Source of the DNA: Candidatus Pseudothioglobus singularis PS1
GTDB lineage: Bacteria > Pseudomonadota > Gammaproteobacteria > PS1 > Pseudothioglobaceae
Length of the DNA stretch: 64,000 nucleotides
Reading direction: 5' to 3'
Assembly (NCBI RefSeq): GCF_001281385.1
Contig: NZ_CP006911.1
Location: forward strand, 496,001 to 560,000
Both the position numbers and the translations under genes were made by a program. A model generated the notes under the pieces. The model did not search any database, was not told the origin of the DNA, and was given only the letters and a program-made list of their open reading frames with translations. The number at the start of each line of letters is the position of its first letter. Within the stretch, counting starts at the first letter, position 1. This document shows, piece after piece, positions 1-64,000 of this stretch.

Positions 1-432
1 TTCGTAATCAATTATTTTAGAATGAGTGCAGATAAGCGCTTACTATTTGGTGGTGGAGAGAATTATTCACAAGAATTATCTAAGAATATAGTTCCCATTG
101 TTACTAGACCCCTAGAAAAAATTTATCCATTTCTTAAGGGTATTAAAATCGATTACGCTTGGGGCGGCAAACTTGCAATTACAATGAATCGCCTTCCATT
201 CTTTGCATCTCTTCACAATGAAAAGGTTATTTCGGCTCAAGGTTACTCTGGGCAAGGCGTTGCTTTAGCAAGCTATTCTGGCAAAATAGTATCTGAGAAA
301 ATAACAGGCACTGGAGAAGTATTTGATATTATGTCTAAAATTCCAAGGCCAAGCTTTCCAGGAGGCCGGTTTTTACGAAATCCTAGTATGAAAATTGGTA
401 TGCTTTACTACTCGTTGTTGGACAGAATATAA
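1..432 (+). CDS. FAD-dependent amine oxidoreductase, PuuB/DadA-like (C-terminal part)
   Basis: The reading frame is open from base 1, so the gene begins to the left of the window; the first ATG at 22 is internal. The visible 143 residues hold the C-terminal FAD-domain signature of gamma-glutamylputrescine oxidase and related DAO-family enzymes: INYFR followed by RLLFGGGENYS near the start, then YAWGGKLAIT, and GYSGQGVALAS, the last contacting the flavin. These enzymes oxidise the amino group of gamma-glutamyl polyamines or D-amino acids in the cytosol, giving an aldehyde or keto acid and H2O2 or reduced quinone. Agmatinase follows 30 bp downstream, which favours a polyamine substrate. The substrate cannot be settled without the N-terminal half. 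Confidence 0.75.
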   Translation, partial: FVINYFRMSADKRLLFGGGENYSQELSKNIVPIVTRPLEKIYPFLKGIKIDYAWGGKLAITMNRLPFFASLHNEKVISAQGYSGQGVALASYSGKIVSEKITGTGEVFDIMSKIPRPSFPGGRFLRNPSMKIGMLYYSLLDRI

Positions 433-462
433 TAGCCTTGTTTATTTAAAAAAGAGAATTGC

Positions 463-1434
463 ATGAGTATTGATGATTTTGAAGATATGAAGACTGACCA
501 AGCCTTCACTAGAAAAAGTCTTTATAGCAGGGCTAATGAAATGACCTATGGCGGCGCTCTAAGCTTTCTTAGGCGAAAATATACAAAAAATTTAGAGGGT
601 GTCGATATAGCAGTCAGTGGCATCCCATATGACGCTGCAACTAGTTTCAGGCCAGGCGCTAGATTTGGTCCAAAGGCAATAAGAGAGGCATCAGTACAGC
701 TTGCAGAATTGTTGGCTTTTCCAGATGGGATTGATCCATTTAAAACCCTAGCTGTTACAGACTATGGAGACTGTGAGTTGGATTATGGTTTTCATGGGAA
801 CATTGTGTCTGAAATTGAAAATCATGCTGATACTATATTAGACTCTGGAGCCGAAATGCTGACTTTTGGCGGAGATCATTTTGTAACTTATCCTCTTTTA
901 AGGGCTCACGCAAAAAAACATGGCCCTATCGCACTTGTGCATTTTGATGCGCATACAGATACATGGCCTGATGAAGATGGAAGACTTGACCATGGAACGA
1001 TGTTTTCAAGAGCCATTAAAGAGAACTTAATTGATACGGAGCATTCTATACAGATTGGAATTAGGACTCATAACAGTCATACCAAAGGCGTTAAAATTCT
1101 AGATGCACCATGGGTCCATGAGAATGGAATTAATCAAGTCATCAAAAAAATTATTGAGACAGTCAAAGATCGACCTGCTTACCTTACATTTGATATAGAT
1201 GGCCTTGATCCAGCCTATGCCCCTGGAACTGGAACACCAGTTGCTGGCGGACTAACCTCTGCGCAAGCCTTGGGAATTGTTAGAGGCTTGGGAGATTTGA
1301 AATTTATAGGTGCTGATGTCGTAGAAGTGGCACCTGCCTATGATCATGCCGATATAACTGCTATTATAGCTGCCACGATTGCTCATGACTATTTGGTACT
1401 AAGGGCAAAACAAAAAAGAAGCCAAGACAAATAA
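463..1434 (+). CDS. speB: Agmatinase (ureohydrolase)
   Basis: 323 residues, full length for agmatinase, which hydrolyses agmatine to putrescine and urea using two Mn ions. The metal ligands are all present: His139 in FGGDH, Asp162/His164/Asp166 in FDAHTD, and Asp244/Asp246 in FDIDGLDP. The loop SFRPGARFGP near residue 61 and the GTGTPVAGGLT segment after the last ligands are typical of agmatinase rather than arginase. The SD-like AAGAGAA sits just before the ATG. It lies between a PuuB-like oxidase and a glutamine amidotransferase on the same strand, so the three look like one amine-degradation operon. A guanidino-acid ureohydrolase of the same family is the main alternative. Confidence 0.9.
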   Translation: MSIDDFEDMKTDQAFTRKSLYSRANEMTYGGALSFLRRKYTKNLEGVDIAVSGIPYDAATSFRPGARFGPKAIREASVQLAELLAFPDGIDPFKTLAVTDYGDCELDYGFHGNIVSEIENHADTILDSGAEMLTFGGDHFVTYPLLRAHAKKHGPIALVHFDAHTDTWPDEDGRLDHGTMFSRAIKENLIDTEHSIQIGIRTHNSHTKGVKILDAPWVHENGINQVIKKIIETVKDRPAYLTFDIDGLDPAYAPGTGTPVAGGLTSAQALGIVRGLGDLKFIGADVVEVAPAYDHADITAIIAATIAHDYLVLRAKQKRSQDK

Positions 1435-1452
1435 ACCAAACCAAAAAAAATA

Positions 1453-2168
1453 ATGAAAATAGGAATACTGTTAGTAGGAAGAGCGACTGATGATTTAGTT
1501 GAAAAATATGGAACATATGCTGAAATGCTTATTTCACTTATCAACTCTAAAGAGGAAGTATTTGAGTTTAAGACATTTAATATTCTAGATTCTGTGCTTC
1601 CTAAAAACCATTTAGAGTGCGACGGCTGGATTGTTACTGGCTCTCCACACGGTGTCTACGAAGAGCACTCATGGATACCAACTGTGAGTGAGCTTATTAA
1701 TGATATCTATCATGCGAGCTTACCCATTTTTGGGGTCTGTTTTGGGCATCAACTGATCGCCCCCGCTGGCTTGGCGGCCATGTTGAGAAATCCATTAAGG
1801 GCTGGGGTTTGGGTCTGCATACCTATGAAATTAATAATAAGACAGACTATATGGGTAATTTGCCAAAAGAGTTGACTCTGAACATCTGCCATCAAGATCA
1901 GGTTCTTCAGGTTCCTGAGGGTGCTAAGGTATATGCTAAATCTGATTTTTGTGAAAATGCTGGCTTTTATATTAAAGACAAAGTCTTAACAATGCAGGCT
2001 CACCCAGAGTTTTTAGTCGATTTTATTGAAGCACTCCTGACAGCACGAAGAGACTTAACGATACCCAAAGAGTTTGTTGATCCAGCTTTATTAAAGCTCG
2101 AAGCAGAGCCAGATAGTCTCCAGTCAAGCCAGTTTGCTGAAACAATAAGGCAGTTTTTTTTAAGATAG
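1453..2168 (+). pseudogene. Class I glutamine amidotransferase (GuaA-like, COG0518 type), frameshifted
   Basis: Two overlapping frames together make one glutamine amidotransferase of about 238 residues. The first (from 1453) carries the nucleophile Cys96 in GVCFGHQLIA. The second, read one base back, resumes with LGGHVEKSIKGWGLGLHTY and carries ICHQDQV and the catalytic His-Pro-Glu in QAHPEF. The break is within 1759-1772, beside a run of five C; the family pattern LIAxALGG fits a net 2-bp insertion best. The first frame otherwise stops at 1875. The fold is GuaA-like, not the PuuD gamma-glutamyl-GABA hydrolase. Because both halves are well conserved the lesion is recent or a sequence error. 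It ends 9 bp inside the convergent lhgO. Confidence 0.75.
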
Positions 2169-3371
2169 TTTCTTAAAAGCTTCTGTCGCTTTGTGGGTGA
2201 TGTATTTTCCAATAGGGATTGCAGAGGTTGCAGCTGGAGAAGGTGCATTGCAAACATGAATAGAACGCCTACTTTCTGCAAATAAAAAGTCGTGTACCAG
2301 TGACCCATCCTCCAGAACGGCTTGCGCTCTAATGCCTGCCGGGTAGTGTTCTAGATCATTTAGCTTAATTTGTGGGCTGTATTTTTGCACCTCTTTCAAG
2401 TAACCACGTTTAAAAATGGAATTTTTCATTTCATATAGTCCAGATTTAAGATTCTTTTTGATAACATTATGAAACCCCTTAAAAGATAAGAACTGAAGGG
2501 TATCTTTTATACTGAAATTAAATTTACTGTACCCCTCGCGTTTGAATCCAAGAACTGCGTTTGGACCAACAGTAATACTTCCATCTATCATCTTTGTTAA
2601 ATGTACCCCTAGGAATGGTAGGTCTGGGTCAGGTATAGGGTAAATCAAGTGTTTAACAAGGTTATTGTGTTTACTTGGAAGTCTGAAGTATTCCCCTCGA
2701 AATGGAACGATTTGGAAATTAATTTTTATATTAAGTAGTTTTGCTATTCGATCAGCCATTAGTCCAGCACAGCAGATTAGATATTTAGAATTTAAGGATT
2801 CTCTTGAAGTAATAATTTTAATTTTTTCTTCATCTTCCTCTAAATTAACTACTTCAGAATTAAGAAGAAACTCGCCACCCTTTGATTCAAATTCCTCAGA
2901 CATTTTTTTTGTAATTAATTTGTAGTCAACAATCCCTGTGGACTTTACTAGAAGAGCGCCAATGCCAATAATATTAGGCTCAACCTCATTGAGCTGCTTT
3001 TGGTCTAAGGCTTCAACGTCTATTTCGTTAGCTTTGCATCTTTCATGCAGTTCATACATTCGTTGAAGCTCGATTTTATTTGTGGCAACTAGTAATTTAC
3101 CGCACTGCTCATAGGGGATATTATTATCAGAACAAAAGCTAATTGTCTCTTTGAGGCCTTCGCGGCAAAATTCAGCCTTTAGGCTTCCAGGTTGATAGTA
3201 AACACCCGCATGAATAACGCCGCTATTGTGGCCAGTTTGGTGTTTTGCAAAAGAGTTTTCTTTTTCAATTAATAGAATTTTATTGTCCGGGTGTTTATTA
3301 ATAAGAGATAGTGCGGTAGATACGCCTACTATTCCTCCACCCAAAACTACATAGTCATACATTGGCTTCAT
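2160..3371 (-). CDS. lhgO: L-2-hydroxyglutarate oxidase/dehydrogenase
   Basis: 403 residues. An N-terminal Rossmann FAD motif (YDYVVLGGGIVGVSTALS from residue 5) is followed by the family segment HNSGVIHAGVYY near residue 48, and the C-terminal flavin contact sits around NAPSPAATSAIPIG. LhgO oxidises L-2-hydroxyglutarate to 2-oxoglutarate and feeds electrons to the membrane quinone pool. It lies 31 bp downstream of csiD on the same strand, the standard csiD-lhgO pair that converts glutarate (from lysine/cadaverine) to 2-oxoglutarate. The start could also be Met4 (3362), which begins directly at the Rossmann strand. Family assignment is strong from both sequence and partner gene. Confidence 0.9.
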   Translation of the reverse strand: MKPMYDYVVLGGGIVGVSTALSLINKHPDNKILLIEKENSFAKHQTGHNSGVIHAGVYYQPGSLKAEFCREGLKETISFCSDNNIPYEQCGKLLVATNKIELQRMYELHERCKANEIDVEALDQKQLNEVEPNIIGIGALLVKSTGIVDYKLITKKMSEEFESKGGEFLLNSEVVNLEEDEEKIKIITSRESLNSKYLICCAGLMADRIAKLLNIKINFQIVPFRGEYFRLPSKHNNLVKHLIYPIPDPDLPFLGVHLTKMIDGSITVGPNAVLGFKREGYSKFNFSIKDTLQFLSFKGFHNVIKKNLKSGLYEMKNSIFKRGYLKEVQKYSPQIKLNDLEHYPAGIRAQAVLEDGSLVHDFLFAESRRSIHVCNAPSPAATSAIPIGKYITHKATEAFKKLS

Positions 3372-3402
3372 TAATTATTTAAAGTGAGCTATCACTTCCA
3401 TT

Positions 3403-4329
3403 TTATTGAATAAATACGCCTCTTTGTCGAAGAAGCTCTCTATGAAGGTCTTTATTTGCAAAAAACATATCTCTACCGTGCAGCCAAAAATAGTTATTAA
3501 TGATCAACATACTTCCTTCACTAAGCTTGATATTGTATGTATTAGAGTCTTTTTCTAGGGATTCACCCAGTTCATAGAGATAGAGTCCTTGATTCATATT
3601 AGTTGGTTCTGCAAATTGATCAATGAATGACATTATGGGCTCCTCACCCTCTTCTTCAATAAAGATTGGATGCGTTGTTTTATAGCTAATATTCTTGCTG
3701 GAAGGGGAGCCCCATTGAATATCTTCTTTGGCAACTGGATGACTATGAAATTTTTCTAATTCGTCCCAGTCATCTAAGTGCAAAAGGAGTGAGCCACCTC
3801 CTTCAACATTTAATTCTAGAATTTTTTGCATAATAACCCAGTCAGTTTTCTCTTTAACGTAAGTACCATCATTATGAAGCTCCATTCTTCTATGGGCTTG
3901 ACGAAGGTAGCTGTCGCTGTTGTCTTCATTCTTGACAGAGAATCTCGCATAAAATTTTCCAGACATTGAATCAAGATTTGGAAGACCTATAAGATGGGAT
4001 ATAGCTGTAGAAAGAAGAATATTAAAATCAATAAACTGTTCACCTACTAAATTTTTATCATTTTCATATTGAAGCAATACTGCACCAGTTTGTCGATTTT
4101 TTAAAATATCGAGTAAGCAAAGACCAAGGGTATTCTTTGTAAGTTCATTAAGGCAGTTAGCAATATAAAAACGAAGAAATGGCTTGTATTCAATTGACTG
4201 AACATCGAGATGATCAATACATTTAATAAATTTATCAATTACTTCATTATCTATTGTAAGTAACTGAAGACGGGGGCTACCCTTATGACTTAAAAAACTA
4301 AATCCGATATTATTTGTGTGTGAAATCAT
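3403..4329 (-). CDS. csiD: Glutarate 2-hydroxylase (Fe(II)/2-oxoglutarate dioxygenase)
   Basis: 308 residues. CsiD/GlaH hydroxylates glutarate to L-2-hydroxyglutarate with Fe(II), O2 and 2-oxoglutarate. The iron facial triad is visible: His152-x-Asp154 in ELHNDGTY and His284 in WLHGRD. The arginine-rich stretch R297-R303 that follows supplies the likely 2-oxoglutarate ligand. The segment GKFYARFSV ahead of the triad is also typical of the family. Its product is the substrate of LhgO, next in the operon. A divergent GntR regulator starts 99 bp upstream, and a 14-bp perfect palindrome lies 12 bp before the start codon. The gab genes (gabD, gabT, gabP) that accompany csiD in enterobacteria are absent here. 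Confidence 0.9.
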   Translation of the reverse strand: MISHTNNIGFSFLSHKGSPRLQLLTIDNEVIDKFIKCIDHLDVQSIEYKPFLRFYIANCLNELTKNTLGLCLLDILKNRQTGAVLLQYENDKNLVGEQFIDFNILLSTAISHLIGLPNLDSMSGKFYARFSVKNEDNSDSYLRQAHRRMELHNDGTYVKEKTDWVIMQKILELNVEGGGSLLLHLDDWDELEKFHSHPVAKEDIQWGSPSSKNISYKTTHPIFIEEEGEEPIMSFIDQFAEPTNMNQGLYLYELGESLEKDSNTYNIKLSEGSMLIINNYFWLHGRDMFFANKDLHRELLRQRGVFIQ

Positions 4330-4340
4330 TGCAAATTATA

Positions 4341-4354
4341 AAATGTCGACATTT
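4341..4354. promoter_or_regulatory. 14-bp palindrome, candidate operator for the divergent GntR regulator
   Basis: AAATGTCGACATTT is a perfect 14-bp inverted repeat in the 99-bp gap between csiD and the regulator, 12 bp from the csiD start codon. FCD-type GntR repressors bind short palindromes of about this size, and the position would let one dimer block the csiD leader. The assignment rests on symmetry and position only. Confidence 0.5.
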
Positions 4355-4428
4355 AGCAATTATAACTACATTTGTGATAAAATTCAAACTGAAATATCTA
4401 TTTCTTAATGATTTAATTTGGTTTATAA

Positions 4429-5097
4429 ATGACTGATTCTAGAGATAACACTGCTTCGAAAATACTGGACTCATTGAAAAATGACATTATTTCGGGTGAG
4501 TATCTTCCCAAGCAAAAGCTTCACATTAAAACATTAAAAGAAAAATATAATGTTGGTACGAGTCCGCTCAGGGAGGCTCTATCTCAATTAATGGCGAACG
4601 ATTTAGTTGTCTCAAAAAATCAGCGAGGTTTTTATGTCAGTGATATCTCACTTGAAGACCTGACAGATATTTACCAGACACGAGCAAAGATAGAGTCGTT
4701 ATGTATTGAAATGTCTATTGATAAAGGTGATGACTATTGGGAGGCAAATTTAATAGCAGCTTCCCACAGATTAAATAAATATAGCAAAAAAGATAAACCA
4801 GATACCAATGAGTGGCAAAGTAGGCATGGTGACTTCCATGAGGCCTTAGTGTCTGGGTGTAACTCACCTAGGCTATTTCAAATTAGAAGTTCCCTTATTG
4901 AAAAATCAAAGAGATATCGTAGTTTATGGTTAAAAGAAAATGTATCTAATGCGACAACATTGAAAATCAATCAAAATGAGCATGCAGCTCTGATGATCTT
5001 AGCCCTTGAGAGAGATAAGAAAGCTATTTCTAAGCTTATTGAAGAGCACATTATGACCCCAGTCGGAATTATCAAAAAAAGTCTATCTCAACTATAA
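4429..5097 (+). CDS. csiR: GntR-family (FCD subfamily) transcriptional regulator, CsiR/GlaR-like
   Basis: 222 residues, the usual size for FCD-GntR proteins. An N-terminal winged helix (about 8-72) has the GntR pattern YNVGTSPLREALSQL for the recognition helix, then a beta wing ending GFYVSDIS. The C-terminal all-helical FCD domain (about 75-215) senses a ligand. In E. coli CsiR represses the csiD-lhgO operon and is released by glutarate. Here the gene is divergent from csiD, so I infer the same role, with autoregulation from the shared gap. The symbol is by context; a direct orthology test was not possible. It ends 6 bp inside the convergent rppH. Confidence 0.75.
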   Translation: MTDSRDNTASKILDSLKNDIISGEYLPKQKLHIKTLKEKYNVGTSPLREALSQLMANDLVVSKNQRGFYVSDISLEDLTDIYQTRAKIESLCIEMSIDKGDDYWEANLIAASHRLNKYSKKDKPDTNEWQSRHGDFHEALVSGCNSPRLFQIRSSLIEKSKRYRSLWLKENVSNATTLKINQNEHAALMILALERDKKAISKLIEEHIMTPVGIIKKSLSQL

Positions 5098-5625
5098 TTT
5101 AATAGCACTGAATTGTAATGGTCTAGATAGCTCATTAGGGATACTATGTTCATTGTCAAAAAGTATTGGAGCTAGTGCTTTCAGCATATCCTCGTATACA
5201 TCTCTTTTAAAATTTATGACTTCATCGACCGGACTCCAGTAGTCAACCCATTTCCAGTCATCAAATTCAATATCATGGTGCAGGTTAAGAGAGATATTGT
5301 CATCGCTTGATTCTAGTTTTAATAAAAACCAGACTTGTTTTTGGCCAATGCAGGTGGGTTTTTGACTTCTTCTAATATGTTCTAATGGTAAATCATATCG
5401 AAGCCATTTGGGTGTTTTTGCAATTAATTTGACGTGCGCAGGATAGAGGCCAACCTCCTCCTCAAGCTCCCTATAGAGAGCATCTATTTCGGTTTCATCT
5501 TTATCGATTCCACCCTGAGGAAGTTGCCACGCGTCTTGTTTACACCGCTTTGCTAAGAGTATCTGCTTTTTGTCATTAGTAATTACAATACCTACGTTAG
5601 CGCGATATCCATCGCTATCTATCAC
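5092..5625 (-). CDS. rppH: RNA pyrophosphohydrolase
   Basis: 177 residues. RppH removes pyrophosphate from 5'-triphosphate mRNA and so triggers RNase E decay. A complete Nudix box runs from Gly38 to Leu60 (G-x5-E44-x7-REL-EEE-VGL), preceded by the RppH-type AWQLPQGGI. The N-terminus MIDSDGYRANVGIVI matches the family start. It is abutted by the YccA-like gene upstream, sharing its last base, so the two are probably cotranscribed. No odd features. Confidence 0.92.
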   Translation of the reverse strand: MIDSDGYRANVGIVITNDKKQILLAKRCKQDAWQLPQGGIDKDETEIDALYRELEEEVGLYPAHVKLIAKTPKWLRYDLPLEHIRRSQKPTCIGQKQVWFLLKLESSDDNISLNLHHDIEFDDWKWVDYWSPVDEVINFKRDVYEDMLKALAPILFDNEHSIPNELSRPLQFSAIKL

Positions 5626-6284
5626 TAGTCATCGCCAGAGAAAACACCTAAGAGGTGAAGCAGGCTTAAGAATAAGTTATAAATAGAAATATATAGCGTT
5701 ACTGTTGCCATGATGTAGTTTGTCTCGCCACCATGAATGATATTACTGGTCTCAAACAAAATCAGCCCACTCATTAAAAGAATGAATGCAGCTGAAACAG
5801 TTAAAGATAAAGCAGGAATCTGAAAAAAGTACGCAGCGATACCTGCTAAAAATGCAACCACAATGCCAGCCGTTAAAAAGCCAGATAAAAAGCTAAAGTC
5901 TTTTTGAGATACAAGTGCATAAAAAGAAAGCGATAGAAAAATAGCTGCAGTTCCAGTCATGGCCATAGCAACAAGCTCTGCTCCGTTTGAGAAAGCAGTT
6001 GTATAGGCGCCTACTATAGGGCCCAGAGTCAGACCCATAAAGCCTGTAAGAGCGAAGACAGCAAATATTCCTGAGGCTGAGTTTCTAAGCTTTGTGACTA
6101 AAAACAAAAGCCCAAAATATCCACCAAGCGTTATCAAAAGACCAAAATATGGTAGATTGAGTGACATCGATAGATAAGCCATGAGTCCACTAAATAATAG
6201 CGTTGCAGAAAGGAGCTGGTAAGTGTTTCTTAGTGTTCGATTAATTACAATCGAACTAGAAGTTGTTTGAACATTTGTTGGCAT
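5625..6284 (-). CDS. Bax inhibitor-1 / YccA-family inner membrane protein
   Basis: 219 residues with seven hydrophobic segments spread over about 22-215 and a short polar N-terminus. The BI-1 family is recognised by the GFMGLTLGPI-type segment near residue 80 and the C-terminal LFETSNIIHGGE...YISIYNLFLSLL. YccA in E. coli is a substrate and modulator of the FtsH protease. It is the first gene of a two-gene unit with rppH and is divergent from murD across a 62-bp gap. Function beyond the family is not evident. Confidence 0.85.
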   Translation of the reverse strand: MPTNVQTTSSSIVINRTLRNTYQLLSATLLFSGLMAYLSMSLNLPYFGLLITLGGYFGLLFLVTKLRNSASGIFAVFALTGFMGLTLGPIVGAYTTAFSNGAELVAMAMTGTAAIFLSLSFYALVSQKDFSFLSGFLTAGIVVAFLAGIAAYFFQIPALSLTVSAAFILLMSGLILFETSNIIHGGETNYIMATVTLYISIYNLFLSLLHLLGVFSGDD

Positions 6285-6346
6285 AATAAAATAGTAAAGT
6301 AAAAGTGTAAAATATAGTCAATTTTGGTCGAAAACACAAGGTTTTC

Positions 6347-7651
6347 ATGAAACTTATTTTAGGTTTGGGGGTTACAGGTCTTTCAGTAGCTCGTTTTTTT
6401 AATAAAAATAATATTTCTTTTCGGATTGCAGATTCCCGACAAGAGCCTCCGATGCTGAAAATTAGTAAAAATGAAAATCTACTGCATGATTTCTATTTTG
6501 GAGAATGGAATGTATCTTTATTAGATGATATTTCAGAAATCATCATCAGCCCTGGAATAGCTGAATCAGAGTTAATTGTTCGATGGGCTCGCAAAAAAAA
6601 TATTTCTATCATTAGCGATATTGAACTATTTGGAAGATATGTGAAAGCGCCAATGATTGGCATCACAGGCTCAAATGGAAAGTCAACCGTGACCCAATTG
6701 CTAGGCGAAATGGCGCTTGCAAGTTCATTAAAAGCTTATATTTGTGGCAATATTGGAAATCCAGTCATGGAGAGTATGAATGATGATGCTGAGCTATATA
6801 TTGTCGAGCTCTCGAGTTACCAATTAGACTATACCAATCATTTGGATTTATATGCTGGGGTAATAACGAATATTTCGCCAGATCATCTTGATAGGTATTC
6901 AACCTATAATGATTATATTTCTTCAAAATTATCAATTTATAACTACTCTAAGTTTAATATTGTTAATCTCAATGAGTCTGAGGTTAGTGAGATTATTGGA
7001 GATAATTTATTTTCAATTGAGCAGAGTGAATCCAGGTGTGATTTCTTTGCAAGTGAGAAAAATGATTTGTATGAAGTTTTTCATCAAGATAAGCTTTTAA
7101 TGTCTAGCAATGATATATCAGTAGTTGGAAAACATAATATTGAAAATATTCTTGCTGCTTTGACTCTGGGGTATCGATTTGGTTTATCAGTCGATGTTAT
7201 GAAAGAGACTGTAATGGGCTTTAAAGGGCTGGTTCATCGATTAGAATTTGTGTCAACTATAAACCAAGTTGATTTTTATAACGACTCAAAATCAACTAAC
7301 GCTATTTCAACTATAACTGCAATTAATGCTCTTGATGCCAAGTATGCGAATCTTGTTTTAATTTTAGGTGGAATTGCGAAAAAAGAAGACTACTCAGAGT
7401 TGTTTAAATTAATCAGTCAAAAGGTGAAGACCGTTATCTTAATTGGAGAGTCTAGTTCTGATTTTTGTAGACATATAGATGGACCTAGAGTAGTAGTTTC
7501 TGAGTCAATGAAGGAAGCAGTTGAAATATCTAAAGAAGCTTCAGAATCTGGAGCAGTTGTCCTATCACCAGGTTGCGCAAGTTTTGATATGTTTGATAAT
7601 TTTAACAATAGAGGAGAGGTTTTCAAGCATCATGTTCTTGAAGATAATTAA
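6347..7651 (+). CDS. murD: UDP-N-acetylmuramoylalanine--D-glutamate ligase
   Basis: 434 residues, the usual MurD length. It adds D-glutamate to UDP-MurNAc-L-Ala in the cytosol. The N-terminal Rossmann motif LGLGVTGLSVARF is at 5-17, the Mur-ligase P-loop GITGSNGKST at 105-114, YVELSSYQLD follows, then NDSKSTNAIST and the C-terminal SPGCASFDMFDNFNNRGEVF. It stands alone: the other wall genes (murC, murB, ddl) are 5 kb away on the other strand, so the canonical dcw cluster has been broken up. Its 3' end overlaps convergent miaA by 29 bp. Confidence 0.95.
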   Translation: MKLILGLGVTGLSVARFFNKNNISFRIADSRQEPPMLKISKNENLLHDFYFGEWNVSLLDDISEIIISPGIAESELIVRWARKKNISIISDIELFGRYVKAPMIGITGSNGKSTVTQLLGEMALASSLKAYICGNIGNPVMESMNDDAELYIVELSSYQLDYTNHLDLYAGVITNISPDHLDRYSTYNDYISSKLSIYNYSKFNIVNLNESEVSEIIGDNLFSIEQSESRCDFFASEKNDLYEVFHQDKLLMSSNDISVVGKHNIENILAALTLGYRFGLSVDVMKETVMGFKGLVHRLEFVSTINQVDFYNDSKSTNAISTITAINALDAKYANLVLILGGIAKKEDYSELFKLISQKVKTVILIGESSSDFCRHIDGPRVVVSESMKEAVEISKEASESGAVVLSPGCASFDMFDNFNNRGEVFKHHVLEDN

Positions 7652-8552
7652 TTGCTTGATTGGTTTCCAGCCCCTTTAAAATTAAAGCTTCATTCTCATT
7701 TCTTAGCCAAGTACACTGTCTCTTGCATAGCTGTCTCGTTGCTACGATTGCTTTTTCTACCATTTCCTTCTTAGAATAAATACCTTCAAAATAATTCCAT
7801 GCCTGTCTATAGCCAACACATCTCATAGATGCTAAATCAAGATTAAGTTTTTTATTTTCTCTTAGTAATTTAACTTCATCAAGAAAGCCATTTTTTATCA
7901 TTTCAATAAATCGCTTCTCAATTCTAATATGAAGATCTGATCGTTCAGGCATAAGAACAATTTTTTTTATTTTAAGATCTAGCTTGTTTTGATTTTTGTT
8001 GCCCTGAAGTGCGCTTAAAGTTTCTCCCGAAAGATCGTAAACTTCGAGTGCTCTTGTTATTCTCTGTGAATCATTAGGGTGAATTCTTTCTGCTGATTTT
8101 GGATCAATCTCTTGTAACTTGTCGTGTAATTTTTCACTCCCCATTTTTTGTAAAAGATTGTTAAAGTATTTTCGAGATTCATCTGTTGCGGCAGGAAGTG
8201 CAGATAAGCCATGCTCTAAAGCATTAAAATAAAACGAGGTACCACCCACTAATATTGGCAACTTACCCTCATTTAAAGCATTAGTAATATATTTTTTTGC
8301 TAGAGTAATAAATTCCGTGACTGAAAAACTGTCCTCTGGATTGCAAATATCTATCAACTTATGAGGGAAGCTTTTAAGCGTTTCCTTGTCAGGCTTTGCA
8401 GTGCCTATATCCATACCCTTATAGATTAGCGCTGAATCAACGCTGATTAATGTTGAGTCGATGATCTTACTTATTTCAATAGCTAGTTCAGTTTTTCCGG
8501 AAGCTGTAGGTCCCATCAAAAACAAAACAAAATTACTTGACTCAATAGTCAT
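7623..8552 (-). CDS. miaA: tRNA dimethylallyltransferase
   Basis: 309 residues. MiaA transfers dimethylallyl to N6 of A37 in tRNAs reading UNN codons; MiaB, encoded at 23.8 kb here, then methylthiolates the same base. The P-loop LMGPTASGKTEL is at 12-23, followed by DSALIYKGMDIGTAKP and the DPKSAERIHPNDSQRITRALEV segment of the substrate channel, then the MRCVGYRQAWNY motif. The usual downstream hfq-hflX genes are absent; murD is convergent instead. Confidence 0.95.
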   Translation of the reverse strand: MTIESSNFVLFLMGPTASGKTELAIEISKIIDSTLISVDSALIYKGMDIGTAKPDKETLKSFPHKLIDICNPEDSFSVTEFITLAKKYITNALNEGKLPILVGGTSFYFNALEHGLSALPAATDESRKYFNNLLQKMGSEKLHDKLQEIDPKSAERIHPNDSQRITRALEVYDLSGETLSALQGNKNQNKLDLKIKKIVLMPERSDLHIRIEKRFIEMIKNGFLDEVKLLRENKKLNLDLASMRCVGYRQAWNYFEGIYSKKEMVEKAIVATRQLCKRQCTWLRNENEALILKGLETNQAINYLQEHDA

Positions 8553-8586
8553 AACAATACTAGGCTTAATTCTGTATGACCTACAT

Positions 8587-8592
8587 TATAAT
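8587..8592 (+). promoter_or_regulatory. -10 element ahead of the reductase-bolA-mltD operon
   Basis: A perfect TATAAT lies 29 bp before the start codon at 8622, in the 69-bp divergent gap with miaA. I do not see a good -35 at 16-18 bp, so this is a partial promoter call. Confidence 0.4.
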
Positions 8593-8621
8593 ATCAGCTT
8601 TATATTTGTATCACTTAAACG

Positions 8622-9638
8622 ATGTTTACAGTTTTAAATCAGGTTAGTGGTAAATCCTTTCAATCTAGTGGTGAAGAATCAGTTCTAGATGGCGCTCTTT
8701 CAAATGGCTATAATTTTCCATATGGCTGTCAAAATGGATTTTGTGGCCAATGTAAAGCGGTTATCTTGAACGGTGAAATTTCATATGATGGTGTGACTCC
8801 AGAGGCTATTAGCTCAGAAGAAGAGGATGCTAATATAGCTTTATTGTGTCAATGTAAAGCAAAAAGTGACTTATACATCGCAGTTGATGAGTTAGACTCA
8901 CTTGCCAATATTCAGATCCGAAGTATGCCCTGTCGGGTTGAAGAAGTGAATCATTTAAATCATGATGTCATTCAGCTTACGTTAAAAATTCCTGGGTCTC
9001 AATCTCTTCAATATTTAGCTGGTCAATATCTTGACATTGAGCATCCTGACTTTGAGCCCAGAGCTTTCTCAATTGCCAATGCACCGGTCAATTCAAATTT
9101 AATTGAACTGCATGTTCGTTTGGTTGAGGGTGGACAGTTTACTAACTTTGTCTTCAATACTTTAACAGAAAAGACAATCTTAAGAATTGAAGGGCCAAAG
9201 GGTAGTTTTTTTCTCAGAGAGGATAGCGATTGCCCAATTATATTTATTGCAGGCGGCACTGGATTTGGACCTATAAAAGCAATCATAGAACATTTAATAC
9301 TAATTCAATCATCAAGACCAATCCACCTATATTGGGGGGTGAGGACAGAGCAAGATATATATTTAAATCTACCATCAGACTGGAGTAAAAATCACTCTAA
9401 CATCAATTTTATTCCAGTATTATCAGAACCTGATAGTTCTTGGAGCGGAGAGTCGGGTTATGTTCATGAAACGGTTGTGAAAGACTTTGAAAATTTAACT
9501 GATTATGAAGTTTATGCCTGTGGGCCTCCGGTGATGGTTAAAGCGGCGGCAAAAAGTTGCCTTGAAAATAATCTTATGAAAGAGAACTTTTTTTCTGATT
9601 CTTTTGAGTATGCAACTGTGAGTACAGCTGATGAGTAG
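8622..9638 (+). CDS. 2Fe-2S ferredoxin-FAD-NAD(P)H reductase fusion (CDP-glucoseen-reductase-like)
   Basis: 338 residues in three parts. A plant-type ferredoxin domain (1-90) has Cys36, Cys41, Cys44 and a fourth ligand at Cys76. An FAD-binding barrel (about 101-200) has RAFSIAN at 147-153. An NAD(P) domain begins IIFIAGGTGFGPIKAI near 206 and ends with YACGPPVMVKAAA and a C-terminal FFSDSFEY. This is the layout of oxygenase reductases and of the protein often annotated CDP-6-deoxy-delta-3,4-glucoseen reductase. No dehydratase or oxygenase partner is nearby, so the electron acceptor is unknown. The stop codon overlaps the bolA start, suggesting coupled translation. Confidence 0.85.
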   Translation: MFTVLNQVSGKSFQSSGEESVLDGALSNGYNFPYGCQNGFCGQCKAVILNGEISYDGVTPEAISSEEEDANIALLCQCKAKSDLYIAVDELDSLANIQIRSMPCRVEEVNHLNHDVIQLTLKIPGSQSLQYLAGQYLDIEHPDFEPRAFSIANAPVNSNLIELHVRLVEGGQFTNFVFNTLTEKTILRIEGPKGSFFLREDSDCPIIFIAGGTGFGPIKAIIEHLILIQSSRPIHLYWGVRTEQDIYLNLPSDWSKNHSNINFIPVLSEPDSSWSGESGYVHETVVKDFENLTDYEVYACGPPVMVKAAAKSCLENNLMKENFFSDSFEYATVSTADE

Positions 9639-9933
9639 CATGCAGAGCCATTTAGAAGGGCAGCTTGAGTTATCCTTAAATCCAGAGTACTATGAGGTGG
9701 TTAATGAATCCAGTCAGCATTCAGGCCCAGCTTCAGAGTCTCACTTTAAAATTGTTGTTGTGAGTTCTGACTTTGAAGAGATGAAGCTTATTGATCGCCA
9801 CCGCTTTATCAACAAGCTTTTTGTTGATGAACTCAAATTGATCCATGCAATGGCGATGCATACCTATACACCAAAAGAATGGGAAAAACGTCAGGCGGCG
9901 CCTGACTCTCCAGAATGCTCTAGCAAGTCTTAG
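9631..9933 (+). CDS. bolA: BolA-family protein
   Basis: 100 residues. The BolA fold is recognised from SHFKIVVVSSDFEEMKLIDR and the C-terminal IHAMAMHTYTPKEW, including the invariant His in the last motif. BolA proteins pair with monothiol glutaredoxins to bind 2Fe-2S clusters and affect iron sensing and cell shape. The start ATG overlaps the preceding stop codon by 8 bp; an in-frame ATG at 9640 is an alternative. The neighbours are an Fe-S reductase and a murein transglycosylase. An N-terminal stretch of about 30 polar residues precedes the domain. Confidence 0.85.
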   Translation: MSSMQSHLEGQLELSLNPEYYEVVNESSQHSGPASESHFKIVVVSSDFEEMKLIDRHRFINKLFVDELKLIHAMAMHTYTPKEWEKRQAAPDSPECSSKS

Positions 9934-9935
9934 AA

Positions 9936-11474
9936 GTGAGATCGGCACTAATACTCTTTGTTATAGTTTTATCTGGCTGCCAGGGGCTTGTGGATAGTAA
10001 TAACAAGTTAGCTCGATTCAATGCACCAAATTCAAATGTAAGTCAAAATTTTCAAGATGATGATCTTTGGGGTTATATTGCAAATAACCAAGAAATTAAT
10101 TTTGGATTTAATACCAGAATTCAAAACCATATCGACTGGATTAGTACTCAACCAGATTATCTGGCCTCAATTTCAAAAAGAGCCGAGCCATTTCTATACC
10201 TTGTTGTTTCTGAAACTGAAAGGCAAGGCGTTCCAATTGAACTTGCTTTGTTGCCAATTGTTGAGTCTGATTATTATCCATTTTCATACTCTCATGGAAC
10301 GGCAACGGGGTTATGGCAATTCATTCCCTCTACTGGAAAGATGTATGGCCTAGATGATGATTGGTGGCATGAAGATCGAAGGGATGTTTTGGCCTCAACA
10401 GAGGCTGCAATACGCTATTTAAAAGATTTAAATAAGATGTTTGATGGTGATTGGCTGCTTTCTATCGCAGCCTATAACGCTGGCCCAGGAAGGGTCCAAC
10501 GAGCGATTGATAAAAATCTTAAAGAAGGAAAAAAAATAGATTACTGGAGCTTGGATTTACCACAAGAAACTGAGAGGTATGTTCCAAAACTGCTTGCAAT
10601 AGGTTCTGTACTTAAAAATCCAGCCCTTCATAATCAAACCCTGACGAAAATTAAAAACAAACCTTTCTTGGAGGCAATCCAACTAGACTCCCAGTTTGAT
10701 CTTGCATTAATTGCTCAGTGGACTGGTTTAAGTATCAAGGAAATTTATTCATATAACCCCGGATTAAAGAGATGGGCGACCCCCGAAGATCTTCCATATA
10801 CAATCTTGCTGCCTCAAGAGGTAATCAATCAATTTAGTGATAACTTGGCTAAACAGGGTAATAGAACAAAAATAAGTTGGACCCGTTACCAGGTTAAAAA
10901 GGGCGACAGCCTTAGTCTCATTGCTGAAAACTATAAGACGACGGTTGATCAAATTAAAAGTGCTAACGAGCTTAATAATGACTTAATCAAGCTAAACAGT
11001 TATCTGATTGTTCCTTTGGCAAAGGAATCCGAAGAATATTATTCTTTGTCTGAAGCTCAACGGGAAAAAAGTAGACTAAATATCAATAAAAATTCAGAGA
11101 AAAAAGTATACAAAGTGGTGACTGGTGATAGCTTATGGTTGATTGCAGTCAAGCATGATGTAACTGTGAATGAACTGGTCAGATGGAATCAAATTGCCCC
11201 TTCTAAGCCGCTCTCAATTGGTAAAGAGCTTGTTATCTTGAATGAGGATAAAAAAAAGACTGAGCTTGCTAAAATAATGAATACAGGGATTGATATCAAT
11301 AAAAAAATAGTTTACACAGTTAGATCTGGTGATAATCTCTCACTAATTGCTCAAAAATATAAAGTAAAAGTATCTGAAATAAGAGCTTGGAATGACTTAA
11401 ATGAAGAGTATATTTTGCAACCGGGTGACAAATTAACCATTACAATTAACGTAGTCAATTCAAATTTATCATGA
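9936..11474 (+). CDS. mltD: Membrane-bound lytic murein transglycosylase D
   Basis: 512 residues beginning with GTG at 9936, two bases after the bolA stop. The first 15 residues form a lipoprotein signal with lipobox LSGC (Cys15), so it is an outer-membrane lipoprotein acting in the periplasm. The SLT lytic transglycosylase domain (about 85-230) has catalytic Glu110 in LLPIVESDY and the ATGLWQFIPSTGKMYGL motif. Three LysM repeats that bind peptidoglycan follow (roughly 312-360, 390-433 and 452-500), each with the GDSLSLIA or GDNLSLIA core. The enzyme cleaves glycan strands to 1,6-anhydromuropeptides. Full length, no anomalies beyond the GTG start. Confidence 0.93.
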   Translation: MRSALILFVIVLSGCQGLVDSNNKLARFNAPNSNVSQNFQDDDLWGYIANNQEINFGFNTRIQNHIDWISTQPDYLASISKRAEPFLYLVVSETERQGVPIELALLPIVESDYYPFSYSHGTATGLWQFIPSTGKMYGLDDDWWHEDRRDVLASTEAAIRYLKDLNKMFDGDWLLSIAAYNAGPGRVQRAIDKNLKEGKKIDYWSLDLPQETERYVPKLLAIGSVLKNPALHNQTLTKIKNKPFLEAIQLDSQFDLALIAQWTGLSIKEIYSYNPGLKRWATPEDLPYTILLPQEVINQFSDNLAKQGNRTKISWTRYQVKKGDSLSLIAENYKTTVDQIKSANELNNDLIKLNSYLIVPLAKESEEYYSLSEAQREKSRLNINKNSEKKVYKVVTGDSLWLIAVKHDVTVNELVRWNQIAPSKPLSIGKELVILNEDKKKTELAKIMNTGIDINKKIVYTVRSGDNLSLIAQKYKVKVSEIRAWNDLNEEYILQPGDKLTITINVVNSNLS

Positions 11475-12139
11475 ACAATATTCCTATAAACCAAACTATC
11501 CTTGCGACTTTAGCATTTTCACTTTCTAACTGGAGAAAGCTTCTAGAAGCTAGTATTTTTCCGATATTAATGTGCTTACCATTGGCGACCGTACTACCTG
11601 AACTCATGAATATCATAAATTCTACATATAACCCTGAAGTCATGCTTGAGAGTGACGTTAACTTCCCTTTAATATATTTATTAATGTTTATTTATGCAAC
11701 TTTAGCATTATTAATGAATGTCTATCGAATAGTTGTATCAGGAAATAATTCTATTGCTAGATTGGGAATTGTTATCCCTAATGTAAGGGTAGGTCGCTTC
11801 CTTCTTTTGTCTATTCCTCTCGTAATGGGCCAAATAATTTCTTTGTTTATTCCTTTCTTATTTCCAATCGTTTACTTGTTATTAATACCCATTTCACTTA
11901 ATTTGATATCCATTGCGAATGACGTTCCATACAAGAGCATACAAGTATCATTTAGAGCTCGACTGAATATCTTTATAATTAATTTTATTGCTCCATTTCT
12001 TTTTATAACTTTATTAGGATTAATTGGGAATAGTTATTTAGATTTCGTTCTGACGTTCTTTTCCATTTTTTGGACATCAATTAGTTTGGCTCTATGCTAT
12101 GCAGTGATAATGGCGAATAGCTCAGCGCAAAGCCATTAG
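11471..12139 (+). CDS. Polytopic membrane protein of unknown function
   Basis: 222 residues with about five hydrophobic segments (near 32-50, 63-85, 110-160 as two or three spans, and 170-210) and few charges. I do not recognise the family. The ATG overlaps the mltD stop as ATGA, so it is translationally coupled to the murein transglycosylase and probably the last gene of that operon. Its 3' end runs 59 bp into convergent ftsQ, a long overlap. No signal peptide or catalytic motif is visible. Confidence 0.7.
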   Translation: MNNIPINQTILATLAFSLSNWRKLLEASIFPILMCLPLATVLPELMNIINSTYNPEVMLESDVNFPLIYLLMFIYATLALLMNVYRIVVSGNNSIARLGIVIPNVRVGRFLLLSIPLVMGQIISLFIPFLFPIVYLLLIPISLNLISIANDVPYKSIQVSFRARLNIFIINFIAPFLFITLLGLIGNSYLDFVLTFFSIFWTSISLALCYAVIMANSSAQSH

Positions 12140-12833
12140 GATAGCGCATATCAAAAATACCCCTTGTGCGAATTTTTTTGTATTTTTTTAACTTTTCAAA
12201 AGACTTTACAAATATCTCAAGTCGTTCATTTTGCTTTTGATGTCCTAGAATGACTTTAATGTTATTCTCTAGAGTAAGCTCATCAATTGAGTTTCTCTCG
12301 AAAGTAGAGATTTTGACCGGATCTAAGATTGATTGATATAGAACGAAATCATCATAAAAATTTTTGACAGATACTTCTGACACTAATCCAATTGGCGCAT
12401 CCGAGTTGATTGTCAGATTGGGCTTAAATAGTACACCTTGAGAAGAGATATAGCCTTGAGAGCCCCATCTCATTGCGACATCGTGTTTCTTAATGGATAC
12501 CTTGATACGATTCCAAAATATTCTTTGGGTTTCAACATTTAATACCCATGGGTTTTGATAAATCTTACTTTTAATTTTATTCAAATTTAGCAGGTATTTA
12601 TTATTTAAAACGGGTTTAATTAAATCATCATATTGATGAGCATGAGTAGTTAGCTCGCCATCAACTTCCCAGGAGATATGAGGCTCCAGTAATTTTGAGC
12701 GATCCACAAGATATACGACAAAGGCAATTGAGAAAGCTATCAGAAAGAATATGCAGATCTTCAGCGCCCTCTTTAAGACACTCTTTAGTGGTTTTTTTTG
12801 TTGCTTTGGACGATTGAGTCTTTCTTTAGCCAT
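12081..12833 (-). CDS. ftsQ: Cell division protein FtsQ
   Basis: 250 residues. A basic cytoplasmic tail (1-26) precedes one transmembrane helix (about 27-46), then a periplasmic POTRA-like domain and the FtsQ/DivIB beta domain with VETQRIFWNRIKVSIKKHDVAMRWG near 100-123. FtsQ recruits FtsB and FtsL to the septum. The gene begins inside the ddl stop region (8-bp overlap). In most gammaproteobacteria ftsA and ftsZ follow ftsQ; here the next gene is convergent, so the cluster ends at ftsQ. Confidence 0.88.
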   Translation of the reverse strand: MAKERLNRPKQQKKPLKSVLKRALKICIFFLIAFSIAFVVYLVDRSKLLEPHISWEVDGELTTHAHQYDDLIKPVLNNKYLLNLNKIKSKIYQNPWVLNVETQRIFWNRIKVSIKKHDVAMRWGSQGYISSQGVLFKPNLTINSDAPIGLVSEVSVKNFYDDFVLYQSILDPVKISTFERNSIDELTLENNIKVILGHQKQNERLEIFVKSFEKLKKYKKIRTRGIFDMRYPNGFALSYSPLSLHSIEPN

Positions 12834-13704
12834 GTAGTATTTTTATTACTAATTCTTCAAAACTTATATTTAAAGCTTTTGCAGCCATTGGGACAAGAGA
12901 ATGAGATGTCATACCTGGCACAGTATTAATTTCCAGTAGAAAAGGAACTCTATCTTTATCAAGAATAAAATCAACTCTCCCCCATCCCGATGCGCCGGTT
13001 AAATTGAATGCTTCTAGTGCAATTTTTTGGAGATTAAGTTCCTGCTCTTGTGTTAAGTCTGATGGGCAAAGGTATTCGGTTTTATTGCTGAAATATTTTG
13101 AATGATAGTCATAAATATCATGATCTGAAATTATCTTTATACTGGGTAAAGTTTCACCATTTAATATTGAGACAGTATATTCATCGCCATCAATCCACTC
13201 CTCTATTAATGCCTGATTTCCATATTGAAAAGCTATTTCAAGTGCGGCATCAAGTTCTGATTCCTTTGATACTTTTGTAACCCCATTACTTGAGCCTTCT
13301 AGGGTCGGTTTTACAGCCCAAGGTAGGGGAAATGTAACTGTGTCCAAATCTTTACCTTTTGTTGCAACGATCGAAGCTGAGAGGGGAAGTTTATGATTGC
13401 TCCATAAATCTTTGGTTGCAGCTTTGTCCATGCATAGCTTTGAAGCTTTGGCGCCAGATCCAGTATATGAAATATTGTTTTTTTCAAGCTCAGATTGAAT
13501 AAATCCATCCTCGCCACCCCTTCCATGAAGAACGATAAATGCTTGATCAAACTCTTGTGACCACAGTTGATCGAGATTATCTTCAGTAAGATCGTATGCA
13601 AAGCAGTCTAATTTAGAGTTAGAAAGGGCATCATAGACTGCCATTCCACTGAGAAGTGAAATTTCTCTCTCAGCGGAGTAGCCCCCCATGAGAACCGCAA
13701 TCAT
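12826..13704 (-). CDS. ddl: D-alanine--D-alanine ligase
   Basis: 292 residues, near the length of DdlB. This ATP-grasp enzyme joins two D-Ala for the peptidoglycan stem. Visible landmarks are the start VLMGGYSAEREISLLSG, VLHGRGGEDGFIQ, the ATP-binding PWAVKPTLEGSSNGVTKV, IEEWIDGDEYTVSIL, and the C-terminal FLLEINTVPGMTSHSLVP that binds Mg and the second D-Ala. The ATG overlaps the murB stop by four bases. It is part of the murC-murB-ddl-ftsQ block. Confidence 0.94.
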   Translation of the reverse strand: MIAVLMGGYSAEREISLLSGMAVYDALSNSKLDCFAYDLTEDNLDQLWSQEFDQAFIVLHGRGGEDGFIQSELEKNNISYTGSGAKASKLCMDKAATKDLWSNHKLPLSASIVATKGKDLDTVTFPLPWAVKPTLEGSSNGVTKVSKESELDAALEIAFQYGNQALIEEWIDGDEYTVSILNGETLPSIKIISDHDIYDYHSKYFSNKTEYLCPSDLTQEQELNLQKIALEAFNLTGASGWGRVDFILDKDRVPFLLEINTVPGMTSHSLVPMAAKALNISFEELVIKILHG

Positions 13705-14549
13705 ATGATGATTATTTCGGTTTCAAGAGCAATATTGTGCTTCAATTTGATCGTCTCTTGTATGTGGGTAATTAAATTCTCAATATCCATTGCTGATGCA
13801 TTATCTTGGTTAATAATATAATTTGCATGTTTCTCTGATACGCATGCGCCTCCAACACAAAAACCCTTGAGACCACTATCCTCAATTAATTGAGCAGCGT
13901 AGTGATTTTTAGGATTTTTAAATACACTTCCACAGCTTGGCAAGCCAATTGGCTGAGTTGAATTTCTTTTTTGGAGAAGCTCACCCACATTATCATTTTG
14001 TTTCTCAAGATTAAAGTCGAAAGTAGCACTTACAAAAAATTCATTTTTGAATCGATGCAATGTCGAACGGTATGAAATTTCATAGTCTTTCGGAGTTCTA
14101 TTTTGGAGTTCCCCAGAAAGGCTCATTGTTTTGACAGAGCTGACGTACTCCCAGACTTCAGAGCCAAAAGCACCAGCATTCATAGCTAGAGCACCGCCTA
14201 CAGTTCCAGGGATTGCACTCAGAAATTCAGCTCCATATTTAAGTTGCGCGAGAGCAAATCTAGAAAGTTTAGCCAAGGAGGTGCCTGCACCAGATTCAAT
14301 TAAGCTTTTTGAAATCGATAGCTCTTTTAGATTTTTTGTATGGATCGTGACACCCTTAAAGCCCCTGTCCCGCACTAAAAGATTACTGCCCAAACCAACC
14401 AGAAGAACCGGCTTTTTGTTATTTTTTAAAAATTCTGAAAGCTCATCAATATTTGTGGGTTGAAAAAACTCACTGGTAGCGCCTCCAGACCTTAGAGAGC
14501 AGTGTTTTGACATTGGCTCATTAATTTTAAGCATAGAGTCTTTTAACAA
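13701..14549 (-). CDS. murB: UDP-N-acetylenolpyruvoylglucosamine reductase
   Basis: 282 residues. MurB reduces the enolpyruvyl group to lactyl to give UDP-MurNAc, using FAD and NADPH. The FAD segment LLVGLGSNLLVRDRGFKGV is near 49-68, then AIPGTVGGALAMNAGAFG. The catalytic region SCGSVFKNP (the GSxFKNP form typical of short MurBs) is near 206, and a conserved glutamate sits in ALETEIIII at the C-terminus. The start could be Met6 (14534); the longer start overlaps murC by 7 bp. It is within the wall operon, directly after murC. Confidence 0.93.
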   Translation of the reverse strand: MLKDSMLKINEPMSKHCSLRSGGATSEFFQPTNIDELSEFLKNNKKPVLLVGLGSNLLVRDRGFKGVTIHTKNLKELSISKSLIESGAGTSLAKLSRFALAQLKYGAEFLSAIPGTVGGALAMNAGAFGSEVWEYVSSVKTMSLSGELQNRTPKDYEISYRSTLHRFKNEFFVSATFDFNLEKQNDNVGELLQKRNSTQPIGLPSCGSVFKNPKNHYAAQLIEDSGLKGFCVGGACVSEKHANYIINQDNASAMDIENLITHIQETIKLKHNIALETEIIII

Positions 14550-15952
14550 AAATGATCTTTTAATTGATGTGGAATTTTATTTACATCACCAGCACCAAGG
14601 GTAAGGATGACATCATTCTCAGTAACGATATTTGGGATAATTTCAATTATTTCTGCAATATCTTTGGCAACAATTGGATCAATTGAGCTTCTTCTTCTTA
14701 TAGAATCTGCTAGTGTTGATGAGCTAATTGTATTTATTGGGGCTTCATTTGCTGAGTATATATTGAGCAATATTAATGCATCAACTTTAGACAGACTACT
14801 AACGAATTCATTAAACAGATCTCTTGTTCTAGAGTATCTATGAGGTTGAAAGATGACAACCAACCTTTTGTCTGGATAAGTATTTCTTAAGGTGCTTATG
14901 ACCTCAGATATTTCATTTGGATGATGGCCATAGTCGTCAAATAGTGGAGTCTTATTTGAGTTGATAGTAAGTTTTTGGTGATAGTCTAATCTTCTAGATA
15001 CTCCACTAAAATGGGAAAGAGCTTTTTGAATAACATCTATTTTAATATCAAGCTCAATAGCAACACTTATTGCAGCAAGTGCATTTAAGATGTTATGTCT
15101 GCCGATTAGATTGAGTGAAATAGGAAAACTTTTTTCATACTTCACACAGCTTACATCAAACGACATTTTCATTTCATTTTGCGATACATTTGAAGCCTTT
15201 ACATCGGCTGAATCACTAAATCCATAACTTAAAACTGGCCTATGAATTTTTTTAAGAATATTTTTAACCCCTTTGTCATCAACACAAGCAACACAAATGC
15301 CATAGAATGGAAGGTTAGAGGTAAAGCTGATGAAAGCCTCAGTCAAATTATCGTAGTTATGGTTATAAGTTGACATGTGGTCTTCATCTATATTTGTAAT
15401 GACGCTTAACATTGGTTGAAGGTGAAGAAAGGAGGCGTCACTCTCATCTGCCTCCGCGATTAGGTAGTCACTTTTGCCAAGTTTTGCATTCATCCCTGTC
15501 GCATTAATAATTCCACCAATAATGTAAGTAGGGTCCAGTTTAGCTTCACTCATTATATGAACAATAAGGCTTGTTGTCGTTGTTTTGCCATGCGTTCCAG
15601 AGACAGCTATCCCAAATCGAAATCGCATTAACTCTCCTAGCATTTCTGCTCTAGGAACAATCAATAGTCTTTGGTGTCTTGCTTCCTGAAGTTCGGGATT
15701 ATTTTTATTAATAGCTGAAGAGACAACGACCGCCTGTTTACCTGTGACATTTTCAGCCTTTTGAGAGTAACTAATTTGACAGCCGATCTTTTCAAGTTTT
15801 TCAGTAATTGGGCTTGACTGAATATCAGAACCAGAGATTTCATAACCCAAATTGACAAGCACTTCAGCAATTCCACTCATTCCAGAGCCTCCAATACCTA
15901 TGAAATGAATTTTATTGATTTTTGATCGTGTAGGGTTGTCTATTAAAGTCAT
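14543..15952 (-). CDS. murC: UDP-N-acetylmuramate--L-alanine ligase
   Basis: 469 residues, normal length. MurC adds L-Ala to UDP-MurNAc with ATP. The Rossmann-like start IHFIGIGGSGMSGIAEVL is at 15-32, the Mur-ligase P-loop AVSGTHGKTTTTSLI near 113-127, EADESDASFLHL follows, then DDYGHHPNEI and VIFQPHRYSRTRDLF in the C-terminal domain. It starts four bases inside the ispF end. All four overlaps downstream to ftsQ are 4-8 bp, so the block is very likely one transcript. Confidence 0.96.
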   Translation of the reverse strand: MTLIDNPTRSKINKIHFIGIGGSGMSGIAEVLVNLGYEISGSDIQSSPITEKLEKIGCQISYSQKAENVTGKQAVVVSSAINKNNPELQEARHQRLLIVPRAEMLGELMRFRFGIAVSGTHGKTTTTSLIVHIMSEAKLDPTYIIGGIINATGMNAKLGKSDYLIAEADESDASFLHLQPMLSVITNIDEDHMSTYNHNYDNLTEAFISFTSNLPFYGICVACVDDKGVKNILKKIHRPVLSYGFSDSADVKASNVSQNEMKMSFDVSCVKYEKSFPISLNLIGRHNILNALAAISVAIELDIKIDVIQKALSHFSGVSRRLDYHQKLTINSNKTPLFDDYGHHPNEISEVISTLRNTYPDKRLVVIFQPHRYSRTRDLFNEFVSSLSKVDALILLNIYSANEAPINTISSSTLADSIRRRSSIDPIVAKDIAEIIEIIPNIVTENDVILTLGAGDVNKIPHQLKDHFC

Positions 15953-16425
15953 GATTTACTAACAGTGATTATAGTTATTGCTTGAATTCCTTCACCTCTT
16001 CCAAACGAGGTGAGACCTTCACCGGAGGTAGCTGTAATGCCGACATCTGATCGATTAATTTGACAAGTATTGGCAATGCTTTCCTTCATGGCTTCGACAT
16101 GGTTAGCTATTTTTGGCTTTGCGCATTCAAGAGCAACTGCAATATGATTAATTTTCCAATCCCCTAGATCATCAAGCGCTATTTGAAGGTATTTTGCGCT
16201 CTCTTTTATACCCGTTTTTACAAGTTGATCAGCAACGTCACCTAAAATATTTTTACCTGTAATGCTTGAGATGGAGTTTGTGATTGAATGAAAAATGACA
16301 TCTGCATCACTATTACCTTTTAATCCAAATGGATAGTCAAATTTAATACCTGCCAAAACCAAGTCTTTTCCAGATTTTTTTTCAAACTGATGAGAATCTT
16401 GTCCTAAGCCCGTTTTAATGATCAT
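15949..16425 (-). CDS. ispF: 2-C-methyl-D-erythritol 2,4-cyclodiphosphate synthase
   Basis: 158 residues. IspF makes the cyclodiphosphate of the MEP isoprenoid pathway. The N-terminal GLGQDSHQF supplies zinc ligands Asp and His, followed by GNSDADVIFHSI with the third His. The C-terminal substrate motif is ATSGEGLTSFGRGEGI (most family members read TTxExLGFxGR, so this is a mild variant). It overlaps ispD upstream and murC downstream by four bases each, tying isoprenoid synthesis to wall synthesis, which needs undecaprenyl carrier. Confidence 0.93.
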   Translation of the reverse strand: MIIKTGLGQDSHQFEKKSGKDLVLAGIKFDYPFGLKGNSDADVIFHSITNSISSITGKNILGDVADQLVKTGIKESAKYLQIALDDLGDWKINHIAVALECAKPKIANHVEAMKESIANTCQINRSDVGITATSGEGLTSFGRGEGIQAITIITVSKS

Positions 16426-17120
16426 AATTTTTTCAAAAAGTAGTTTGCCAAGTCAATGTCATCCTTTGAGGTAATTTTGATGTTACTAGAAGAGCCATCA
16501 ATAATTTTGACTGAATGACCCAATTTTTCAATCGCTTCAGATTCATCAGTAATCTTATTATCGAGTTTTATAGAGCTCTCAATTGCTTCTTTAAGGATGC
16601 CAAATCGAAACATTTGAGGGGTTTGAGCCATATAAAGTTTTTTTCGATCAATAGTTGATATTGGACCAGTTGCATTTTTTTCTTTAACCGTATCAATAGC
16701 TCTGGTTGCAAGGATTCCCCCTACAGAATCATTTGAAACCTCTCGGATTAGTTTTTCTATGTCGCTCTTTTTTGTGCATGGCCTGACAGAGTCATGAACT
16801 AAAACCCAGTCATTGGGCTGGGCGTATTTATTTAAAGAATTTAATGCGTTCAGTACAGAATTGAACCTCTCTTTGCCACCTTCTACAGCTTCTAAAAGCT
16901 TTGAGTGATTAAAAAAAGATGAAGACTTAAAAAAAGAGTCTGTTCTTGATAAAGAAACTATAAAGCCTGAAATCAGATTAATTTCCAAAAGGGTTTTAAG
17001 GCTTTGATCAATAATTGTCAGGCCATTTTCAAGCTTTAAATATTGTTTTGGGACTGAAGAGCCCATTCTTATGCCGACACCACTTGCTGGAACGATTAAA
17101 AAATATTTGTCTTTATTCAT
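16422..17120 (-). CDS. ispD: 2-C-methyl-D-erythritol 4-phosphate cytidylyltransferase
   Basis: 232 residues. IspD transfers CMP to methylerythritol phosphate. The nucleotide-binding start LIVPASGVGIRMGSSVPKQYL (8-28) is typical, followed by VEGGKERFNSVLNAL, VLVHDSVRPC and AQTPQMF, then ITDESEAIEKLGHSV near the C-terminus. It lies between ftsB and ispF in the ftsB-ispD-ispF order common in gammaproteobacteria. Confidence 0.94.
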   Translation of the reverse strand: MNKDKYFLIVPASGVGIRMGSSVPKQYLKLENGLTIIDQSLKTLLEINLISGFIVSLSRTDSFFKSSSFFNHSKLLEAVEGGKERFNSVLNALNSLNKYAQPNDWVLVHDSVRPCTKKSDIEKLIREVSNDSVGGILATRAIDTVKEKNATGPISTIDRKKLYMAQTPQMFRFGILKEAIESSIKLDNKITDESEAIEKLGHSVKIIDGSSSNIKITSKDDIDLANYFLKKL

Positions 17121-17156
17121 GTCCGCAAGAACATCCTTAATTTAGTGTTTAGTCAA

Positions 17157-17516
17157 TTATAAAGTAGCACTATCATTTTCTGCTAATGGTTCAGTTTTAA
17201 TGGCCCTATTTATTTTAAAAAAGTACTCACCTTCTTTAATCAGTCCATATTTAAACCTTGCTTTTGATTCGATTAGATTTAAATCTTCCTGAGTATAGCT
17301 ACCTATTTTGCTTTGAAGAGAGACATTATCATTTTCTAAATCTTCATTATTCAGCTTTATTTGATTGAGAGCTCTCTCTTTATCAATGACAACTCCCGGA
17401 AAGTTGTTATCAATAATGTTCTGTTTGATTAAAGCAAAAAGAATGAAGATTAGAATTAGGGTGATTTTATTTTTATAAATAAAACCAATTAAACCAGTTT
17501 GTGATTTATTGCTCAT
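17157..17516 (-). CDS. ftsB: Cell division protein FtsB (DivIC/FtsB family)
   Basis: 119 residues. A short cytoplasmic N-terminus precedes a single transmembrane helix (about 15-32, ITLILIFILFALI), then a coiled coil (about 42-75) ending in the family segment IESKARFKYGLIKEGEYFFKI. FtsB forms the FtsQLB complex in the divisome. Its place immediately ahead of ispD matches the gammaproteobacterial order and supports the call over other DivIC-like proteins. It is in the same long operon as ftsQ, its partner. Confidence 0.85.
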   Translation of the reverse strand: MSNKSQTGLIGFIYKNKITLILIFILFALIKQNIIDNNFPGVVIDKERALNQIKLNNEDLENDNVSLQSKIGSYTQEDLNLIESKARFKYGLIKEGEYFFKINRAIKTEPLAENDSATL

Positions 17517-17925
17517 CTAATTCTTTGTAGATTGTCATTAGGTAAGTTTGAGAATAATAGTCATGAAATGGAAGTTTTTTTTTGTTTAAAAATTGAAAAA
17601 TAAAGCCTATTCCTGCCAATGAAATTATTGCTAGAAAAAAACGGATAGCCGATTGCCAATAAGTTATATTGCCCCCATCCTCTTGAATAATTTCAAATTT
17701 CCATGCCCTCATCCCTAGAGTTTGTTTGCCCTTTACCCATGATATTGAAAAATATGAATACATTACTGGTAAGGTAACTAGAAAGAAAAAAAACGGATTT
17801 GTAATTGGCTCTTTATTGTTAATAAGGATTATGATTCCAGCAATAAAAAAAACAAATGAAAAGACTAGAAAGAGGTCATAAGATATTGAGCCAATTCGTC
17901 GAAAAAATGATACATTTGATTTCAT
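17506..17925 (-). CDS. RDD-family membrane protein
   Basis: 139 residues with three hydrophobic spans (about 13-32, 40-58 and 93-112). The family signature Arg near the start is present (FFRRIGSISYDLFLVF, with the usual Asp in the first helix), along with the KGKQTLGMRAWKFEII segment after helix 2. Function of these small RDD proteins is not established; some have been linked to ion transport. It overlaps ftsB by 11 bp and follows xseA by 22 bp, so it is in the same transcript. Confidence 0.8.
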   Translation of the reverse strand: MKSNVSFFRRIGSISYDLFLVFSFVFFIAGIIILINNKEPITNPFFFFLVTLPVMYSYFSISWVKGKQTLGMRAWKFEIIQEDGGNITYWQSAIRFFLAIISLAGIGFIFQFLNKKKLPFHDYYSQTYLMTIYKELDEQ

Positions 17926-17947
17926 AACTGAACGTTTAGTGAGTTAA

Positions 17948-19213
17948 TTAATTATCCTCTTTATTGACTACTTTGGAAGTAACTTTTCCATCATGAAATT
18001 GAGTAATAATCAATTCTTCAGAGTTTACTTGGTTGTGCGAAGTTACAATTTCACCTTTTTTATTTTGTGTAATTGTATATCCCCTTGATAGAGTGTTAAG
18101 CGGAGAGAGAAGGCTCAAAACACTCGCACGATTAGAGAGCTGATTTTTTTGAAGTTTTATAAAGTTTTCAGAGTAGTTTTGTAATTGAGAAATTAGCAAT
18201 TTTAGTTTTCTTTTGTTCTCATCAATGATCCGTTTATTGGTTCTTATCAGTCTGAGCTCCAAGTCGTCAAGTTTTTGTGCGTTCAGAAGAAGTTGCTGAC
18301 TTGGATCAATAATTCTTTGTCTGAGGAGAGCTAGAGAGTATTTATTGGATTCAACAGATTGCTTTATCGATTCAAGTAAATATTTTTTTAGTTTTGCGGC
18401 ATTGTAAAGGATGGCATCAACATCAGGGGTTGCAGATACAGCTGCTGCAGAAGGTGTTGGTGCTCTCAAGTCTGCAACAAAATCTGCAATTGTTGTATCA
18501 GTTTCATGACCTATCGAGCTAATGATTGGCGTTGAACAATCAAATATTGCTCTTGCAAGCTCTTCTTCATTAAATGCCCAAAGGTCCTCTAGAGAGCCTC
18601 CTCCTCTTGCAAGGATTAATACATCACAGATCTTTTGATCATCCGCTGCTTTAAGTGCTTTAATAATCTTATGGTGAGCATTTTCACCTTGAACAATCGT
18701 ATCATAGAGTAATATCTCTGATAACGGATAGCGTGATTTAAGAACTTCAATAATGTCTCTAATGACGGAGCCAGTTGATGAAGAAATGACGCCAATTTTC
18801 TCTGGATATTCTGGGATTTCTTTTTTGTTTTCAGAATCAAATAAGCCTTCCATCCGTAGCTTATTTTTAAGTTGATCAAAGGCCAACTGCAGATTTCCAA
18901 CGCCTGCTGGCTCCATCTGCTGAACAATAAGCTGAAAATCACCTCTTTGAGGATAAAGTGTGGTTACTCCTCTAATGATAACCGACATACCATTTTCAGG
19001 AGTAAACTGAATTTTGCGTTGATTTAATCTAAAAAATGCGCACCTGATTTGACTATTTTCATCTTTAAGGGAGAAATACCAGTGACCTGAAGATGGCTTA
19101 GATAAATTTGAAATCTCACCTTGTATAAAGCTTTGTGGGATGTGCTTTTCAATTGAATTCTTACACAATCTTACAAAGTGTGTAACACTATAAATTTCAT
19201 CAATATTAAACAT
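17948..19213 (-). CDS. xseA: Exodeoxyribonuclease VII large subunit
   Basis: 421 residues from the ATG at 19213, which gives the family N-terminus MFNIDEIYSVTHFVR; the frame is open further upstream but that part is not conserved. An OB-fold domain (about 1-105, with FIQGEISNLSKPSSGHWYFSLKD) binds DNA, and a catalytic domain (about 120-320) includes VISSSTGSVIRDII, RGGGSLEDLWAFNEEELARAI and PIISSIGHETDTTIADFVADLRAPTPSAAA. A coiled-coil tail follows. With XseB it degrades single-stranded DNA. The start overlaps the smr stop by 8 bp. xseB is not in the window. Confidence 0.93.
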   Translation of the reverse strand: MFNIDEIYSVTHFVRLCKNSIEKHIPQSFIQGEISNLSKPSSGHWYFSLKDENSQIRCAFFRLNQRKIQFTPENGMSVIIRGVTTLYPQRGDFQLIVQQMEPAGVGNLQLAFDQLKNKLRMEGLFDSENKKEIPEYPEKIGVISSSTGSVIRDIIEVLKSRYPLSEILLYDTIVQGENAHHKIIKALKAADDQKICDVLILARGGGSLEDLWAFNEEELARAIFDCSTPIISSIGHETDTTIADFVADLRAPTPSAAAVSATPDVDAILYNAAKLKKYLLESIKQSVESNKYSLALLRQRIIDPSQQLLLNAQKLDDLELRLIRTNKRIIDENKRKLKLLISQLQNYSENFIKLQKNQLSNRASVLSLLSPLNTLSRGYTITQNKKGEIVTSHNQVNSEELIITQFHDGKVTSKVVNKEDN

Positions 19214-19700
19214 CAGTTTTAAGGTGCACAAAGACTGCTCCAGTGCCCCCCATATCTTGAGGGCAAGAGCAAAAAGCCAAGACATTGGGGTGTTGCTTTA
19301 AGTAGTGCACAACTTGAGATTTCATAATTGAAAGCCCATTATCTGAATGATAGCCCTTGCCATGAATGATTTGAATAAATCTTTTATCAGAATGGAAATG
19401 TATAAAGTCAGATACTGATTGACATGCCTGCTCAATTTTATATCCATGCAAATCAATTGATGGAGTCGATCCAATATTACCTTGTTTCATTTTTTTTAGA
19501 ACTTTGGGCGATAAACCATCTTTAAAGTGAGTAATCACCTCAGATCCTGTTATATTGGCTTCGTATAAAAAGCTATAATTTTCAAACGGTTTACTCGAGC
19601 TCATTTTGCGAGGGTTTTGTTTTTTGTGGCTATCTTTATCAAGAGGTTTTTGGAAATCAACCGTTGATCTAAATAAAGATTTGTCGCTTTCATCAATCAT
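19206..19700 (-). CDS. Smr/MutS2-domain protein (SmrA/YfcN type)
   Basis: 164 residues from the ATG at 19700. An upstream in-frame ATG exists at 19736, but it sits inside the rpsT terminator hairpin, so the shorter start is preferred. The Smr domain (about 80-164) has the SIDLHGYKIEQACQSVSDFI start and FIQIIHGKGYHSDNGLSIMK, with the conserved D-L-H and H-G-K-G motifs. Smr domains are small endonucleases acting on DNA branches or on RNA at stalled ribosomes. It begins only 25 bp after the terminator and leads the operon that runs to ftsQ. Confidence 0.85.
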   Translation of the reverse strand: MIDESDKSLFRSTVDFQKPLDKDSHKKQNPRKMSSSKPFENYSFLYEANITGSEVITHFKDGLSPKVLKKMKQGNIGSTPSIDLHGYKIEQACQSVSDFIHFHSDKRFIQIIHGKGYHSDNGLSIMKSQVVHYLKQHPNVLAFCSCPQDMGGTGAVFVHLKTDV

Positions 19701-19720
19701 AGTATTAATCAATTTTAGAT

Positions 19721-19747
19721 ATAAAAAAACCCTCAAAAGAGGGTTTT
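19721..19747 (-). terminator. Intrinsic terminator of rpsT
   Basis: AAAACCCTC (19726-19734) and GAGGGTTTT (19739-19747) form a 9-bp stem with a four-base loop. On the minus strand it is followed by seven T. It ends rpsT transcription and lies just before the smr start. Confidence 0.85.
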
Positions 19748-19797
19748 AATTATATCAATGATTTTGTAATCAATAAATTAACCTTAAGGATAACTTA

Positions 19798-20058
19798 TTA
19801 AAGTGCCTTAATTTGGGCACTGATACGTGATTTTTTTCTTGCAGCTTGGTTTTTATGGATTAAACCTTTGCTGACCGCTTGATCCATATTTTTTTGCATA
19901 TCTGTAAAACCACTCGTGGCTTCTTTTTTGTCTCCAGCATCAATCGCATAAGTAACCTTTTTAATAAAGGTGCGTACTTTTGCTCTAATTTGAGAGTTGT
20001 GTTTGTTGCGCTTAACTGCCTGTCTTGCGCGTTTTTTAGAACCTGCTGAGTTGGCCAT
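19798..20058 (-). CDS. rpsT: 30S ribosomal protein S20
   Basis: 86 residues, highly basic, the usual length of S20, which binds 16S rRNA early in 30S assembly. The N-terminus MANSAGSKKRARQAVKRNKH and the C-terminal GLIHKNQAARKKSRISAQIK are diagnostic. It is a single-gene unit: a sigma70-type promoter lies upstream at 20094-20122 and an intrinsic terminator downstream at 19721-19747. Confidence 0.97.
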   Translation of the reverse strand: MANSAGSKKRARQAVKRNKHNSQIRAKVRTFIKKVTYAIDAGDKKEATSGFTDMQKNMDQAVSKGLIHKNQAARKKSRISAQIKAL

Positions 20059-20093
20059 ATTTATTTATTATTGCTTAAATTAAGAAAACATGA

Positions 20094-20122
20094 ATTATAG
20101 AGTCTCACCTTAATTTATGCAA
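20094..20122 (-). promoter_or_regulatory. Promoter of rpsT
   Basis: On the minus strand, TTGCAT (20117-20122) and a perfect TATAAT (20094-20099) are separated by 17 bp, 36 bp before the rpsT start codon. The -35 matches consensus only at TTG. Confidence 0.6.
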
Positions 20123-20140
20123 GCATTTGTTTGTATTAGC

Positions 20141-20746
20141 TTAATTTGCCAAAGATTTAATATATTCCAGGGTTTTCTTTTTACCCAATAACAAATGCCA
20201 AGTTTTTCCGCCCTGATTTTTCCATAAAGAGACAGCCCTGATTCCTGCTAAGAGAAGGGCCCTTATATGATTTGCAGTATGTTGATTCGATAAGTATATT
20301 TGCTCTCCACGAACCATAATTGTTGGATTGAGGCTACCCAAAGTGTTTTTATAGAGCTCAGCCAGTCGGGCAATCGAATTACTATGATAAATATCAAAAA
20401 ACTCTTGCTTATTGATAAGATTAATTTCTTCTGAGATTTGAGTTAAGAGTTTAGGTTTTTTCATTAATTTTTTTTCTAGATTAATGAGAGCTGTTGTATA
20501 GATCATAACGTTATGCATATCAATGGTTTTCTTCTCAAGAATAAGCTTTAAGGAGTCAAAGCCAATTTTAAGATCTTCAGGTGAAGTAAAAATTTCATCT
20601 ATTGAGTCGCTATTACTTACAATACTGTTAAGGCTTGCTTTATTCGAGTGACTATCACATTTTCCAGAGACGGCAAGCTGATGAACTAGCGCTGAAGACT
20701 GAAATATACTCGCTAGAGCAATAGTTTGTTTTGCTGATTTATTCAT
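20141..20746 (-). CDS. hflD: HflD-family protein
   Basis: 201 residues, mostly helical. The N-terminal QTIALASIFQSSALVHQLA and the C-terminal NHIRALLLAGIRAVSLWKNQGGKTWHLLLGK match HflD, a peripheral inner-membrane protein that in E. coli interferes with lambda CII and is encoded next to mnmA. Its normal cellular role is not firmly established. The start lies 8 bp inside the mnmA end, the same order as in enterobacteria. Confidence 0.9.
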   Translation of the reverse strand: MNKSAKQTIALASIFQSSALVHQLAVSGKCDSHSNKASLNSIVSNSDSIDEIFTSPEDLKIGFDSLKLILEKKTIDMHNVMIYTTALINLEKKLMKKPKLLTQISEEINLINKQEFFDIYHSNSIARLAELYKNTLGSLNPTIMVRGEQIYLSNQHTANHIRALLLAGIRAVSLWKNQGGKTWHLLLGKKKTLEYIKSLAN

Positions 20747-21827
20747 TGGCCCTTGATTTTATTACACTCCCTCCAAGACAAGTATCACTATTGTAAAAAA
20801 CGATTGATTGCCCTGGTGTAATAGCTCTTTGAGGATCACTAAAGTTAACTTGTATAGTTCCATCATCTTTGATATTGACACAACATTCTTGGGAAGCCTG
20901 TCGATACCGTATTTTTGCGCTGCAATTGATTGGAAACTGAGGCTCTTCATCAATCCAATGAACGTCATCTGCCACAAGTGAGTTATGGTAGAGCATTTGA
21001 TGATTACCTTGAACAGCGACAATTTTATTCGAATCAACAAGCTTATCTGCAACAAACCAGGGTTCTTGAGAGTCTCCAAATCCACCTCCGATCTCTAAAC
21101 CCTTTCTTTGGCCTATTGTATAAAAGGGGAGGCCATTATGGTGTTTAATAAACGAACCATCCTGGTCAATGATATCGCCTTTTTCTTTAGGAAGGAAAGT
21201 AGTTAAAAATTCTGAAAATGGTCTTTCACCGATAAAACATATACCTGTTGAATCTTTTTTATCTGCGTTCCCAAATTGCTGATTCTTCGCAATTTCACGC
21301 ACTTCTTTTTTATCAATTTCACCTAAAGGAAATAAGCTTTGTGAGAGTTGATCCTGGTTCAGTAAATGCAGAAAGTAACTCTGATCTTTGTTACCATCCA
21401 CTCCAGCTTTAAGGAAGTATTTTCCATTTTCATTTGCAATTCTGGCGTAGTGACCTGTAGCAATTTTATCTGCACCAAGGTCCTTTGCGTAGTCTAGAAA
21501 AGCTTTAAATTTGATTCTTTGGTTGCACAATACGTCAGGATTGGGCGTTCTACCTTTTTTATGTTCCGATAAAAAATGCTCAAAAACATCTTCCCAGTAT
21601 TCGTGAGAAAAGTTGACTGTATGCAGCTTAATTCCCAATAAGTCAGCGACCTGCTGAGCGTCTGCAAGATCTTCTGATGCACTGCAATATTCATCATCAT
21701 CATCCTCATCCCAATTTTTCATAAATAAGGCCTCAACCTGAAAGCCTTGTTGAAGTAATAAGTATGCAGTGACTGACGAATCGACACCGCCAGAAAGACC
21801 AACTATAATTTTATTTTGAGAACTCAT
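20739..21827 (-). CDS. mnmA: tRNA-specific 2-thiouridylase
   Basis: 362 residues. MnmA thiolates U34 of Lys, Glu and Gln tRNAs using sulfur relayed by Tus proteins. The PP-loop VGLSGGVDSSVTAYLL is at 9-24. The first catalytic cysteine sits in DVLCNQRIKFKAFL near residue 103, and the second in STGICFIGERPFSEF near residue 199. GHYARI follows the expected tRNA-binding region. It starts immediately after the PhoH-like gene's stop codon (adjacent bases), so these two and hflD form one transcript. Confidence 0.96.
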   Translation of the reverse strand: MSSQNKIIVGLSGGVDSSVTAYLLLQQGFQVEALFMKNWDEDDDDEYCSASEDLADAQQVADLLGIKLHTVNFSHEYWEDVFEHFLSEHKKGRTPNPDVLCNQRIKFKAFLDYAKDLGADKIATGHYARIANENGKYFLKAGVDGNKDQSYFLHLLNQDQLSQSLFPLGEIDKKEVREIAKNQQFGNADKKDSTGICFIGERPFSEFLTTFLPKEKGDIIDQDGSFIKHHNGLPFYTIGQRKGLEIGGGFGDSQEPWFVADKLVDSNKIVAVQGNHQMLYHNSLVADDVHWIDEEPQFPINCSAKIRYRQASQECCVNIKDDGTIQVNFSDPQRAITPGQSIVFYNSDTCLGGSVIKSRANE

Positions 21828-22742
21828 TTAGTTTTGGTCGTAAGCACCTACAATTTTTTTAACTAACTGGTGTCTTACAACGTCATGCGCACCGAAATGA
21901 CAAAAAGCAATTTGATCAATATTTTGAAGAATTTTGATTGCATCAGTTAGTCCAGATTGGCTTGGATTTAGTAAATCAATCTGAGTCACGTCACCTGTTA
22001 TGACCATTTTTGAGCCAAAACCCATCCTCGTTAAAAACATTTTCATTTGGGGTATTGTGGTGTTTTGAGCTTCATCAAGAATGATGTATGACTCGTTAAG
22101 TGTTCTGCCTCTCATGAAAGCTAATGGGGCAACTTCTATGACATGTTTTTCTATTAATTTATTGACTCTTTCAAAGCCAATAAACTCGTATAGAGCATCA
22201 TAAATCGGTCGCAGGTATGGGTCCACTTTTTCACTCAGGTCGCCAGGTAGAAAGCCCAATTTTTCTCCAGCCTCGACTGCTGGTCTGACTAAAACTATTC
22301 TTTTTACATTTGAATTTTCAAGGGCCTCAACAGCTCTTGCAACAGCTAAATATGTCTTTCCTGTTCCTGCAGGTCCAATCGCAAAAACTGCATCATTTTC
22401 AATGATCGAGTTCACATATTTTTGTTGGTTGTCACTTCTAATATGTATATGCTTTTTACTGGTCTTTATTGTGACTGATTTTGCCTCTCCATTTGGACGG
22501 CTGAGTGATTTGATGCTGAGATCAATATCACTAAAATCAATCGTCTTCTTTTCGGACAGGATTAATAGCTCTTGAAGGACAGAAACGGCTTTGTCAGCAT
22601 TGTCACCCTTAATATTAAAATCAGCCCCTTTATTAGAGATATCTACATCAAGATTAGTGGCTAAATTTTCTAGATTTTTATCTAAGCTTCCACAAATATT
22701 AACAAGCTGTTCAGAGCGCTTTATATTGAGAGTAAATTTCAT
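21828..22742 (-). CDS. ybeZ: PhoH-like ATPase (YbeZ)
   Basis: 304 residues. The Walker A motif AIGPAGTGKTYLAVARA begins near 119, RIVLVRPAVEAGEKLGFLPGD follows, Walker B is YIILDEAQN near 221, and the sensor region is TRMGFGSKMVITGDVTQIDL. YbeZ is an RNA-associated ATPase that acts with the endoribonuclease YbeY. In most relatives the order is miaB-ybeZ-ybeY; here a polysaccharide deacetylase of opposite strand sits between miaB and ybeZ, and ybeY is replaced by mnmA-hflD downstream. Confidence 0.92.
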   Translation of the reverse strand: MKFTLNIKRSEQLVNICGSLDKNLENLATNLDVDISNKGADFNIKGDNADKAVSVLQELLILSEKKTIDFSDIDLSIKSLSRPNGEAKSVTIKTSKKHIHIRSDNQQKYVNSIIENDAVFAIGPAGTGKTYLAVARAVEALENSNVKRIVLVRPAVEAGEKLGFLPGDLSEKVDPYLRPIYDALYEFIGFERVNKLIEKHVIEVAPLAFMRGRTLNESYIILDEAQNTTIPQMKMFLTRMGFGSKMVITGDVTQIDLLNPSQSGLTDAIKILQNIDQIAFCHFGAHDVVRHQLVKKIVGAYDQN

Positions 22743-22823
22743 GATTTATATTTTACTGAATTCCATTGAAAACAAATGTTAAGTTGCATGATTTTGCTTC
22801 ATAATTAATTTATCATTTAACTT

Positions 22824-23846
22824 ATGAATCTATCTAAAATCCTCTTAAAGCTCTTAGTAGTAATTTTAATTTATACTCCTTTTAGTTCGCATGCTCTAGA
22901 GAATGACTGCGTTCTTCTTGTGTATCATCGTTTCTCTGATGACGGACCTAAGTCAACGAGCACCTCACCAGAGATCTTTAAGCAGCACCTAGAATACTTA
23001 AAAAATAATAATTACAGTGTTCTTCCATTAAAAAATGTAATCAGTAGTCTGCAGTCAAAAGAAAGCTTGCCATCCAATTGCATAAGTCTTACAGCGGACG
23101 ATGGTTTTTTATCAATCTACACTGAAGCTTATCCATTGTTAGTTGAATATCAATTTCCGATGTCAGTTTTTGTATCTACCAACCCTATTGATAAAAAATA
23201 TGCATCTATGATGACCTGGAGTCAACTTCGTGAAATGGCACCTTTGGTCGATATTTATAACCATAGCGTTAATCATCTTCATTTAGTTAATCAGAGTGCT
23301 CAGATTATTGAAGATGAGATCCTTTCAGCCCAGGAAAGGATAGCGACTGAAATGAGCACAAATGATAAGTTTTTTGCTTATCCATATGGGGAGTTTGATG
23401 ACTCGTCTTACTCGTACCTTAAGTCAGAGGGTTACATTGCCTTTGGACAGCAGTCTGGCGTTGCAAGTCAAACAAGTGACTTTTTAAATATACCTAGATT
23501 TTCAATGTCAGGGCCGTATGCACAAATGAATAGTTTTTCTCTCAAAGTTAAAACACTAGCCATGCCGATTGAAAGCTCTGATCCGAGGTCAATGATTTTT
23601 TCAGGAGATCTGATGCCGGTATTGAATCTTAACTTCTCTCGAGAGTTGACCAGCTATGAAAAAAGTAATTTTTCTTGCTATGTCTCTGGTCAGGATAAGG
23701 TTAATCTTAAATGGGATGGTCTGCAGTCAGTCAGTATATGGCCAAATGAGCCTCTAGCAATTGGACGCAGCCGATATAACTGCACTATGCCCTATAAAGA
23801 GGCAGGGCGATATTATTGGTTTTCAAAGTTATGGCTAAGGCTCTGA
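22824..23846 (+). CDS. Secreted polysaccharide deacetylase (NodB domain)
   Basis: 340 residues. A Sec signal peptide (about 1-24) ends SSHALEN, so the enzyme is periplasmic or outer-surface. The NodB domain (about 27-225) has [10 protein letters not shown], the metal and base aspartates in LTADDGF (most members have TFDDG, so Ala replaces Phe), and the zinc histidines in [21 protein letters not shown] is the next motif. About 100 C-terminal residues form a separate beta-rich region with two or three Cys. Likely substrates are poly-N-acetylglucosamine or other acetylated glycans. It is a lone plus-strand gene that breaks the miaB-ybeZ pairing. Confidence 0.83.
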
Positions 23847-25172
23847 TTTTTTTACTAAACTAGCCTGAAGAGAGTTCCCAATTCCATCGAGAATCTTGAC
23901 TGTTACTATCTTTCCAATGAGATCACTGCTTCCAGTAAAGTGAGCAGTTCTCATATTTTCAGTTCTAGCGGATAAGGTCCCACCTTTTTTTGAAGCACCT
24001 TCAACTAAAACTTGTTGAAGACTCCCAATCATGGATTTAGAAATCTCTTCAGTGTTAGCATTCAGCCTATCTTGAATAATTGCAAGTCTTTGTTTTTTTA
24101 TTTCTGAGCTTACATCATCTGGCATACTTGAGGCTATAGTGCCAGGTCTTTTAGAGTAGATAAAACTGAAAGATTTATCAAAGCCAATTTCAGCAATTAA
24201 GCTTAGAGTATCGTTAAAGTCCTTTTCTGTTTCACCAGGAAAGCCGATAATAAAATCTGAAGAAATAGATATATCAGGCCTAATCTTCTTTAAATTTCTT
24301 ATCTTAGATTTATACTCAATTGCAGTGTGCCCCCTTTTCATTAGCCCTAGTATTTTGTCTGAGCCACTTTGGACTGGAAGGTGAAGGTGAGAGACCAGTT
24401 CTGGCACTTCGGCGTATGCATCAATCAATCGATTACTGAACTCTACAGGGTGTGACGTAGTATATCTTATTCGCTCGATGCCAGTAATTTGGGCAACGAT
24501 TGCAATTAAAAGAGCTAAATCAGCAATTTCTCCATCATCCATTAAGCCTCTATAGGAGTTCACATTTTGCCCTAAAAGATTCACTTCTTTAACACCCTGA
24601 TTCGCTAGTGTTTCGACTTCTTGAATTACATCATTGAATGGCCTAGATATTTCTTCACCTCTTGTGTAGGGGACGACACAAAATGTGCAGTATTTGCTGC
24701 ATCCTTCCATGATCGAAACAAAAGCAGAAGCGCCATCACTGTGAGGCTCAGGCAAGTGGTCAAATTTTTCAATTTCAGGGAAAGAAATATCAATACTTAT
24801 TTCATTTTCATTGAGTGCTTCATTCAGCATGTTTGGAAGTCGATGAAGAGTTTGAGGTCCAAATATCATATCAACGTATGGAGCTCTTTTGAGAATGAGA
24901 TCACCTTCTTGAGAAGCAACACAGCCACCGACTCCAATCACTAAGTTTGGATTTTTTTCTTTCAGTTTTCTCCAGCGACCTAATTGGTGAAATAGCTTAT
25001 CTTCAGCTTTTTCGCGAATAGAGCAGGTGTTTATTAATAAAACGTCAGCTTCGCTAATATCTTCAGTTAGATCTAAGTCATGGGATGCTTTAAGGACGTC
25101 ACTCATTTTATTAGAATCGTACTCATTCATTTGGCACCCAAAAGTGCGAATATGAAGCTTGGAGATGGTCAT
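23835..25172 (-). CDS. miaB: tRNA-2-methylthio-N6-dimethylallyladenosine synthase
   Basis: 445 residues, normal length. This radical-SAM methylthiotransferase acts on i6A37 made by MiaA. The N-terminal domain holds three cluster cysteines in [23 protein letters not shown] and GVGGCVASQ. The radical-SAM motif [17 protein letters not shown] is near residue 159, and a C-terminal TRAM domain starts around 380. It consumes two SAM, which ties it to metK and ahcY at 28-31 kb. It overlaps the convergent deacetylase by 12 bp and is adjacent to mscS. Confidence 0.96.
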
Positions 25173-26207
25173 TTATGCTTTCTGAATGTGTAAAGTTTGA
25201 GTGGGGTATGCAATCTCAGCACCATGATCAGCAATGATGTGAGCTATATCAAGGAGTAACTTTCCTTTAAATTTCTTAAATTCGCCTGCATCTGTAAGAG
25301 AGCTGGATGCCCAAATAACAAAGTCTAGTGATGACGCATTAAATAAATCAAAATTAACTCGACAAGGTAGGTCATTATCAATGTTTGCGCTATTCGTTAA
25401 TAGCTCTTCTACTTTTTTGATGATACTCTCCATTTGTGCAATGTCATCATATCTAATTCCAATAACTTCATGTATTTGTCTATTGGTCATCCTCGATGGA
25501 GTTTCAATTGGGATTGTGGCAAAGATCGAGTTTGGAACGTAGACCGGATTTTTAGTGAACGTTCTAATTCGTGTCATCCTCCAGCCAATTTTCTCTACAA
25601 CGCCTTCGATACTTTTGTCAGTTGTTCGAATCCAGTCACCAGTTGAGAATGGCTTGTCCATTTGAATCATGAGGCCACCAAAAACATTCGCAAGCATATC
25701 TTTTGCTGCAAAGCCAACAACGATTCCACCAACACCACCCAGGGTAAGAATGGAAGAGACCGCATAACCATAAAATTGAGCAACGCCAAGGATGATAGCA
25801 AATACAAAAAGAATCTTAACTAAGCGCGTAAAGAGTCGAATAGAGTCTTTATCAACACTGCCTTCAGATTCTAAAAGATAGTTTTCAACGCTTGAGATTA
25901 ATCTTAAGATTCCCCAAGTTAAAATAAATACTGGTGCAATAGCGATATAGCCGACAATATCATTTAATGATTGAATCTCAGATGTTAACTCTTTTAGAGA
26001 AAAATATAGCCAGCCATACCAAATGAGAAGTTTAAGTGGCGCTGAAATAGCACCAATTAAATAATCATCGATTTGGGTTTTGGTGCTCCCAGAGTGTTTG
26101 GTAATTTGTTTTAAAATACTACCTAAAACAACATGCGTAATAATCGTAATGACCAGAAGAACTGCAATGGTTTGAATTGGGCTTATATTTTGGATAAAGT
26201 CGTTCAT
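25173..26207 (-). CDS. Small-conductance mechanosensitive channel (MscS family)
   Basis: 344 residues with about four transmembrane helices in the first 170. The pore-lining helix and cap of the cytoplasmic domain are recognised from GGVGGIVVGFAAKDMLANVFGG (near 155-176) and MDKPFSTGDWIRT. The C-terminal alpha-beta domain follows. MscS channels release solutes on hypo-osmotic shock. It has two more predicted N-terminal helices than E. coli MscS. Its start codon overlaps the stop of the M23 lipoprotein as TGATG on the minus strand, so the two are coupled. Confidence 0.88.
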   Translation of the reverse strand: MNDFIQNISPIQTIAVLLVITIITHVVLGSILKQITKHSGSTKTQIDDYLIGAISAPLKLLIWYGWLYFSLKELTSEIQSLNDIVGYIAIAPVFILTWGILRLISSVENYLLESEGSVDKDSIRLFTRLVKILFVFAIILGVAQFYGYAVSSILTLGGVGGIVVGFAAKDMLANVFGGLMIQMDKPFSTGDWIRTTDKSIEGVVEKIGWRMTRIRTFTKNPVYVPNSIFATIPIETPSRMTNRQIHEVIGIRYDDIAQMESIIKKVEELLTNSANIDNDLPCRVNFDLFNASSLDFVIWASSSLTDAGEFKKFKGKLLLDIAHIIADHGAEIAYPTQTLHIQKA

Positions 26208-26704
26208 CAGAGGTATTTTAATGGATTAATAGGTTCTTCGTATTTTTTCATTTCGAAATAAAAAGGTTTGTCACCAGTTAATGCAATTAACTGACCCTTT
26301 TCAATTGTGTCACCCTCAATCACAAGCAGCTCTTGATTTTGGTTGTAGATGCTATAAAAACCATAAGAGTGTTTAATTATGATCATCTTTCCATAACTCG
26401 CCATCCTGTCTCCACTGTATACCACTTCACCTTTTCTTACTGCCCTTACCTCTTGGCCTGAGCTATTATTATAAGTCAGACCAAAATGACCGTCCTTTTC
26501 TGAATAGTTTTTAAGAATTGATGAGTCAACTGGCAATGACCAGTCCTTTTTAATATTTTTTTTGCTTGATTTGGATGAAGTTTTTGAGCTTTTTACATCA
26601 ATTACGTTGAATGATTTTTCTTCAACAGTAACTTGCCCAGGCTGGTTCGTTAGGCAGCCTGATAGAAAAATTAATAAGAGAAGATTTATTAGTTTAGTAT
26701 TCAT
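26207..26704 (-). CDS. NlpD-like lipoprotein with degenerate M23 (LytM) domain
   Basis: 165 residues from the ATG at 26704, which gives a clean lipoprotein signal (NLLLLIFLSGC); an in-frame ATG six codons earlier lacks it. A Ser/Lys-rich linker precedes the LytM fold (about 85-165): VRAVRKGEVVYSGDRMASYG, IIIKHSYGFYSIYNQN, and FYFEMKKYEEPINPLKYL. The zinc ligands of active M23 peptidases are lost: HxG/xxxD, the YAH His and the LHFE His are all replaced. Such proteins, like E. coli NlpD and EnvC, activate amidases rather than cleave peptidoglycan. LysM, present in NlpD, is missing here. Confidence 0.75.
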   Translation of the reverse strand: MNTKLINLLLLIFLSGCLTNQPGQVTVEEKSFNVIDVKSSKTSSKSSKKNIKKDWSLPVDSSILKNYSEKDGHFGLTYNNSSGQEVRAVRKGEVVYSGDRMASYGKMIIIKHSYGFYSIYNQNQELLVIEGDTIEKGQLIALTGDKPFYFEMKKYEEPINPLKYL

Positions 26705-27281
26705 ACCATAGAAATAAAGCAATAGCGATAATCAGAAAATACCCTAGCCAGTCGATATACTTATTTAACCACGCATCAGCCATTTTTCCAAATTTTCTTA
26801 CTAGAAAAGAAATTAAAAAGTATCTCGCACCTCTAGCAATTAAAGAAAATACGATAAAGGGAAATAAAGCCATCGACATCATTCCAGCCGCAATTGTAAA
26901 AACTTTATAAGGGATTGGACTAAAACCTGCAATGAGGATTATATAAATGCCGTAAGTTTGGAAGTAAATTTGTGCAGTATTGAACTTTGACTCGTAACCT
27001 AAATTAACCAATATAGGCAAAATATAATTTTCAGCTTGTACTCCAATGAAGTAACCTAAAATTGCACCCAAAACAGAGGAAAAAGTACAAATAGCGGCAA
27101 AATAGAATGCCTTTGACCTATTTCTCAAGGACATTGATGCCAACAATAAATCTTGAAGTGGCAGTGGAAGAATGATGGACTCTAAAAAGCTTATGATAGA
27201 TAGCCATAAAATGGCAAACCTACTGGATGACCAAACTAAGACTTTATTATAAATTGAGTGAAAAGGCCTCATTAGTTTCAA
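26694..27281 (-). CDS. YqaA-family (VTT/DedA-like) membrane protein
   Basis: 195 residues with four to five hydrophobic stretches. The VTT (SNARE-associated) family is indicated by the E..LPLPLQDLLLASMSL segment near 34-51, GAILGYFIG near 74, AGFSPIPYKVFTIAAGMM near 118-135 and RGARYFLISFLVRKFG near 149-164. These proteins affect membrane homeostasis and are proposed lipid scramblases or flippases. Its 3' end overlaps the M23 lipoprotein start by 11 bp, so yqaA, the lipoprotein, mscS and possibly miaB form one transcript. Confidence 0.83.
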   Translation of the reverse strand: MKLMRPFHSIYNKVLVWSSSRFAILWLSIISFLESIILPLPLQDLLLASMSLRNRSKAFYFAAICTFSSVLGAILGYFIGVQAENYILPILVNLGYESKFNTAQIYFQTYGIYIILIAGFSPIPYKVFTIAAGMMSMALFPFIVFSLIARGARYFLISFLVRKFGKMADAWLNKYIDWLGYFLIIAIALFLWYEY

Positions 27282-27286
27282 TAAAA

Positions 27287-28183
27287 CTATTTTTTTAGCA
27301 TTGGAAAGCCTAGTCTTTCTCTTGAGTCATAATATTCCTTTGCAACCTTTTGACTCATAGATCTTACTCTTCGAATGAATCTTGCTCTGTCAGTTACACT
27401 GATTGCTTTTCTTGCATCAAGAAGATTAAAAATGTGAGACGCCTTCATAGTTTGTTCGTATGCAGGGAAAGGAAGATTTTCCTCAATAAGTTTTAAATTC
27501 ATAGCCTCGGCTTCATCAAACTGCCTGAAAAGAACTTCAGTATCTGCAATATCAAAGTTATATTTTGATTGCTCAACTTCATTTTGATGAAATACATCAC
27601 CATAGGTAAGCCCCTCTGTCCAAATTAGATCATAAACGCTATCAACGCCTTGCAAATACATTGCTAGCCTCTCAAGACCATAAGTCAGCTCTCCTGAAAT
27701 AGGTTTGCATGAGAGTCCACCTACTTGCTGGAAGTAAGTAAACTGACTGACTTCCATTCCATTTAGCCAGACTTCCCATCCAAGACCCCAGGCCCCTAGT
27801 GTGGGCGATTCCCAGTTGTCCTCTACAAATCTAACATCATGCATTTTTAAATCAATGCCGATTGCTGTGAGTGAGTCGAGGTATAAGTCTTGAATATCAT
27901 CAGGCGACGGCTTTAATAAAACTTGGAATTGATAATAGTGTTGAAGACGATTAGGGTTTTCACCATAACGACCATCTCCGGGTCTTCTTGAGGGCTGAAC
28001 ATAAGCTACTTTCCAGGGCTCGGGTCCTATTGACCTTAGAAAGGTTGCAGGATGAAAAGTTCCTGCACCAACCTCCATATCAAATGGCTGAGTAATTGCG
28101 CAGCCTTTTTCAGCCCAATAACTCTGCAACTTGAGGATTAAATTCTGAAATGATTTGCTTGTGTCGAGGTCTAAGTTAGACAT
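27287..28183 (-). CDS. glyQ: Glycyl-tRNA synthetase alpha subunit
   Basis: 298 residues, the usual length of the catalytic subunit of the tetrameric bacterial enzyme. Class II motifs are visible in [49 protein letters not shown] and [24 protein letters not shown]. In nearly all bacteria with this enzyme type glyQ and glyS are adjacent; here glyS is about 13 kb away on the opposite strand (40.9 kb), so subunit balance cannot come from one mRNA. It is six bases upstream of yqaA. Confidence 0.96.
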
Positions 28184-28253
28184 TGAAATTCAACTAAGAA
28201 ATAACAAAAATTTTACCTCACCACAAAGTTTTGAGGGTTTACATTTAAATTTT

Positions 28254-28286
28254 AAAAAAAATGCGGGATAAACCCGCATTTTTTTA
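28254..28286 (-). terminator. Intrinsic terminator of ahcY
   Basis: ATGCGGG (28261-28267) and CCCGCAT (28273-28279) form a stem with loop ATAAA. On the minus strand, the direction of ahcY, it ends in a run of at least seven T. T-runs on both sides would let it work in either direction. Confidence 0.85.
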
Positions 28287-28302
28287 ATAATCACAAAAAA
28301 TC

Positions 28303-29715
28303 TTAGTACTTATAGGCCTCTGGTTTAAAAGGGCCTTCCTTAGGCGTATTGATGTATTTTGCTTGCGTATCCGTTAAGACAGTCATAACACCACCGAAGC
28401 CACCTACCATTCCAGCCGCTACTTCTTCGTCAAGTTTCTTAGGGAGAAGCTCGACAGAAACATTAGCAGGTTTCTGGTCTTTTGGTAAGTCAGCAAATTT
28501 ATTACTATAAAGATGCATTTGTGCTAAAACTTGGTTTGCAAATGAGCCATCCATAATTCTAGAAGGGTGTCCAGTTGCATTTCCTAAATTAACTAAACGA
28601 CCTTCTGAAAGAAGAATTAAGTAATCATTTTTATCATCAGAGCGATAGATGCGATGAACTTGCGCTTTCACTTCATCCCATTTCCAATTTTTACGCATGT
28701 ATGCTGTATCAATTTCATTATCAAAGTGACCAATATTACACACTACAGAGCCTGCTTTGAGGTATTGAAGCATTGAAGCATCACAAACATTAGTATTTCC
28801 AGTCGTTGTGACAATTAAATCAGTGTTGGCTAGTAAATCTTTATTGATACAATCTACAGAACCAGTATTGATTCCATCAATATAAGGTGAAACCACTTCA
28901 AAGCCATCCATGCACGCCTGGAAAGCACATATAGGATCAATTTCAGAAATTTTAACAATCATTCCTTCTTGACGAAGTGACATGGCAGATCCTTTACCAA
29001 CATCGCCATAACCAATCAATAAGGCCTTCTTGCCTGACATAAGCATATCCGTACCTCGCTTAATAGCATCATTAAGAGAGTGCCTACAACCATACTTGTT
29101 ATCATTTTTTGCCTTAGTAACAGCATCGTTTACATTGATAGCAGGAACTTTAAGTTCACCACTCTCAATCATCTCTAAAAGGCGATGAACACCAGTCGTT
29201 GTTTCTTCACTGATACCATGAATTTTATCAAGCATTTCTGGATACTTATCATGGACCATGCCCGTTAGATCACCGCCATCATCAAGAATCATGTTGGCAT
29301 CCCATGGCTTACCGTTATGAAGAATAGTCTGCTCAATGCACCACAAGAACTCTTCTTCAGTCTCACCTTTCCAGGCAAATACAGGAATATTTCTTGCTGC
29401 CATAGCAGAAGCAGCATGATCCTGTGTCGAAAAAATATTGCAAGATGACCAACGAATTTCAGCTCCAAGATCAATTAATGTTTCCATTAGGACCGCAGTT
29501 TGGATTGTCATATGAATACAGCCCATAATTCTTGCGCCTTGAAGAGGCTGCTCTTTGCTGTACTTTTCTCTAAGAGCCATTAATGCAGGCATTTCAGCTT
29601 CTGCAAGCTCAATTTCTTTACGACCAAAATCTGATAAATTAATATCAGCTACTTTGTAGTCAAGGTTTAGATCGGCTACTTTAAAGCCACTATTATCTAT
29701 TGTAGAATCGCTCAT
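28303..29715 (-). CDS. ahcY: Adenosylhomocysteinase (SAH hydrolase)
   Basis: 470 residues, the length of proteobacterial enzymes. It splits S-adenosylhomocysteine into homocysteine and adenosine with bound NAD, relieving product inhibition of methyltransferases. Landmarks are [20 protein letters not shown], the substrate segment [14 protein letters not shown]-like (here [18 protein letters not shown]), [19 protein letters not shown] and the NAD motif [19 protein letters not shown], plus the C-terminal [10 protein letters not shown] with its Lys and Tyr. An SAH riboswitch occupies the leader and an intrinsic terminator ends the unit. It lies directly downstream of metK. Confidence 0.97.
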
Positions 29716-29740
29716 TTTATTTCCCGTTAAGTTAAAAAAA

Positions 29741-29803
29741 TGAGCGTCGTTTTGATTACCAAGCCTGATTGAAAAAATATTTTCAATGCAACGCCCCTTG
29801 GCA
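29741..29803 (-). ncRNA. SAH riboswitch in the ahcY leader
   Basis: On the minus strand the leader folds as the S-adenosylhomocysteine riboswitch. P1 is CCAAG (29797-29801) with CTTGG (29759-29763). The conserved core GGGCGTTGCA is at 29787-29796. P2 is TTGAAAA/TTTTCAA with a four-base loop (29769-29786), and CAGG is at 29764-29767. The downstream strand GACGCTC (29742-29748) pairs with GGGCGTT to make the H-type pseudoknot, with two or three G-U pairs. Known SAH riboswitches turn ahcY on when SAH binds. It starts about 10 bases after a TATAAT box and ends about 25 bases before the ATG. The match in order, spacing and sequence is good. Confidence 0.88.
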
Positions 29804-29811
29804 CGAGACGC

Positions 29812-29817
29812 ATTATA
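29812..29817 (-). promoter_or_regulatory. -10 element of ahcY
   Basis: A perfect TATAAT on the minus strand lies about 10 bases ahead of the SAH riboswitch P1 stem, so transcription would begin at the riboswitch. The -35 region (TTTCTT at 17 bp) is weak. Confidence 0.6.
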
Positions 29818-29839
29818 CCAAAAACATATGAAAAAGAAA

Positions 29840-30973
29840 CTATTTTAGTAAATCTGCTCTATCAGTCTTCTCCCAGCTAATTGAGTCTTCTTTTCTCCCA
29901 AAGTGACCATAACTCGCAGTCTGCTGATAAATTGGACGTTTTAAATCTAGCATTGCAATTAAACCTTTAGGGCGAAGATCAAAATGCTCTCTGATAAGAG
30001 CAACAATTTCATGATTTGGTAGCTCTCCAGTTCCAAATGTGTCAACGCTTATACTCGTTGGTTCAGCAACTCCAATTGCATACGAAACTTGAATTTCACA
30101 GCGCTTAGCGATGCCAGCTGCAACAATATTTTTAGCAACATAACGTGTAGCATAGGCAGCACTTCTATCTACTTTTGAAGGATCTTTGCCTGAAAAAGCA
30201 CCACCGCCATGTCTAGCCATGCCGCCATATGTGTCAACTATAATTTTTCTTCCAGTTAGTCCAGCATCACCAACCGGACCTCCAATTTCAAAATTTCCTG
30301 TTGGGTTTATGTGATATTGCGTCTCGCTTGTAAGCCACTTTTCAGGAAGGATTGGCTTAATAATATTTTCTAAAACACTCTCTCTAAGCTCCTCAAGTGA
30401 GATGTCTCCATCGTGCTGAGTAGATAAAACTACAGCGTCAATACCTACAATTTGATTACCCTCATAGATGCAAGAGACTTGAGATTTAGCGTCTGGACGA
30501 AGCCAAGGTATCGAGTCATCTAGCATTAAATCTGCTTGCTGCCTGACTAATTGATGTGACAGCATAATGGGGGCTGGCATTAGCTCTTCTGTTGAATTTT
30601 CTGCATAACCAAACATAAGGCCTTGGTCACCTGCGCCTTGCTCATGACTATCACTTTCGGTGACACCCATTGAAATATCTTGAGACTGCCTGCCAAGCAA
30701 ATTCATAACTGAACATGTTTCACCATTGAATCCATACTCTTCTTGGTTATAACCAATTCCAAGAATTGTTTTTCTGACTATAGATTCATAATCTATATTA
30801 GCATCAGTTGTAATTTCTCCAGCTAAAACGACTTGATTGTCTTTGACAAGTGTCTCTACAGCAACTCTAGAGTTAGGATCTTGATTAAGTGCAGCATCAA
30901 GAATGGCATCAGAAATTTGGTCACATACTTTATCGGGGTGGCCAGCAGAAACAGATTCAGAAGTAAATATCAT
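29840..30973 (-). CDS. metK: S-adenosylmethionine synthetase
   Basis: 377 residues. MetK makes SAM from methionine and ATP. Landmarks are [21 protein letters not shown] at the start, [12 protein letters not shown] near residue 115, [21 protein letters not shown] near 225, and [20 protein letters not shown] near 250. The mRNA leader carries a SAM-II-like riboswitch at 31028-31092 and a TAGGA ribosome-binding site 9 bases before the ATG. Its product is consumed by several methyltransferases in this window (MiaB, RlmE) and SAH is recycled by ahcY downstream. Confidence 0.97.
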
Positions 30974-31027
30974 AATAAAATCCTATAAAATTATTTAATA
31001 CTAAAGATGGATTTCTTGAAAGAGAGG

Positions 31028-31092
31028 CCAGCTTTAGCTTGTTTTAGTCACACAATGTAACAACGCTAGCAATCGGAACAAATCAGCGTTAA
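31028..31092 (-). ncRNA. SAM-II-like riboswitch in the metK leader
   Basis: On the minus strand, AACGCT (31085-31090) and AGCGTT (31062-31067) form P1. The enclosed loop reads GATTT, seven variable bases, TTGC, matching the SAM-II core GCUGAUUU-N7-UUGC-N-AGC in both sequence and length. The downstream conserved AGCTAAA follows (31032-31040) with GG at its end, the strand that folds back as a pseudoknot. The linker before AGCTAAA is longer than in the standard SAM-II, and I can pair only about three bases of the pseudoknot (CCG/UGG). SAM-II elements lower expression of methionine and SAM genes when SAM is high. Position ahead of metK strongly supports the call. Confidence 0.68.
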
Positions 31093-31095
31093 TTA

Positions 31096-31123
31096 ATTAT
31101 AATCTTTAACTTGGAAAAGTAAA
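31096..31123 (-). promoter_or_regulatory. Promoter of metK
   Basis: A perfect TATAAT (31096-31101) on the minus strand ends 5 bp before the P1 stem of the metK riboswitch. TTTACT, a four of six -35 match, lies 16 bp upstream (31118-31123), just after the ccmB stop codon. Confidence 0.55.
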
Positions 31124-31125
31124 GT

Positions 31126-31791
31126 CTATTCGAGACTTATTTTTAATGAAAGTGCACTTAAAAAAGGAGTTATAAGTAAGCTTAGAATTAAGATAAATCC
31201 TAGAAAATATAACTGACCATCAATTGGAAGATTAGATTGAGATTGAGATACTACGCTTGTTGCAAAAATCAAGATCGGTATGTAAAGGGGGAGAATTAAT
31301 AGAGATAAAAGCATTCCTGAGTTTTTAATGCCAACAACCAGGGAGGCTCCAATTGAGCCAATCAGACTTAGACATGGCGTAGCTATAATTAAAGTCAAAA
31401 GGAGAATATAGATCCCTTCAGTATTTATAAAAAGTGCCATTCCAAGAAAAGGAGACAAAATGATTATTGGAAGCCCTGAAAGCATCCAATGAGCTAAAGT
31501 TTTAGCCAGTAAGATTAAAGGCAATGAGTGGTGAGAAATAACCATTTGCTCTAGGACCCCACTATCATAGTCATAGTGAAATAATGAATTGAGAGATAAT
31601 AGAACTGAAAGCATTGTTATAACCCAAATTATTCCAGGTGCAATGCTTGATAAAGTTTGCGCTTCTGGACTAATTGCAATCGGAAATAAAGAGATTGAGA
31701 TTACAAAAAACATAAGAGGGTTCAAGAAACTTGACGGATTTCTCAAGGCCATTTTAAGATCCCTTGTCATTGTTTGCACGAAGATATTCAA
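31126..31791 (-). CDS. ccmB: Heme exporter membrane subunit CcmB
   Basis: 221 residues with six hydrophobic segments, the CcmB norm. The start VQTMTRDLKMALRNPSSFLNPLMFFVI and the segments LLSLNSLFHYDYDSGVLEQMV and LILLPLYIPILIFATSVV are family-typical. With CcmA it forms part of the ABC system that releases holo-CcmE for cytochrome c maturation. The ATG overlaps the ccmA end by four bases. ccmC, ccmD and ccmE, which usually follow, are not here; metK is next. Confidence 0.93.
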   Translation of the reverse strand: MNIFVQTMTRDLKMALRNPSSFLNPLMFFVISISLFPIAISPEAQTLSSIAPGIIWVITMLSVLLSLNSLFHYDYDSGVLEQMVISHHSLPLILLAKTLAHWMLSGLPIIILSPFLGMALFINTEGIYILLLTLIIATPCLSLIGSIGASLVVGIKNSGMLLSLLILPLYIPILIFATSVVSQSQSNLPIDGQLYFLGFILILSLLITPFLSALSLKISLE

Positions 31792-32390
31792 AGAGAAATC
31801 TCCTTCATGTTTTTAATATTACACTCCTGGTGCGTAGTTAGGATGCAGATGCCACCAGAGTTGCAATGATCCTCAACTCTAGTTTCAATTATTTTGATTG
31901 CCTTTGAGTCAAGTGCTGAAAAAGGCTCATCTAAAAGCCATACTTTGGATTGAGTAATGAATAAAACAGAAAGTGCGATTCTTTTTTTCTGACCAGCTGA
32001 CAGTTTGCCTACAAGCTCATTTTCAAATTTTTCTAAGCCAACCTTTTTAAGGGCATCAGAAAAATCTAAATCAAGATTATCATTTCCGAGGCGCATTGTA
32101 TACTTTAAATTTTCTAAACAGCTTAACTCTGGACTAAGAGCGGCCAAATGACCTATATAAAGAAAATCAAGATTGTATCTCTCACTATTAATTTTAGTGT
32201 CATCATAATCAATTGAGCCTGTCTCAAATGAACTAAGACCGGCAAGTATTTTCATTAATGAGGTCTTGCCTGAACCATTTGGACCAGAGACTTTTAATAC
32301 TTCTCCAGAATTTAACTCAAACGATAAATTTTCAAAGAGGAGTTTGTAGCCCCTTTGGCAGCTTAAGTTATTTACTATTAGTTTTAACAT
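31788..32390 (-). CDS. ccmA: Heme exporter ATP-binding subunit CcmA
   Basis: 200 residues. Walker A KVSGPNGSGKTSLMKILAGL is near 33-52, the ABC signature LSAGQKKRIALSVL near 129-142, Walker B VWLLDEPFSALD near 149-160, followed by the switch His in LTTHQE. The short length and single domain match CcmA. It powers CcmB-CcmC-dependent heme handling in system I cytochrome c biogenesis. It is the first gene of a ccmAB pair. Confidence 0.93.
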   Translation of the reverse strand: MLKLIVNNLSCQRGYKLLFENLSFELNSGEVLKVSGPNGSGKTSLMKILAGLSSFETGSIDYDDTKINSERYNLDFLYIGHLAALSPELSCLENLKYTMRLGNDNLDLDFSDALKKVGLEKFENELVGKLSAGQKKRIALSVLFITQSKVWLLDEPFSALDSKAIKIIETRVEDHCNSGGICILTTHQECNIKNMKEISL

Positions 32391-32460
32391 TCGTTTATTT
32401 TAGTTGATAAGCTAAATAAACACTGAAAAATCTAGTTATCAAAAAAAATAACTAAAGGAG

Positions 32461-32904
32461 TTACTTATCGTTTGATAAGCTTTCCAGTCCACTTTTATCA
32501 ATTTCAGTCAAAAGGTTGTCTTTAAAAATCAATCTTAAGCGGTACTGTATTTCAATTTCTCCTTCAATCGAAGAATGATTGATATAGTCCCATTGATATT
32601 GGTGAAATGGGTCAATAATACTAGGCGAGCCAATTAAATTCATGACACTCTCTTTCGACATTCCTAACTGAAGCTTATTGACTTCATTCATATCTAAAAC
32701 TGAACCCTGCATAATGGTTGGCTTATAGACATCAATTGAAGGCATTTTTGGCTTTGCCCAGCTAGGCAACGAAAGCTTAGGCATCTTTGGAAGCTCTGGC
32801 ATAGATAACTTAGGCATCTTTGGAAGTTCAGGGGTTTTTGGAAGAGAATTAGAACAACCAGAAGCCATTAAAGCAATAAGCAAAATAAAAGTTAATTTCT
32901 TCAT
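32461..32904 (-). CDS. bamE: BamE/SmpA-family outer-membrane lipoprotein with Pro-Met-Lys repeats
   Basis: 147 residues from the ATG at 32904; an ATG four codons earlier is possible. The lipoprotein signal ends LMASGC (Cys17). Residues about 22-53 are a low-complexity stretch built from PKMPKLS/MPELPKMPKL-type units, absent from E. coli BamE. The BamE domain follows: QGSVLDMNEVNKLQLGMSKE, VMNLIGSPSIIDPF, and QYRLRLIFKDNLLTEI. BamE stabilises the BamABCDE outer-membrane insertion complex. Divergent orientation to fur is the common gammaproteobacterial arrangement and supports the call. Confidence 0.83.
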   Translation of the reverse strand: MKKLTFILLIALMASGCSNSLPKTPELPKMPKLSMPELPKMPKLSLPSWAKPKMPSIDVYKPTIMQGSVLDMNEVNKLQLGMSKESVMNLIGSPSIIDPFHQYQWDYINHSSIEGEIEIQYRLRLIFKDNLLTEIDKSGLESLSNDK

Positions 32905-32954
32905 AGCTATAAACATATAAAATATAAAGTAGATTTTACCTTAAGGATTTTTTA

Positions 32955-33362
32955 ATGGATGCTGAAGATTTAAAAAGTGCTGGTCTAAAAGTTACCCTGC
33001 CAAGACTGAAAATTTTAGAGGTCTTAGAGAAGTCTCCAAATCATCACCTCAGTGCTGAGGACATATACAGAGTTCTCATTGATCAGCATGAAGAGGTGGG
33101 CGTTGCAACAATTTACCGTGTTTTGTCACAATTTGAAGAATCAGGGATCGTGCAGAAACTTAATTTCGAGAACAACCAGGCGGTTTATGAATTGTGCGGC
33201 TTAGAACACCATGATCATTTAGTTTGCGTGAAGTGTAATAAAATTATAGAGTTTCAAGATGATGTTATTGAGCAACACCAAATTCAGATTGCAAGAAAAC
33301 ACGGCTTTGAGTTGACTGATCATTCTCTTTACCTTTATGGCTTGTGTAAGGACTGTCACTAA
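32955..33362 (+). CDS. fur: Ferric uptake regulator
   Basis: 135 residues. The winged-helix domain (1-83) starts LKSAGLKVTLPRLKILEVLE, nearly the textbook Fur N-terminus, and contains the recognition helix VGVATIYRVLSQFEESGIV. The dimer and metal domain has the HHDHLVC-x2-C motif, followed by IEFQDD and a last CKDC pair. Fur with Fe(II) represses iron-uptake genes; a good Fur box occurs in this window at 45935-45953. It is followed at 22 bp by znuB, so zinc specificity (Zur) was considered, but the N-terminal sequence and the bamE neighbour favour Fur. Confidence 0.9.
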   Translation: MDAEDLKSAGLKVTLPRLKILEVLEKSPNHHLSAEDIYRVLIDQHEEVGVATIYRVLSQFEESGIVQKLNFENNQAVYELCGLEHHDHLVCVKCNKIIEFQDDVIEQHQIQIARKHGFELTDHSLYLYGLCKDCH

Positions 33363-33384
33363 GATCATTCAGGCTTTATAGAAA

Positions 33385-34170
33385 ATGGACGATTTTATTT
33401 ATAGAGCTATAGTTGCAGCGATAGGTGTTTCGGTCATTGCTGGGTCTTTAGGCTGTTTCGTTATATGGAAGAGGCTCTCATATTTTTCTGATTCAATCTC
33501 CCACAGTGCTCTATTGGGTGTTGCTTTGGGTCTGGTAACGGGACTAGGTATTAACTTTGGTTTAGTTTTTATTGGTGGTCTGTTTGCAACACTAATCGTG
33601 ATATTACAACAAAAAGAGTTTTGGTCAAGTGACGCTGTTCTGGGGATTTTCTCTCATATTTCACTATCGCTGGGAATTGTGGTTTTGGGGATCATTGGAA
33701 ATCAAAATACTGATTATTTTTCTTATCTATTTGGCGATATTTTATCTATAACAACAAGTGATATATATTGGATATTCTCTGTTGCAGTGATCGTCATTTC
33801 AATCTTAATAATGAACTGGAAAAAATTATTATTACTTACACTTAATGAAGAGCTTGCTAAGGCAGAAGGTATTAATAAGATGTTTTATGACCTTCTATTT
33901 ATGTTTTTAATAGCTTTGGCGGTTTCAGTTTCAGTCCAAATCGTTGGGGTGTTGCTTATCACATCACTATTGATCATTCCACCTGCTATTGCTAGAGTCT
34001 TTTCAAATTCACCCCTTGCAATGATAGTAACGTCCATGATTGTATCCATTTCTTCAGTTCTGATGGGACTGTATTTTTCGATTGATTTTGATTTGGCAAC
34101 AGGACCTACAATTGTAATAACGTTAGGCGTACTTTTTTTTATTGCTCAGTTTTTTCCAAAAAGAATTTAA
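33385..34170 (+). CDS. znuB: Zinc ABC transporter permease
   Basis: 261 residues with about eight hydrophobic segments. The ABC-3 family start [42 protein letters not shown] is characteristic, as are [12 protein letters not shown], the cytoplasmic coupling loop, and [18 protein letters not shown]. It would pass Zn2+ (or Mn2+) from a periplasmic ZnuA into the cytosol. Neither ZnuA nor the ATPase ZnuC is in the window, so the transporter is split. Location directly after fur suggests cotranscription. The metal specificity is inferred from the family. Confidence 0.88.
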
Positions 34171-35255
34171 AGCGTTGCATTGAGCTCTGTTAGCTGATTG
34201 GTTTGCTGCTCAATGATCAATGGGTCAATGATTGATTCTAGTTCACCTTCCATGACCTCATTTAACTTATATAGAGTTAAATTAATTCGATGATCAGTGA
34301 CTCTCCCTTGGGGGTAATTATAAGTTCTAATCCTTTGAGAGCGATCACCACTTCCAACTAGCTCTTTTCTTTGTGAAGCCTGCTCTTTTTGTTGTTCTTG
34401 CTGCTGTGCATCAAGAATTCTAGATGCTAATACAGACATAGCTTGTGCTTTATTTTTATGCTGAGAGCGCCCATCTTGACACTCAACTACTGTGCCGGTT
34501 GGGATATGAGTGACTCTGACAGCTGAATCGGTTTTGTTAACATGCTGACCACCAGCTCCAGAGGCTCTAAACGTGTCAACTCTGACATCATTCATATTGA
34601 TATTAACCTCTTCAATACTTGAGACTTCTGGCATCACTGCGACTGTACAAGCAGAGGTATGAACTCTGCCTTGAGATTCAGTTTCTGGAACTCTTTGAAC
34701 ACGATGTGCACCCGATTCAAATTTAAGTTTTGAGTAAACATTAGTCCCACTAATTCTTGCTATGATTTCTTTAAATCCACCATGCTCACCCATGTTTGAG
34801 CTTAAGATTTCTAATTGCCATTTTGATCTCTCAACATAGCGAGTGTACATTCTGTAAAGATCACCAGAGAAAATGCTAGCTTCGTCACCACCTGTTCCAG
34901 CCCTGATTTCTATAATAATATTTCTAGAGTCATTAGGGTCTTTTGGGAGAAGAGCCTTTTTAAGGTCAAGTTCGAGTTGCTCTAAAGCTTTTTGACCAGA
35001 AATAATTTCCTCCTCAGCCATTTCTTGGATGTCGTCATCTTCCTCTTCAAGTAGTTTTTCTGCCACATTTATGTCATCAACAGTTGATAAATACTCCTCA
35101 TACTTTTCATTAACGGGAGATAACTGAGAGTGCTCTATTGAAAGTTCTCTAAATTTATTTTGGTCGGAGGCAATTGACTGATCCGATAGAAGCGCATTGA
35201 TTTCTTCAAGGCGCATTGACAATTGCTCTAACTTAGCAAGGATAGAAGGGTTCAT
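34167..35255 (-). CDS. prfA: Peptide chain release factor 1
   Basis: 362 residues, normal length. RF1 ends translation at UAA and UAG. The catalytic GGQ is in [18 protein letters not shown] near residue 235, and the codon-recognition region of domain 2 precedes it. [23 protein letters not shown] marks the domain junction. It starts exactly where hemA ends (shared base). In E. coli prmC, which methylates the GGQ Gln, follows prfA; here the next gene is convergent znuB. Confidence 0.96.
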
Positions 35256-36523
35256 TAGTTTCCAATCTTGGTATGCTTTTTAGTATCTTTACCAACTATA
35301 TTTTCTGAAGTTTCTTTAGATTTAGCTGGTTTTTTTATATTTTCTAAGGACTGATGAAGGAGTTTGTTTGTTAGCTTGTCTGCAAGCTCTTCAACAACTA
35401 AGTCTGGATTAGATCCGGACTTCAGTTTTCTGAGTGCAATTTGAAGAAGCTCATCTTTAAGTAAGTTCGCTTGACTTCTAAAGTTTTTAATAACCTCTTC
35501 ATTAGGAATATTGTTAATCCACTCAAGGAAATCAACACTTCTTATTTGGATTATTTTTTCTGCAATTACTTTCTCCTTGAGTCTATCCTCAAGATTACTA
35601 TTTGCAATTTGTTGTAAGTCGTCAACGGTGTAAAGAAAGACGTCTTCTAGTTGATTTGCTTCAGGCTCGATGTCTCTTGGAATGGCAAGATCGATCAATA
35701 GCATTGGCTGATGTTTTCTTTGATGAAGAACGGTTTCTATGAGGCCCTTACCAATAATTGGAATGGGCGCTGCAGTTGAAGTGATAACAATATCAGCTCT
35801 ATGCAGATTTTCGGACAAACTTTTTAGAGTGATTGCTTCAGCATTATGTTTAAGTGCAATAGGCTGAGCATTTTCGAGTGTTCTATTTGCAAAAATCATA
35901 TCCTTGACGCCCTTTTTACTGAGATGCTGAGCACTCAATTCAATCATCTCACCAGCACCAATTAATAGCACTGTTTGATTTTCTAGAGTTGTAAATATTT
36001 TTTCACTGAGCTTAACCGCACAATAGGCAACTGAAATTGGAGATGATCCAATATCTGTATCTGTCCTAACTTTTTTAGCCGTCTTGAATACGTGTTGAAA
36101 AAGTTTTTCCAGAATCTTATCTAATGCACCTTGCGTCTTTGAAAAGTGATAAGCCTCTTTGAGTTGGCCAAAAATTTGTGGCTCTCCTAAAACTAAAGAC
36201 TCTAAACCACAAGCCACTTTGCAAGTATGTTCTATTGCCTCATTAGATTCGTAAAAGGAAATATATTGTTCAAGAGATAATTGATCAATAGCATGGGTTG
36301 TAGCCATATATTGTATTAAGACATCACGAATATTTTTTGATGAATGAGAAACATAAATCTCTGATCTATTACAAGTAGAGAAAATTACACACGCTTTGAT
36401 GTCTTGAACAGCTAATAAACTGGATATAGCTGAAGGCAATTCATTTTGAGCAAACGCTACTTTTTCCCTGATTTCAACTGGAGCCAATTGATGATTTACA
36501 CTCAGTACCGCAATATTTGACAT
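35255..36523 (-). CDS. hemA: Glutamyl-tRNA reductase
   Basis: 422 residues. HemA reduces glutamyl-tRNA to glutamate-1-semialdehyde, the first step of C5 tetrapyrrole synthesis. The catalytic Cys is in [15 protein letters not shown] near residue 50, preceded by [15 protein letters not shown]. The NADPH domain starts [17 protein letters not shown] near 186, and a C-terminal helical dimerisation domain follows. The last 25 residues are Lys-rich and not conserved. hemA-prfA is the standard order. Heme made here serves the Ccm system encoded 3 kb away. Confidence 0.95.
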
Positions 36524-36682
36524 TGAAAAAAATGATAATAAGTTAATCAGTTAATTATACCTTTCATTTTAATTTCAATCCAATATATGAATCAAGATCT
36601 AATTCTAGTTTTATATAAACAATAATCCAAGTTATTGATTGGTCTAAAATACAAATAATAATCTTTTAATAAAATATTTTGC

Positions 36683-37711
36683 ATGATTGAAGAGGACAGA
36701 TTGATTGGTGGTGAAAATCAATCAAATGAAGATCTCAAGACTGCCTCTGTGCGTCCTAATTCTTTTGCAGATTATATTGGTCAAGAAGATGTTAAATCAC
36801 AAATGTCATTATTCATCAAAGCTGCAAAATCTCGTTCAGACGTTCTTGACCATTGCCTCATTTATGGGCCTCCTGGACTTGGAAAAACAACCCTAGCGAA
36901 TGTCATTGCCAACCAGATGGGTGCAGGTATTAAACAAACATCAGGACCTGTTCTTGAGCGCTCAGGTGACCTGGCTGCAATACTCACAAAACTAGAGCCA
37001 TTTGATATACTCTTTATTGATGAAATACACAGGCTGAATCCTGTTGTTGAAGAAATCTTGTATCCTGCTCTTGAGGATTTCAAATTAGATATCTTGGTTG
37101 GTGAAGGAGTTGCTGCTCACTCAGTTCAGCTCGAATTGCCTCCATTCACCCTTATAGGTGCAACAACTAGAGCTGGAATGCTAACCTCACCTCTAAGGGA
37201 TAGATTTGGTATTGTTCATAGACTGTCTTTTTATAAGCTTAATGAGCTGCAAGAAATTATAGAAAGATCTGCCTCTATTCTAAATATTACAATTGAAAAA
37301 CATGGATCAAAAGAGATTGCAAAACGCTCTAGAGGAACCCCTCGAATTGCAAATCGCCTTCTTAGAAGGGTTCGTGATTTTGCAGACGTTAAAACAAAAG
37401 GAATCATCAATGTAGATATTGCAAAGGAGGCGCTTGAAACCCTTAAGGTTGATGAAGCAGGCCTTGAGCAGCTCGATAGAGATTACCTCAGTTTGATCAT
37501 TAATAAATTCTCAGCAGGTCCTGTGGGTTTAGATACTTTGGCGACTGCCTTGGGTGAAGAAAGGACAACTTTGGAAGATATGATAGAGCCATATCTCCTT
37601 CAGCAGGGTTTTATAATGCGAACCCCAAGAGGAAGAGTTGCTACAGATCTTGCTTTTTCTCATTTGGGTGAAGTTAGAGAGGTACAATCACAAGATTTAT
37701 TTGGTAAATGA
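36683..37711 (+). CDS. ruvB: Holliday junction branch-migration ATPase RuvB
   Basis: 342 residues. The AAA+ Walker [21 protein letters not shown] is near 58-77 and Walker [12 protein letters not shown] near 110-120, followed by [20 protein letters not shown]. The C-terminal winged helix ends with [20 protein letters not shown]. RuvB hexamers pump DNA through RuvA at crossovers. It leads the ybgC-tolQRA operon, the usual gammaproteobacterial position, but without ruvC-ruvA in front: ruvC is at 44.2 kb and ruvA at 55.9 kb. Confidence 0.97.
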
Positions 37712-38112
37712 ATCAACAAAGGATTAGAGTTTATTACGAAGATACAGATGCTGGCGGGGTTGTGTTTTATGCCAACTATCTGAAATATATTGAAAGAGGA
37801 AGAACTGAATATCTCAGGGATCTAGGCTTTGAGCAGAGCTCTCTGGCAAAACAATATGGTATAGTTTTTGTTGTTAAGTCGGTGAGTGCGAATTATATAT
37901 CGCCTGCTTATCTAGATGATGTTATTGAGGTTCAAACTAGCATTGATTTAATTAAAAATGCAAGTCTTGTTTTTGCTCAGAAAATTCTGAATATAGAGAA
38001 AAATACGGTATTATTTAAAGCAGAAGTCAAGGTTGTTTCTGTAATGAAAAATAATTTAAAACCTTGCGCTTTTCCGCAAGAAATCTTGGAGAAACTTAAT
38101 GGAAGAAAATAG
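37708..38112 (+). CDS. ybgC: Acyl-CoA thioesterase YbgC (Tol-Pal associated)
   Basis: 134 residues, single hot-dog domain. The active-site segment [31 protein letters not shown] includes the catalytic Asp in DTDAGGVV. YbgC hydrolyses acyl-CoA or acyl-ACP thioesters and is thought to connect phospholipid metabolism to the Tol system. The ATG overlaps the ruvB stop by four bases and its end overlaps tolQ by 14 bp. Confidence 0.93.
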
Positions 38113-38770
38113 TTTATCAATCGTCAGTTTAATCTTTAATGCGGGATTTGTCGTTCAGCTAGTTATGATTATTTTGGTTTTAATGTCGATCTATTCCTGG
38201 ACAGTTATTATGTCCAAGAAGAAGATTTTGATGGATGCTTCAAATGATATTGAGATCTTCCATGAAGAGTTTGAAAGAAATGAAAAGCTTCCAGATTTAT
38301 ATAAAAACCTCCCAAAACTTGCCTCTGATTGGAGTGCAATGGAAGATATTTTTGGTTCAGGCTACAAAGAATTTACTCATTCGAAATCTACTTCAAATCA
38401 ATCACTGATAATGAATTCTGAGCGGGCTTATAGGGCAATGAACACTTCTGCAAGCAATGAGATTGATCGACTTGACTCAAGCCTTTCTATCCTTGCTATG
38501 ATTGCATCTTCTAGTCCATATATTGGACTCTTTGGAACTGTCTGGGGAATTATGCACTCCTTTATTGGTCTTGCTTCAGTCAAGCAAGCGACCATTGCAG
38601 TTGTTGCACCAGGTATCGCAGAGGCTCTTATTGCAACAGCTTTCGGCTTATTTGCCGCAATACCAGCTACCATTGCCTACAATAGATTGGTGTCGCAAGT
38701 AGAGGAGATTGGTAACAAATACACCGCCTTTGTTGAAGAGATATTTGTTATTCTTCAGAGACAAAAATGA
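38099..38770 (+). CDS. tolQ: Tol-Pal system motor protein TolQ
   Basis: 223 residues with three transmembrane helices (about 15-37, 131-153 and 167-190). The last two carry the conserved SSSPYIGLFGTVWGIMHSF and GIAEALIATAFGLFAAIPATIAYN motifs, with the Thr residues that line the proton path. TolQ and TolR use the proton motive force to energise TolA for outer-membrane constriction. Overlaps with ybgC (14 bp) and tolR (4 bp) indicate one operon. Confidence 0.95.
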   Translation: MEENSLSIVSLIFNAGFVVQLVMIILVLMSIYSWTVIMSKKKILMDASNDIEIFHEEFERNEKLPDLYKNLPKLASDWSAMEDIFGSGYKEFTHSKSTSNQSLIMNSERAYRAMNTSASNEIDRLDSSLSILAMIASSSPYIGLFGTVWGIMHSFIGLASVKQATIAVVAPGIAEALIATAFGLFAAIPATIAYNRLVSQVEEIGNKYTAFVEEIFVILQRQK

Positions 38771-39219
38771 TCGAACTTCCAAAGCGTTCAAGACCCGATA
38801 TCCATGCAGATATCAATATTGTTCCCTATATTGATGTAATGCTGGTCTTGCTAGTCATCTTTATGATGACTACACCTATTATTGAGCAAGGTGTTGAGGT
38901 TGACTTGCCTAGTGCACAAGCAAATGTTGTAGATTATCAAGATCAGACGCCTTCAGTTATTTCAGTAGATGCAGAGGGAAATTACTTTATAAATGCTATG
39001 ACTAGTCCAGGAACTGAAGAAATTGAAGACTATGAGCCAGTTTCTTTAAATGTGGCTATTAACCAGATACTTGCAAGAAAAGAAATTTATCCAGATATGC
39101 AAGTTTTTGTTAAAGGTGATAAAAAAGTTGAATATGAAAAAGTCATAGAAATTATTGCCTTATTGAAACAGTACAGCAAGATAGATAAAGTCGGTTTTAT
39201 GACTGAAAACCCAAATTAA
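38767..39219 (+). CDS. tolR: Tol-Pal system motor protein TolR
   Basis: 150 residues. A short N-terminus (RSRPDIHADINIVPYIDVML) leads into one transmembrane helix with the essential proton-carrying Asp in YIDVMLVLLVIFMM. VDLPSAQA follows and the periplasmic domain includes VFVKGDKKVEYEKV. It is 8-10 residues longer than E. coli TolR, mainly in a loop near residue 75. It overlaps tolQ and is followed at 13 bp by tolA. Confidence 0.95.
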   Translation: MIELPKRSRPDIHADINIVPYIDVMLVLLVIFMMTTPIIEQGVEVDLPSAQANVVDYQDQTPSVISVDAEGNYFINAMTSPGTEEIEDYEPVSLNVAINQILARKEIYPDMQVFVKGDKKVEYEKVIEIIALLKQYSKIDKVGFMTENPN

Positions 39220-39232
39220 CTAATTTTTATTT

Positions 39233-40879
39233 ATGAATTTTGTGAAAAAGATTGTCAGCTCTATTAGAGACCTGTTTTCTAAAAAGGCTGAGTCTGCATC
39301 TCAAAAAAATAACGCTGCAGCTTCAGAAGAAAGTGAAACTTCAAATGAATCGAAGTTTTTAACTCTTTTAAAACAAGTATCAGTCTCTATATACGCCTAT
39401 CTTAAAAGGTTTCTAATATTTGTCCTTGGTCTTATCAATACAATGATGCAGCCAATGATCAAGATCTCAAAAAAACATCCGATTGCTTTTTGGGCTGCAG
39501 TCATTTTGCATGCATCAATTCTGTTTGCGCTTCTTTATGCTAACGTTGAGAAATGGGATACGCCTCAAGTATCTGCAACATCGCAAGCAGCTCCAGTTCA
39601 GGCTGTGATGATTGATATGGAGATTATTGAGGCAGAGCAAGATCGCTTAAAGGATGTTGAAAAACAAAAGCAAAAAAAGCTTAAAAATGAGGAAAAGCGT
39701 TCTGAAACTGCTAAAAAAGATCAAAAAGTAGCTGAACAAGAGGCCTTAAAAGCGAAGGCTCAAAAAGTTTTTGCAGAGGTTAAGAGGAAGGCTGAAGAAG
39801 CAAAAACAAAAGAAGCTGAACAATTAGCTTCCAAGGCTGTTGAAAAAGTTGCTGAAGCTGAAACAAAAGTAAAACTTGAAGAGAAAAAAGCTAAAGAAGC
39901 AGCAGCAAAAAGGCTTTTAGAGGAGGCCAAAACGAAGGAAGCTGAAATGCAGGTCTTAGAAGCTGAAAAACAAAAGGCAGCAGCTGAAGCACTTCGCAAA
40001 GCTGAAGAGGTCAAAACAAAACTTGCTGAGTTGAAACGTAAAGCCGAAGAAGCAAAAACAAAGGAAGCTGAGTTACTCGCAAAAGAGGCTACGAAAGAAG
40101 CTCAAGAGGCTGAGATTCTTGCAAAAGAGGCTGAGATTCTTGCTAAGCAAGCTGAGGAGAAAAGAATAGAGGAAGAGCTTAAAGCAAAAGATGCGGTCAA
40201 GGAAGCTGAAAAGCAGGCCGAAGAAAAAGCTAAGGAAGCTGAAATTCTAGCTCAAGAAGTTGCTAAGCAAGTCAAGAAGGCAGAAGAAAAAAGAAAAGCT
40301 GAAGAAGAAAAAACTAAATTGGCTGAAGCTAAGCGAAAGACTGAAGAAGAAAAAGCAAAAGAAGCTGAAGAGAAAAGAAGGATAGAGGAAGAGAAAGCTA
40401 AAGAAGCTGAAAAAGAGAAAGATGAGGCAACAAAACTTACTGAAGAAGAGCGTATTAAACTTGATGAGCTTGAAGCTGAGAGAACTGCCCAGCAGTTAGC
40501 TTTTGAAAATGAACAGTACAATCGCTTATTGACTGAAGAGGTTCAAGCGGAGCAGGATCAAGAAAGGTTGGTTAAGATTGAGGATCAATTAAACACCTTG
40601 AAGTCTGCCTATGTTAATAATATTGCTGCACGGGTCAAATCATTCTGGCGTTATCAGGGTGCTGAGGATGATTGGACTGCTGAAGTTTATGTGGTTCAAG
40701 ATAGAGATGGAACTGTTGTTGCGGTAGACGTTCGAAATGCAAATGTCGATGATAGTAGTAAAGCTAAAGTATTTAAAGACTCTATCAGAAGAGCAGTTTA
40801 TAAGGCTTCACCGCTTCCAGCTGCTCCAGATGAAGCTGTCTTTGATAAGGAGCTTATTTTCATATTTGGCGTAAATTAA
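39233..40879 (+). CDS. tolA: TolA-like envelope-spanning protein, long form
   Basis: 548 residues against about 420 in E. coli. The single inner-membrane helix is at about 84-104 (AFWAAVILHASILFALLYA, keeping the conserved His). It is preceded by an unusual 80-residue cytoplasmic extension with a second weaker hydrophobic stretch at 58-72. A very long Ala/Glu/Lys-rich helix (about 130-455), made of imperfect EEAKTKEAE and KRKAEEAK units, spans the periplasm. The C-terminal domain (about 460-548) with YVNNIAARVKSFWRYQG and VDVRNANVDDS contacts TolB, Pal and the outer membrane. tolB and pal are not downstream; glyS is. Confidence 0.92.
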   Translation: MNFVKKIVSSIRDLFSKKAESASQKNNAAASEESETSNESKFLTLLKQVSVSIYAYLKRFLIFVLGLINTMMQPMIKISKKHPIAFWAAVILHASILFALLYANVEKWDTPQVSATSQAAPVQAVMIDMEIIEAEQDRLKDVEKQKQKKLKNEEKRSETAKKDQKVAEQEALKAKAQKVFAEVKRKAEEAKTKEAEQLASKAVEKVAEAETKVKLEEKKAKEAAAKRLLEEAKTKEAEMQVLEAEKQKAAAEALRKAEEVKTKLAELKRKAEEAKTKEAELLAKEATKEAQEAEILAKEAEILAKQAEEKRIEEELKAKDAVKEAEKQAEEKAKEAEILAQEVAKQVKKAEEKRKAEEEKTKLAEAKRKTEEEKAKEAEEKRRIEEEKAKEAEKEKDEATKLTEEERIKLDELEAERTAQQLAFENEQYNRLLTEEVQAEQDQERLVKIEDQLNTLKSAYVNNIAARVKSFWRYQGAEDDWTAEVYVVQDRDGTVVAVDVRNANVDDSSKAKVFKDSIRRAVYKASPLPAAPDEAVFDKELIFIFGVN

Positions 40880-40938
40880 CCTAAGTATCCAAGTTTCTTA
40901 ATCAAACCAAATAATAATCAATACAATAAGCTAAAATA

Positions 40939-42978
40939 TTGGGCATGAAAACGCACGACTTTTTATTGGAGCTTGGCACAGAAGAGCTGCCACCAAAACT
41001 TTTATTAAAGCTATCTTATGCCCTTAAGGACAACCTTAGCTCTGAGCTTAAAAAACTTAATATTGGCTTTGATACTATTAAAGCATTTGCAACGCCTAGA
41101 CGTTTGGCAATAACAATAAGTGCAGTTCAAGGTAAACAGCTTGATCAAATTATCGAAAAGAAGGGGCCTTCAATACAATCACCAGAAATGGCAATAAGTG
41201 GCTTTGCTAAATCATGCGGCGTAGACGTAAGCGAACTTGAGAAAAAAGAGTTGGGTGGAAAAGAATATTTCTATTACTCAAAAGAGGAGATAGGCCAGAG
41301 TGTTAGCGAACTGTTACCAGAAGCTATTGAAAAATCAATAAAAGATATTCCAATAACTAGAGCGATGAAGTGGGGAAGTTCTGATTATTCGTTTGTAAGA
41401 CCCGTTCATTGGTTAGTTATTATGCTTGATAAGGATATTGTATCTGCAAAAATAATGGGACTTGAAAGTAATAGGATAACTAAAGGCTTAAGATTTACAG
41501 ATCCAATTATTGAGCTTAAACATGCAAAGGATTATGAGCAAGTTATGAGTGATAAAGCTCAAATTTTGGTTGACTTTGCAAAGAGAAAAGAGCTTATTCG
41601 AGATCAAGTTTTATCTGAAGCTCAAAAAAATAATGCTGAAGTCGTTATTGATGAATCACTCCTTGATGAGGTTTGTGCTCTAGTTGAGTACCCCAGGGCG
41701 TTCTCTGGCAGTTTTGATAAGAAGTTTTTGGATATTCCTCAAGAAGCGATTATTTCCGCTATGAAATCACATCAAAAATATTTTCACTTAGTTGACATTC
41801 AAGGCCAATTATTGCCATTATTTATCTCTGTTGCCAATATTGAATCAACCAATATTAAGGCAATTGTTGATGGTAATGAAAGGGTTATTCATCCAAGACT
41901 AGCAGATTCAGAGTTTTTTTGGAGTCAAGATAAGGCTAAAAAGCTTGAGGAAAGACTACCTGATTTAGATAGCGTGATGTTTATGAAGTCATTAGGCTCT
42001 ATGGGTCAAAAAGCAAAACGTATTGAAAGCCTTAGCTCACATATTTCTGATTTAGTTGGCTTTGATCAAAAAGCGTCTGCAAGGGCAGGCTTGCTGTCAA
42101 AATCTGACTTATTAAGTGAGATGGTTGGTGAATTTGCAGACCTTCAAGGAATTATGGGTGGATACTATGCCACTAATGATGGAGAGACTCAAGCAGTTTC
42201 AGTAGCAATCCGAGAGCATTATCAGCCAAGATTTGCGGGTGACAAGGTTCCATCTACCAACGAAGGTCTTGTCGTTGCTATTGCCGATAAGCTAGATACA
42301 ATTTCAGGCATCTATGGTATTGGACAAGCACCTACTGGCTCTAAAGACCCTTATGCGCTTAGAAGACTTGCTCTGGGTTTGTTAAGAATTCTGCTCGAGG
42401 CAAAAATAGAATTAAACCTCAAGTCTCTGATTGATTATTCATTAAACTTACATCTAAAAGAAGTCGATAGATCTTGCGGTGATGATATTTACAGCTTTAT
42501 GATGGATAGACTGAAAGCTTACTATAAAGATGCAAATATTGATAGTAATGTTTATGAGGCTGTCTTAGCTGTTTCTCCAGAATCCCCTCTTGATTTTCAT
42601 CTCAGGGTGGAAGCGCTAAATGAATTCACACAAATTGAAAACTCAAAGAGTTTGATAGAAGCAAACAAAAGGATTGCAAATATACTCAAAGATTCTAATG
42701 AAAAAAATGAAACACTGAATCCGAAGATATTAATTGATGACTCTGAGATTAAACTTTTTAATGCCAGTGAGTCATTATCTAAAAAACTATCTGGAAGTAA
42801 AGACTATCAGGAAGTCATGAAGTCATTAATAGATCTAAAAGACTCAATTGATTCATTCTTTGATAACGTCATGGTTAACACAGACGACGATAAGTTAAAA
42901 AGCTCAAGACTGGCTTTAATCAGAAAGATAAGATTATTATTTTTATCTGTTGCAGATATCTCTTATCTCTCATCATAA
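40939..42978 (+). CDS. glyS: Glycyl-tRNA synthetase beta subunit
   Basis: 679 residues, normal for the beta subunit, which binds tRNA-Gly. The start FLLELGTEELPPKLL, ATPRRLAI, MKWGSSDYSFVRPVHWLV, FFWSQDKAKKLEERLPDLDSVMF and the HD-like region MVGEFADLQGIMGGYYA are all family signatures, followed by DKLDTISGIYGIGQAPTGSKDPYALRR and a C-terminal DALR-type anticodon domain. It is on the plus strand after tolA, 13 kb from its partner glyQ on the minus strand. A separate promoter is expected in the 59-bp gap. Confidence 0.96.
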   Translation: MGMKTHDFLLELGTEELPPKLLLKLSYALKDNLSSELKKLNIGFDTIKAFATPRRLAITISAVQGKQLDQIIEKKGPSIQSPEMAISGFAKSCGVDVSELEKKELGGKEYFYYSKEEIGQSVSELLPEAIEKSIKDIPITRAMKWGSSDYSFVRPVHWLVIMLDKDIVSAKIMGLESNRITKGLRFTDPIIELKHAKDYEQVMSDKAQILVDFAKRKELIRDQVLSEAQKNNAEVVIDESLLDEVCALVEYPRAFSGSFDKKFLDIPQEAIISAMKSHQKYFHLVDIQGQLLPLFISVANIESTNIKAIVDGNERVIHPRLADSEFFWSQDKAKKLEERLPDLDSVMFMKSLGSMGQKAKRIESLSSHISDLVGFDQKASARAGLLSKSDLLSEMVGEFADLQGIMGGYYATNDGETQAVSVAIREHYQPRFAGDKVPSTNEGLVVAIADKLDTISGIYGIGQAPTGSKDPYALRRLALGLLRILLEAKIELNLKSLIDYSLNLHLKEVDRSCGDDIYSFMMDRLKAYYKDANIDSNVYEAVLAVSPESPLDFHLRVEALNEFTQIENSKSLIEANKRIANILKDSNEKNETLNPKILIDDSEIKLFNASESLSKKLSGSKDYQEVMKSLIDLKDSIDSFFDNVMVNTDDDKLKSSRLALIRKIRLLFLSVADISYLSS

Positions 42979-42982
42979 CTAG

Positions 42983-43420
42983 ATGAAGGCCTTAATTCAG
43001 AGAGTTAGTTCTTCACATGTTGAGGTTAATGGAAAGGTGGTTGGAGAAATTGATATGGGCCTACTAGTTTTTCTTGGTCTGGAAAAAAAAGATAGTGAAC
43101 TTGATGCCGATAAAATGATTAGTAAGGTTCTATCATATCGAGTCTTTCCCGATGAAAATCAAAAGATGAACTTAAGTCTCAAAGATATTTCAGGTGATAT
43201 TTTACTTGTGTCACAGTTTACTCTTGCTGCAGACACAAAGAACGGAACGCGTGCAGGGTTTTCAACTGCAATGCCCCCAAATGAAGCAGAGAATCTATAT
43301 AACTATTTTGTTGCAAAAACAAGAGCATTTAATCTTAAAACTGAGTGCGGTATTTTTGGTGCAGATATGAGTGTTTCTCTTATTAATGATGGCCCAGTGA
43401 CATTCTTACTAGAAGTTTAA
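42983..43420 (+). CDS. dtd: D-aminoacyl-tRNA deacylase
   Basis: 145 residues. DTD removes D-amino acids (and glycine from tRNA-Ala) from mischarged tRNA. The start MKALIQRVSSSHVEV, the catalytic SQFTLAADTKNGTRAGFSTAMPP and the C-terminal NDGPVTFLLEV give a full match, including the Gly-cisPro segment (NDGPVT). It follows glyS by four bases; the pairing makes sense because DTD corrects glycine mischarging. Confidence 0.95.
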   Translation: MKALIQRVSSSHVEVNGKVVGEIDMGLLVFLGLEKKDSELDADKMISKVLSYRVFPDENQKMNLSLKDISGDILLVSQFTLAADTKNGTRAGFSTAMPPNEAENLYNYFVAKTRAFNLKTECGIFGADMSVSLINDGPVTFLLEV

Positions 43421-43421
43421 A

Positions 43422-43763
43422 ATGAATAATTCAATTACTGTATACGGAATAAAAAACTGTGACACTGTCAAAAAGGCTTTGAAGTTTCTTGCAGGTCACT
43501 CTATATCCTATCAATTTATTGACTACAGAGAGAGACCAATTTCAGAAAAACAATATGAAGACTTTAAGGATGCTGTTGGCATTGAAGAATTAGTTAATAG
43601 AAGGTCCACCACTTACAGATCTTTATCAGAGAAAGAGAAACAAAGTATTGATTTTGAGTTGATATCAAAATATCCAACTCTTATCAAGAGGCCAGTATTA
43701 ATTAAAAATGATAAAGTTGTTGTTGGTTTTAACGAAAAGAAATATTTGAATTTTTTACTTTAA
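43422..43763 (+). CDS. ArsC/Spx-family protein (YffB type)
   Basis: 113 residues. A thioredoxin-like ArsC fold with one Cys near the start (YGIKNCDTVKKALKFL) and the Arg-containing RRSTTYRSL, ending LIKRPVLIKNDKVVVGFNEKKY. It has a single Cys and no CxxC, matching the YffB subgroup. Function is unclear; glutathione-dependent reductase activity has been suggested for this group. It starts one base after the dtd stop and converges with the thioredoxin gene with a 4-bp overlap. Confidence 0.85.
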   Translation: MNNSITVYGIKNCDTVKKALKFLAGHSISYQFIDYRERPISEKQYEDFKDAVGIEELVNRRSTTYRSLSEKEKQSIDFELISKYPTLIKRPVLIKNDKVVVGFNEKKYLNFLL

Positions 43764-44125
43764 GCCTGCTTCTGATTTTCAAGTTCTTTTCTGACCTCAT
43801 CCATGTCAATTGATTTGGCCTTGCTTAATAAATCCTCTAAATCCTTTGCAGTCATTGATCCAGGCTGTGAAAAAATGCCAATAGTTTCTCGAAAAATCAT
43901 GAGGGTAGGTATTGACCTTATGCCAAAATGTGCTCCAAGTGATTGCTCTTCTTCAGTATTTACTTTAGCAAAAGTTACGCCTTCAATCTTTTCAGAGGCC
44001 TCTTTAAATGTTGGAGCGAATTGAAGACAAGGTCCACACCAAGGCGCCCAAAAATCAATAATCACTATTTCATTATTACTAATGGTCTCATCAAAGTTTG
44101 ATTGAGTAAGTTCAACAACTGACAT
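43760..44125 (-). CDS. Thioredoxin-family protein
   Basis: 121 residues. The redox motif is WAPWCGPC near residue 31, followed by FAKVNTEEEQSLGAHFGIRSIPTLMIF with the conserved cis-Pro. It is a cytosolic thioredoxin fold without signal peptide. About 15 charged residues (MDEVRKELENQKQA) extend past the normal C-terminus of thioredoxin-1. Whether it is the main thioredoxin or a secondary one cannot be decided here. It is a single-gene unit, divergent from ruvC. Confidence 0.9.
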   Translation of the reverse strand: MSVVELTQSNFDETISNNEIVIIDFWAPWCGPCLQFAPTFKEASEKIEGVTFAKVNTEEEQSLGAHFGIRSIPTLMIFRETIGIFSQPGSMTAKDLEDLLSKAKSIDMDEVRKELENQKQA

Positions 44126-44212
44126 AAAGCTTTTCTCATAAAAAATTAAAGTGCATTATAACTTTTTTACTAAAATACTGGCTTGTTTTTACTTAGCTGA
44201 TAGAATAGCTTC

Positions 44213-44683
44213 ATGAAAATACTCGGCATAGATCCTGGCTCAAGAATTACTGGTTTCGGCTTAATAGAGGCTAATAAACTAAAGTTTTCTTACATTAATA
44301 GTGGATGCATAAGAACCCAAGGTGATTTAAATGAGAGAATTATTACGATCTATGAAGGCATCAAAGAAATCATCACTAACCACGAAGTAGATATTGTTGC
44401 TGTCGAGAGGGTATTCATGAGACCAGATAGACCCAATCCAGATGCTGCAATTAAGTTGGGGCATGCTCGAGGGGCAATCATTTCAGCTGCAGGCGGCAAA
44501 GGGATTCCAATTGTTGATTACACAGCAAACCAAATTAAAAAGTCAGTCGTAGGAAGAGGGCATGCATCAAAAGAGCAAGTTTCATTTATGGTTCAGCAGC
44601 TTTTGAAGCTTAACAAGGCTCCTCAAGCTGATGCTGGCGATGCTCTTGCGGGAGCTATTTGTCATGCTTATCATGCACTTTAA
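44213..44683 (+). CDS. ruvC: Holliday junction resolvase RuvC
   Basis: 156 residues. RuvC cuts crossovers symmetrically. Catalytic acids are in ILGIDPGSRITGFGLI (Asp6), VAVERVFM (Glu) and the C-terminal QADAGDALAGAICHA (two Asp). It stands apart from ruvA and ruvB, which lie 11 kb and 7 kb away. It ends two bases before the convergent cation exporter. Confidence 0.95.
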   Translation: MKILGIDPGSRITGFGLIEANKLKFSYINSGCIRTQGDLNERIITIYEGIKEIITNHEVDIVAVERVFMRPDRPNPDAAIKLGHARGAIISAAGGKGIPIVDYTANQIKKSVVGRGHASKEQVSFMVQQLLKLNKAPQADAGDALAGAICHAYHAL

Positions 44684-44685
44684 AG

Positions 44686-45822
44686 TCAACTAAAGTAGAC
44701 TTTTACCTCGCCAAAATCTGGAAGTTTTTCTAAGGCTGCACTGAGTTCAGATTTAATATTATTTAACTCTTGATTTTTAAGATAATCAGCTGACAAGAAA
44801 AAATCTACTAGTATCTCCCCCTCAAGGTAGTGCAATTGAGTTTTTTCAATGTTGTAATTAACATTTTCAAGCTTTAAAGATTGACTAATAATCTTTAAAG
44901 CTTGGGCTCGCTCTGGAAGGTCTTTATATGGGGCTTCTTCTTTTTCCTCATCATTTTCAGGATCTATATGGACGGTAACATCATCGAGCTCTTCGATACA
45001 CTTCTTTGCAACTCTTTCAACACTAACACTGATAATGTGACCTTCACTCACAGACAAAAACGGGTTAACTTGTACGTGAACATCTGCAGACTTTTTATGG
45101 CCAACTTTTCTTGTCCTAAGTGTGTGAACACTGTTAACACCTTTGATTTCTGATAGGGCAACACGAAGTGCTTTTATATCCTCTTGATCAATAGATGTAT
45201 CAACTAACTCCTTGGTCGCCTCAAATCCTAGTTGCCATCCAATATAAATAATTAAGATTCCAACTATAATTGCAGCAACACTATCAAGGAAAAAATAACC
45301 ATTTGCAGCACCTATTATTCCAATAACCACCACAATTGAGGAAAAGGCATCAGTTCGATGATGCCAAGCATTTGCTTTAAGTAGGTCTGAATTAATATCT
45401 CTGGCAACCTTTACTGTATACCAGTAAAGTGCCTCCTTACTAAGTACAGACAATGCAGCAGCGGCTATAAGCCAGTTTTCATGTCTAAGTTCATTGGGAT
45501 TTGAGAATCGACCAAAACCCTCAAAGATAATAATAGTTCCTACAATTGCAAGAAAAATACTTAAACCTAAGGTGGCAACAGTTTCAAACCTTTCATGCCC
45601 ATAAGGGTGGTCTGCATCCGGTGCGTCCCCAGAAAGCTTAGCAGCATACCAGGTGACCCAGTCAGTTAGCAAGTCAGAGAATGAATGAACTCCATCAGCA
45701 ATTAAAGCACCAGATTGACCAATGAAGCCCAAAATGATTTTGATGATTGAGAGTAAGAAATCAATCAATGCTCCAACAATTGTTACTTTTTGGCTAGCTT
45801 TAGTTCGATTATTAGACTGCAT
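44686..45822 (-). CDS. Cation diffusion facilitator (FieF/ZitB-like metal exporter)
   Basis: 378 residues with six transmembrane helices in the first 215. Metal-site residues appear in GVHSFSDLLTDWV, DADHPYGHERFET and NAWHHRTDAFSS (helices 2 and 5). A cytoplasmic ferredoxin-like domain (about 210-290) with VHTLRTRKVGHKKSADVHVQV follows. About 80 extra C-terminal residues form a second alpha-beta region not in E. coli FieF. FieF-type proteins expel Fe2+ or Zn2+. The adjacent Fur-controlled transcript hints at iron, which is inference. Confidence 0.85.
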   Translation of the reverse strand: MQSNNRTKASQKVTIVGALIDFLLSIIKIILGFIGQSGALIADGVHSFSDLLTDWVTWYAAKLSGDAPDADHPYGHERFETVATLGLSIFLAIVGTIIIFEGFGRFSNPNELRHENWLIAAAALSVLSKEALYWYTVKVARDINSDLLKANAWHHRTDAFSSIVVVIGIIGAANGYFFLDSVAAIIVGILIIYIGWQLGFEATKELVDTSIDQEDIKALRVALSEIKGVNSVHTLRTRKVGHKKSADVHVQVNPFLSVSEGHIISVSVERVAKKCIEELDDVTVHIDPENDEEKEEAPYKDLPERAQALKIISQSLKLENVNYNIEKTQLHYLEGEILVDFFLSADYLKNQELNNIKSELSAALEKLPDFGEVKVYFS

Positions 45823-45920
45823 TTAGGTCAGTGTTAATAGATTTATTACAACTATTTTAGGTTATCTTGCCCGTATTTATTGACTTCAATAAAAATTATT
45901 AATTTTTTTTAAAAAAAAGG

Positions 45921-45949
45921 TTGCAAACACAAATGAGAATGAGTATCAT
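45921..45949 (+). promoter_or_regulatory. Promoter of the predicted Fur-controlled RNA
   Basis: TTGCAA (45921-45926) and TATCAT (45944-45949) are separated by exactly 17 bp. The -35 matches four and the -10 five of six consensus bases. The start of transcription would be near 45956. The Fur box covers the spacer end and the whole -10. Confidence 0.7.
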
Positions 45950-45953
45950 TATC
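45935..45953. promoter_or_regulatory. Fur box
   Basis: GAGAATGAGTATCATTATC agrees with the classical 19-bp consensus GATAATGATAATCATTATC at 16 positions. It overlaps the -10 element, the standard layout for Fur repression. This is the only strong Fur box I noticed in the window; fur itself is at 32955-33362. Confidence 0.82.
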
Positions 45954-45981
45954 ATTAAATAAGAAATTAAGAAAGTTTGAA

Positions 45982-46098
45982 ATGATTATTAACAAAACTG
46001 ACTTCCTCAATCTGATGTTTTTTTTTAATCATTTCAACTGTTTCATAATAGCCCTCCGAACTATGATGAAACAAAATATCAAAGGAGATTTTAAATAA
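45982..46098 (+). CDS. Possible 38-residue peptide within the Fur-controlled transcript
   Basis: ATG at 45982 opens 38 codons to TAA at 46096. The sequence is Phe/Asn-rich (MIINKTDFLNLMFFFNHF at the start) and then basic. Only a weak AAGAAAG precedes it. It spans stem-loop 1, which constrains the RNA more than the peptide. I do not recognise it, and it may be a chance frame in an AT-rich RNA. Confidence 0.2.
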   Translation: MIINKTDFLNLMFFFNHFNCFIIALRTMMKQNIKGDFK

Positions 46099-46187
46099 GT
46101 GATATTTTAATTACCTATAAAAGTTATTTACTTCCTTTAGTAGCTCTATTTGTAATTAATTGGCCCTATGTCTTCCTCCTTACATAG
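46095..46187 (+). CDS. Possible 30-residue membrane peptide with AUA start
   Basis: A strong AAAGGAG (46081-46087) lies seven bases before ATA at 46095. From there 30 codons read SDILITYKSYLLPLVALF and then INWPYVFLLT to a TAG inside the terminator stem. It would be a single hydrophobic helix with one Lys and one Asp near the N-terminus. If ATA were ATG this would look like an ordinary small membrane protein start. AUA initiation is rare, so either this is a near-cognate start or the frame is fortuitous. Confidence 0.25.
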   Translation: MSDILITYKSYLLPLVALFVINWPYVFLLT

Positions 46188-46197
46188 GGCTTTTTTT
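46163..46197 (+). terminator. Intrinsic terminator of the predicted sRNA
   Basis: GCCCTATGT (46163-46171) pairs perfectly with ACATAGGGC (46182-46190) around the ten-base loop CTTCCTCCTT, followed by seven T. A strong Rho-independent terminator on the plus strand. Confidence 0.9.
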
Positions 46198-46402
46198 ATA
46201 AAAAATTAATTATGAAACTTTGGTATAGCTACAAAATATATTTACTAAAAAAAACGAATCGTTTGAACTTTATATCGATGAGACAGTACGGTATTCCAAA
46301 GACAATTATTGGACAAATTATTTTAGATGAAGTAAAAAATGACTTCAATAAAGAATTAGCATCTTACTACAAAAGCCCGAGAACATTAAATAGGAGAGTG
46401 CT
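46198..46402 (+). other. Spacer before the peroxiredoxin gene
   Basis: 205 bp between the sRNA terminator and the peroxiredoxin start. A frame opens at 46212 and runs to 46514, but its last third lies over the peroxiredoxin gene in another frame, and the product (basic, no recognised motif) resembles nothing I know. The region should hold the peroxiredoxin promoter; no strong -35/-10 pair is obvious. AGGAG at 46392-46396 is the peroxiredoxin ribosome-binding site. Confidence 0.5.
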
Positions 46403-47002
46403 TTGTGCGTATTGGTTACTAAAGAAGCACCAGATTTTAGTTCATCCGCTATTCTTGCAGATGGAAGTATTGTTGAAAATTTTCAACTATCAAAATTTAA
46501 AGGTCAAAAAATAGTACTTTTTTTCTACCCACTAGACTTTACATTTGTTTGTCCTTCTGAGATTTTGGCCCATCACAAAAGAGTCAAAGCTTTTGCTGAG
46601 AGAGAAACAATGCTTATTGGAGTCTCAATAGATTCTAAACATACTCATAATGCTTGGCGAAATACTAACATTAATGATGGTGGAATAGGAGTAATAGACT
46701 TTCCACTAGTTTCAGATATGAATCATTCAATTATGAGCTCATATGGAATTGAACACCCTGAAGGGACAGCATTAAGAGCATCTTTTTTAATAGATGAGAA
46801 TTTTGTTGTTCGTCATCAAGTAGTTAATGATCATCCATTAGGTAGGAATGCAGATGAAATGCTCAGAATGGTCGATGCACTTGATTTTCATACTGAAAAT
46901 GGAGAAGTATGTCCAGCTGGATGGAACAAGGGTGATGAAGGAATCAAAGAAAATGCAGATGGTATTGCAGAATATTTATCAAAAAATGTAAGTAACCTAT
47001 AG
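46403..47002 (+). CDS. Typical 2-Cys peroxiredoxin (AhpC/TSA family)
   Basis: 199 residues from a TTG start at 46403, chosen because AGGAG lies six bases upstream and the N-terminus then reads MCVLVTKEAPDF, matching the family MSVLVGKKAPDF. No ATG is available before the conserved region. The peroxidatic Cys is in DFTFVCPSE near residue 50 and the resolving Cys in GEVCPAGWNKGDEG near residue 170, so it is a typical 2-Cys enzyme reducing H2O2 and organic peroxides with thioredoxin. Its position after a Fur-controlled RNA and an iron exporter suggests joint defence against iron and peroxide. Confidence 0.9.
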   Translation: MCVLVTKEAPDFSSSAILADGSIVENFQLSKFKGQKIVLFFYPLDFTFVCPSEILAHHKRVKAFAERETMLIGVSIDSKHTHNAWRNTNINDGGIGVIDFPLVSDMNHSIMSSYGIEHPEGTALRASFLIDENFVVRHQVVNDHPLGRNADEMLRMVDALDFHTENGEVCPAGWNKGDEGIKENADGIAEYLSKNVSNL

Positions 47003-47012
47003 AAAAGTCAAC

Positions 47013-49070
47013 TCACTCAACAATGATTTTAAAATCAGGAAGTGCCTTAAGCAGTAGTTTTCCATAAAATTTCTGGATCAATCTATTGTCAAAAATAGTA
47101 ATTGTTCCCGTATCAGTCTCAGTTCTAATCAGCCTTCCACAAGCCTGAATCAGCCTCAACGATGCATCTGGAAGTGATATTTCCATAAATGAGTTTCGAT
47201 TCATAGATTCTAGATAAGACTGGGTAGTCATTTCAATGGGTGAGGTTGGGACGCTAAATCTAAGTTTGGCTATAAATACATGGTTTAAGTAGTCACCTTT
47301 AAGATCAACCCCTTCAGCAAAGCTATCTAATCCAAAAATAATACTTCCTTTGCCTTTTTTTCTATTTTCTATATGCCTTTCTAAGATATTTTTTTTACTA
47401 TATTCGCCTTGTATTAGTAGCTCACAATCAATTGATTTTTCGATTATATCGGCGACACTTTGCATTTGACTATTTGAGGCAAACAAAACTAGAGTTGCAG
47501 ATTCAGTATCGATTCGATTTTTTAGTGCGAGTGCAACCTCTTCAGTATGATCAAATGAATTTGTTGGACTTGCTTCAATCTTAGCAATTTTAAACTCTAC
47601 TGAATTATGGTTAAAAGGTGATGCAAGCCTAAGGTATTGATTTTTAGAAGCGTCTAATCCAAGCTGCTGATTGAGTCTATTAAAGCTGCCAAGTGCTGTT
47701 AAAGTGGCAGATGTCAGAACCACTCCAGCTGCCTTAGACCATATCATCTGATCAAGTGAGCTTGAGACATCTATTTTTGCAGAATTTAGTTGATAATTAT
47801 TTTTCCTGTTTGCAAGTCGAGAACGGCTGATCCAATTACTTGAAGGCGGTTTATCTTTATCGGGCATACGATTAAATGTACTGAGAAGAGACAGAATGGA
47901 GGATAAATTCTGATTGTTTTGACCAATAATGTTATTTAAGTTATCAGTAGTCGTTTGTTCTATTTTGTTGGCTTTGGTATATTCCTCCCATTGTTCTTTA
48001 TGCTCATAAAAATCATTGTAGGCAGAGTTGAATAGAATGAATATCTGTTTGGTTTGATTGACGATTTCATTGGGTATCCCAGTTATAGGAAATAGAGACA
48101 CGTCATCAGAGTAATCTAGATCAGATAGTAAATCAGAGAGCTCATTTAAAGCAGTATCAACCTTCTCAATATAATTATTAGAAGATTTGGATTTTGAGAT
48201 TTTAATAATTTGATCTATAGCACTATGGCATTGTCGAATCGAGGTCTTCATAAATTCAGTACTTCCACCTTCTGAAAAATGAGATAGAGCTTTTTGCGAT
48301 AAATGGTGTGCCTCATCAAATACAAAGAGACAATCTTCGACATCTGGAAGAACATTATTGCCATTGATGATATCAGCGAGGACAAGATCATGATTTGCAA
48401 TAATTACATCAGACTGGGATGCCTTTTTTCTAGCTTTAAAAAAAGAGCAATCATTATAAAATTCACAATTCTTTGAATTGCATGTGAACCTATTGCAAGC
48501 AATTTTTTGCCAAAGGCTATTATCTGGAGGACTCTCCAAATCATCGATCTCTCCACTCCATCTGGTTGATGAATAACTATCAGCCATCTCTGAAAGTTCG
48601 TCTAAATCACTTTTAGTTGGTTTTTCGTCCCAAAGAAGCGCATCCTCAAACGCATCAGGAGAGTTTGAATTTTCTTCTGTAAGATTGATTAAATTTCTGA
48701 TGCAGACATATCTAGATCTGCCTTTTGCCAAAGCATATTCGAAATCTACAGAAGAGTATTTTTTTGCCTCAACAATGTCTTTGTTAAGTATTTGTTCTTG
48801 AAGAGCAACATTTGCTGATGCAATAATTAGTGTCTTTTTAAGCGTTTTGGCAATCGGTAAACAGCTGACAAGATAAGCCATCGTTTTTCCAGTTCCAGTT
48901 GGCGCTTCAACGCAGATAATTGGATTCATATTGGGGTATTCACCCATCAAGGTTTTTGAAATTTCAGCGATCATTTTATTCTGAGATGATCGATTACTAT
49001 AATTACTCAATTGAGTTTTAGCCCCATCAAAAGAGGTTCGAATCTGCTGTTTAAGTTTTGGAGTCAGCAT
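47013..49070 (-). CDS. dinG: ATP-dependent DNA helicase DinG (XPD-like)
   Basis: 685 residues. The Walker A CVEAPTGTGKTMAYLVS is near 53-69 and the DEAH box VFDEAHHLS near 255. The iron-sulfur cysteines lie between them: one in RYVCIRNL and three in the CNSKNCEFYNDC region near 195-206. The C-terminal helicase motifs include SATLTALGSF, GLDSFAEGVDLKG and QACGRLIRTETDTG. DinG unwinds 5'-tailed DNA, R-loops and quadruplexes. It starts nine bases after ispB on the minus strand and ends 10 bp from the convergent peroxiredoxin. Confidence 0.92.
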   Translation of the reverse strand: MLTPKLKQQIRTSFDGAKTQLSNYSNRSSQNKMIAEISKTLMGEYPNMNPIICVEAPTGTGKTMAYLVSCLPIAKTLKKTLIIASANVALQEQILNKDIVEAKKYSSVDFEYALAKGRSRYVCIRNLINLTEENSNSPDAFEDALLWDEKPTKSDLDELSEMADSYSSTRWSGEIDDLESPPDNSLWQKIACNRFTCNSKNCEFYNDCSFFKARKKASQSDVIIANHDLVLADIINGNNVLPDVEDCLFVFDEAHHLSQKALSHFSEGGSTEFMKTSIRQCHSAIDQIIKISKSKSSNNYIEKVDTALNELSDLLSDLDYSDDVSLFPITGIPNEIVNQTKQIFILFNSAYNDFYEHKEQWEEYTKANKIEQTTTDNLNNIIGQNNQNLSSILSLLSTFNRMPDKDKPPSSNWISRSRLANRKNNYQLNSAKIDVSSSLDQMIWSKAAGVVLTSATLTALGSFNRLNQQLGLDASKNQYLRLASPFNHNSVEFKIAKIEASPTNSFDHTEEVALALKNRIDTESATLVLFASNSQMQSVADIIEKSIDCELLIQGEYSKKNILERHIENRKKGKGSIIFGLDSFAEGVDLKGDYLNHVFIAKLRFSVPTSPIEMTTQSYLESMNRNSFMEISLPDASLRLIQACGRLIRTETDTGTITIFDNRLIQKFYGKLLLKALPDFKIIVE

Positions 49071-49078
49071 TAATTGAG

Positions 49079-50050
49079 CTATGAATTCCTTTCAAGAGAG
49101 AGTTCACAAAGCAACCTTAAAGCAGATTTATATTCTGAACTTGGTATTAGGTCTAGGGATTCTATTGCTTTAGCTGACTGCTCTCTGGCTATATTTCGAC
49201 TGTAATTAAATGCGTCCACATTTAAAAGAATCTCAACAATGCTTTCAATATTAGATGAGTCAGCTTGTTTTATTGCATTGGAGAGCATTTTATTTTTAGA
49301 ACCGCTAGTTTTCTCTAAAGCGTAAATCATGGGCAATGTCACCTTGCCTTCGGATAAGTCATCCCCAATTTCTTTTCCAATGATTAGTGCGTTAGATTCG
49401 TAATCTAACGTGTCATCAATAACTTGAAAAGCATTACCAAGATGCATTCCAAAACTTCCAAGTGCCTCAATGATATTTTGATTTGAACCGGATAAAATCC
49501 CAGCTATCTGGCAAGCAGCCTTGAATAAGCACGCTGTCTTTCTTTCAATGACTTGAAAGTATTCAGATTGAGTAACTTTTGCATTTTTTATATTTAATAA
49601 TTGTAAAACCTCTCCCTCAGAAATCTGATTGGTGGCTTTTGATAAGATTTTCATAATTGCCATTGAGTTTGGTTCAACCATTATTTCAAAGGCTCTTGAA
49701 TAAAGAAAGTCTCCTACAAGAACGCTGGGTGCATTTCCCCATAACTCATTTGCAGTCTCTTGACCACGACGCGTTGATGATTGGTCAACTACATCGTCAT
49801 GGAGAAGAGTTGCAGTATGAATAAGCTCAATCACCACTGCCATCGAGTAATGATAATCTCCATCATAATCTGTGGCTTTAGCACACAAAAGAAGTAGCAG
49901 TGGCCGTATGCGTTTTCCGCCTGAATTTATTATGTAATGACTCATCTGACTAATGAGGTCAACATTTGTATCTAGCCGATTGACTAAAATCTTATCCATT
50001 AGTTCAAGTTCGCTCTTCATGAGCGCTTGTATTTCAGCGAAGTTTTGCAT
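49079..50050 (-). CDS. ispB: Trans-polyprenyl (octaprenyl) diphosphate synthase
   Basis: 323 residues. The two aspartate-rich motifs are LLHDDVVDQSSTRRG near residue 82 and QVIDDTLDYES near residue 212, with GGKRIRPLLLLL before them. Long-chain enzymes of this type build the ubiquinone side chain from FPP and IPP made by the MEP pathway (ispD and ispF are at 16 kb). Chain length cannot be read reliably, so octaprenyl is by family. It lies between rlmE and dinG, seven and nine bases apart, on one strand. Confidence 0.9.
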   Translation of the reverse strand: MQNFAEIQALMKSELELMDKILVNRLDTNVDLISQMSHYIINSGGKRIRPLLLLLCAKATDYDGDYHYSMAVVIELIHTATLLHDDVVDQSSTRRGQETANELWGNAPSVLVGDFLYSRAFEIMVEPNSMAIMKILSKATNQISEGEVLQLLNIKNAKVTQSEYFQVIERKTACLFKAACQIAGILSGSNQNIIEALGSFGMHLGNAFQVIDDTLDYESNALIIGKEIGDDLSEGKVTLPMIYALEKTSGSKNKMLSNAIKQADSSNIESIVEILLNVDAFNYSRNIAREQSAKAIESLDLIPSSEYKSALRLLCELSLERNS

Positions 50051-50056
50051 AAAGAT

Positions 50057-50680
50057 TTATTTTAACTGACTTGCTAATAAATATACTTCTTTAGATCTAG
50101 GTCGAGAAGCTTTTGGTTTAATTACAGAGACTTTCTTAAATGCTTTTTTAGCATTCTGAACAAATACATCAAAACCGTCACCTTGAAACACTTTGACAAC
50201 AAAACTTCCACCTGGATTTAAGGTTTTTATGGCCATCTCAATTGCAAGTTCAGCAAGGTACATTGACTTGGGTTGATCAACTGATAATTGTCCACTCATA
50301 TTAGGCGCCATATCTGATAGAACTACATCTACTTTAGCACCATCGGTCATGACTAATAAGTCATCATAAACTGACTGTTCTGTAAAGTCTCCTTGAAGAA
50401 AATCTACACCATCAATTAATTCTAAGGGCAATATATCGCTTGCAATAACTTTGCCTTGAGAGCCAACAAGTTTTGCAGCAACCTGAGACCAGCCACCCGG
50501 AGCAGCTCCAAGATCTAAGACCTTATTACCATTTCTAATAATTGCTTTTTTTTCAACGATTTCAAGAAGTTTATAAACAGCTCTAGAGCGATAACCCTCT
50601 TTTTGTGCTTTTTTTACAAACTCATCACTTAAATGTTCATGCATCCAGCGACGAGAACTCCCTTTTTTGGCCACAGTCAA
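50057..50680 (-). CDS. rlmE: 23S rRNA 2'-O-ribose methyltransferase (U2552)
   Basis: 207 residues. The start [33 protein letters not shown] and the SAM site [20 protein letters not shown] are typical of RlmE/FtsJ, followed by the catalytic [12 protein letters not shown] and [10 protein letters not shown] with the K-D-K-E tetrad. It methylates U2552 late in 50S assembly. In most relatives ftsH follows; here it is ispB. It is divergent from typA. Confidence 0.94.
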
Positions 50681-50753
50681 AATAATTAGTAATTATTACT
50701 TTATTTTATAAGATAAGTCCTTTAACTTAAATTAAATTGATTTCTCATTTATG

Positions 50754-50782
50754 TTGGGTATGGTTGATTTTTACGGGATAAT
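50754..50782 (+). promoter_or_regulatory. Candidate promoter of typA
   Basis: TTGGGT (50754-50759) and GATAAT (50777-50782) are 17 bp apart, about 30 bp upstream of the typA start at 50813. The -35 is weak. Confidence 0.4.
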
Positions 50783-50812
50783 ATGCCATCGATTTTTTTG
50801 AAAAAATATATT

Positions 50813-52624
50813 ATGGCAGTCAATTTAAGAAATATTGCAATCATTGCTCACGTAGACCATGGAAAGACTACGCTTGTAGATAAATTACTTTCACAGTCTC
50901 AAACCTTTGATGAGCGTTTTCAGGCGACTGATAGGATGATGGATTCAAATGATCTTGAAAAAGAAAGGGGAATTACAATTAGCTCTAAGAACACCGCTAT
51001 TAAGTGGGGTGACTATAGAATTAATATTGTTGATACTCCCGGACATGCTGATTTTGGTGGTGAGGTGGAGAGAGTTCTCTCAATGGTTGATAGCGTTCTA
51101 CTTTTAGTGGATGCTACTGACGGCCCAATGCCACAAACAAGATTTGTTACAAAAAAGGCTTTTGAGCAAGGCCTTAATCCTATAGTAGTGATTAATAAAA
51201 TTGATAGAGATAGCTCAAGACCAGACTGGGTTATTGATCAAGTATTTGAGCTTTTTGATCAGCTTGGCGCTACTGAAGAACAGTTAGATTTTCCCGTTAT
51301 ATATGCCTCAGCACTTGGCGGATATGCTTCTGAAGATGATAGTGTTAGAGATGGAGATATGACTCCAATGTTTGAATTAATTGTCGACAAAGCACCAGCA
51401 CCAAAAGTTGATATTAATGGCCCATTTCAAATGCAAATAACGTCGTTAGATTATTCTTCATTTGTTGGAGCTATAGGTATTGGAAGAATTGAAAGAGGTA
51501 TTGCAAAAAAGAATATGCAGAATGTCTTGATTGCGCCAGATGGATCCAAGCGTAACGTAAAAATTGTTCAATTATTAGGATTTAATGGTTTAGATAGGCA
51601 TGAAGTCAATTCTGCGAATGCAGGGGATATTGTTGGCATTGTGGGAATTGAAAACATATCTATTTCTGATACTATTTGTGATTCATCAAGTGTTGAGGCT
51701 TTGCCGCCTCTAAGTGTTGATGAGCCGACAGTAAGTATGGCTTTTAGAGTGAATGATTCCCCTTTCGCAGGCCTAGATGGAAAGTATATAACCTCTAGAA
51801 ATATCAGAGAAAGGTTAGATAAAGAGCTGATTTATAATGTTGCGCTTAGGGTTGAAAATACGCAGGATTCTTCTGAATTCTTAGTATCAGGAAGAGGAGA
51901 GTTGCATCTTTCTATTCTAATAGAAACAATGAGAAGAGAGGGCTTTGAACTTTCAGTCGGAAGACCTCAAGTTATTCTCAAAGAGGTTAATGGAACAATT
52001 TGTGAACCTTTTGAAGACCTTACGGTAGATGTTGAGTCAGTTCATCAGGGATCTGTTATGGAAAAACTTGGAGAAAGAAAGGCCGAACTTACCAATATGA
52101 CTCCTGATGGTAAAGGCCGAGTAAAACTTGACTTTATTATTCCAGCTAGAGGTCTTATAGGTTTTAGGACTGAATTCCTTACTGCAACAACAGGAACGGG
52201 ATTGATGTATTCATCATTTGACTCTTATAGGCCTCAAAAAGATGGAAAAATTGGTCAAAGAACGAATGGCTCACTTATTTCAATGAATCAGGGAAAATCG
52301 GTAGCTTATGCTATATTTAACCTCCAGAAAAGTGGAAAGTTCTTTGTAGGGCATGGAGAAGATATTTATGAAGGAATGGTAGTAGGTATAAACACACGCG
52401 ATAAAGACCTTGTGATCAATGTCATGAAAGGTAAGCAGCTGACTAATGTGAGGGCATCTGGAACCGATGAGGCAGTTGCCTTGACACCAAAGATTAGTCT
52501 TGACTTAGAGCAAGCCCTGGAGTTTATTGATGATGATGAGTTGGTAGAAGTTACTCCTCATAATATTAGAATTCGCAAAAGGTTGTTGACTGAAAATCAA
52601 AGAAAACGCTCTAGAAGTTCATAA
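50813..52624 (+). CDS. typA: Translational GTPase TypA/BipA
   Basis: 603 residues from the ATG at 50813, giving [23 protein letters not shown]; an ATG ten codons earlier adds an unconserved leader. G motifs are [25 protein letters not shown] and NKIDRD. Domains 2, 3 and 5 follow, and the BipA-specific C-terminal domain ends with [19 protein letters not shown]. BipA binds ribosomes at the factor site and helps 50S assembly at low temperature. It is divergent from rlmE, another 50S assembly factor. Confidence 0.95.
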
Positions 52625-52654
52625 AGTCTCCACTATTTCTTCATGTGACAACTA

Positions 52655-52660
52655 TATAAT
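52655..52660 (+). promoter_or_regulatory. -10 element ahead of the RND pump gene
   Basis: A perfect TATAAT lies 32 bp before the start codon at 52693 in the 68-bp gap after typA. No convincing -35 is seen. Confidence 0.35.
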
Positions 52661-52692
52661 GCAATCTTTTTGACCTATTTATATTGTAATTT

Positions 52693-55600
52693 ATGGAAGC
52701 ATTTTTAGAGTTTTTAGTCAAGCAAAAAAAGTTTGCAATTGTATTTTCACTTGCCTTCATTGCTATTGGTGTTTTATCAGTTGTTGGGATGCAAAGAGAT
52801 CAGTTCCCTACGGTTGACTTTGAAGTGTTGAGTGTGACTACTGCTTATCCTGGAGCTTCCCCTGAAGATGTAGAGAAAAAAGTTACAAATATTATCGAAG
52901 ATGAATTACTAGGCGTCAGTGGAATTAAAGAAATTACATCTTCGTCTCGGGAAGGACTTTCATCGATTATTGTTACACTTGAAGCAGATTTAAAAGATGT
53001 CACCACTGTTAAGAATGATGTTCGGAATGCAGTAAATCGTGTCAAATCATTTCCTGAAGAAGTAACAGACTTGCCTGCAGTTGTTGATTTTAATGTCAGT
53101 GACTTTCCAGTTCTTACTGTCAATATTGACAGTACATCGGGAAATTTTGATCAGGCGAGACAAATTACAGACGAACTTCAGGTTTCATTGTCTAGAATTA
53201 AAGGTGTTGCCGCAGTTGATAATCCAAGCTACCTTGAAAGTGAAATACAGATAAAGGTCAATCCTGTTAAGCTTGATAAATTTAACATGTCTATTAATGA
53301 GGTTATAGCTGCAATCTCAAGTCGAAATGCACGCTTTACTGTAGGTGGAAATAATCAAGAGAGTCTTGAGAAAAACATTGTAATTCTCTCTGAATTTGAG
53401 AGTATTGATGATATTAAAAATGTAGTCATAAAGTCAAGTTTTGATGGACCTGTCATTAGGTTGGGCGATATTGCTGAGGTTTTTAGAGGACAAGAAGAAG
53501 AAATGTCCATTACGCGAGTTAATGGAACTAAAGGTTTTGTCCTCCAGGTTAGAAAACAGGCTCAAGCGGATATTATTAGAACAGTTAAAAGAGTAAGAGA
53601 AAAAGTTTCAGAGATTCAAGTTAATATTCCAGATGATATCAATATTTTTTATACAGATGACTCGTCAGAGGCAGTTGAAAATAGACTCGATATTATTATT
53701 AAAAATGGCTATATTGGCCTTGCATTAGTTTTAGTTGTTTTGGGCATCTTCCTTTCGATTAAGACGGCATTTTGGGTTGCTGTGAGTATTCCAGTAACAC
53801 TTCTAGGAACAGTATTCGGGCTCGGTCTAACTGGTAATACGATAAATCTTATTTCACTTTCTGGGTTTATCCTTGTTCTTGGTATCGTTGTGGATGATAG
53901 CATCGTCATTGCTGAGAGTATTCATCATTACAAATCCAAAGAAGGGAGTCTATACAAAAATGTAGTAACAGGTTTAAAGCGAGTCATTTTGCCTGTAATT
54001 ACAACGATTATTTCAACCATGCTTGTCATGTCTTCTTTTTTCCTAATGGGTGGAGTCTTAGGAAAATTTATTTATGTACTTCCTGTAGTAGTAATTTTTG
54101 CTCTCGGAATATCTTTTCTTGAAATCACTTTTGCTTTGCCTGCTCATTTAGCAACTCCAAATAAAAGTGGAAAACAAAAAACCTGGTTTATACCTGTTGA
54201 AAATTTCTACAATAAATGCATGTACCGCTTTCTAAGATGGCGCTACTTAATTGTTCCTATTTTTATTGCCTTACTTGTTTATTCAGCAATGTTTGCAATG
54301 AAAAATATTCCATTTAATTTATTTCCTTCAAGGGGTGCAACAGTAATGTTTGCTAACATTGAAGCACCCAATGGAAGCTCAGCCTCTTACACCGAGAATA
54401 TTGTTATTGACGTTGAAAATCTAATTGTTAGCGAGATTGGTGATGATCTCAAGTCTTACACTAGTAAAGTTGGTGCCTACTTCACAAATAAGGCGGATAT
54501 TGAAATTGCTCTATCTCCTACAAGTGATCGTGAGAGAACTGCAGAAGATATGCAAGAAAAACTTAAAGAATTAGTCAAGAGTGTTGAAGGTGCTGAAGAA
54601 ATTAAAATTTCATTACTTAGACCTGGACCACCTCAAGGCGCAGATATTGAGGTAACTCTTGTATCTGATAATGATTCTCAGAGAGCTCTTGCTGCCGATA
54701 GACTTGAAGAGATTCTAAAAACAATTAAGGGTGTTGATAATATCAACCGTAACGATGAGATCGGAAAGCCTAGAATTGAAACAGTACTTGATTTTGATGA
54801 GATGGCGCGTTTAGGTGTTGATTATTCTTCTGTATATCGTCATCTTAGGACCGCTTTTTCAGGGTCATATGTGACTGATGCAACAATTGCTGGGAAGGAT
54901 GAGGATATTAGGATTTATATTGGTGAGAATGATTACACTGAAAACTTTATTAAAAATACTTCAGTTAAAAATCGTCAAGGCAACTCAATCCCAATGAGTC
55001 AGTTTTCAACTCTACGAGAAATTGCTGGTGAGCCTGACTACAACCACTTAGATGGTGATCGCTCTATAAAAGTTACTGCAAGTATTGCTGATGGGCGCCC
55101 TAGAGGAAGGCCAAGTAGTGTTCAGAAAGATCAAAGTGAAAATCAAAACACTGGTGAGCTCCAATCCCTAGACCAAAAACCTGAGGGAGCTCCAAAAGCA
55201 AGAGGGGGACGACCGCCTTCTAAGACAATAATATTAGCGCAGGCATTAAAAGAGCTCAATGCTGCAGTTGATTATCCACAAGTTTCAGTTATTACTGCTG
55301 GAGGAGCGCAAGAGTCTATAGATTCGCTTCAAGACTTTCTGAGGGCTTTCGTTGTTGCAATATGTGGCATTTATCTTTTATTGGCAATACTCTTTAACTC
55401 ATATTCACAGCCAATGCTTGTATTAGCTGCAGTTCCATTTTCTTTAATTGGAGTTGTTTGGGCATTTTATTTTCATGGTGAGCCACTAAGTTTCTTTGCA
55501 TTGACAGGCTCATTAGCCTTAATGGGAGTAATTGTAAATGACTCTTTAGTAATGGTAAGTCACTTAAACTATATCAAAGCAAAGAGCGCAGAACTTGAAG

Positions 55601-55878
55601 ACAAAATCGTCTGGATAGCGCGAGGCTCTAGAGATCGTCTTAGAGCGGTAGTATTAACTACTTTAACGACGATGGCTGGTGTATTGCCACTTGCATATGG
55701 TATTGGTGGTACAGATGTGTTCTTGCAGCCAATGGTTCTTGCTCTTGGTTATGGCCTAATATTTGGAACAGTTTTAACTTTAATCTTGCTTCCATGTATG
55801 TACATGATGAACTATGACTTTATCAATATGCTTGGAAGGATAAGAGCTAAGTTTTCTAGGAAGAAAACTACAGCTTAA
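52693..55878 (+). CDS. RND-family efflux transporter (AcrB/HAE-1-like)
   Basis: 1061 residues with the usual twelve-helix, two-loop layout: helix 1 at about 12-32, helices 2-6 around 335-480, helix 7 near 525, and 8-12 around 880-1045. The proton-relay Asp pair is in GIVVDDSIVIAE near residue 400, and PYPGASPEDVEKKV-like sequence follows helix 1. Close relatives pump drugs, detergents or bile-type compounds with a membrane-fusion protein and TolC; neither is adjacent here. A Gly/Pro/Arg-rich insert of about 42 residues (near 800-841) interrupts the second periplasmic loop. It ends one base before convergent ruvA. Confidence 0.9.
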   Translation: MEAFLEFLVKQKKFAIVFSLAFIAIGVLSVVGMQRDQFPTVDFEVLSVTTAYPGASPEDVEKKVTNIIEDELLGVSGIKEITSSSREGLSSIIVTLEADLKDVTTVKNDVRNAVNRVKSFPEEVTDLPAVVDFNVSDFPVLTVNIDSTSGNFDQARQITDELQVSLSRIKGVAAVDNPSYLESEIQIKVNPVKLDKFNMSINEVIAAISSRNARFTVGGNNQESLEKNIVILSEFESIDDIKNVVIKSSFDGPVIRLGDIAEVFRGQEEEMSITRVNGTKGFVLQVRKQAQADIIRTVKRVREKVSEIQVNIPDDINIFYTDDSSEAVENRLDIIIKNGYIGLALVLVVLGIFLSIKTAFWVAVSIPVTLLGTVFGLGLTGNTINLISLSGFILVLGIVVDDSIVIAESIHHYKSKEGSLYKNVVTGLKRVILPVITTIISTMLVMSSFFLMGGVLGKFIYVLPVVVIFALGISFLEITFALPAHLATPNKSGKQKTWFIPVENFYNKCMYRFLRWRYLIVPIFIALLVYSAMFAMKNIPFNLFPSRGATVMFANIEAPNGSSASYTENIVIDVENLIVSEIGDDLKSYTSKVGAYFTNKADIEIALSPTSDRERTAEDMQEKLKELVKSVEGAEEIKISLLRPGPPQGADIEVTLVSDNDSQRALAADRLEEILKTIKGVDNINRNDEIGKPRIETVLDFDEMARLGVDYSSVYRHLRTAFSGSYVTDATIAGKDEDIRIYIGENDYTENFIKNTSVKNRQGNSIPMSQFSTLREIAGEPDYNHLDGDRSIKVTASIADGRPRGRPSSVQKDQSENQNTGELQSLDQKPEGAPKARGGRPPSKTIILAQALKELNAAVDYPQVSVITAGGAQESIDSLQDFLRAFVVAICGIYLLLAILFNSYSQPMLVLAAVPFSLIGVVWAFYFHGEPLSFFALTGSLALMGVIVNDSLVMVSHLNYIKAKSAELEDKIVWIARGSRDRLRAVVLTTLTTMAGVLPLAYGIGGTDVFLQPMVLALGYGLIFGTVLTLILLPCMYMMNYDFINMLGRIRAKFSRKKTTA

Positions 55879-56472
55879 TTATTTATTTTGAAGTGCTAAG
55901 CGAATCAATTGCTCAGTTGAAAGATCTTGGTCATCAATTTTTGAAACCATTCTATTGGCTTCTTTTGTTTTAAAGCCAAGAGATTGAAGCGCCTCTATAG
56001 CCTGTTTAGAATTAGGGTTATTTCTTTGATCCATCTGATTAGTGGCTTCTGGGCTTCCAACTAATTCTAACTTAACAAGTCTGTCTTGTAGTTCAACGAT
56101 GAGCTTAAGGGCAGTTTTTTTACCAATTCCTGGAGTTTTTGCAAGAAGGTCCGCATCTTCTGTTGAGATACACTCAATTAAAGATTTGACAGTTAAATGA
56201 GAGAGAATAGCTAGAGCGACTTTAGGCCCAACACCATTCACTCGTATTAACTCTCTAAAAATATTTTTTTCATCTTTAGTAATAAAGCCGAATAAAGTAT
56301 GCCCATCCTCTTTAATGCTAAGATGAGTAAATAATAAAACATCCTCAGATAAATTATCAAGTTGATAGAATGTGGACATTGGGCAAAGTACTTCATATCC
56401 AATACCACCAACCTCAAGAATCACCTCGGGTGGATTCTTACTGATAATTGTTCCTTTTAGATGTCCAATCAT
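55879..56472 (-). CDS. ruvA: Holliday junction DNA helicase subunit RuvA
   Basis: 197 residues. Domain I is [31 protein letters not shown]; domain II has two helix-hairpin-helix motifs ([17 protein letters not shown] and [19 protein letters not shown]); domain III (about 150-197) binds RuvB. It tetramerises on four-way junctions. Its start overlaps the leuD stop by four bases, placing it in the leucine operon rather than with ruvB or ruvC. Confidence 0.95.
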
Positions 56473-57083
56473 AGCCAGGGGTATTTCGCAAAATGCGCTG
56501 TTTCAAATATGCGAATTTGATTTTCGTTCTGTAATGTTAAACCAATATCATCGAGTCCATTGATTAGTCTTCGCTTTCTTTCAGGGTCCACCTCAAATTC
56601 AAACGAATTTTGATCAATCTTTACAATTTGCTTTTCTAGGTCAATATTTATAAGTCCTGAATAACTGAATAAGCTATCAACAATTTCACTACTCAATACT
56701 ATTGGAAGAACACCATTCTTAAAACAATTGTTATAGAATATATCAGCAAAACTGGGGGCAATAATTGCTCTAAAGCCATAATCTTCTAAAGCCCAAGGTG
56801 CATGTTCTCTAGAAGAGCCACATCCAAAGTTGCGTCTTGTTAATAATATTTGTGCACCAGAGTAGGTTGGGTTGTTTAAAACAAAGTCTGGATTAATTGG
56901 ACGGATTGAATTATCCATGCCTGGCTCTCCATGATCAAGATAGCGCCATTCATCAAATAGATTTGGACCAAAACCACTTCTTTTAATTGATTTTAGAAAT
57001 TGTTTTGGAATAATTGCATCTGTATCAATATTAGCACGATCAAGTGGCATAGCAATTGAGTTAATTGAGCTAAATTTTTTCAT
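56469..57083 (-). CDS. leuD: 3-isopropylmalate dehydratase small subunit
   Basis: 204 residues. [32 protein letters not shown] and the swivelling-domain motif [20 protein letters not shown] are diagnostic, followed by [17 protein letters not shown]. With LeuC it isomerises 2- to 3-isopropylmalate in leucine synthesis. It overlaps leuC and ruvA by four bases each. leuB, normally next, is missing from the operon. Confidence 0.95.
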
Positions 57084-58483
57084 GAGCTTACTCCAGAAAA
57101 ATGGCCAGCAATTGCACTAGCTGCTGCAATAGCAGGGCTTACAAGATGTGTAAAAGAGCCTTGACCTTGACGCCCTTCAAAATTTCTATTAGATGTGCTT
57201 GCACACCTCTCACCAACTTCTAATTTATCTGCATTCATTGCAAGACACATTGAGCAGCCTGGCTCTCGCCATTCAAATCCAGCATCTTTGAAAATTAGAT
57301 CAAGACCTTCTTCTTCAGCTTGTTTTTTTACAAGTCCAGAGCCTGGAACGACAAGTGCTAATTTAATATTACTTGCAATTTTTTTACCCTTCGCAACTGA
57401 AGCAGCAATTCTTAAATCTTCTATTCTAGAATTTGTGCAAGAACCAATAAACACTTTATCTATGGTTACTGAACTCATTGCAGTATTTGGTTTTAAGTGA
57501 ATATATTCAAGAGCAGTTCTAATACTGTCTGCCTTTATAGCATCTTTTTCATTTTTAGGATCAGGTGTTGATCCGTTTATATCAACAACCATTTCTGGCG
57601 ATGTTCCCCAAGTGACTTGTGGTTTAATGAGACTTGCATCAATCAGTATAGACTCATCAAAATGAGATCCACTGTCACTATGAAGAGTTTGCCAATACTC
57701 AAGGGCTAGTCGCCAGTTTTCACCTGTCGGTGAAAACGGTCTGCCCTCTACATAATCAATTGTTTTATTATCAACTGCCACCAGTCCAACCTTCGCTCCT
57801 GCTTCAATTGACATATTACAAAGCGTCATTCTTCCTTCGATGCTCATATTTTCAATTGTTGATCCACAGAACTCTATTGCAAATCCTGTTCCACCTGCAG
57901 TTCCAATTTTTCCAATGACATAAAGTGCAATGTCTTTGGCAGTAACATCAATACCTAAGTCACCATTAATTTCTATTTTCATATTCTTTGCTTTGTTTTG
58001 CCATAGACAGCCAGTCGCTAAAACATGTTCAACTTCAGAAGTTCCAATGCCAAATGCTAAAGCTCCAAGTGCACCATGGGTTGTCGTATGAGAGTCACCG
58101 CAAACAATACTCATGCCAGGTAGAGTTGCCCCTTGTTCAGGACCAATTACATGAACTATGCCTTGACGGATATCATTCATTTGAATTTCGTTAATATCAA
58201 ATGACTCACAGTTTTTATCTAAAGTTTCAACCTGAAGTCTAGAAATTGGATCAGTAATGCTACTTACTCCGCTTGATCTATCAGTTGTGGGAACATTGTG
58301 ATCTGGGACAGCTAGATTTGCTTTTTTACGCCAGATTTTTCTACCTGTTAAGGTTAAACCCTCAAAAGCTTGGGGAGAAGTAACTTCATGAATTAGTTGA
58401 CGATCAATATAGATAAGCGTTGAACCATCTTGTTCTAAAACTTTATGGGCGCTCATTAGTTTATCGTAGAGTGTTTGAGGCAT
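57080..58483 (-). CDS. leuC: 3-isopropylmalate dehydratase large subunit
   Basis: 467 residues from the ATG at 58483 ([15 protein letters not shown], the family start); an ATG four codons earlier is less likely. It is an aconitase-type enzyme with a 4Fe-4S cluster whose cysteines lie in [13 protein letters not shown] and [41 protein letters not shown] is another signature. It is the first gene of leuC-leuD-ruvA and is divergent from the asnB-like gene. Confidence 0.95.
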
Positions 58484-58614
58484 TATTGATAACAATACTT
58501 GATAAAATGACTATTTTACATTTCTAAGATAACCTTCATTATAGAAATAATCAAAAGTGTCTATATGTTGGATATTAAATTTATTTTAGTTTTTACGCTT
58601 TAGGGTTTAATTTT

Positions 58615-60387
58615 ATGTGTGGGATTTGCGGCCAGTTTCGCTTTGATGGAAAAAAAGTTTCTTCAAAGTCTTTAGATATGATGATGTCCAAACTTGCCCG
58701 ACGAGGACCTGATTCTAGTGGTAAATGGATTGAAGGCGCAATTGGTTTCGGACATCAGCGTCTCAGTATTATTGATTTATCAAATTTAGGCTCTCAGCCA
58801 ATGGTTGATGAAAAGCTTGGATTAACACTTGTTTTTAATGGAACGATTTATAACTATAAATCACTTCGAGCTTTATTAATTAGTCTTGGCTATACTTTTT
58901 TTTCAAATTCTGATACTGAAGTGATCATAAAAGCATACCATTGCTGGGGCGTGGGATGTCTTGAGCGTTTAGATGGTATGTTTGCTTTTGCAATTTGGGA
59001 TGACGCCTCTCAAAAGCTATTTATTGCAAGAGATAGGATGGGAATTAAGCCATTCTATTTTAATACTTCTAGTAAGGCGTTTACATTTGCTTCCAACTCT
59101 CAAGCGCTTCTCACGCAGGATCTTGATAAAAGTATAAACCCTGTTGCTCTTCAGCAGCAACTCTCTTTGCATGGTGTTGTGCCTGCTCCAAATACAATTA
59201 TTAATGGCATTCAAAAATTAAAACCAGGCACATTTATTATTTTAAATTCTGATGGTCAAATTCAAGAAAAAACATACTGGAGTCCCAGCGCAAATAGACC
59301 TTCAGAGAATATTTCTGATCAAGAGTATATTGAGAGAACACATGAGCTCTTGACTGCAGCTGTTACAAAAAGGATGGATGCATCTGATGTTCCAATTGGA
59401 GTTTTACTCTCTGGTGGCCTTGATTCGTCTCTTATTGTGGCATTACTTAAAGAAGCTGGTCATGAAGATATTCGAACTTTTTCGATTGGTTTCGAAGATA
59501 TTGATGATGAGGCTGGAAGTGAATTTGAATACTCTGATCAAATTGTTTCTCGATTTAAGACTCAGCATCAAAAGTATAAGATCAGTAATCAAGAGGTACT
59601 TCCAAGATTGTCAGAGGCAGTTATGAATATGTCTGAGCCAATGGTTGGTCAAGATGCTGTAGCTTTTTATCTCCTATCAGAACAGGTTTCAAAGCACACT
59701 AAGGTGGTACTTTCAGGGCAAGGAGCCGATGAAGCTTTTGCTGGATATTTTTGGTATCCAAGAATGGCTAAAGAAAATGGTAGTGACATTGAGCGCTTTT
59801 CTAGACATTATGTTGATAGACCGCACAAGGAGTATTTAAAAACTGTTGCATCTCAATATCAAGGAGAAAACCACACACATAATTGGTTAAATAAAGAATT
59901 TTCTAAACCTGGCGCTGACTCTTTTATAGATAAAGTGTTTAGGACTGATATGACTCGGTTGATAGTCGATGATCCTGTTAAACGAGTTGATAATATGACT
60001 ATGGCATGGGGGCTAGAGGCTAGAGTTCCATTTATGGATACTGAGCTTGTTGAATGGGCGCTATCTATCCCTCCAAATCTTAAGATGAGAGAAGAGGGCA
60101 AGTATCCATTAAAAGATATTTCTAGGGGGCTATTGCCAGACTCTGTTATTGATCGAAAAAAAGGTTATTTCCCAATGCCAGCGTTGAAATATATTCAGGG
60201 CGAATTTCTGGAATTTATGTCTGATATACTTCTATCACGCGCATGCATCAATAGAGGTATTTTTGACAAACAATATATCAATAAAATAATTGATTCACCA
60301 AGAGATTATATGACTGCATTGAATGGCTCTAGACTCTGGCACTTAGCATTACTCGAGTATTGGTTTCAAATTAATGTGGACAAATAA
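58615..60387 (+). CDS. Asparagine-synthetase-like amidotransferase, NAGGN-type
   Basis: 590 residues. The mature N-terminus starts with the nucleophile Cys2 (MCGICGQFRFDG), then RRGPDSSGKW and the glutaminase-domain segment LVFNGTIYNYKSLR. The synthetase domain has the PP-loop GVLLSGGLDSSLIVALL near 260 and VVLSGQGADEAFAGYFWYP near 370. The details (VVPAPNTII, SEPMVGQDAVAFYLLS, FWYPRM, the C-terminal GYFPMPALKYI) recall N-acetylglutaminylglutamine amidotransferase, which makes an osmolyte dipeptide, more than AsnB proper. The expected partner (ngg-type acetyltransferase/ligase) is not next to it. An ordinary asparagine synthetase remains possible. It is followed at four bases by rnhA. Confidence 0.8.
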   Translation: MCGICGQFRFDGKKVSSKSLDMMMSKLARRGPDSSGKWIEGAIGFGHQRLSIIDLSNLGSQPMVDEKLGLTLVFNGTIYNYKSLRALLISLGYTFFSNSDTEVIIKAYHCWGVGCLERLDGMFAFAIWDDASQKLFIARDRMGIKPFYFNTSSKAFTFASNSQALLTQDLDKSINPVALQQQLSLHGVVPAPNTIINGIQKLKPGTFIILNSDGQIQEKTYWSPSANRPSENISDQEYIERTHELLTAAVTKRMDASDVPIGVLLSGGLDSSLIVALLKEAGHEDIRTFSIGFEDIDDEAGSEFEYSDQIVSRFKTQHQKYKISNQEVLPRLSEAVMNMSEPMVGQDAVAFYLLSEQVSKHTKVVLSGQGADEAFAGYFWYPRMAKENGSDIERFSRHYVDRPHKEYLKTVASQYQGENHTHNWLNKEFSKPGADSFIDKVFRTDMTRLIVDDPVKRVDNMTMAWGLEARVPFMDTELVEWALSIPPNLKMREEGKYPLKDISRGLLPDSVIDRKKGYFPMPALKYIQGEFLEFMSDILLSRACINRGIFDKQYINKIIDSPRDYMTALNGSRLWHLALLEYWFQINVDK

Positions 60388-60390
60388 ATA

Positions 60391-60828
60391 ATGGAAAATA
60401 TTGTAATTTATACAGATGGTGGATGTAGAGGTAACCCGGGTGTTGGTGGATGGGGAGTATGGCTTCGTTATAGAGATCATGATAAAAAATTAAAAGGTTC
60501 AGAGCTGAATACAACCAATAATAAAATGGAATTAACTGCAGCCATAAAGGCACTGGAGGCAGTGAAATCATCTGAAATATCAATTGATTTATATACAGAT
60601 TCTAAGTATGTTATCCAAGGTATAAATGATTGGATTGATGGCTGGAAATCTAAAGGATGGAAAACATCTGGCAAAAAACCAGTAAAGAACGTCGAGCTTT
60701 GGAAGCGACTAGATACCCTTAATCAGAAATACAGTGTGAACTGGCACTGGGTTAAAGGTCACAGTGACGACCCTGGAAATGATATGGCTGATCTTTTGGC
60801 TAATCAGGCTATGGATGAACTCATTTAA
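60391..60828 (+). CDS. rnhA: Ribonuclease HI
   Basis: 145 residues. The catalytic carboxylates are Asp9 ([11 protein letters not shown]), Glu47 (NNKMELTAA), Asp70 (YTDSKYV) and Asp134 (NDMADLLAN), with His124 in [11 protein letters not shown]. The basic handle region of E. coli RNase HI is present ([20 protein letters not shown]). It removes RNA from RNA-DNA hybrids. Convergent with the ferritin-like gene, overlapping by 8 bp. dnaQ, its common neighbour, is absent. Confidence 0.96.
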
Positions 60829-61621
60829 TAATTAATAGTTCGGGATGCTCTAAATAATCTAATTCACTTTGACTGAAGTCTGAGAGCAGTCTTGCTTCAA
60901 TATTAAATGGCCCACGTAAATTTGTTCCAATATGTTTTTTTATTAACTGGTCAAAAGTTTTAATGGGATCAATCTTCCTCTTTTTGCATAAATATTGATA
61001 CCAAAAGTTTCCAATCTTTACATGCCCAATTTCATCTTCAAAAATAATATCTAATATTGAAACCATTTCGTTGTACTTTGAGCCGCTAAATTTTTTTTTG
61101 ATGCTCGGAGTGACATCCAATCCTCTTGCTTCAAGAACCCTTGGAACTAGCGCCATTCTTGCCAATACATCATAGTCAGTTTCAACTGTCATTTGCCATA
61201 AGCCATTATGAGCATCGAAATCTCCATATTGATATTCTAGGCTCTCAAGATATTTTCTTAGAAGTGTAAAGTGATAGGATTCCTCAATGGCAACTTTAAT
61301 CCAGTCATCATAGTATTCAATTGGCATCTCTTGAAATCTGTAAATTGCATCAAGCGCTAAATTGATTGCATTGAACTCAATGTGACAAATGGCATGAATA
61401 TTTTTTATCATGCCTAGTTCAGACTTATCTCTTTTTGGAGCTCCATTAAAATTAACTAAGGTTGGCTTTTGGGGTCGACCAGGAATTGGAATTTTTTTAA
61501 TCTTGCATTTTGGATAGGCATCTTTCAGACCCTTATAATGAATAAGTTTACTAGTTAAAATTACTTTCTCACTCACATCATTGCAGATTAGAGCATCATA
61601 TGCTAGTCTAAAAAGAGACAT
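60821..61621 (-). CDS. DUF455 ferritin-like protein
   Basis: 266 residues. The four-helix ferritin-like core (about 75-215) carries the di-metal ligands in [37 protein letters not shown], and [17 protein letters not shown] (E..H pairs typical of diiron sites), with [13 protein letters not shown] between them. The N-terminal part ends [12 protein letters not shown], also family-typical. Members are uncharacterised; some sit next to tRNA or rRNA modification genes, as here with rluE (14-bp overlap). An oxygen-activating hydroxylase role is plausible but unproven. Confidence 0.82.
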
Positions 61622-62138
61622 ATGAGCCCACTTTAATATTTCCTAGTTTCCATCGATCAACGCTTATTCTAATTAATCTGAGAGTAGGAAAGCCAACGCA
61701 TGCAGTCATCCTCCTCACTTGACGATTTCTTCCTTCACTAATTGAGATTTCAATCCAGGAGGTTGGTATATTTTTTCTTTTTCGAATTGGATTTGATCTA
61801 TCCCAAAGCCAATCTGGCTCTTCAATTTTTTTAATACTGGCTGGCTTTGTCATTCCATCTTTAAGCTTAACTCCTTTTTCTAGAGCAGAAGTTGCGGTAT
61901 TTGTTATCTCTCCTTCAACCTGCACAACATAGGTTTTTATTTTCTTATATTTTGGATCAGAGACGCGATTTTGAAGATAGCCGTCATCAGTTAGTATGAC
62001 CAAGCCCTCGGAGTCTTTATCGAGTCTACCCACTGGATATATATCTGGAATATTTACATAATTTGCTAATGTATCCCCCTCACCACTAAACTGGCATATC
62101 ACTCCAAATGGTTTATTAAATGCTATAACTTTAGCCAT
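61608..62138 (-). CDS. rluE: 23S rRNA pseudouridine synthase, RluE-like
   Basis: 176 residues from the ATG at 62138, whose product starts [19 protein letters not shown] as in RluE; an ATG eight codons earlier lies in the ratA gene. The catalytic Asp is in YPVGRLDKDSEGLVILTDDG near residue 41. There is no S4 domain, as in RluE, which modifies U2457 of 23S rRNA. EGRNRQVRRMTACVGFPTLRLIRISV is the conserved C-terminal segment. It overlaps ratA by 8 bp and the DUF455 gene by 14 bp. Confidence 0.88.
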   Translation of the reverse strand: MAKVIAFNKPFGVICQFSGEGDTLANYVNIPDIYPVGRLDKDSEGLVILTDDGYLQNRVSDPKYKKIKTYVVQVEGEITNTATSALEKGVKLKDGMTKPASIKKIEEPDWLWDRSNPIRKRKNIPTSWIEISISEGRNRQVRRMTACVGFPTLRLIRISVDRWKLGNIKVGSYVSF

Positions 62139-62562
62139 AAACAATTTTTGCTCTATCAACAAAAGCGTCTAATTGTGAGTTGGCAATACTTTTAAATACA
62201 GGGGAGATTGTCATGTCGAGTAGCATTGATTTAAAGCTAAATTCAAGTTCTAGATGGACCTTTGCAGCATTTTCACCAAGCGATTCAAATCGCCACTCCC
62301 CAGAAAGCTCATCGAAAGGGCCATCCAGTAGTTTCATTTCTATCGACTGAAATGGAGTTAAAGTATTGATCGTTGTAAATGTTTGTTTAAAGCCACTTTT
62401 ATTAATCTGAACTGAGGCAGTGATTTGATTACCAGATTCATTTAAAATAGAGGAAGAGTCACACCAGTTTAAAAATTGAGAATAGTCATCTATATTATTA
62501 ACTAGCTCAAACATTTGCTGAGGTGTGTATGGAACAATTGCACTTTTAGAAATACGATGCAT
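62131..62562 (-). CDS. ratA: RatA-type START-domain protein (ubiquinone-binding / ribosome-associated)
   Basis: 143 residues, one START-like (polyketide cyclase) domain starting [34 protein letters not shown] and ending [28 protein letters not shown]. coli RatA was reported as an inhibitor of 70S formation; relatives of mitochondrial Coq10 bind ubiquinone, so two roles are possible. It is divergent from smpB, the usual arrangement, but the two start codons overlap inside one CATG. Confidence 0.9.
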
Positions 62563-63037
62563 GGCAAAAAATAAAAAAGATAATTCAAATACTATTGCTT
62601 TAAATAAAAAAGCTAGGCATGACTATTTTATCGAACAAAGTCTAGAGGCAGGTCTAAGTTTACTAGGCTGGGAAGTTAAAAGCCTTAGAGAGAATAAAGT
62701 TCAAATTAAAGAAAGCTATGTTATTTATAAAAATAATGAGCTCTTTCTTTTTGGTGCCCATATTTCTCCATTAAGATCAGCTTCAAGCCATGTAGATTGT
62801 GACCCAATTAGAACTCGAAAGCTGCTACTTAATAGACTTGAAATTAATAGATTAAGGGAAAAAATTACGCAAAAAGGAGCAACTGTTGTTCCTCTAAAAT
62901 TATATTGGGCAAGGGGTCATGTAAAGCTTGAAATCGGAGTTGCAAAAGGAAAAAAAGCACATGACAAGAGGCAAGATATTAAAGATAGAGACTGGAAACT
63001 GGATAAAGCTAGAGCACTAAAAGAGAGTAATCAATAA
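62561..63037 (+). CDS. smpB: SsrA-binding protein
   Basis: 158 residues from the ATG at 62561 ([26 protein letters not shown]); an ATG twelve codons upstream would lie within ratA. SmpB loads tmRNA on stalled ribosomes. The OB-fold has [41 protein letters not shown] and [25 protein letters not shown], and the basic tail [15 protein letters not shown] enters the mRNA channel. The tmRNA gene itself is not in the window. Confidence 0.95.
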
Positions 63038-63063
63038 AATATAATATTTTTTTTAAATTATTT

Positions 63064-63092
63064 TTCAAATAACTTTCTTTTGATAGTACAAT
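63064..63092 (+). promoter_or_regulatory. Promoter of hup
   Basis: TTCAAA (63064-63069) and TACAAT (63087-63092) are 17 bp apart, matching four and five of six consensus bases. This would give a leader of about 118 nt before the hup start at 63217. Confidence 0.5.
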
Positions 63093-63216
63093 AACTACTA
63101 GATACAGCGTTGGAGGCAGATGGTTTCTTTTGATTCTTTCCTCCTAAAAAGGTGTAAAAGTTACCTCTTCCGCTCTGTCTAATTTTTTTAACAAACTTTT
63201 ATTGGAGAGAATTAAA

Positions 63217-63489
63217 ATGAATAAATCAGAATTAATTGATGCAATCGCTTCAGGTGCTAACCTTTCTAAAGCAGATGCTGCAAGAGCTTTAAATGCTACT
63301 ACTGGTGCTATCACTTCTGCTATGGCAAGTGGTGATGGTGTTCAACTTACTGGATTTGGTAGTTTTGTTGTAAGAAGTCGTGCAGCTCGTACTGGTCGTA
63401 ACCCTCAGACAGGAGCTACTATTCAAATTAAAGCTTCTAATGTGGCAGCATTCAAAGCTGGTAAGGCATTGAAGGATGCATGTAACTAA
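63217..63489 (+). CDS. hup: DNA-binding protein HU
   Basis: 90 residues from the ATG at 63217 ([25 protein letters not shown]), which has a good GGAGAG upstream; an in-frame TTG five codons earlier is not needed. The DNA-grasping arm is in [14 protein letters not shown] with the intercalating Pro. HU bends DNA and compacts the nucleoid. It has a long leader with inverted repeats and its own terminator, so it is a single-gene unit. IHF subunits were excluded by the sequence of the arm and the length. Confidence 0.95.
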
Positions 63490-63509
63490 TTAAGTTATAT
63501 TGTTTCATT

Positions 63510-63535
63510 AAAAAGGCGCCTATGGCGCCTTTTTT
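63510..63535 (+). terminator. Intrinsic terminator of hup
   Basis: AAAAAGGCGCC (63510-63520) and GGCGCCTTTTT (63524-63534) form an 11-bp perfect stem with a three-base loop and a T-run. The A-tract on the other side allows it to serve the convergent gene at 63586 too. Confidence 0.92.
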
Positions 63536-63585
63536 ATTTCTAAAAAATTATTTATAAATTTTTCAATTACGTTTCTTCAGTAAAG

Positions 63586-64000
63586 TCATTTGTCGAGATC
63601 CACATAATAGTTTTGTTGCCCATCTTCATTGCTACTGAGATCATTGATTGCAGTTTCTACATCCTTTATTGCATCTTTGAGCTCTTTAATAATTAGATGA
63701 GTGTCATCAGTAAAAGGAAGTTCTTCAATTAATCGATTGAGTTTTCCTCTTGAAAGCCAAGCCTTATGCTTTGCCCATTCCGGGAATAATAACTGATGAG
63801 GGTCAACACTTTTTACATCTGAGAATCTAGAGGGATCATCTGATTCAATCTCCAGAGGCACATACCCATTAACCATTGTGATTCGGTCAAAATGCTCTTT
63901 GAGTTTTGCACCGCGGTGAACAACCATATTTCCTTGCATTACTACTATGTAACCAGGACCAGGAAAGTGAGGGCTCTTTATTTTTTTTTCAGATAGTTTT
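63586..64000 (-). CDS. Probable Fe(II)/2-oxoglutarate-dependent oxygenase, C-terminal part
   Basis: The frame is open to the right edge, so the gene starts outside the window; the ATG at 63939 is internal. The visible part (about 137 residues) has FPGPGYIVVMQGNMVVHRGAK followed by FDRITMVNGYVPL. A His twelve residues before an Arg in this setting matches the distal iron ligand and the 2-oxoglutarate-binding Arg of the double-stranded beta-helix oxygenases. A helical, charged C-terminal tail of about 90 residues follows (KAWLSRGKLNRLI and an acidic end). The substrate is unknown; the HxD half of the site is beyond the edge. Confidence 0.5.
   Translation of the reverse strand, partial: KLSEKKIKSPHFPGPGYIVVMQGNMVVHRGAKLKEHFDRITMVNGYVPLEIESDDPSRFSDVKSVDPHQLLFPEWAKHKAWLSRGKLNRLIEELPFTDDTHLIIKELKDAIKDVETAINDLSSNEDGQQNYYVDLDK

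Follow-up and report, generated by a model that had tools for sequence, protein, structure and literature searches.

The leader of the S-adenosylmethionine synthetase gene metK in the window (the whole stretch of 64,000 nucleotides that was analysed, G000:C1:496001-560000 of a 1.71 Mb gammaproteobacterial chromosome) contains an aptamer of the SAM-II type, which, judging from sequence comparisons, very probably acts as a SAM-sensing OFF switch that puts metK under feedback control; the direction of control, OFF, can be predicted with nearly the same confidence. The SAM-II-like riboswitch controlling metK that was proposed in the initial annotation is well supported by the presence of the element in 74 of 83 genomes, by covariation and by an invariant pocket. 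We consider it an even chance that the element is an intermediate between SAM-II and SAM-V aptamers (a SAM-II core with a P3 hairpin of the SAM-V type), which became fixed on metK through the whole family and changed its expression platform once, from termination to sequestration of the Shine-Dalgarno (SD) sequence, inside one genus, so that a single orthologous riboswitch could be compared in its ancestral, eroded and rewired states.

The gene order on the minus strand is ccmA-ccmB, promoter, aptamer, metK, SAH riboswitch and ahcY, with the following features:

31096-31123, minus strand: sigma-70-type promoter TTTACT-16-TATAAT (-35-like TTTACT at 31123-31118, TATAAT at 31101-31096)
31028-31089, minus strand: SAM-II-type aptamer, whole (full-length, sub-threshold match to RF01726; 85.9 bits with model R1, the window being one of the sequences from which R1 was built)
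31085-31089, minus strand: P1 5' strand ACGCU (100% paired in 39 leaders)
31063-31067, minus strand: P1 3' strand AGCGU (pairing in the 39-leader alignment)
31079-31084, minus strand: third strand GAUUUG, expected in the major groove of P2 (AUUU invariant, 39/39)
31068-31076, minus strand: pseudoknot 5' strand CCGAUUGCU, comprising P2a CC(G), the AUUG pocket and P2b GCU (P2b 99%, P2a 94% paired)
31047-31061, minus strand: P3 hairpin GUUACAUUGUGUGAC in the linker between P1 and the pseudoknot 3' strand (covariation, 97.4% of cells paired)
31028-31040, minus strand: pseudoknot 3' strand AAGCUAAAGCUGG, including the SAM-contacting UAAA (GCUAAAG invariant)
31000-31010, minus strand: anti-pseudoknot segment CCAUCUUUAGU (pairs with 31038-31028 as helix P5, 10 bp with one mismatch)
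31009-31014, minus strand: putative anti-SD AAAUCC (overlaps the 5' end of the anti-pseudoknot segment; kept in L002 and L015)
30978-30984, minus strand: SD sequence AGGAUUU (read from the sequence)
29840-30973, minus strand: metK, S-adenosylmethionine synthetase, the regulated gene (TIGR01034, 578.5 bits, cut-off 309)
29735-29805, minus strand: SAH riboswitch before ahcY, companion element (RF01057, 45.8 bits, above the cut-off)
28303-29715, minus strand: ahcY, adenosylhomocysteinase (TIGR00936)

The genes of the SAM cycle metK and ahcY thus each have a riboswitch of their own, in tandem. The core, GCUGAUUU-GUUCCGA-UUGC-U-AGC at 31087-31065 and AGCUAAAG at 31039-31032 of the minus strand, was found with its flanking P1 where the initial annotation had located them; of the "perfect 6-bp P1" the helix stands, while the count is five Watson-Crick pairs, or up to seven with the terminal A-U and G-U pairs included. 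The distances given there also agree with our reading: the aptamer, described as lying directly behind TATAAT and some 50 nt ahead of the start codon, begins 6 nt past the former and ends 54 nt ahead of the metK ATG (30973). Transcription would start at about 31090, i.e. with the first bases of P1, and the SD sequence (30984-30978) sits 44 nt past the pseudoknot strand.

Comparison with relatives revealed that the element is conserved before metK in this group. Among 70 metK loci gathered, 66 possess the core, and 39 distinct leaders were aligned. The covariance model R1, built from relatives' metK leaders, identified a strong copy in 74 of the 83 genomes of the order (Thioglobaceae/Pseudothioglobaceae), with a single strong match in each, located before metK wherever the leader is readable. 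An exact TATAAT occurs no more than 30 nt 5' of P1 in all 72 distinct family leaders whose start could be read, compared to 8.5% expected by chance. In a pattern scan of named genomes, 56 of 58 core matches fell into Candidatus Thioglobus, Pseudothioglobus, SUP05 and PS1 bins, Vesicomyosocius, Ruthia, Ruthturnera, thiotrophic symbionts of Bathymodiolus, or proteobacterial bins that are apparently alike. The initial annotation had staked its proposal on the conservation of the core bases in related metK leaders, and the 39 aligned sequences bear it out: AUUU, AUUGC and AAGCUAAAG are invariant (with two of these A fully or almost fully conserved).

The alignment also provides evidence for the helices. 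Over all of them 97.9% of the cells are paired, and slid registers pair in 17-44% of cells. P3, which the initial annotation had missed together with the downstream alternative pairings, shows substitutions in both partners of each of the five counted pairs. Double-changed cells number 40 against 12 expected, and none of 500 shuffles, which leave the kinship of the sequences in, reached 40. Double changes are found in P1 as well; P2 is nearly invariant, so its pairing comes without proof by covariation.

Several further leaders and matches deserve mention. The metK leader of L062 (G001) retains TATAAT, AUUGC and AAGCUAAA-AUAGG and has lost P1 and the GAUUU strand, which is apparently a decayed copy, and that of L067 (G060) shows no trace of the element. 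L064 (G012) carries a metK only 60% identical to that of the window, in the same assigned genus and without a riboswitch, and is probably a contaminant contig or a transferred gene. Five weak R1 matches inside the family (E 0.01-0.05), considered as second copies, revealed no convincing aptamer core on reading. Outside the family, two pattern matches to the P3-bearing core (L180 from Rufibacter and L181 from an alphaproteobacterial bin) have no methionine gene nearby and no Rfam match and look like chance. The weak R1 matches L076, L077 and L079 at the class level, with no obvious adjoining methionine gene and no Rfam match, were treated likewise, while L075 (metZ) and L078 (metN) turned out to be ordinary SAM-II elements. 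L078 (G230) is a sub-threshold SAM-II before the methionine transporter genes metN/metI, with a core (GCUGAUUUGUUCCCGGAUUGC) close to that of the window.

In most relatives the aptamer is followed by an intrinsic terminator about 20 nt past the pseudoknot strand, with a stability of -4 kcal/mol or better in 50 of 72 leaders, compared to 2 of 72 shuffled ones. The pseudoknot strand (CUAAAGC-GG) can pair with the 5' half and loop of this terminator (ACCC-GCUUU, CCUGCUUUAG and similar sequences), following the logic of an antiterminator; the pairing is strong in the window's genus g1 and weak outside it (z mostly between -1 and +1). Additionally, a segment right after the aptamer (e.g. GUUCUUCU) pairs in a fixed register with the SD sequence (AGGAGAAC), with 8.98 of 13 positions paired compared to 8.56 after re-dealing of the partners (0/2000 in a permutation that leaves kinship in) and with compensated C-G to U-A changes at offset 4. 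Terminator and anti-SD together fit a SAM-off switch that acts on transcription, with a second block on translation. We propose that transcription begins at the aptamer and that P1 and the pseudoknot P2 would form around SAM, the linker from P1 to P2 carrying P3, a hairpin specific to this lineage. When SAM is bound, GCUAAAGC(A/U)GG would stay in the pseudoknot, allowing the terminator to form, and the mRNA resulting from read-through would have its SD sequence paired with the segment just after the aptamer; when SAM is absent, the same strand could pair with the terminator's 5' half and loop. The initial annotation suggested that the control mechanism may differ from the standard one. In most relatives it does not, as a terminator with an anti-SD is an ordinary SAM-II platform; the suggestion is more pertinent to the window's own clade, which has no terminator and seems to be controlled at translation by a new pairing.

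This clade comprises eight species (L001-L007 and L015, including the window) that possess neither the terminator nor the ancestral anti-SD helix. The metK tree places them together on one branch (99% SH-aLRT), with terminator-bearing relatives around it, so that a single loss is sufficient. All eight have a P5 complement of the pseudoknot strand (z from -2.0 to -5.5; in the window the duplex reaches -10.5 kcal/mol, z -4.6), and P5, together with P1 and P3, dominates the unconstrained minimum-energy fold of the window leader. The sequence AAAUCC (in L001, L002 and L015), adjoining or inside the P5 complement, can pair with the SD sequence AGGAUUU. We consider it most likely that, after the single loss of the terminator and the ancestral anti-SD, this stronger downstream complement took over: without SAM, P5 would form and leave the SD sequence open, and MetK would be made; with SAM bound, P5 could not form, and the freed complement would let AAAUCC sequester the SD sequence. 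On folding up to the AUG, the unpaired fraction of the SD sequence averages 0.09 in the clade when the pseudoknot strand is masked (i.e. held in the aptamer) and 0.55 when P5 is formed, and the corresponding values for the window are 0.23 and 0.68; with 27 more coding bases, the window values are reversed (0.55 masked, 0.23 with P5 formed), and for this reason the translational control step in the window, although the most likely reading and slightly more probable than not, is not established. L005 shows no SD opening on folding. In full-leader folds the accessibility of the SD sequence hardly differs between the bound and free states, and the full-leader thermodynamic model was rejected as a proof of switching, since it does not clearly separate them.

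It is rather unlikely that the same aptamer still controls transcription in this clade, with P5 and a U-rich sequence serving as the terminator, or with Rho acting after occlusion of the SD sequence. The idea is prompted by L004, in which U8 comes immediately after the P5 complement CUUUAGC, and by L005, with a U10 tract a few nucleotides later; P5 of these two species could itself be a weak terminator of opposite logic, which, taken literally, would form without SAM and make an ON switch. However, a SAM-ON switch on metK would amount to positive feedback, contrary to the known SAM-II examples, and the window leader possesses no terminator-like site: its P5 encloses a loop of more than 15 nt and is followed by AUUAAAUAAUUUUAU, with no U tract. 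SD sequestration is our preferred reading for the window's clade.

With respect to the identity of the aptamer, the crystal structure of SAM-V revealed that U47 and A50 hold the ligand and that two uridines of the U20:A48.U9 triple, U9 and U20, lie opposite the sulfonium; according to the same paper, the mode of SAM binding in SAM-II is practically the same (PMC6061858). The SAM-V contacts U8-U10, A18-G21 and U47-A50 correspond to columns 13-15, 22-25 and 72-75 of our alignment, where the pocket bases UUU, AUUG and UAAA are present and invariant in 39/39 leaders; in the window, U31082-U31080 are the counterparts of U8-U10 (contact positions according to PMC6061858). These identities point to SAM as the ligand. 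That the aptamer recognises SAH or, like a known variant of a SAM riboswitch, a polyamine in place of SAM, or that it recognises SAM and SAH both, appears very improbable: the neighbouring SAH riboswitch shows that SAH matters at this locus, and a spermidine class derived from a SAM aptamer is reported (PMC10853860), but every SAM-contacting base of SAM-V, including the two sulfonium-facing uridines, is invariant here, and the gene encodes a SAM synthetase.

The standard Rfam thresholds overlook the element. RF01726 (SAM-II long loops) aligns over its full length to 31095-31024, with 16.5 bits against a cut-off of 44 (E = 4 in 1.1 kb); it is the Rfam riboswitch family that matches the window and 6 of 20 relatives in full length, with a maximum of 27 bits among the relatives. 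In the genome-wide search RF01726 gave nothing at E 0.001, and no match passed the threshold for the element. RF00521 did not match the element, and SAM-V (RF01826) was absent among the window matches up to E 10. The covariance-model scoring suggested in the initial annotation hence yields a sub-threshold SAM-II alignment and no SAM-V match. The stability of the window leader does not exceed that of shuffled sequences (z = -0.76), so the single-sequence case is weak and Rfam by itself is insufficient as proof. Nonetheless, a chance resemblance in an AT-rich leader, compatible with such scores, is practically refuted by the covariation, by the invariant core and by the presence of the element in 74/83 genomes.

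In the 39 leaders, P1 and P2 (the latter formed by the P1 loop and the 3' strand) pair as an H-type pseudoknot. P3 does not occur in SAM-II, while in SAM-V it comes directly after P1 and is followed by adenines that dock into P1 (PMC6061858). Here, the covarying P3 directly follows P1 and precedes UAAAACA and AGCUAAA, as in the SAM-V layout (docking of the adenines into P1 is putative), whereas the SD sequence is not found at P2a. The linker between P1 and the pseudoknot 3' strand, correctly described in the initial annotation as longer than standard, is 20-38 nt long compared to a constant 12 nt in canonical gammaproteobacterial SAM-II (27/27 measured), because it houses P3. The pseudoknot was described as weak, and P2a indeed consists of only 2-3 pairs; however, this is normal for translational metX SAM-II and for SAM-V (PMC6061858). 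The element appears to work like SAM-II and SAM-V, stays formally under the thresholds of both families and mixes features of both; it is placed between them because it has P3 as in SAM-V, but a P1 of SAM-II length and no SD sequence in P2a.

Among the known systems, RF01726 (Bacteroidetes, marine), the best Rfam riboswitch match, shares with the element the core GAUUUG...GAUUGC...GCUAAAGC, but its consensus shows no P3, its P1 sequence and hosts differ, and the element scores only 16.5-27 bits against its cut-off. SAM-II/SAM_alpha RF00521 (alphaproteobacteria and many GTDB Gammaproteobacteria) has the same P1, third strand and H-type pseudoknot, and a terminator platform as in most family members, but canonical gammaproteobacterial SAM-II exhibits AGCUUGC in place of GAUUGC, has a 12-nt linker that lacks P3, and lies before metZ in most cases. 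SAM-V (metY/bhmT of Ca. Pelagibacter) is similar in its pocket, in its short P2a and in the placement of P3, which lies between P1 and the pseudoknot strand with an A-rich stretch behind it, but it has a P1 of 4 bp and the SD sequence at P2a, not ~44 nt downstream. The metZ and metA SAM-II of Sinorhizobium meliloti (PMC9373788) are also SAM-off switches, with terminator (metZ) and SD sequestration (metA) platforms, but these are canonical aptamers on two different genes, whereas here one orthologous leader changed its platform. Finally, the SAM-SAH riboswitch RF01727 (Rhodobacterales metK) is also a small element before metK, but it has a different consensus and responds to SAH too, and no RF01727 match was found here.

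The view of the initial annotation that SAM-II is unusual in a gammaproteobacterium had to be rejected. Of 369 genomes sampled from the class, 30 have an RF00521 match above the cut-off (E 0.01 is reached in 135), with the GTDB class Gammaproteobacteria taking in the former betas, and a 2009 paper already listed Alpha-, Beta- and Gammaproteobacteria (PMC2704228). Most of the 30 best RF00521 loci lie before metZ/metY-like genes, and three (L099, L112 and L118, from one other family) before metK; L099, a canonical SAM-II before metK with an SAH riboswitch just downstream of metK, has the layout of the window. Canonical SAM-II before metZ (L090-L119) is widespread in GTDB Gammaproteobacteria, although a 2014 regulon survey (PMC4239095) had named Rhizobiales and Rhodobacterales as the only orders with SAM_alpha. 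The family-specific trait is the P3-bearing form on metK.

In the open-access papers searched, no earlier report of the element was found for Thioglobus, SUP05 or the symbionts of Bathymodiolus. With this element, SAM-II-type control extends to an abundant marine family (SUP05/Thioglobus, Pseudothioglobus, and the symbionts of clams and mussels), and there to the very gene that makes SAM. P3 bridges SAM-II and SAM-V and bears on the question whether they form one family, and with eight sister species in which the terminator was lost once and the pairing rebuilt, the evolution of an expression platform can be tested directly on short synthetic RNAs.
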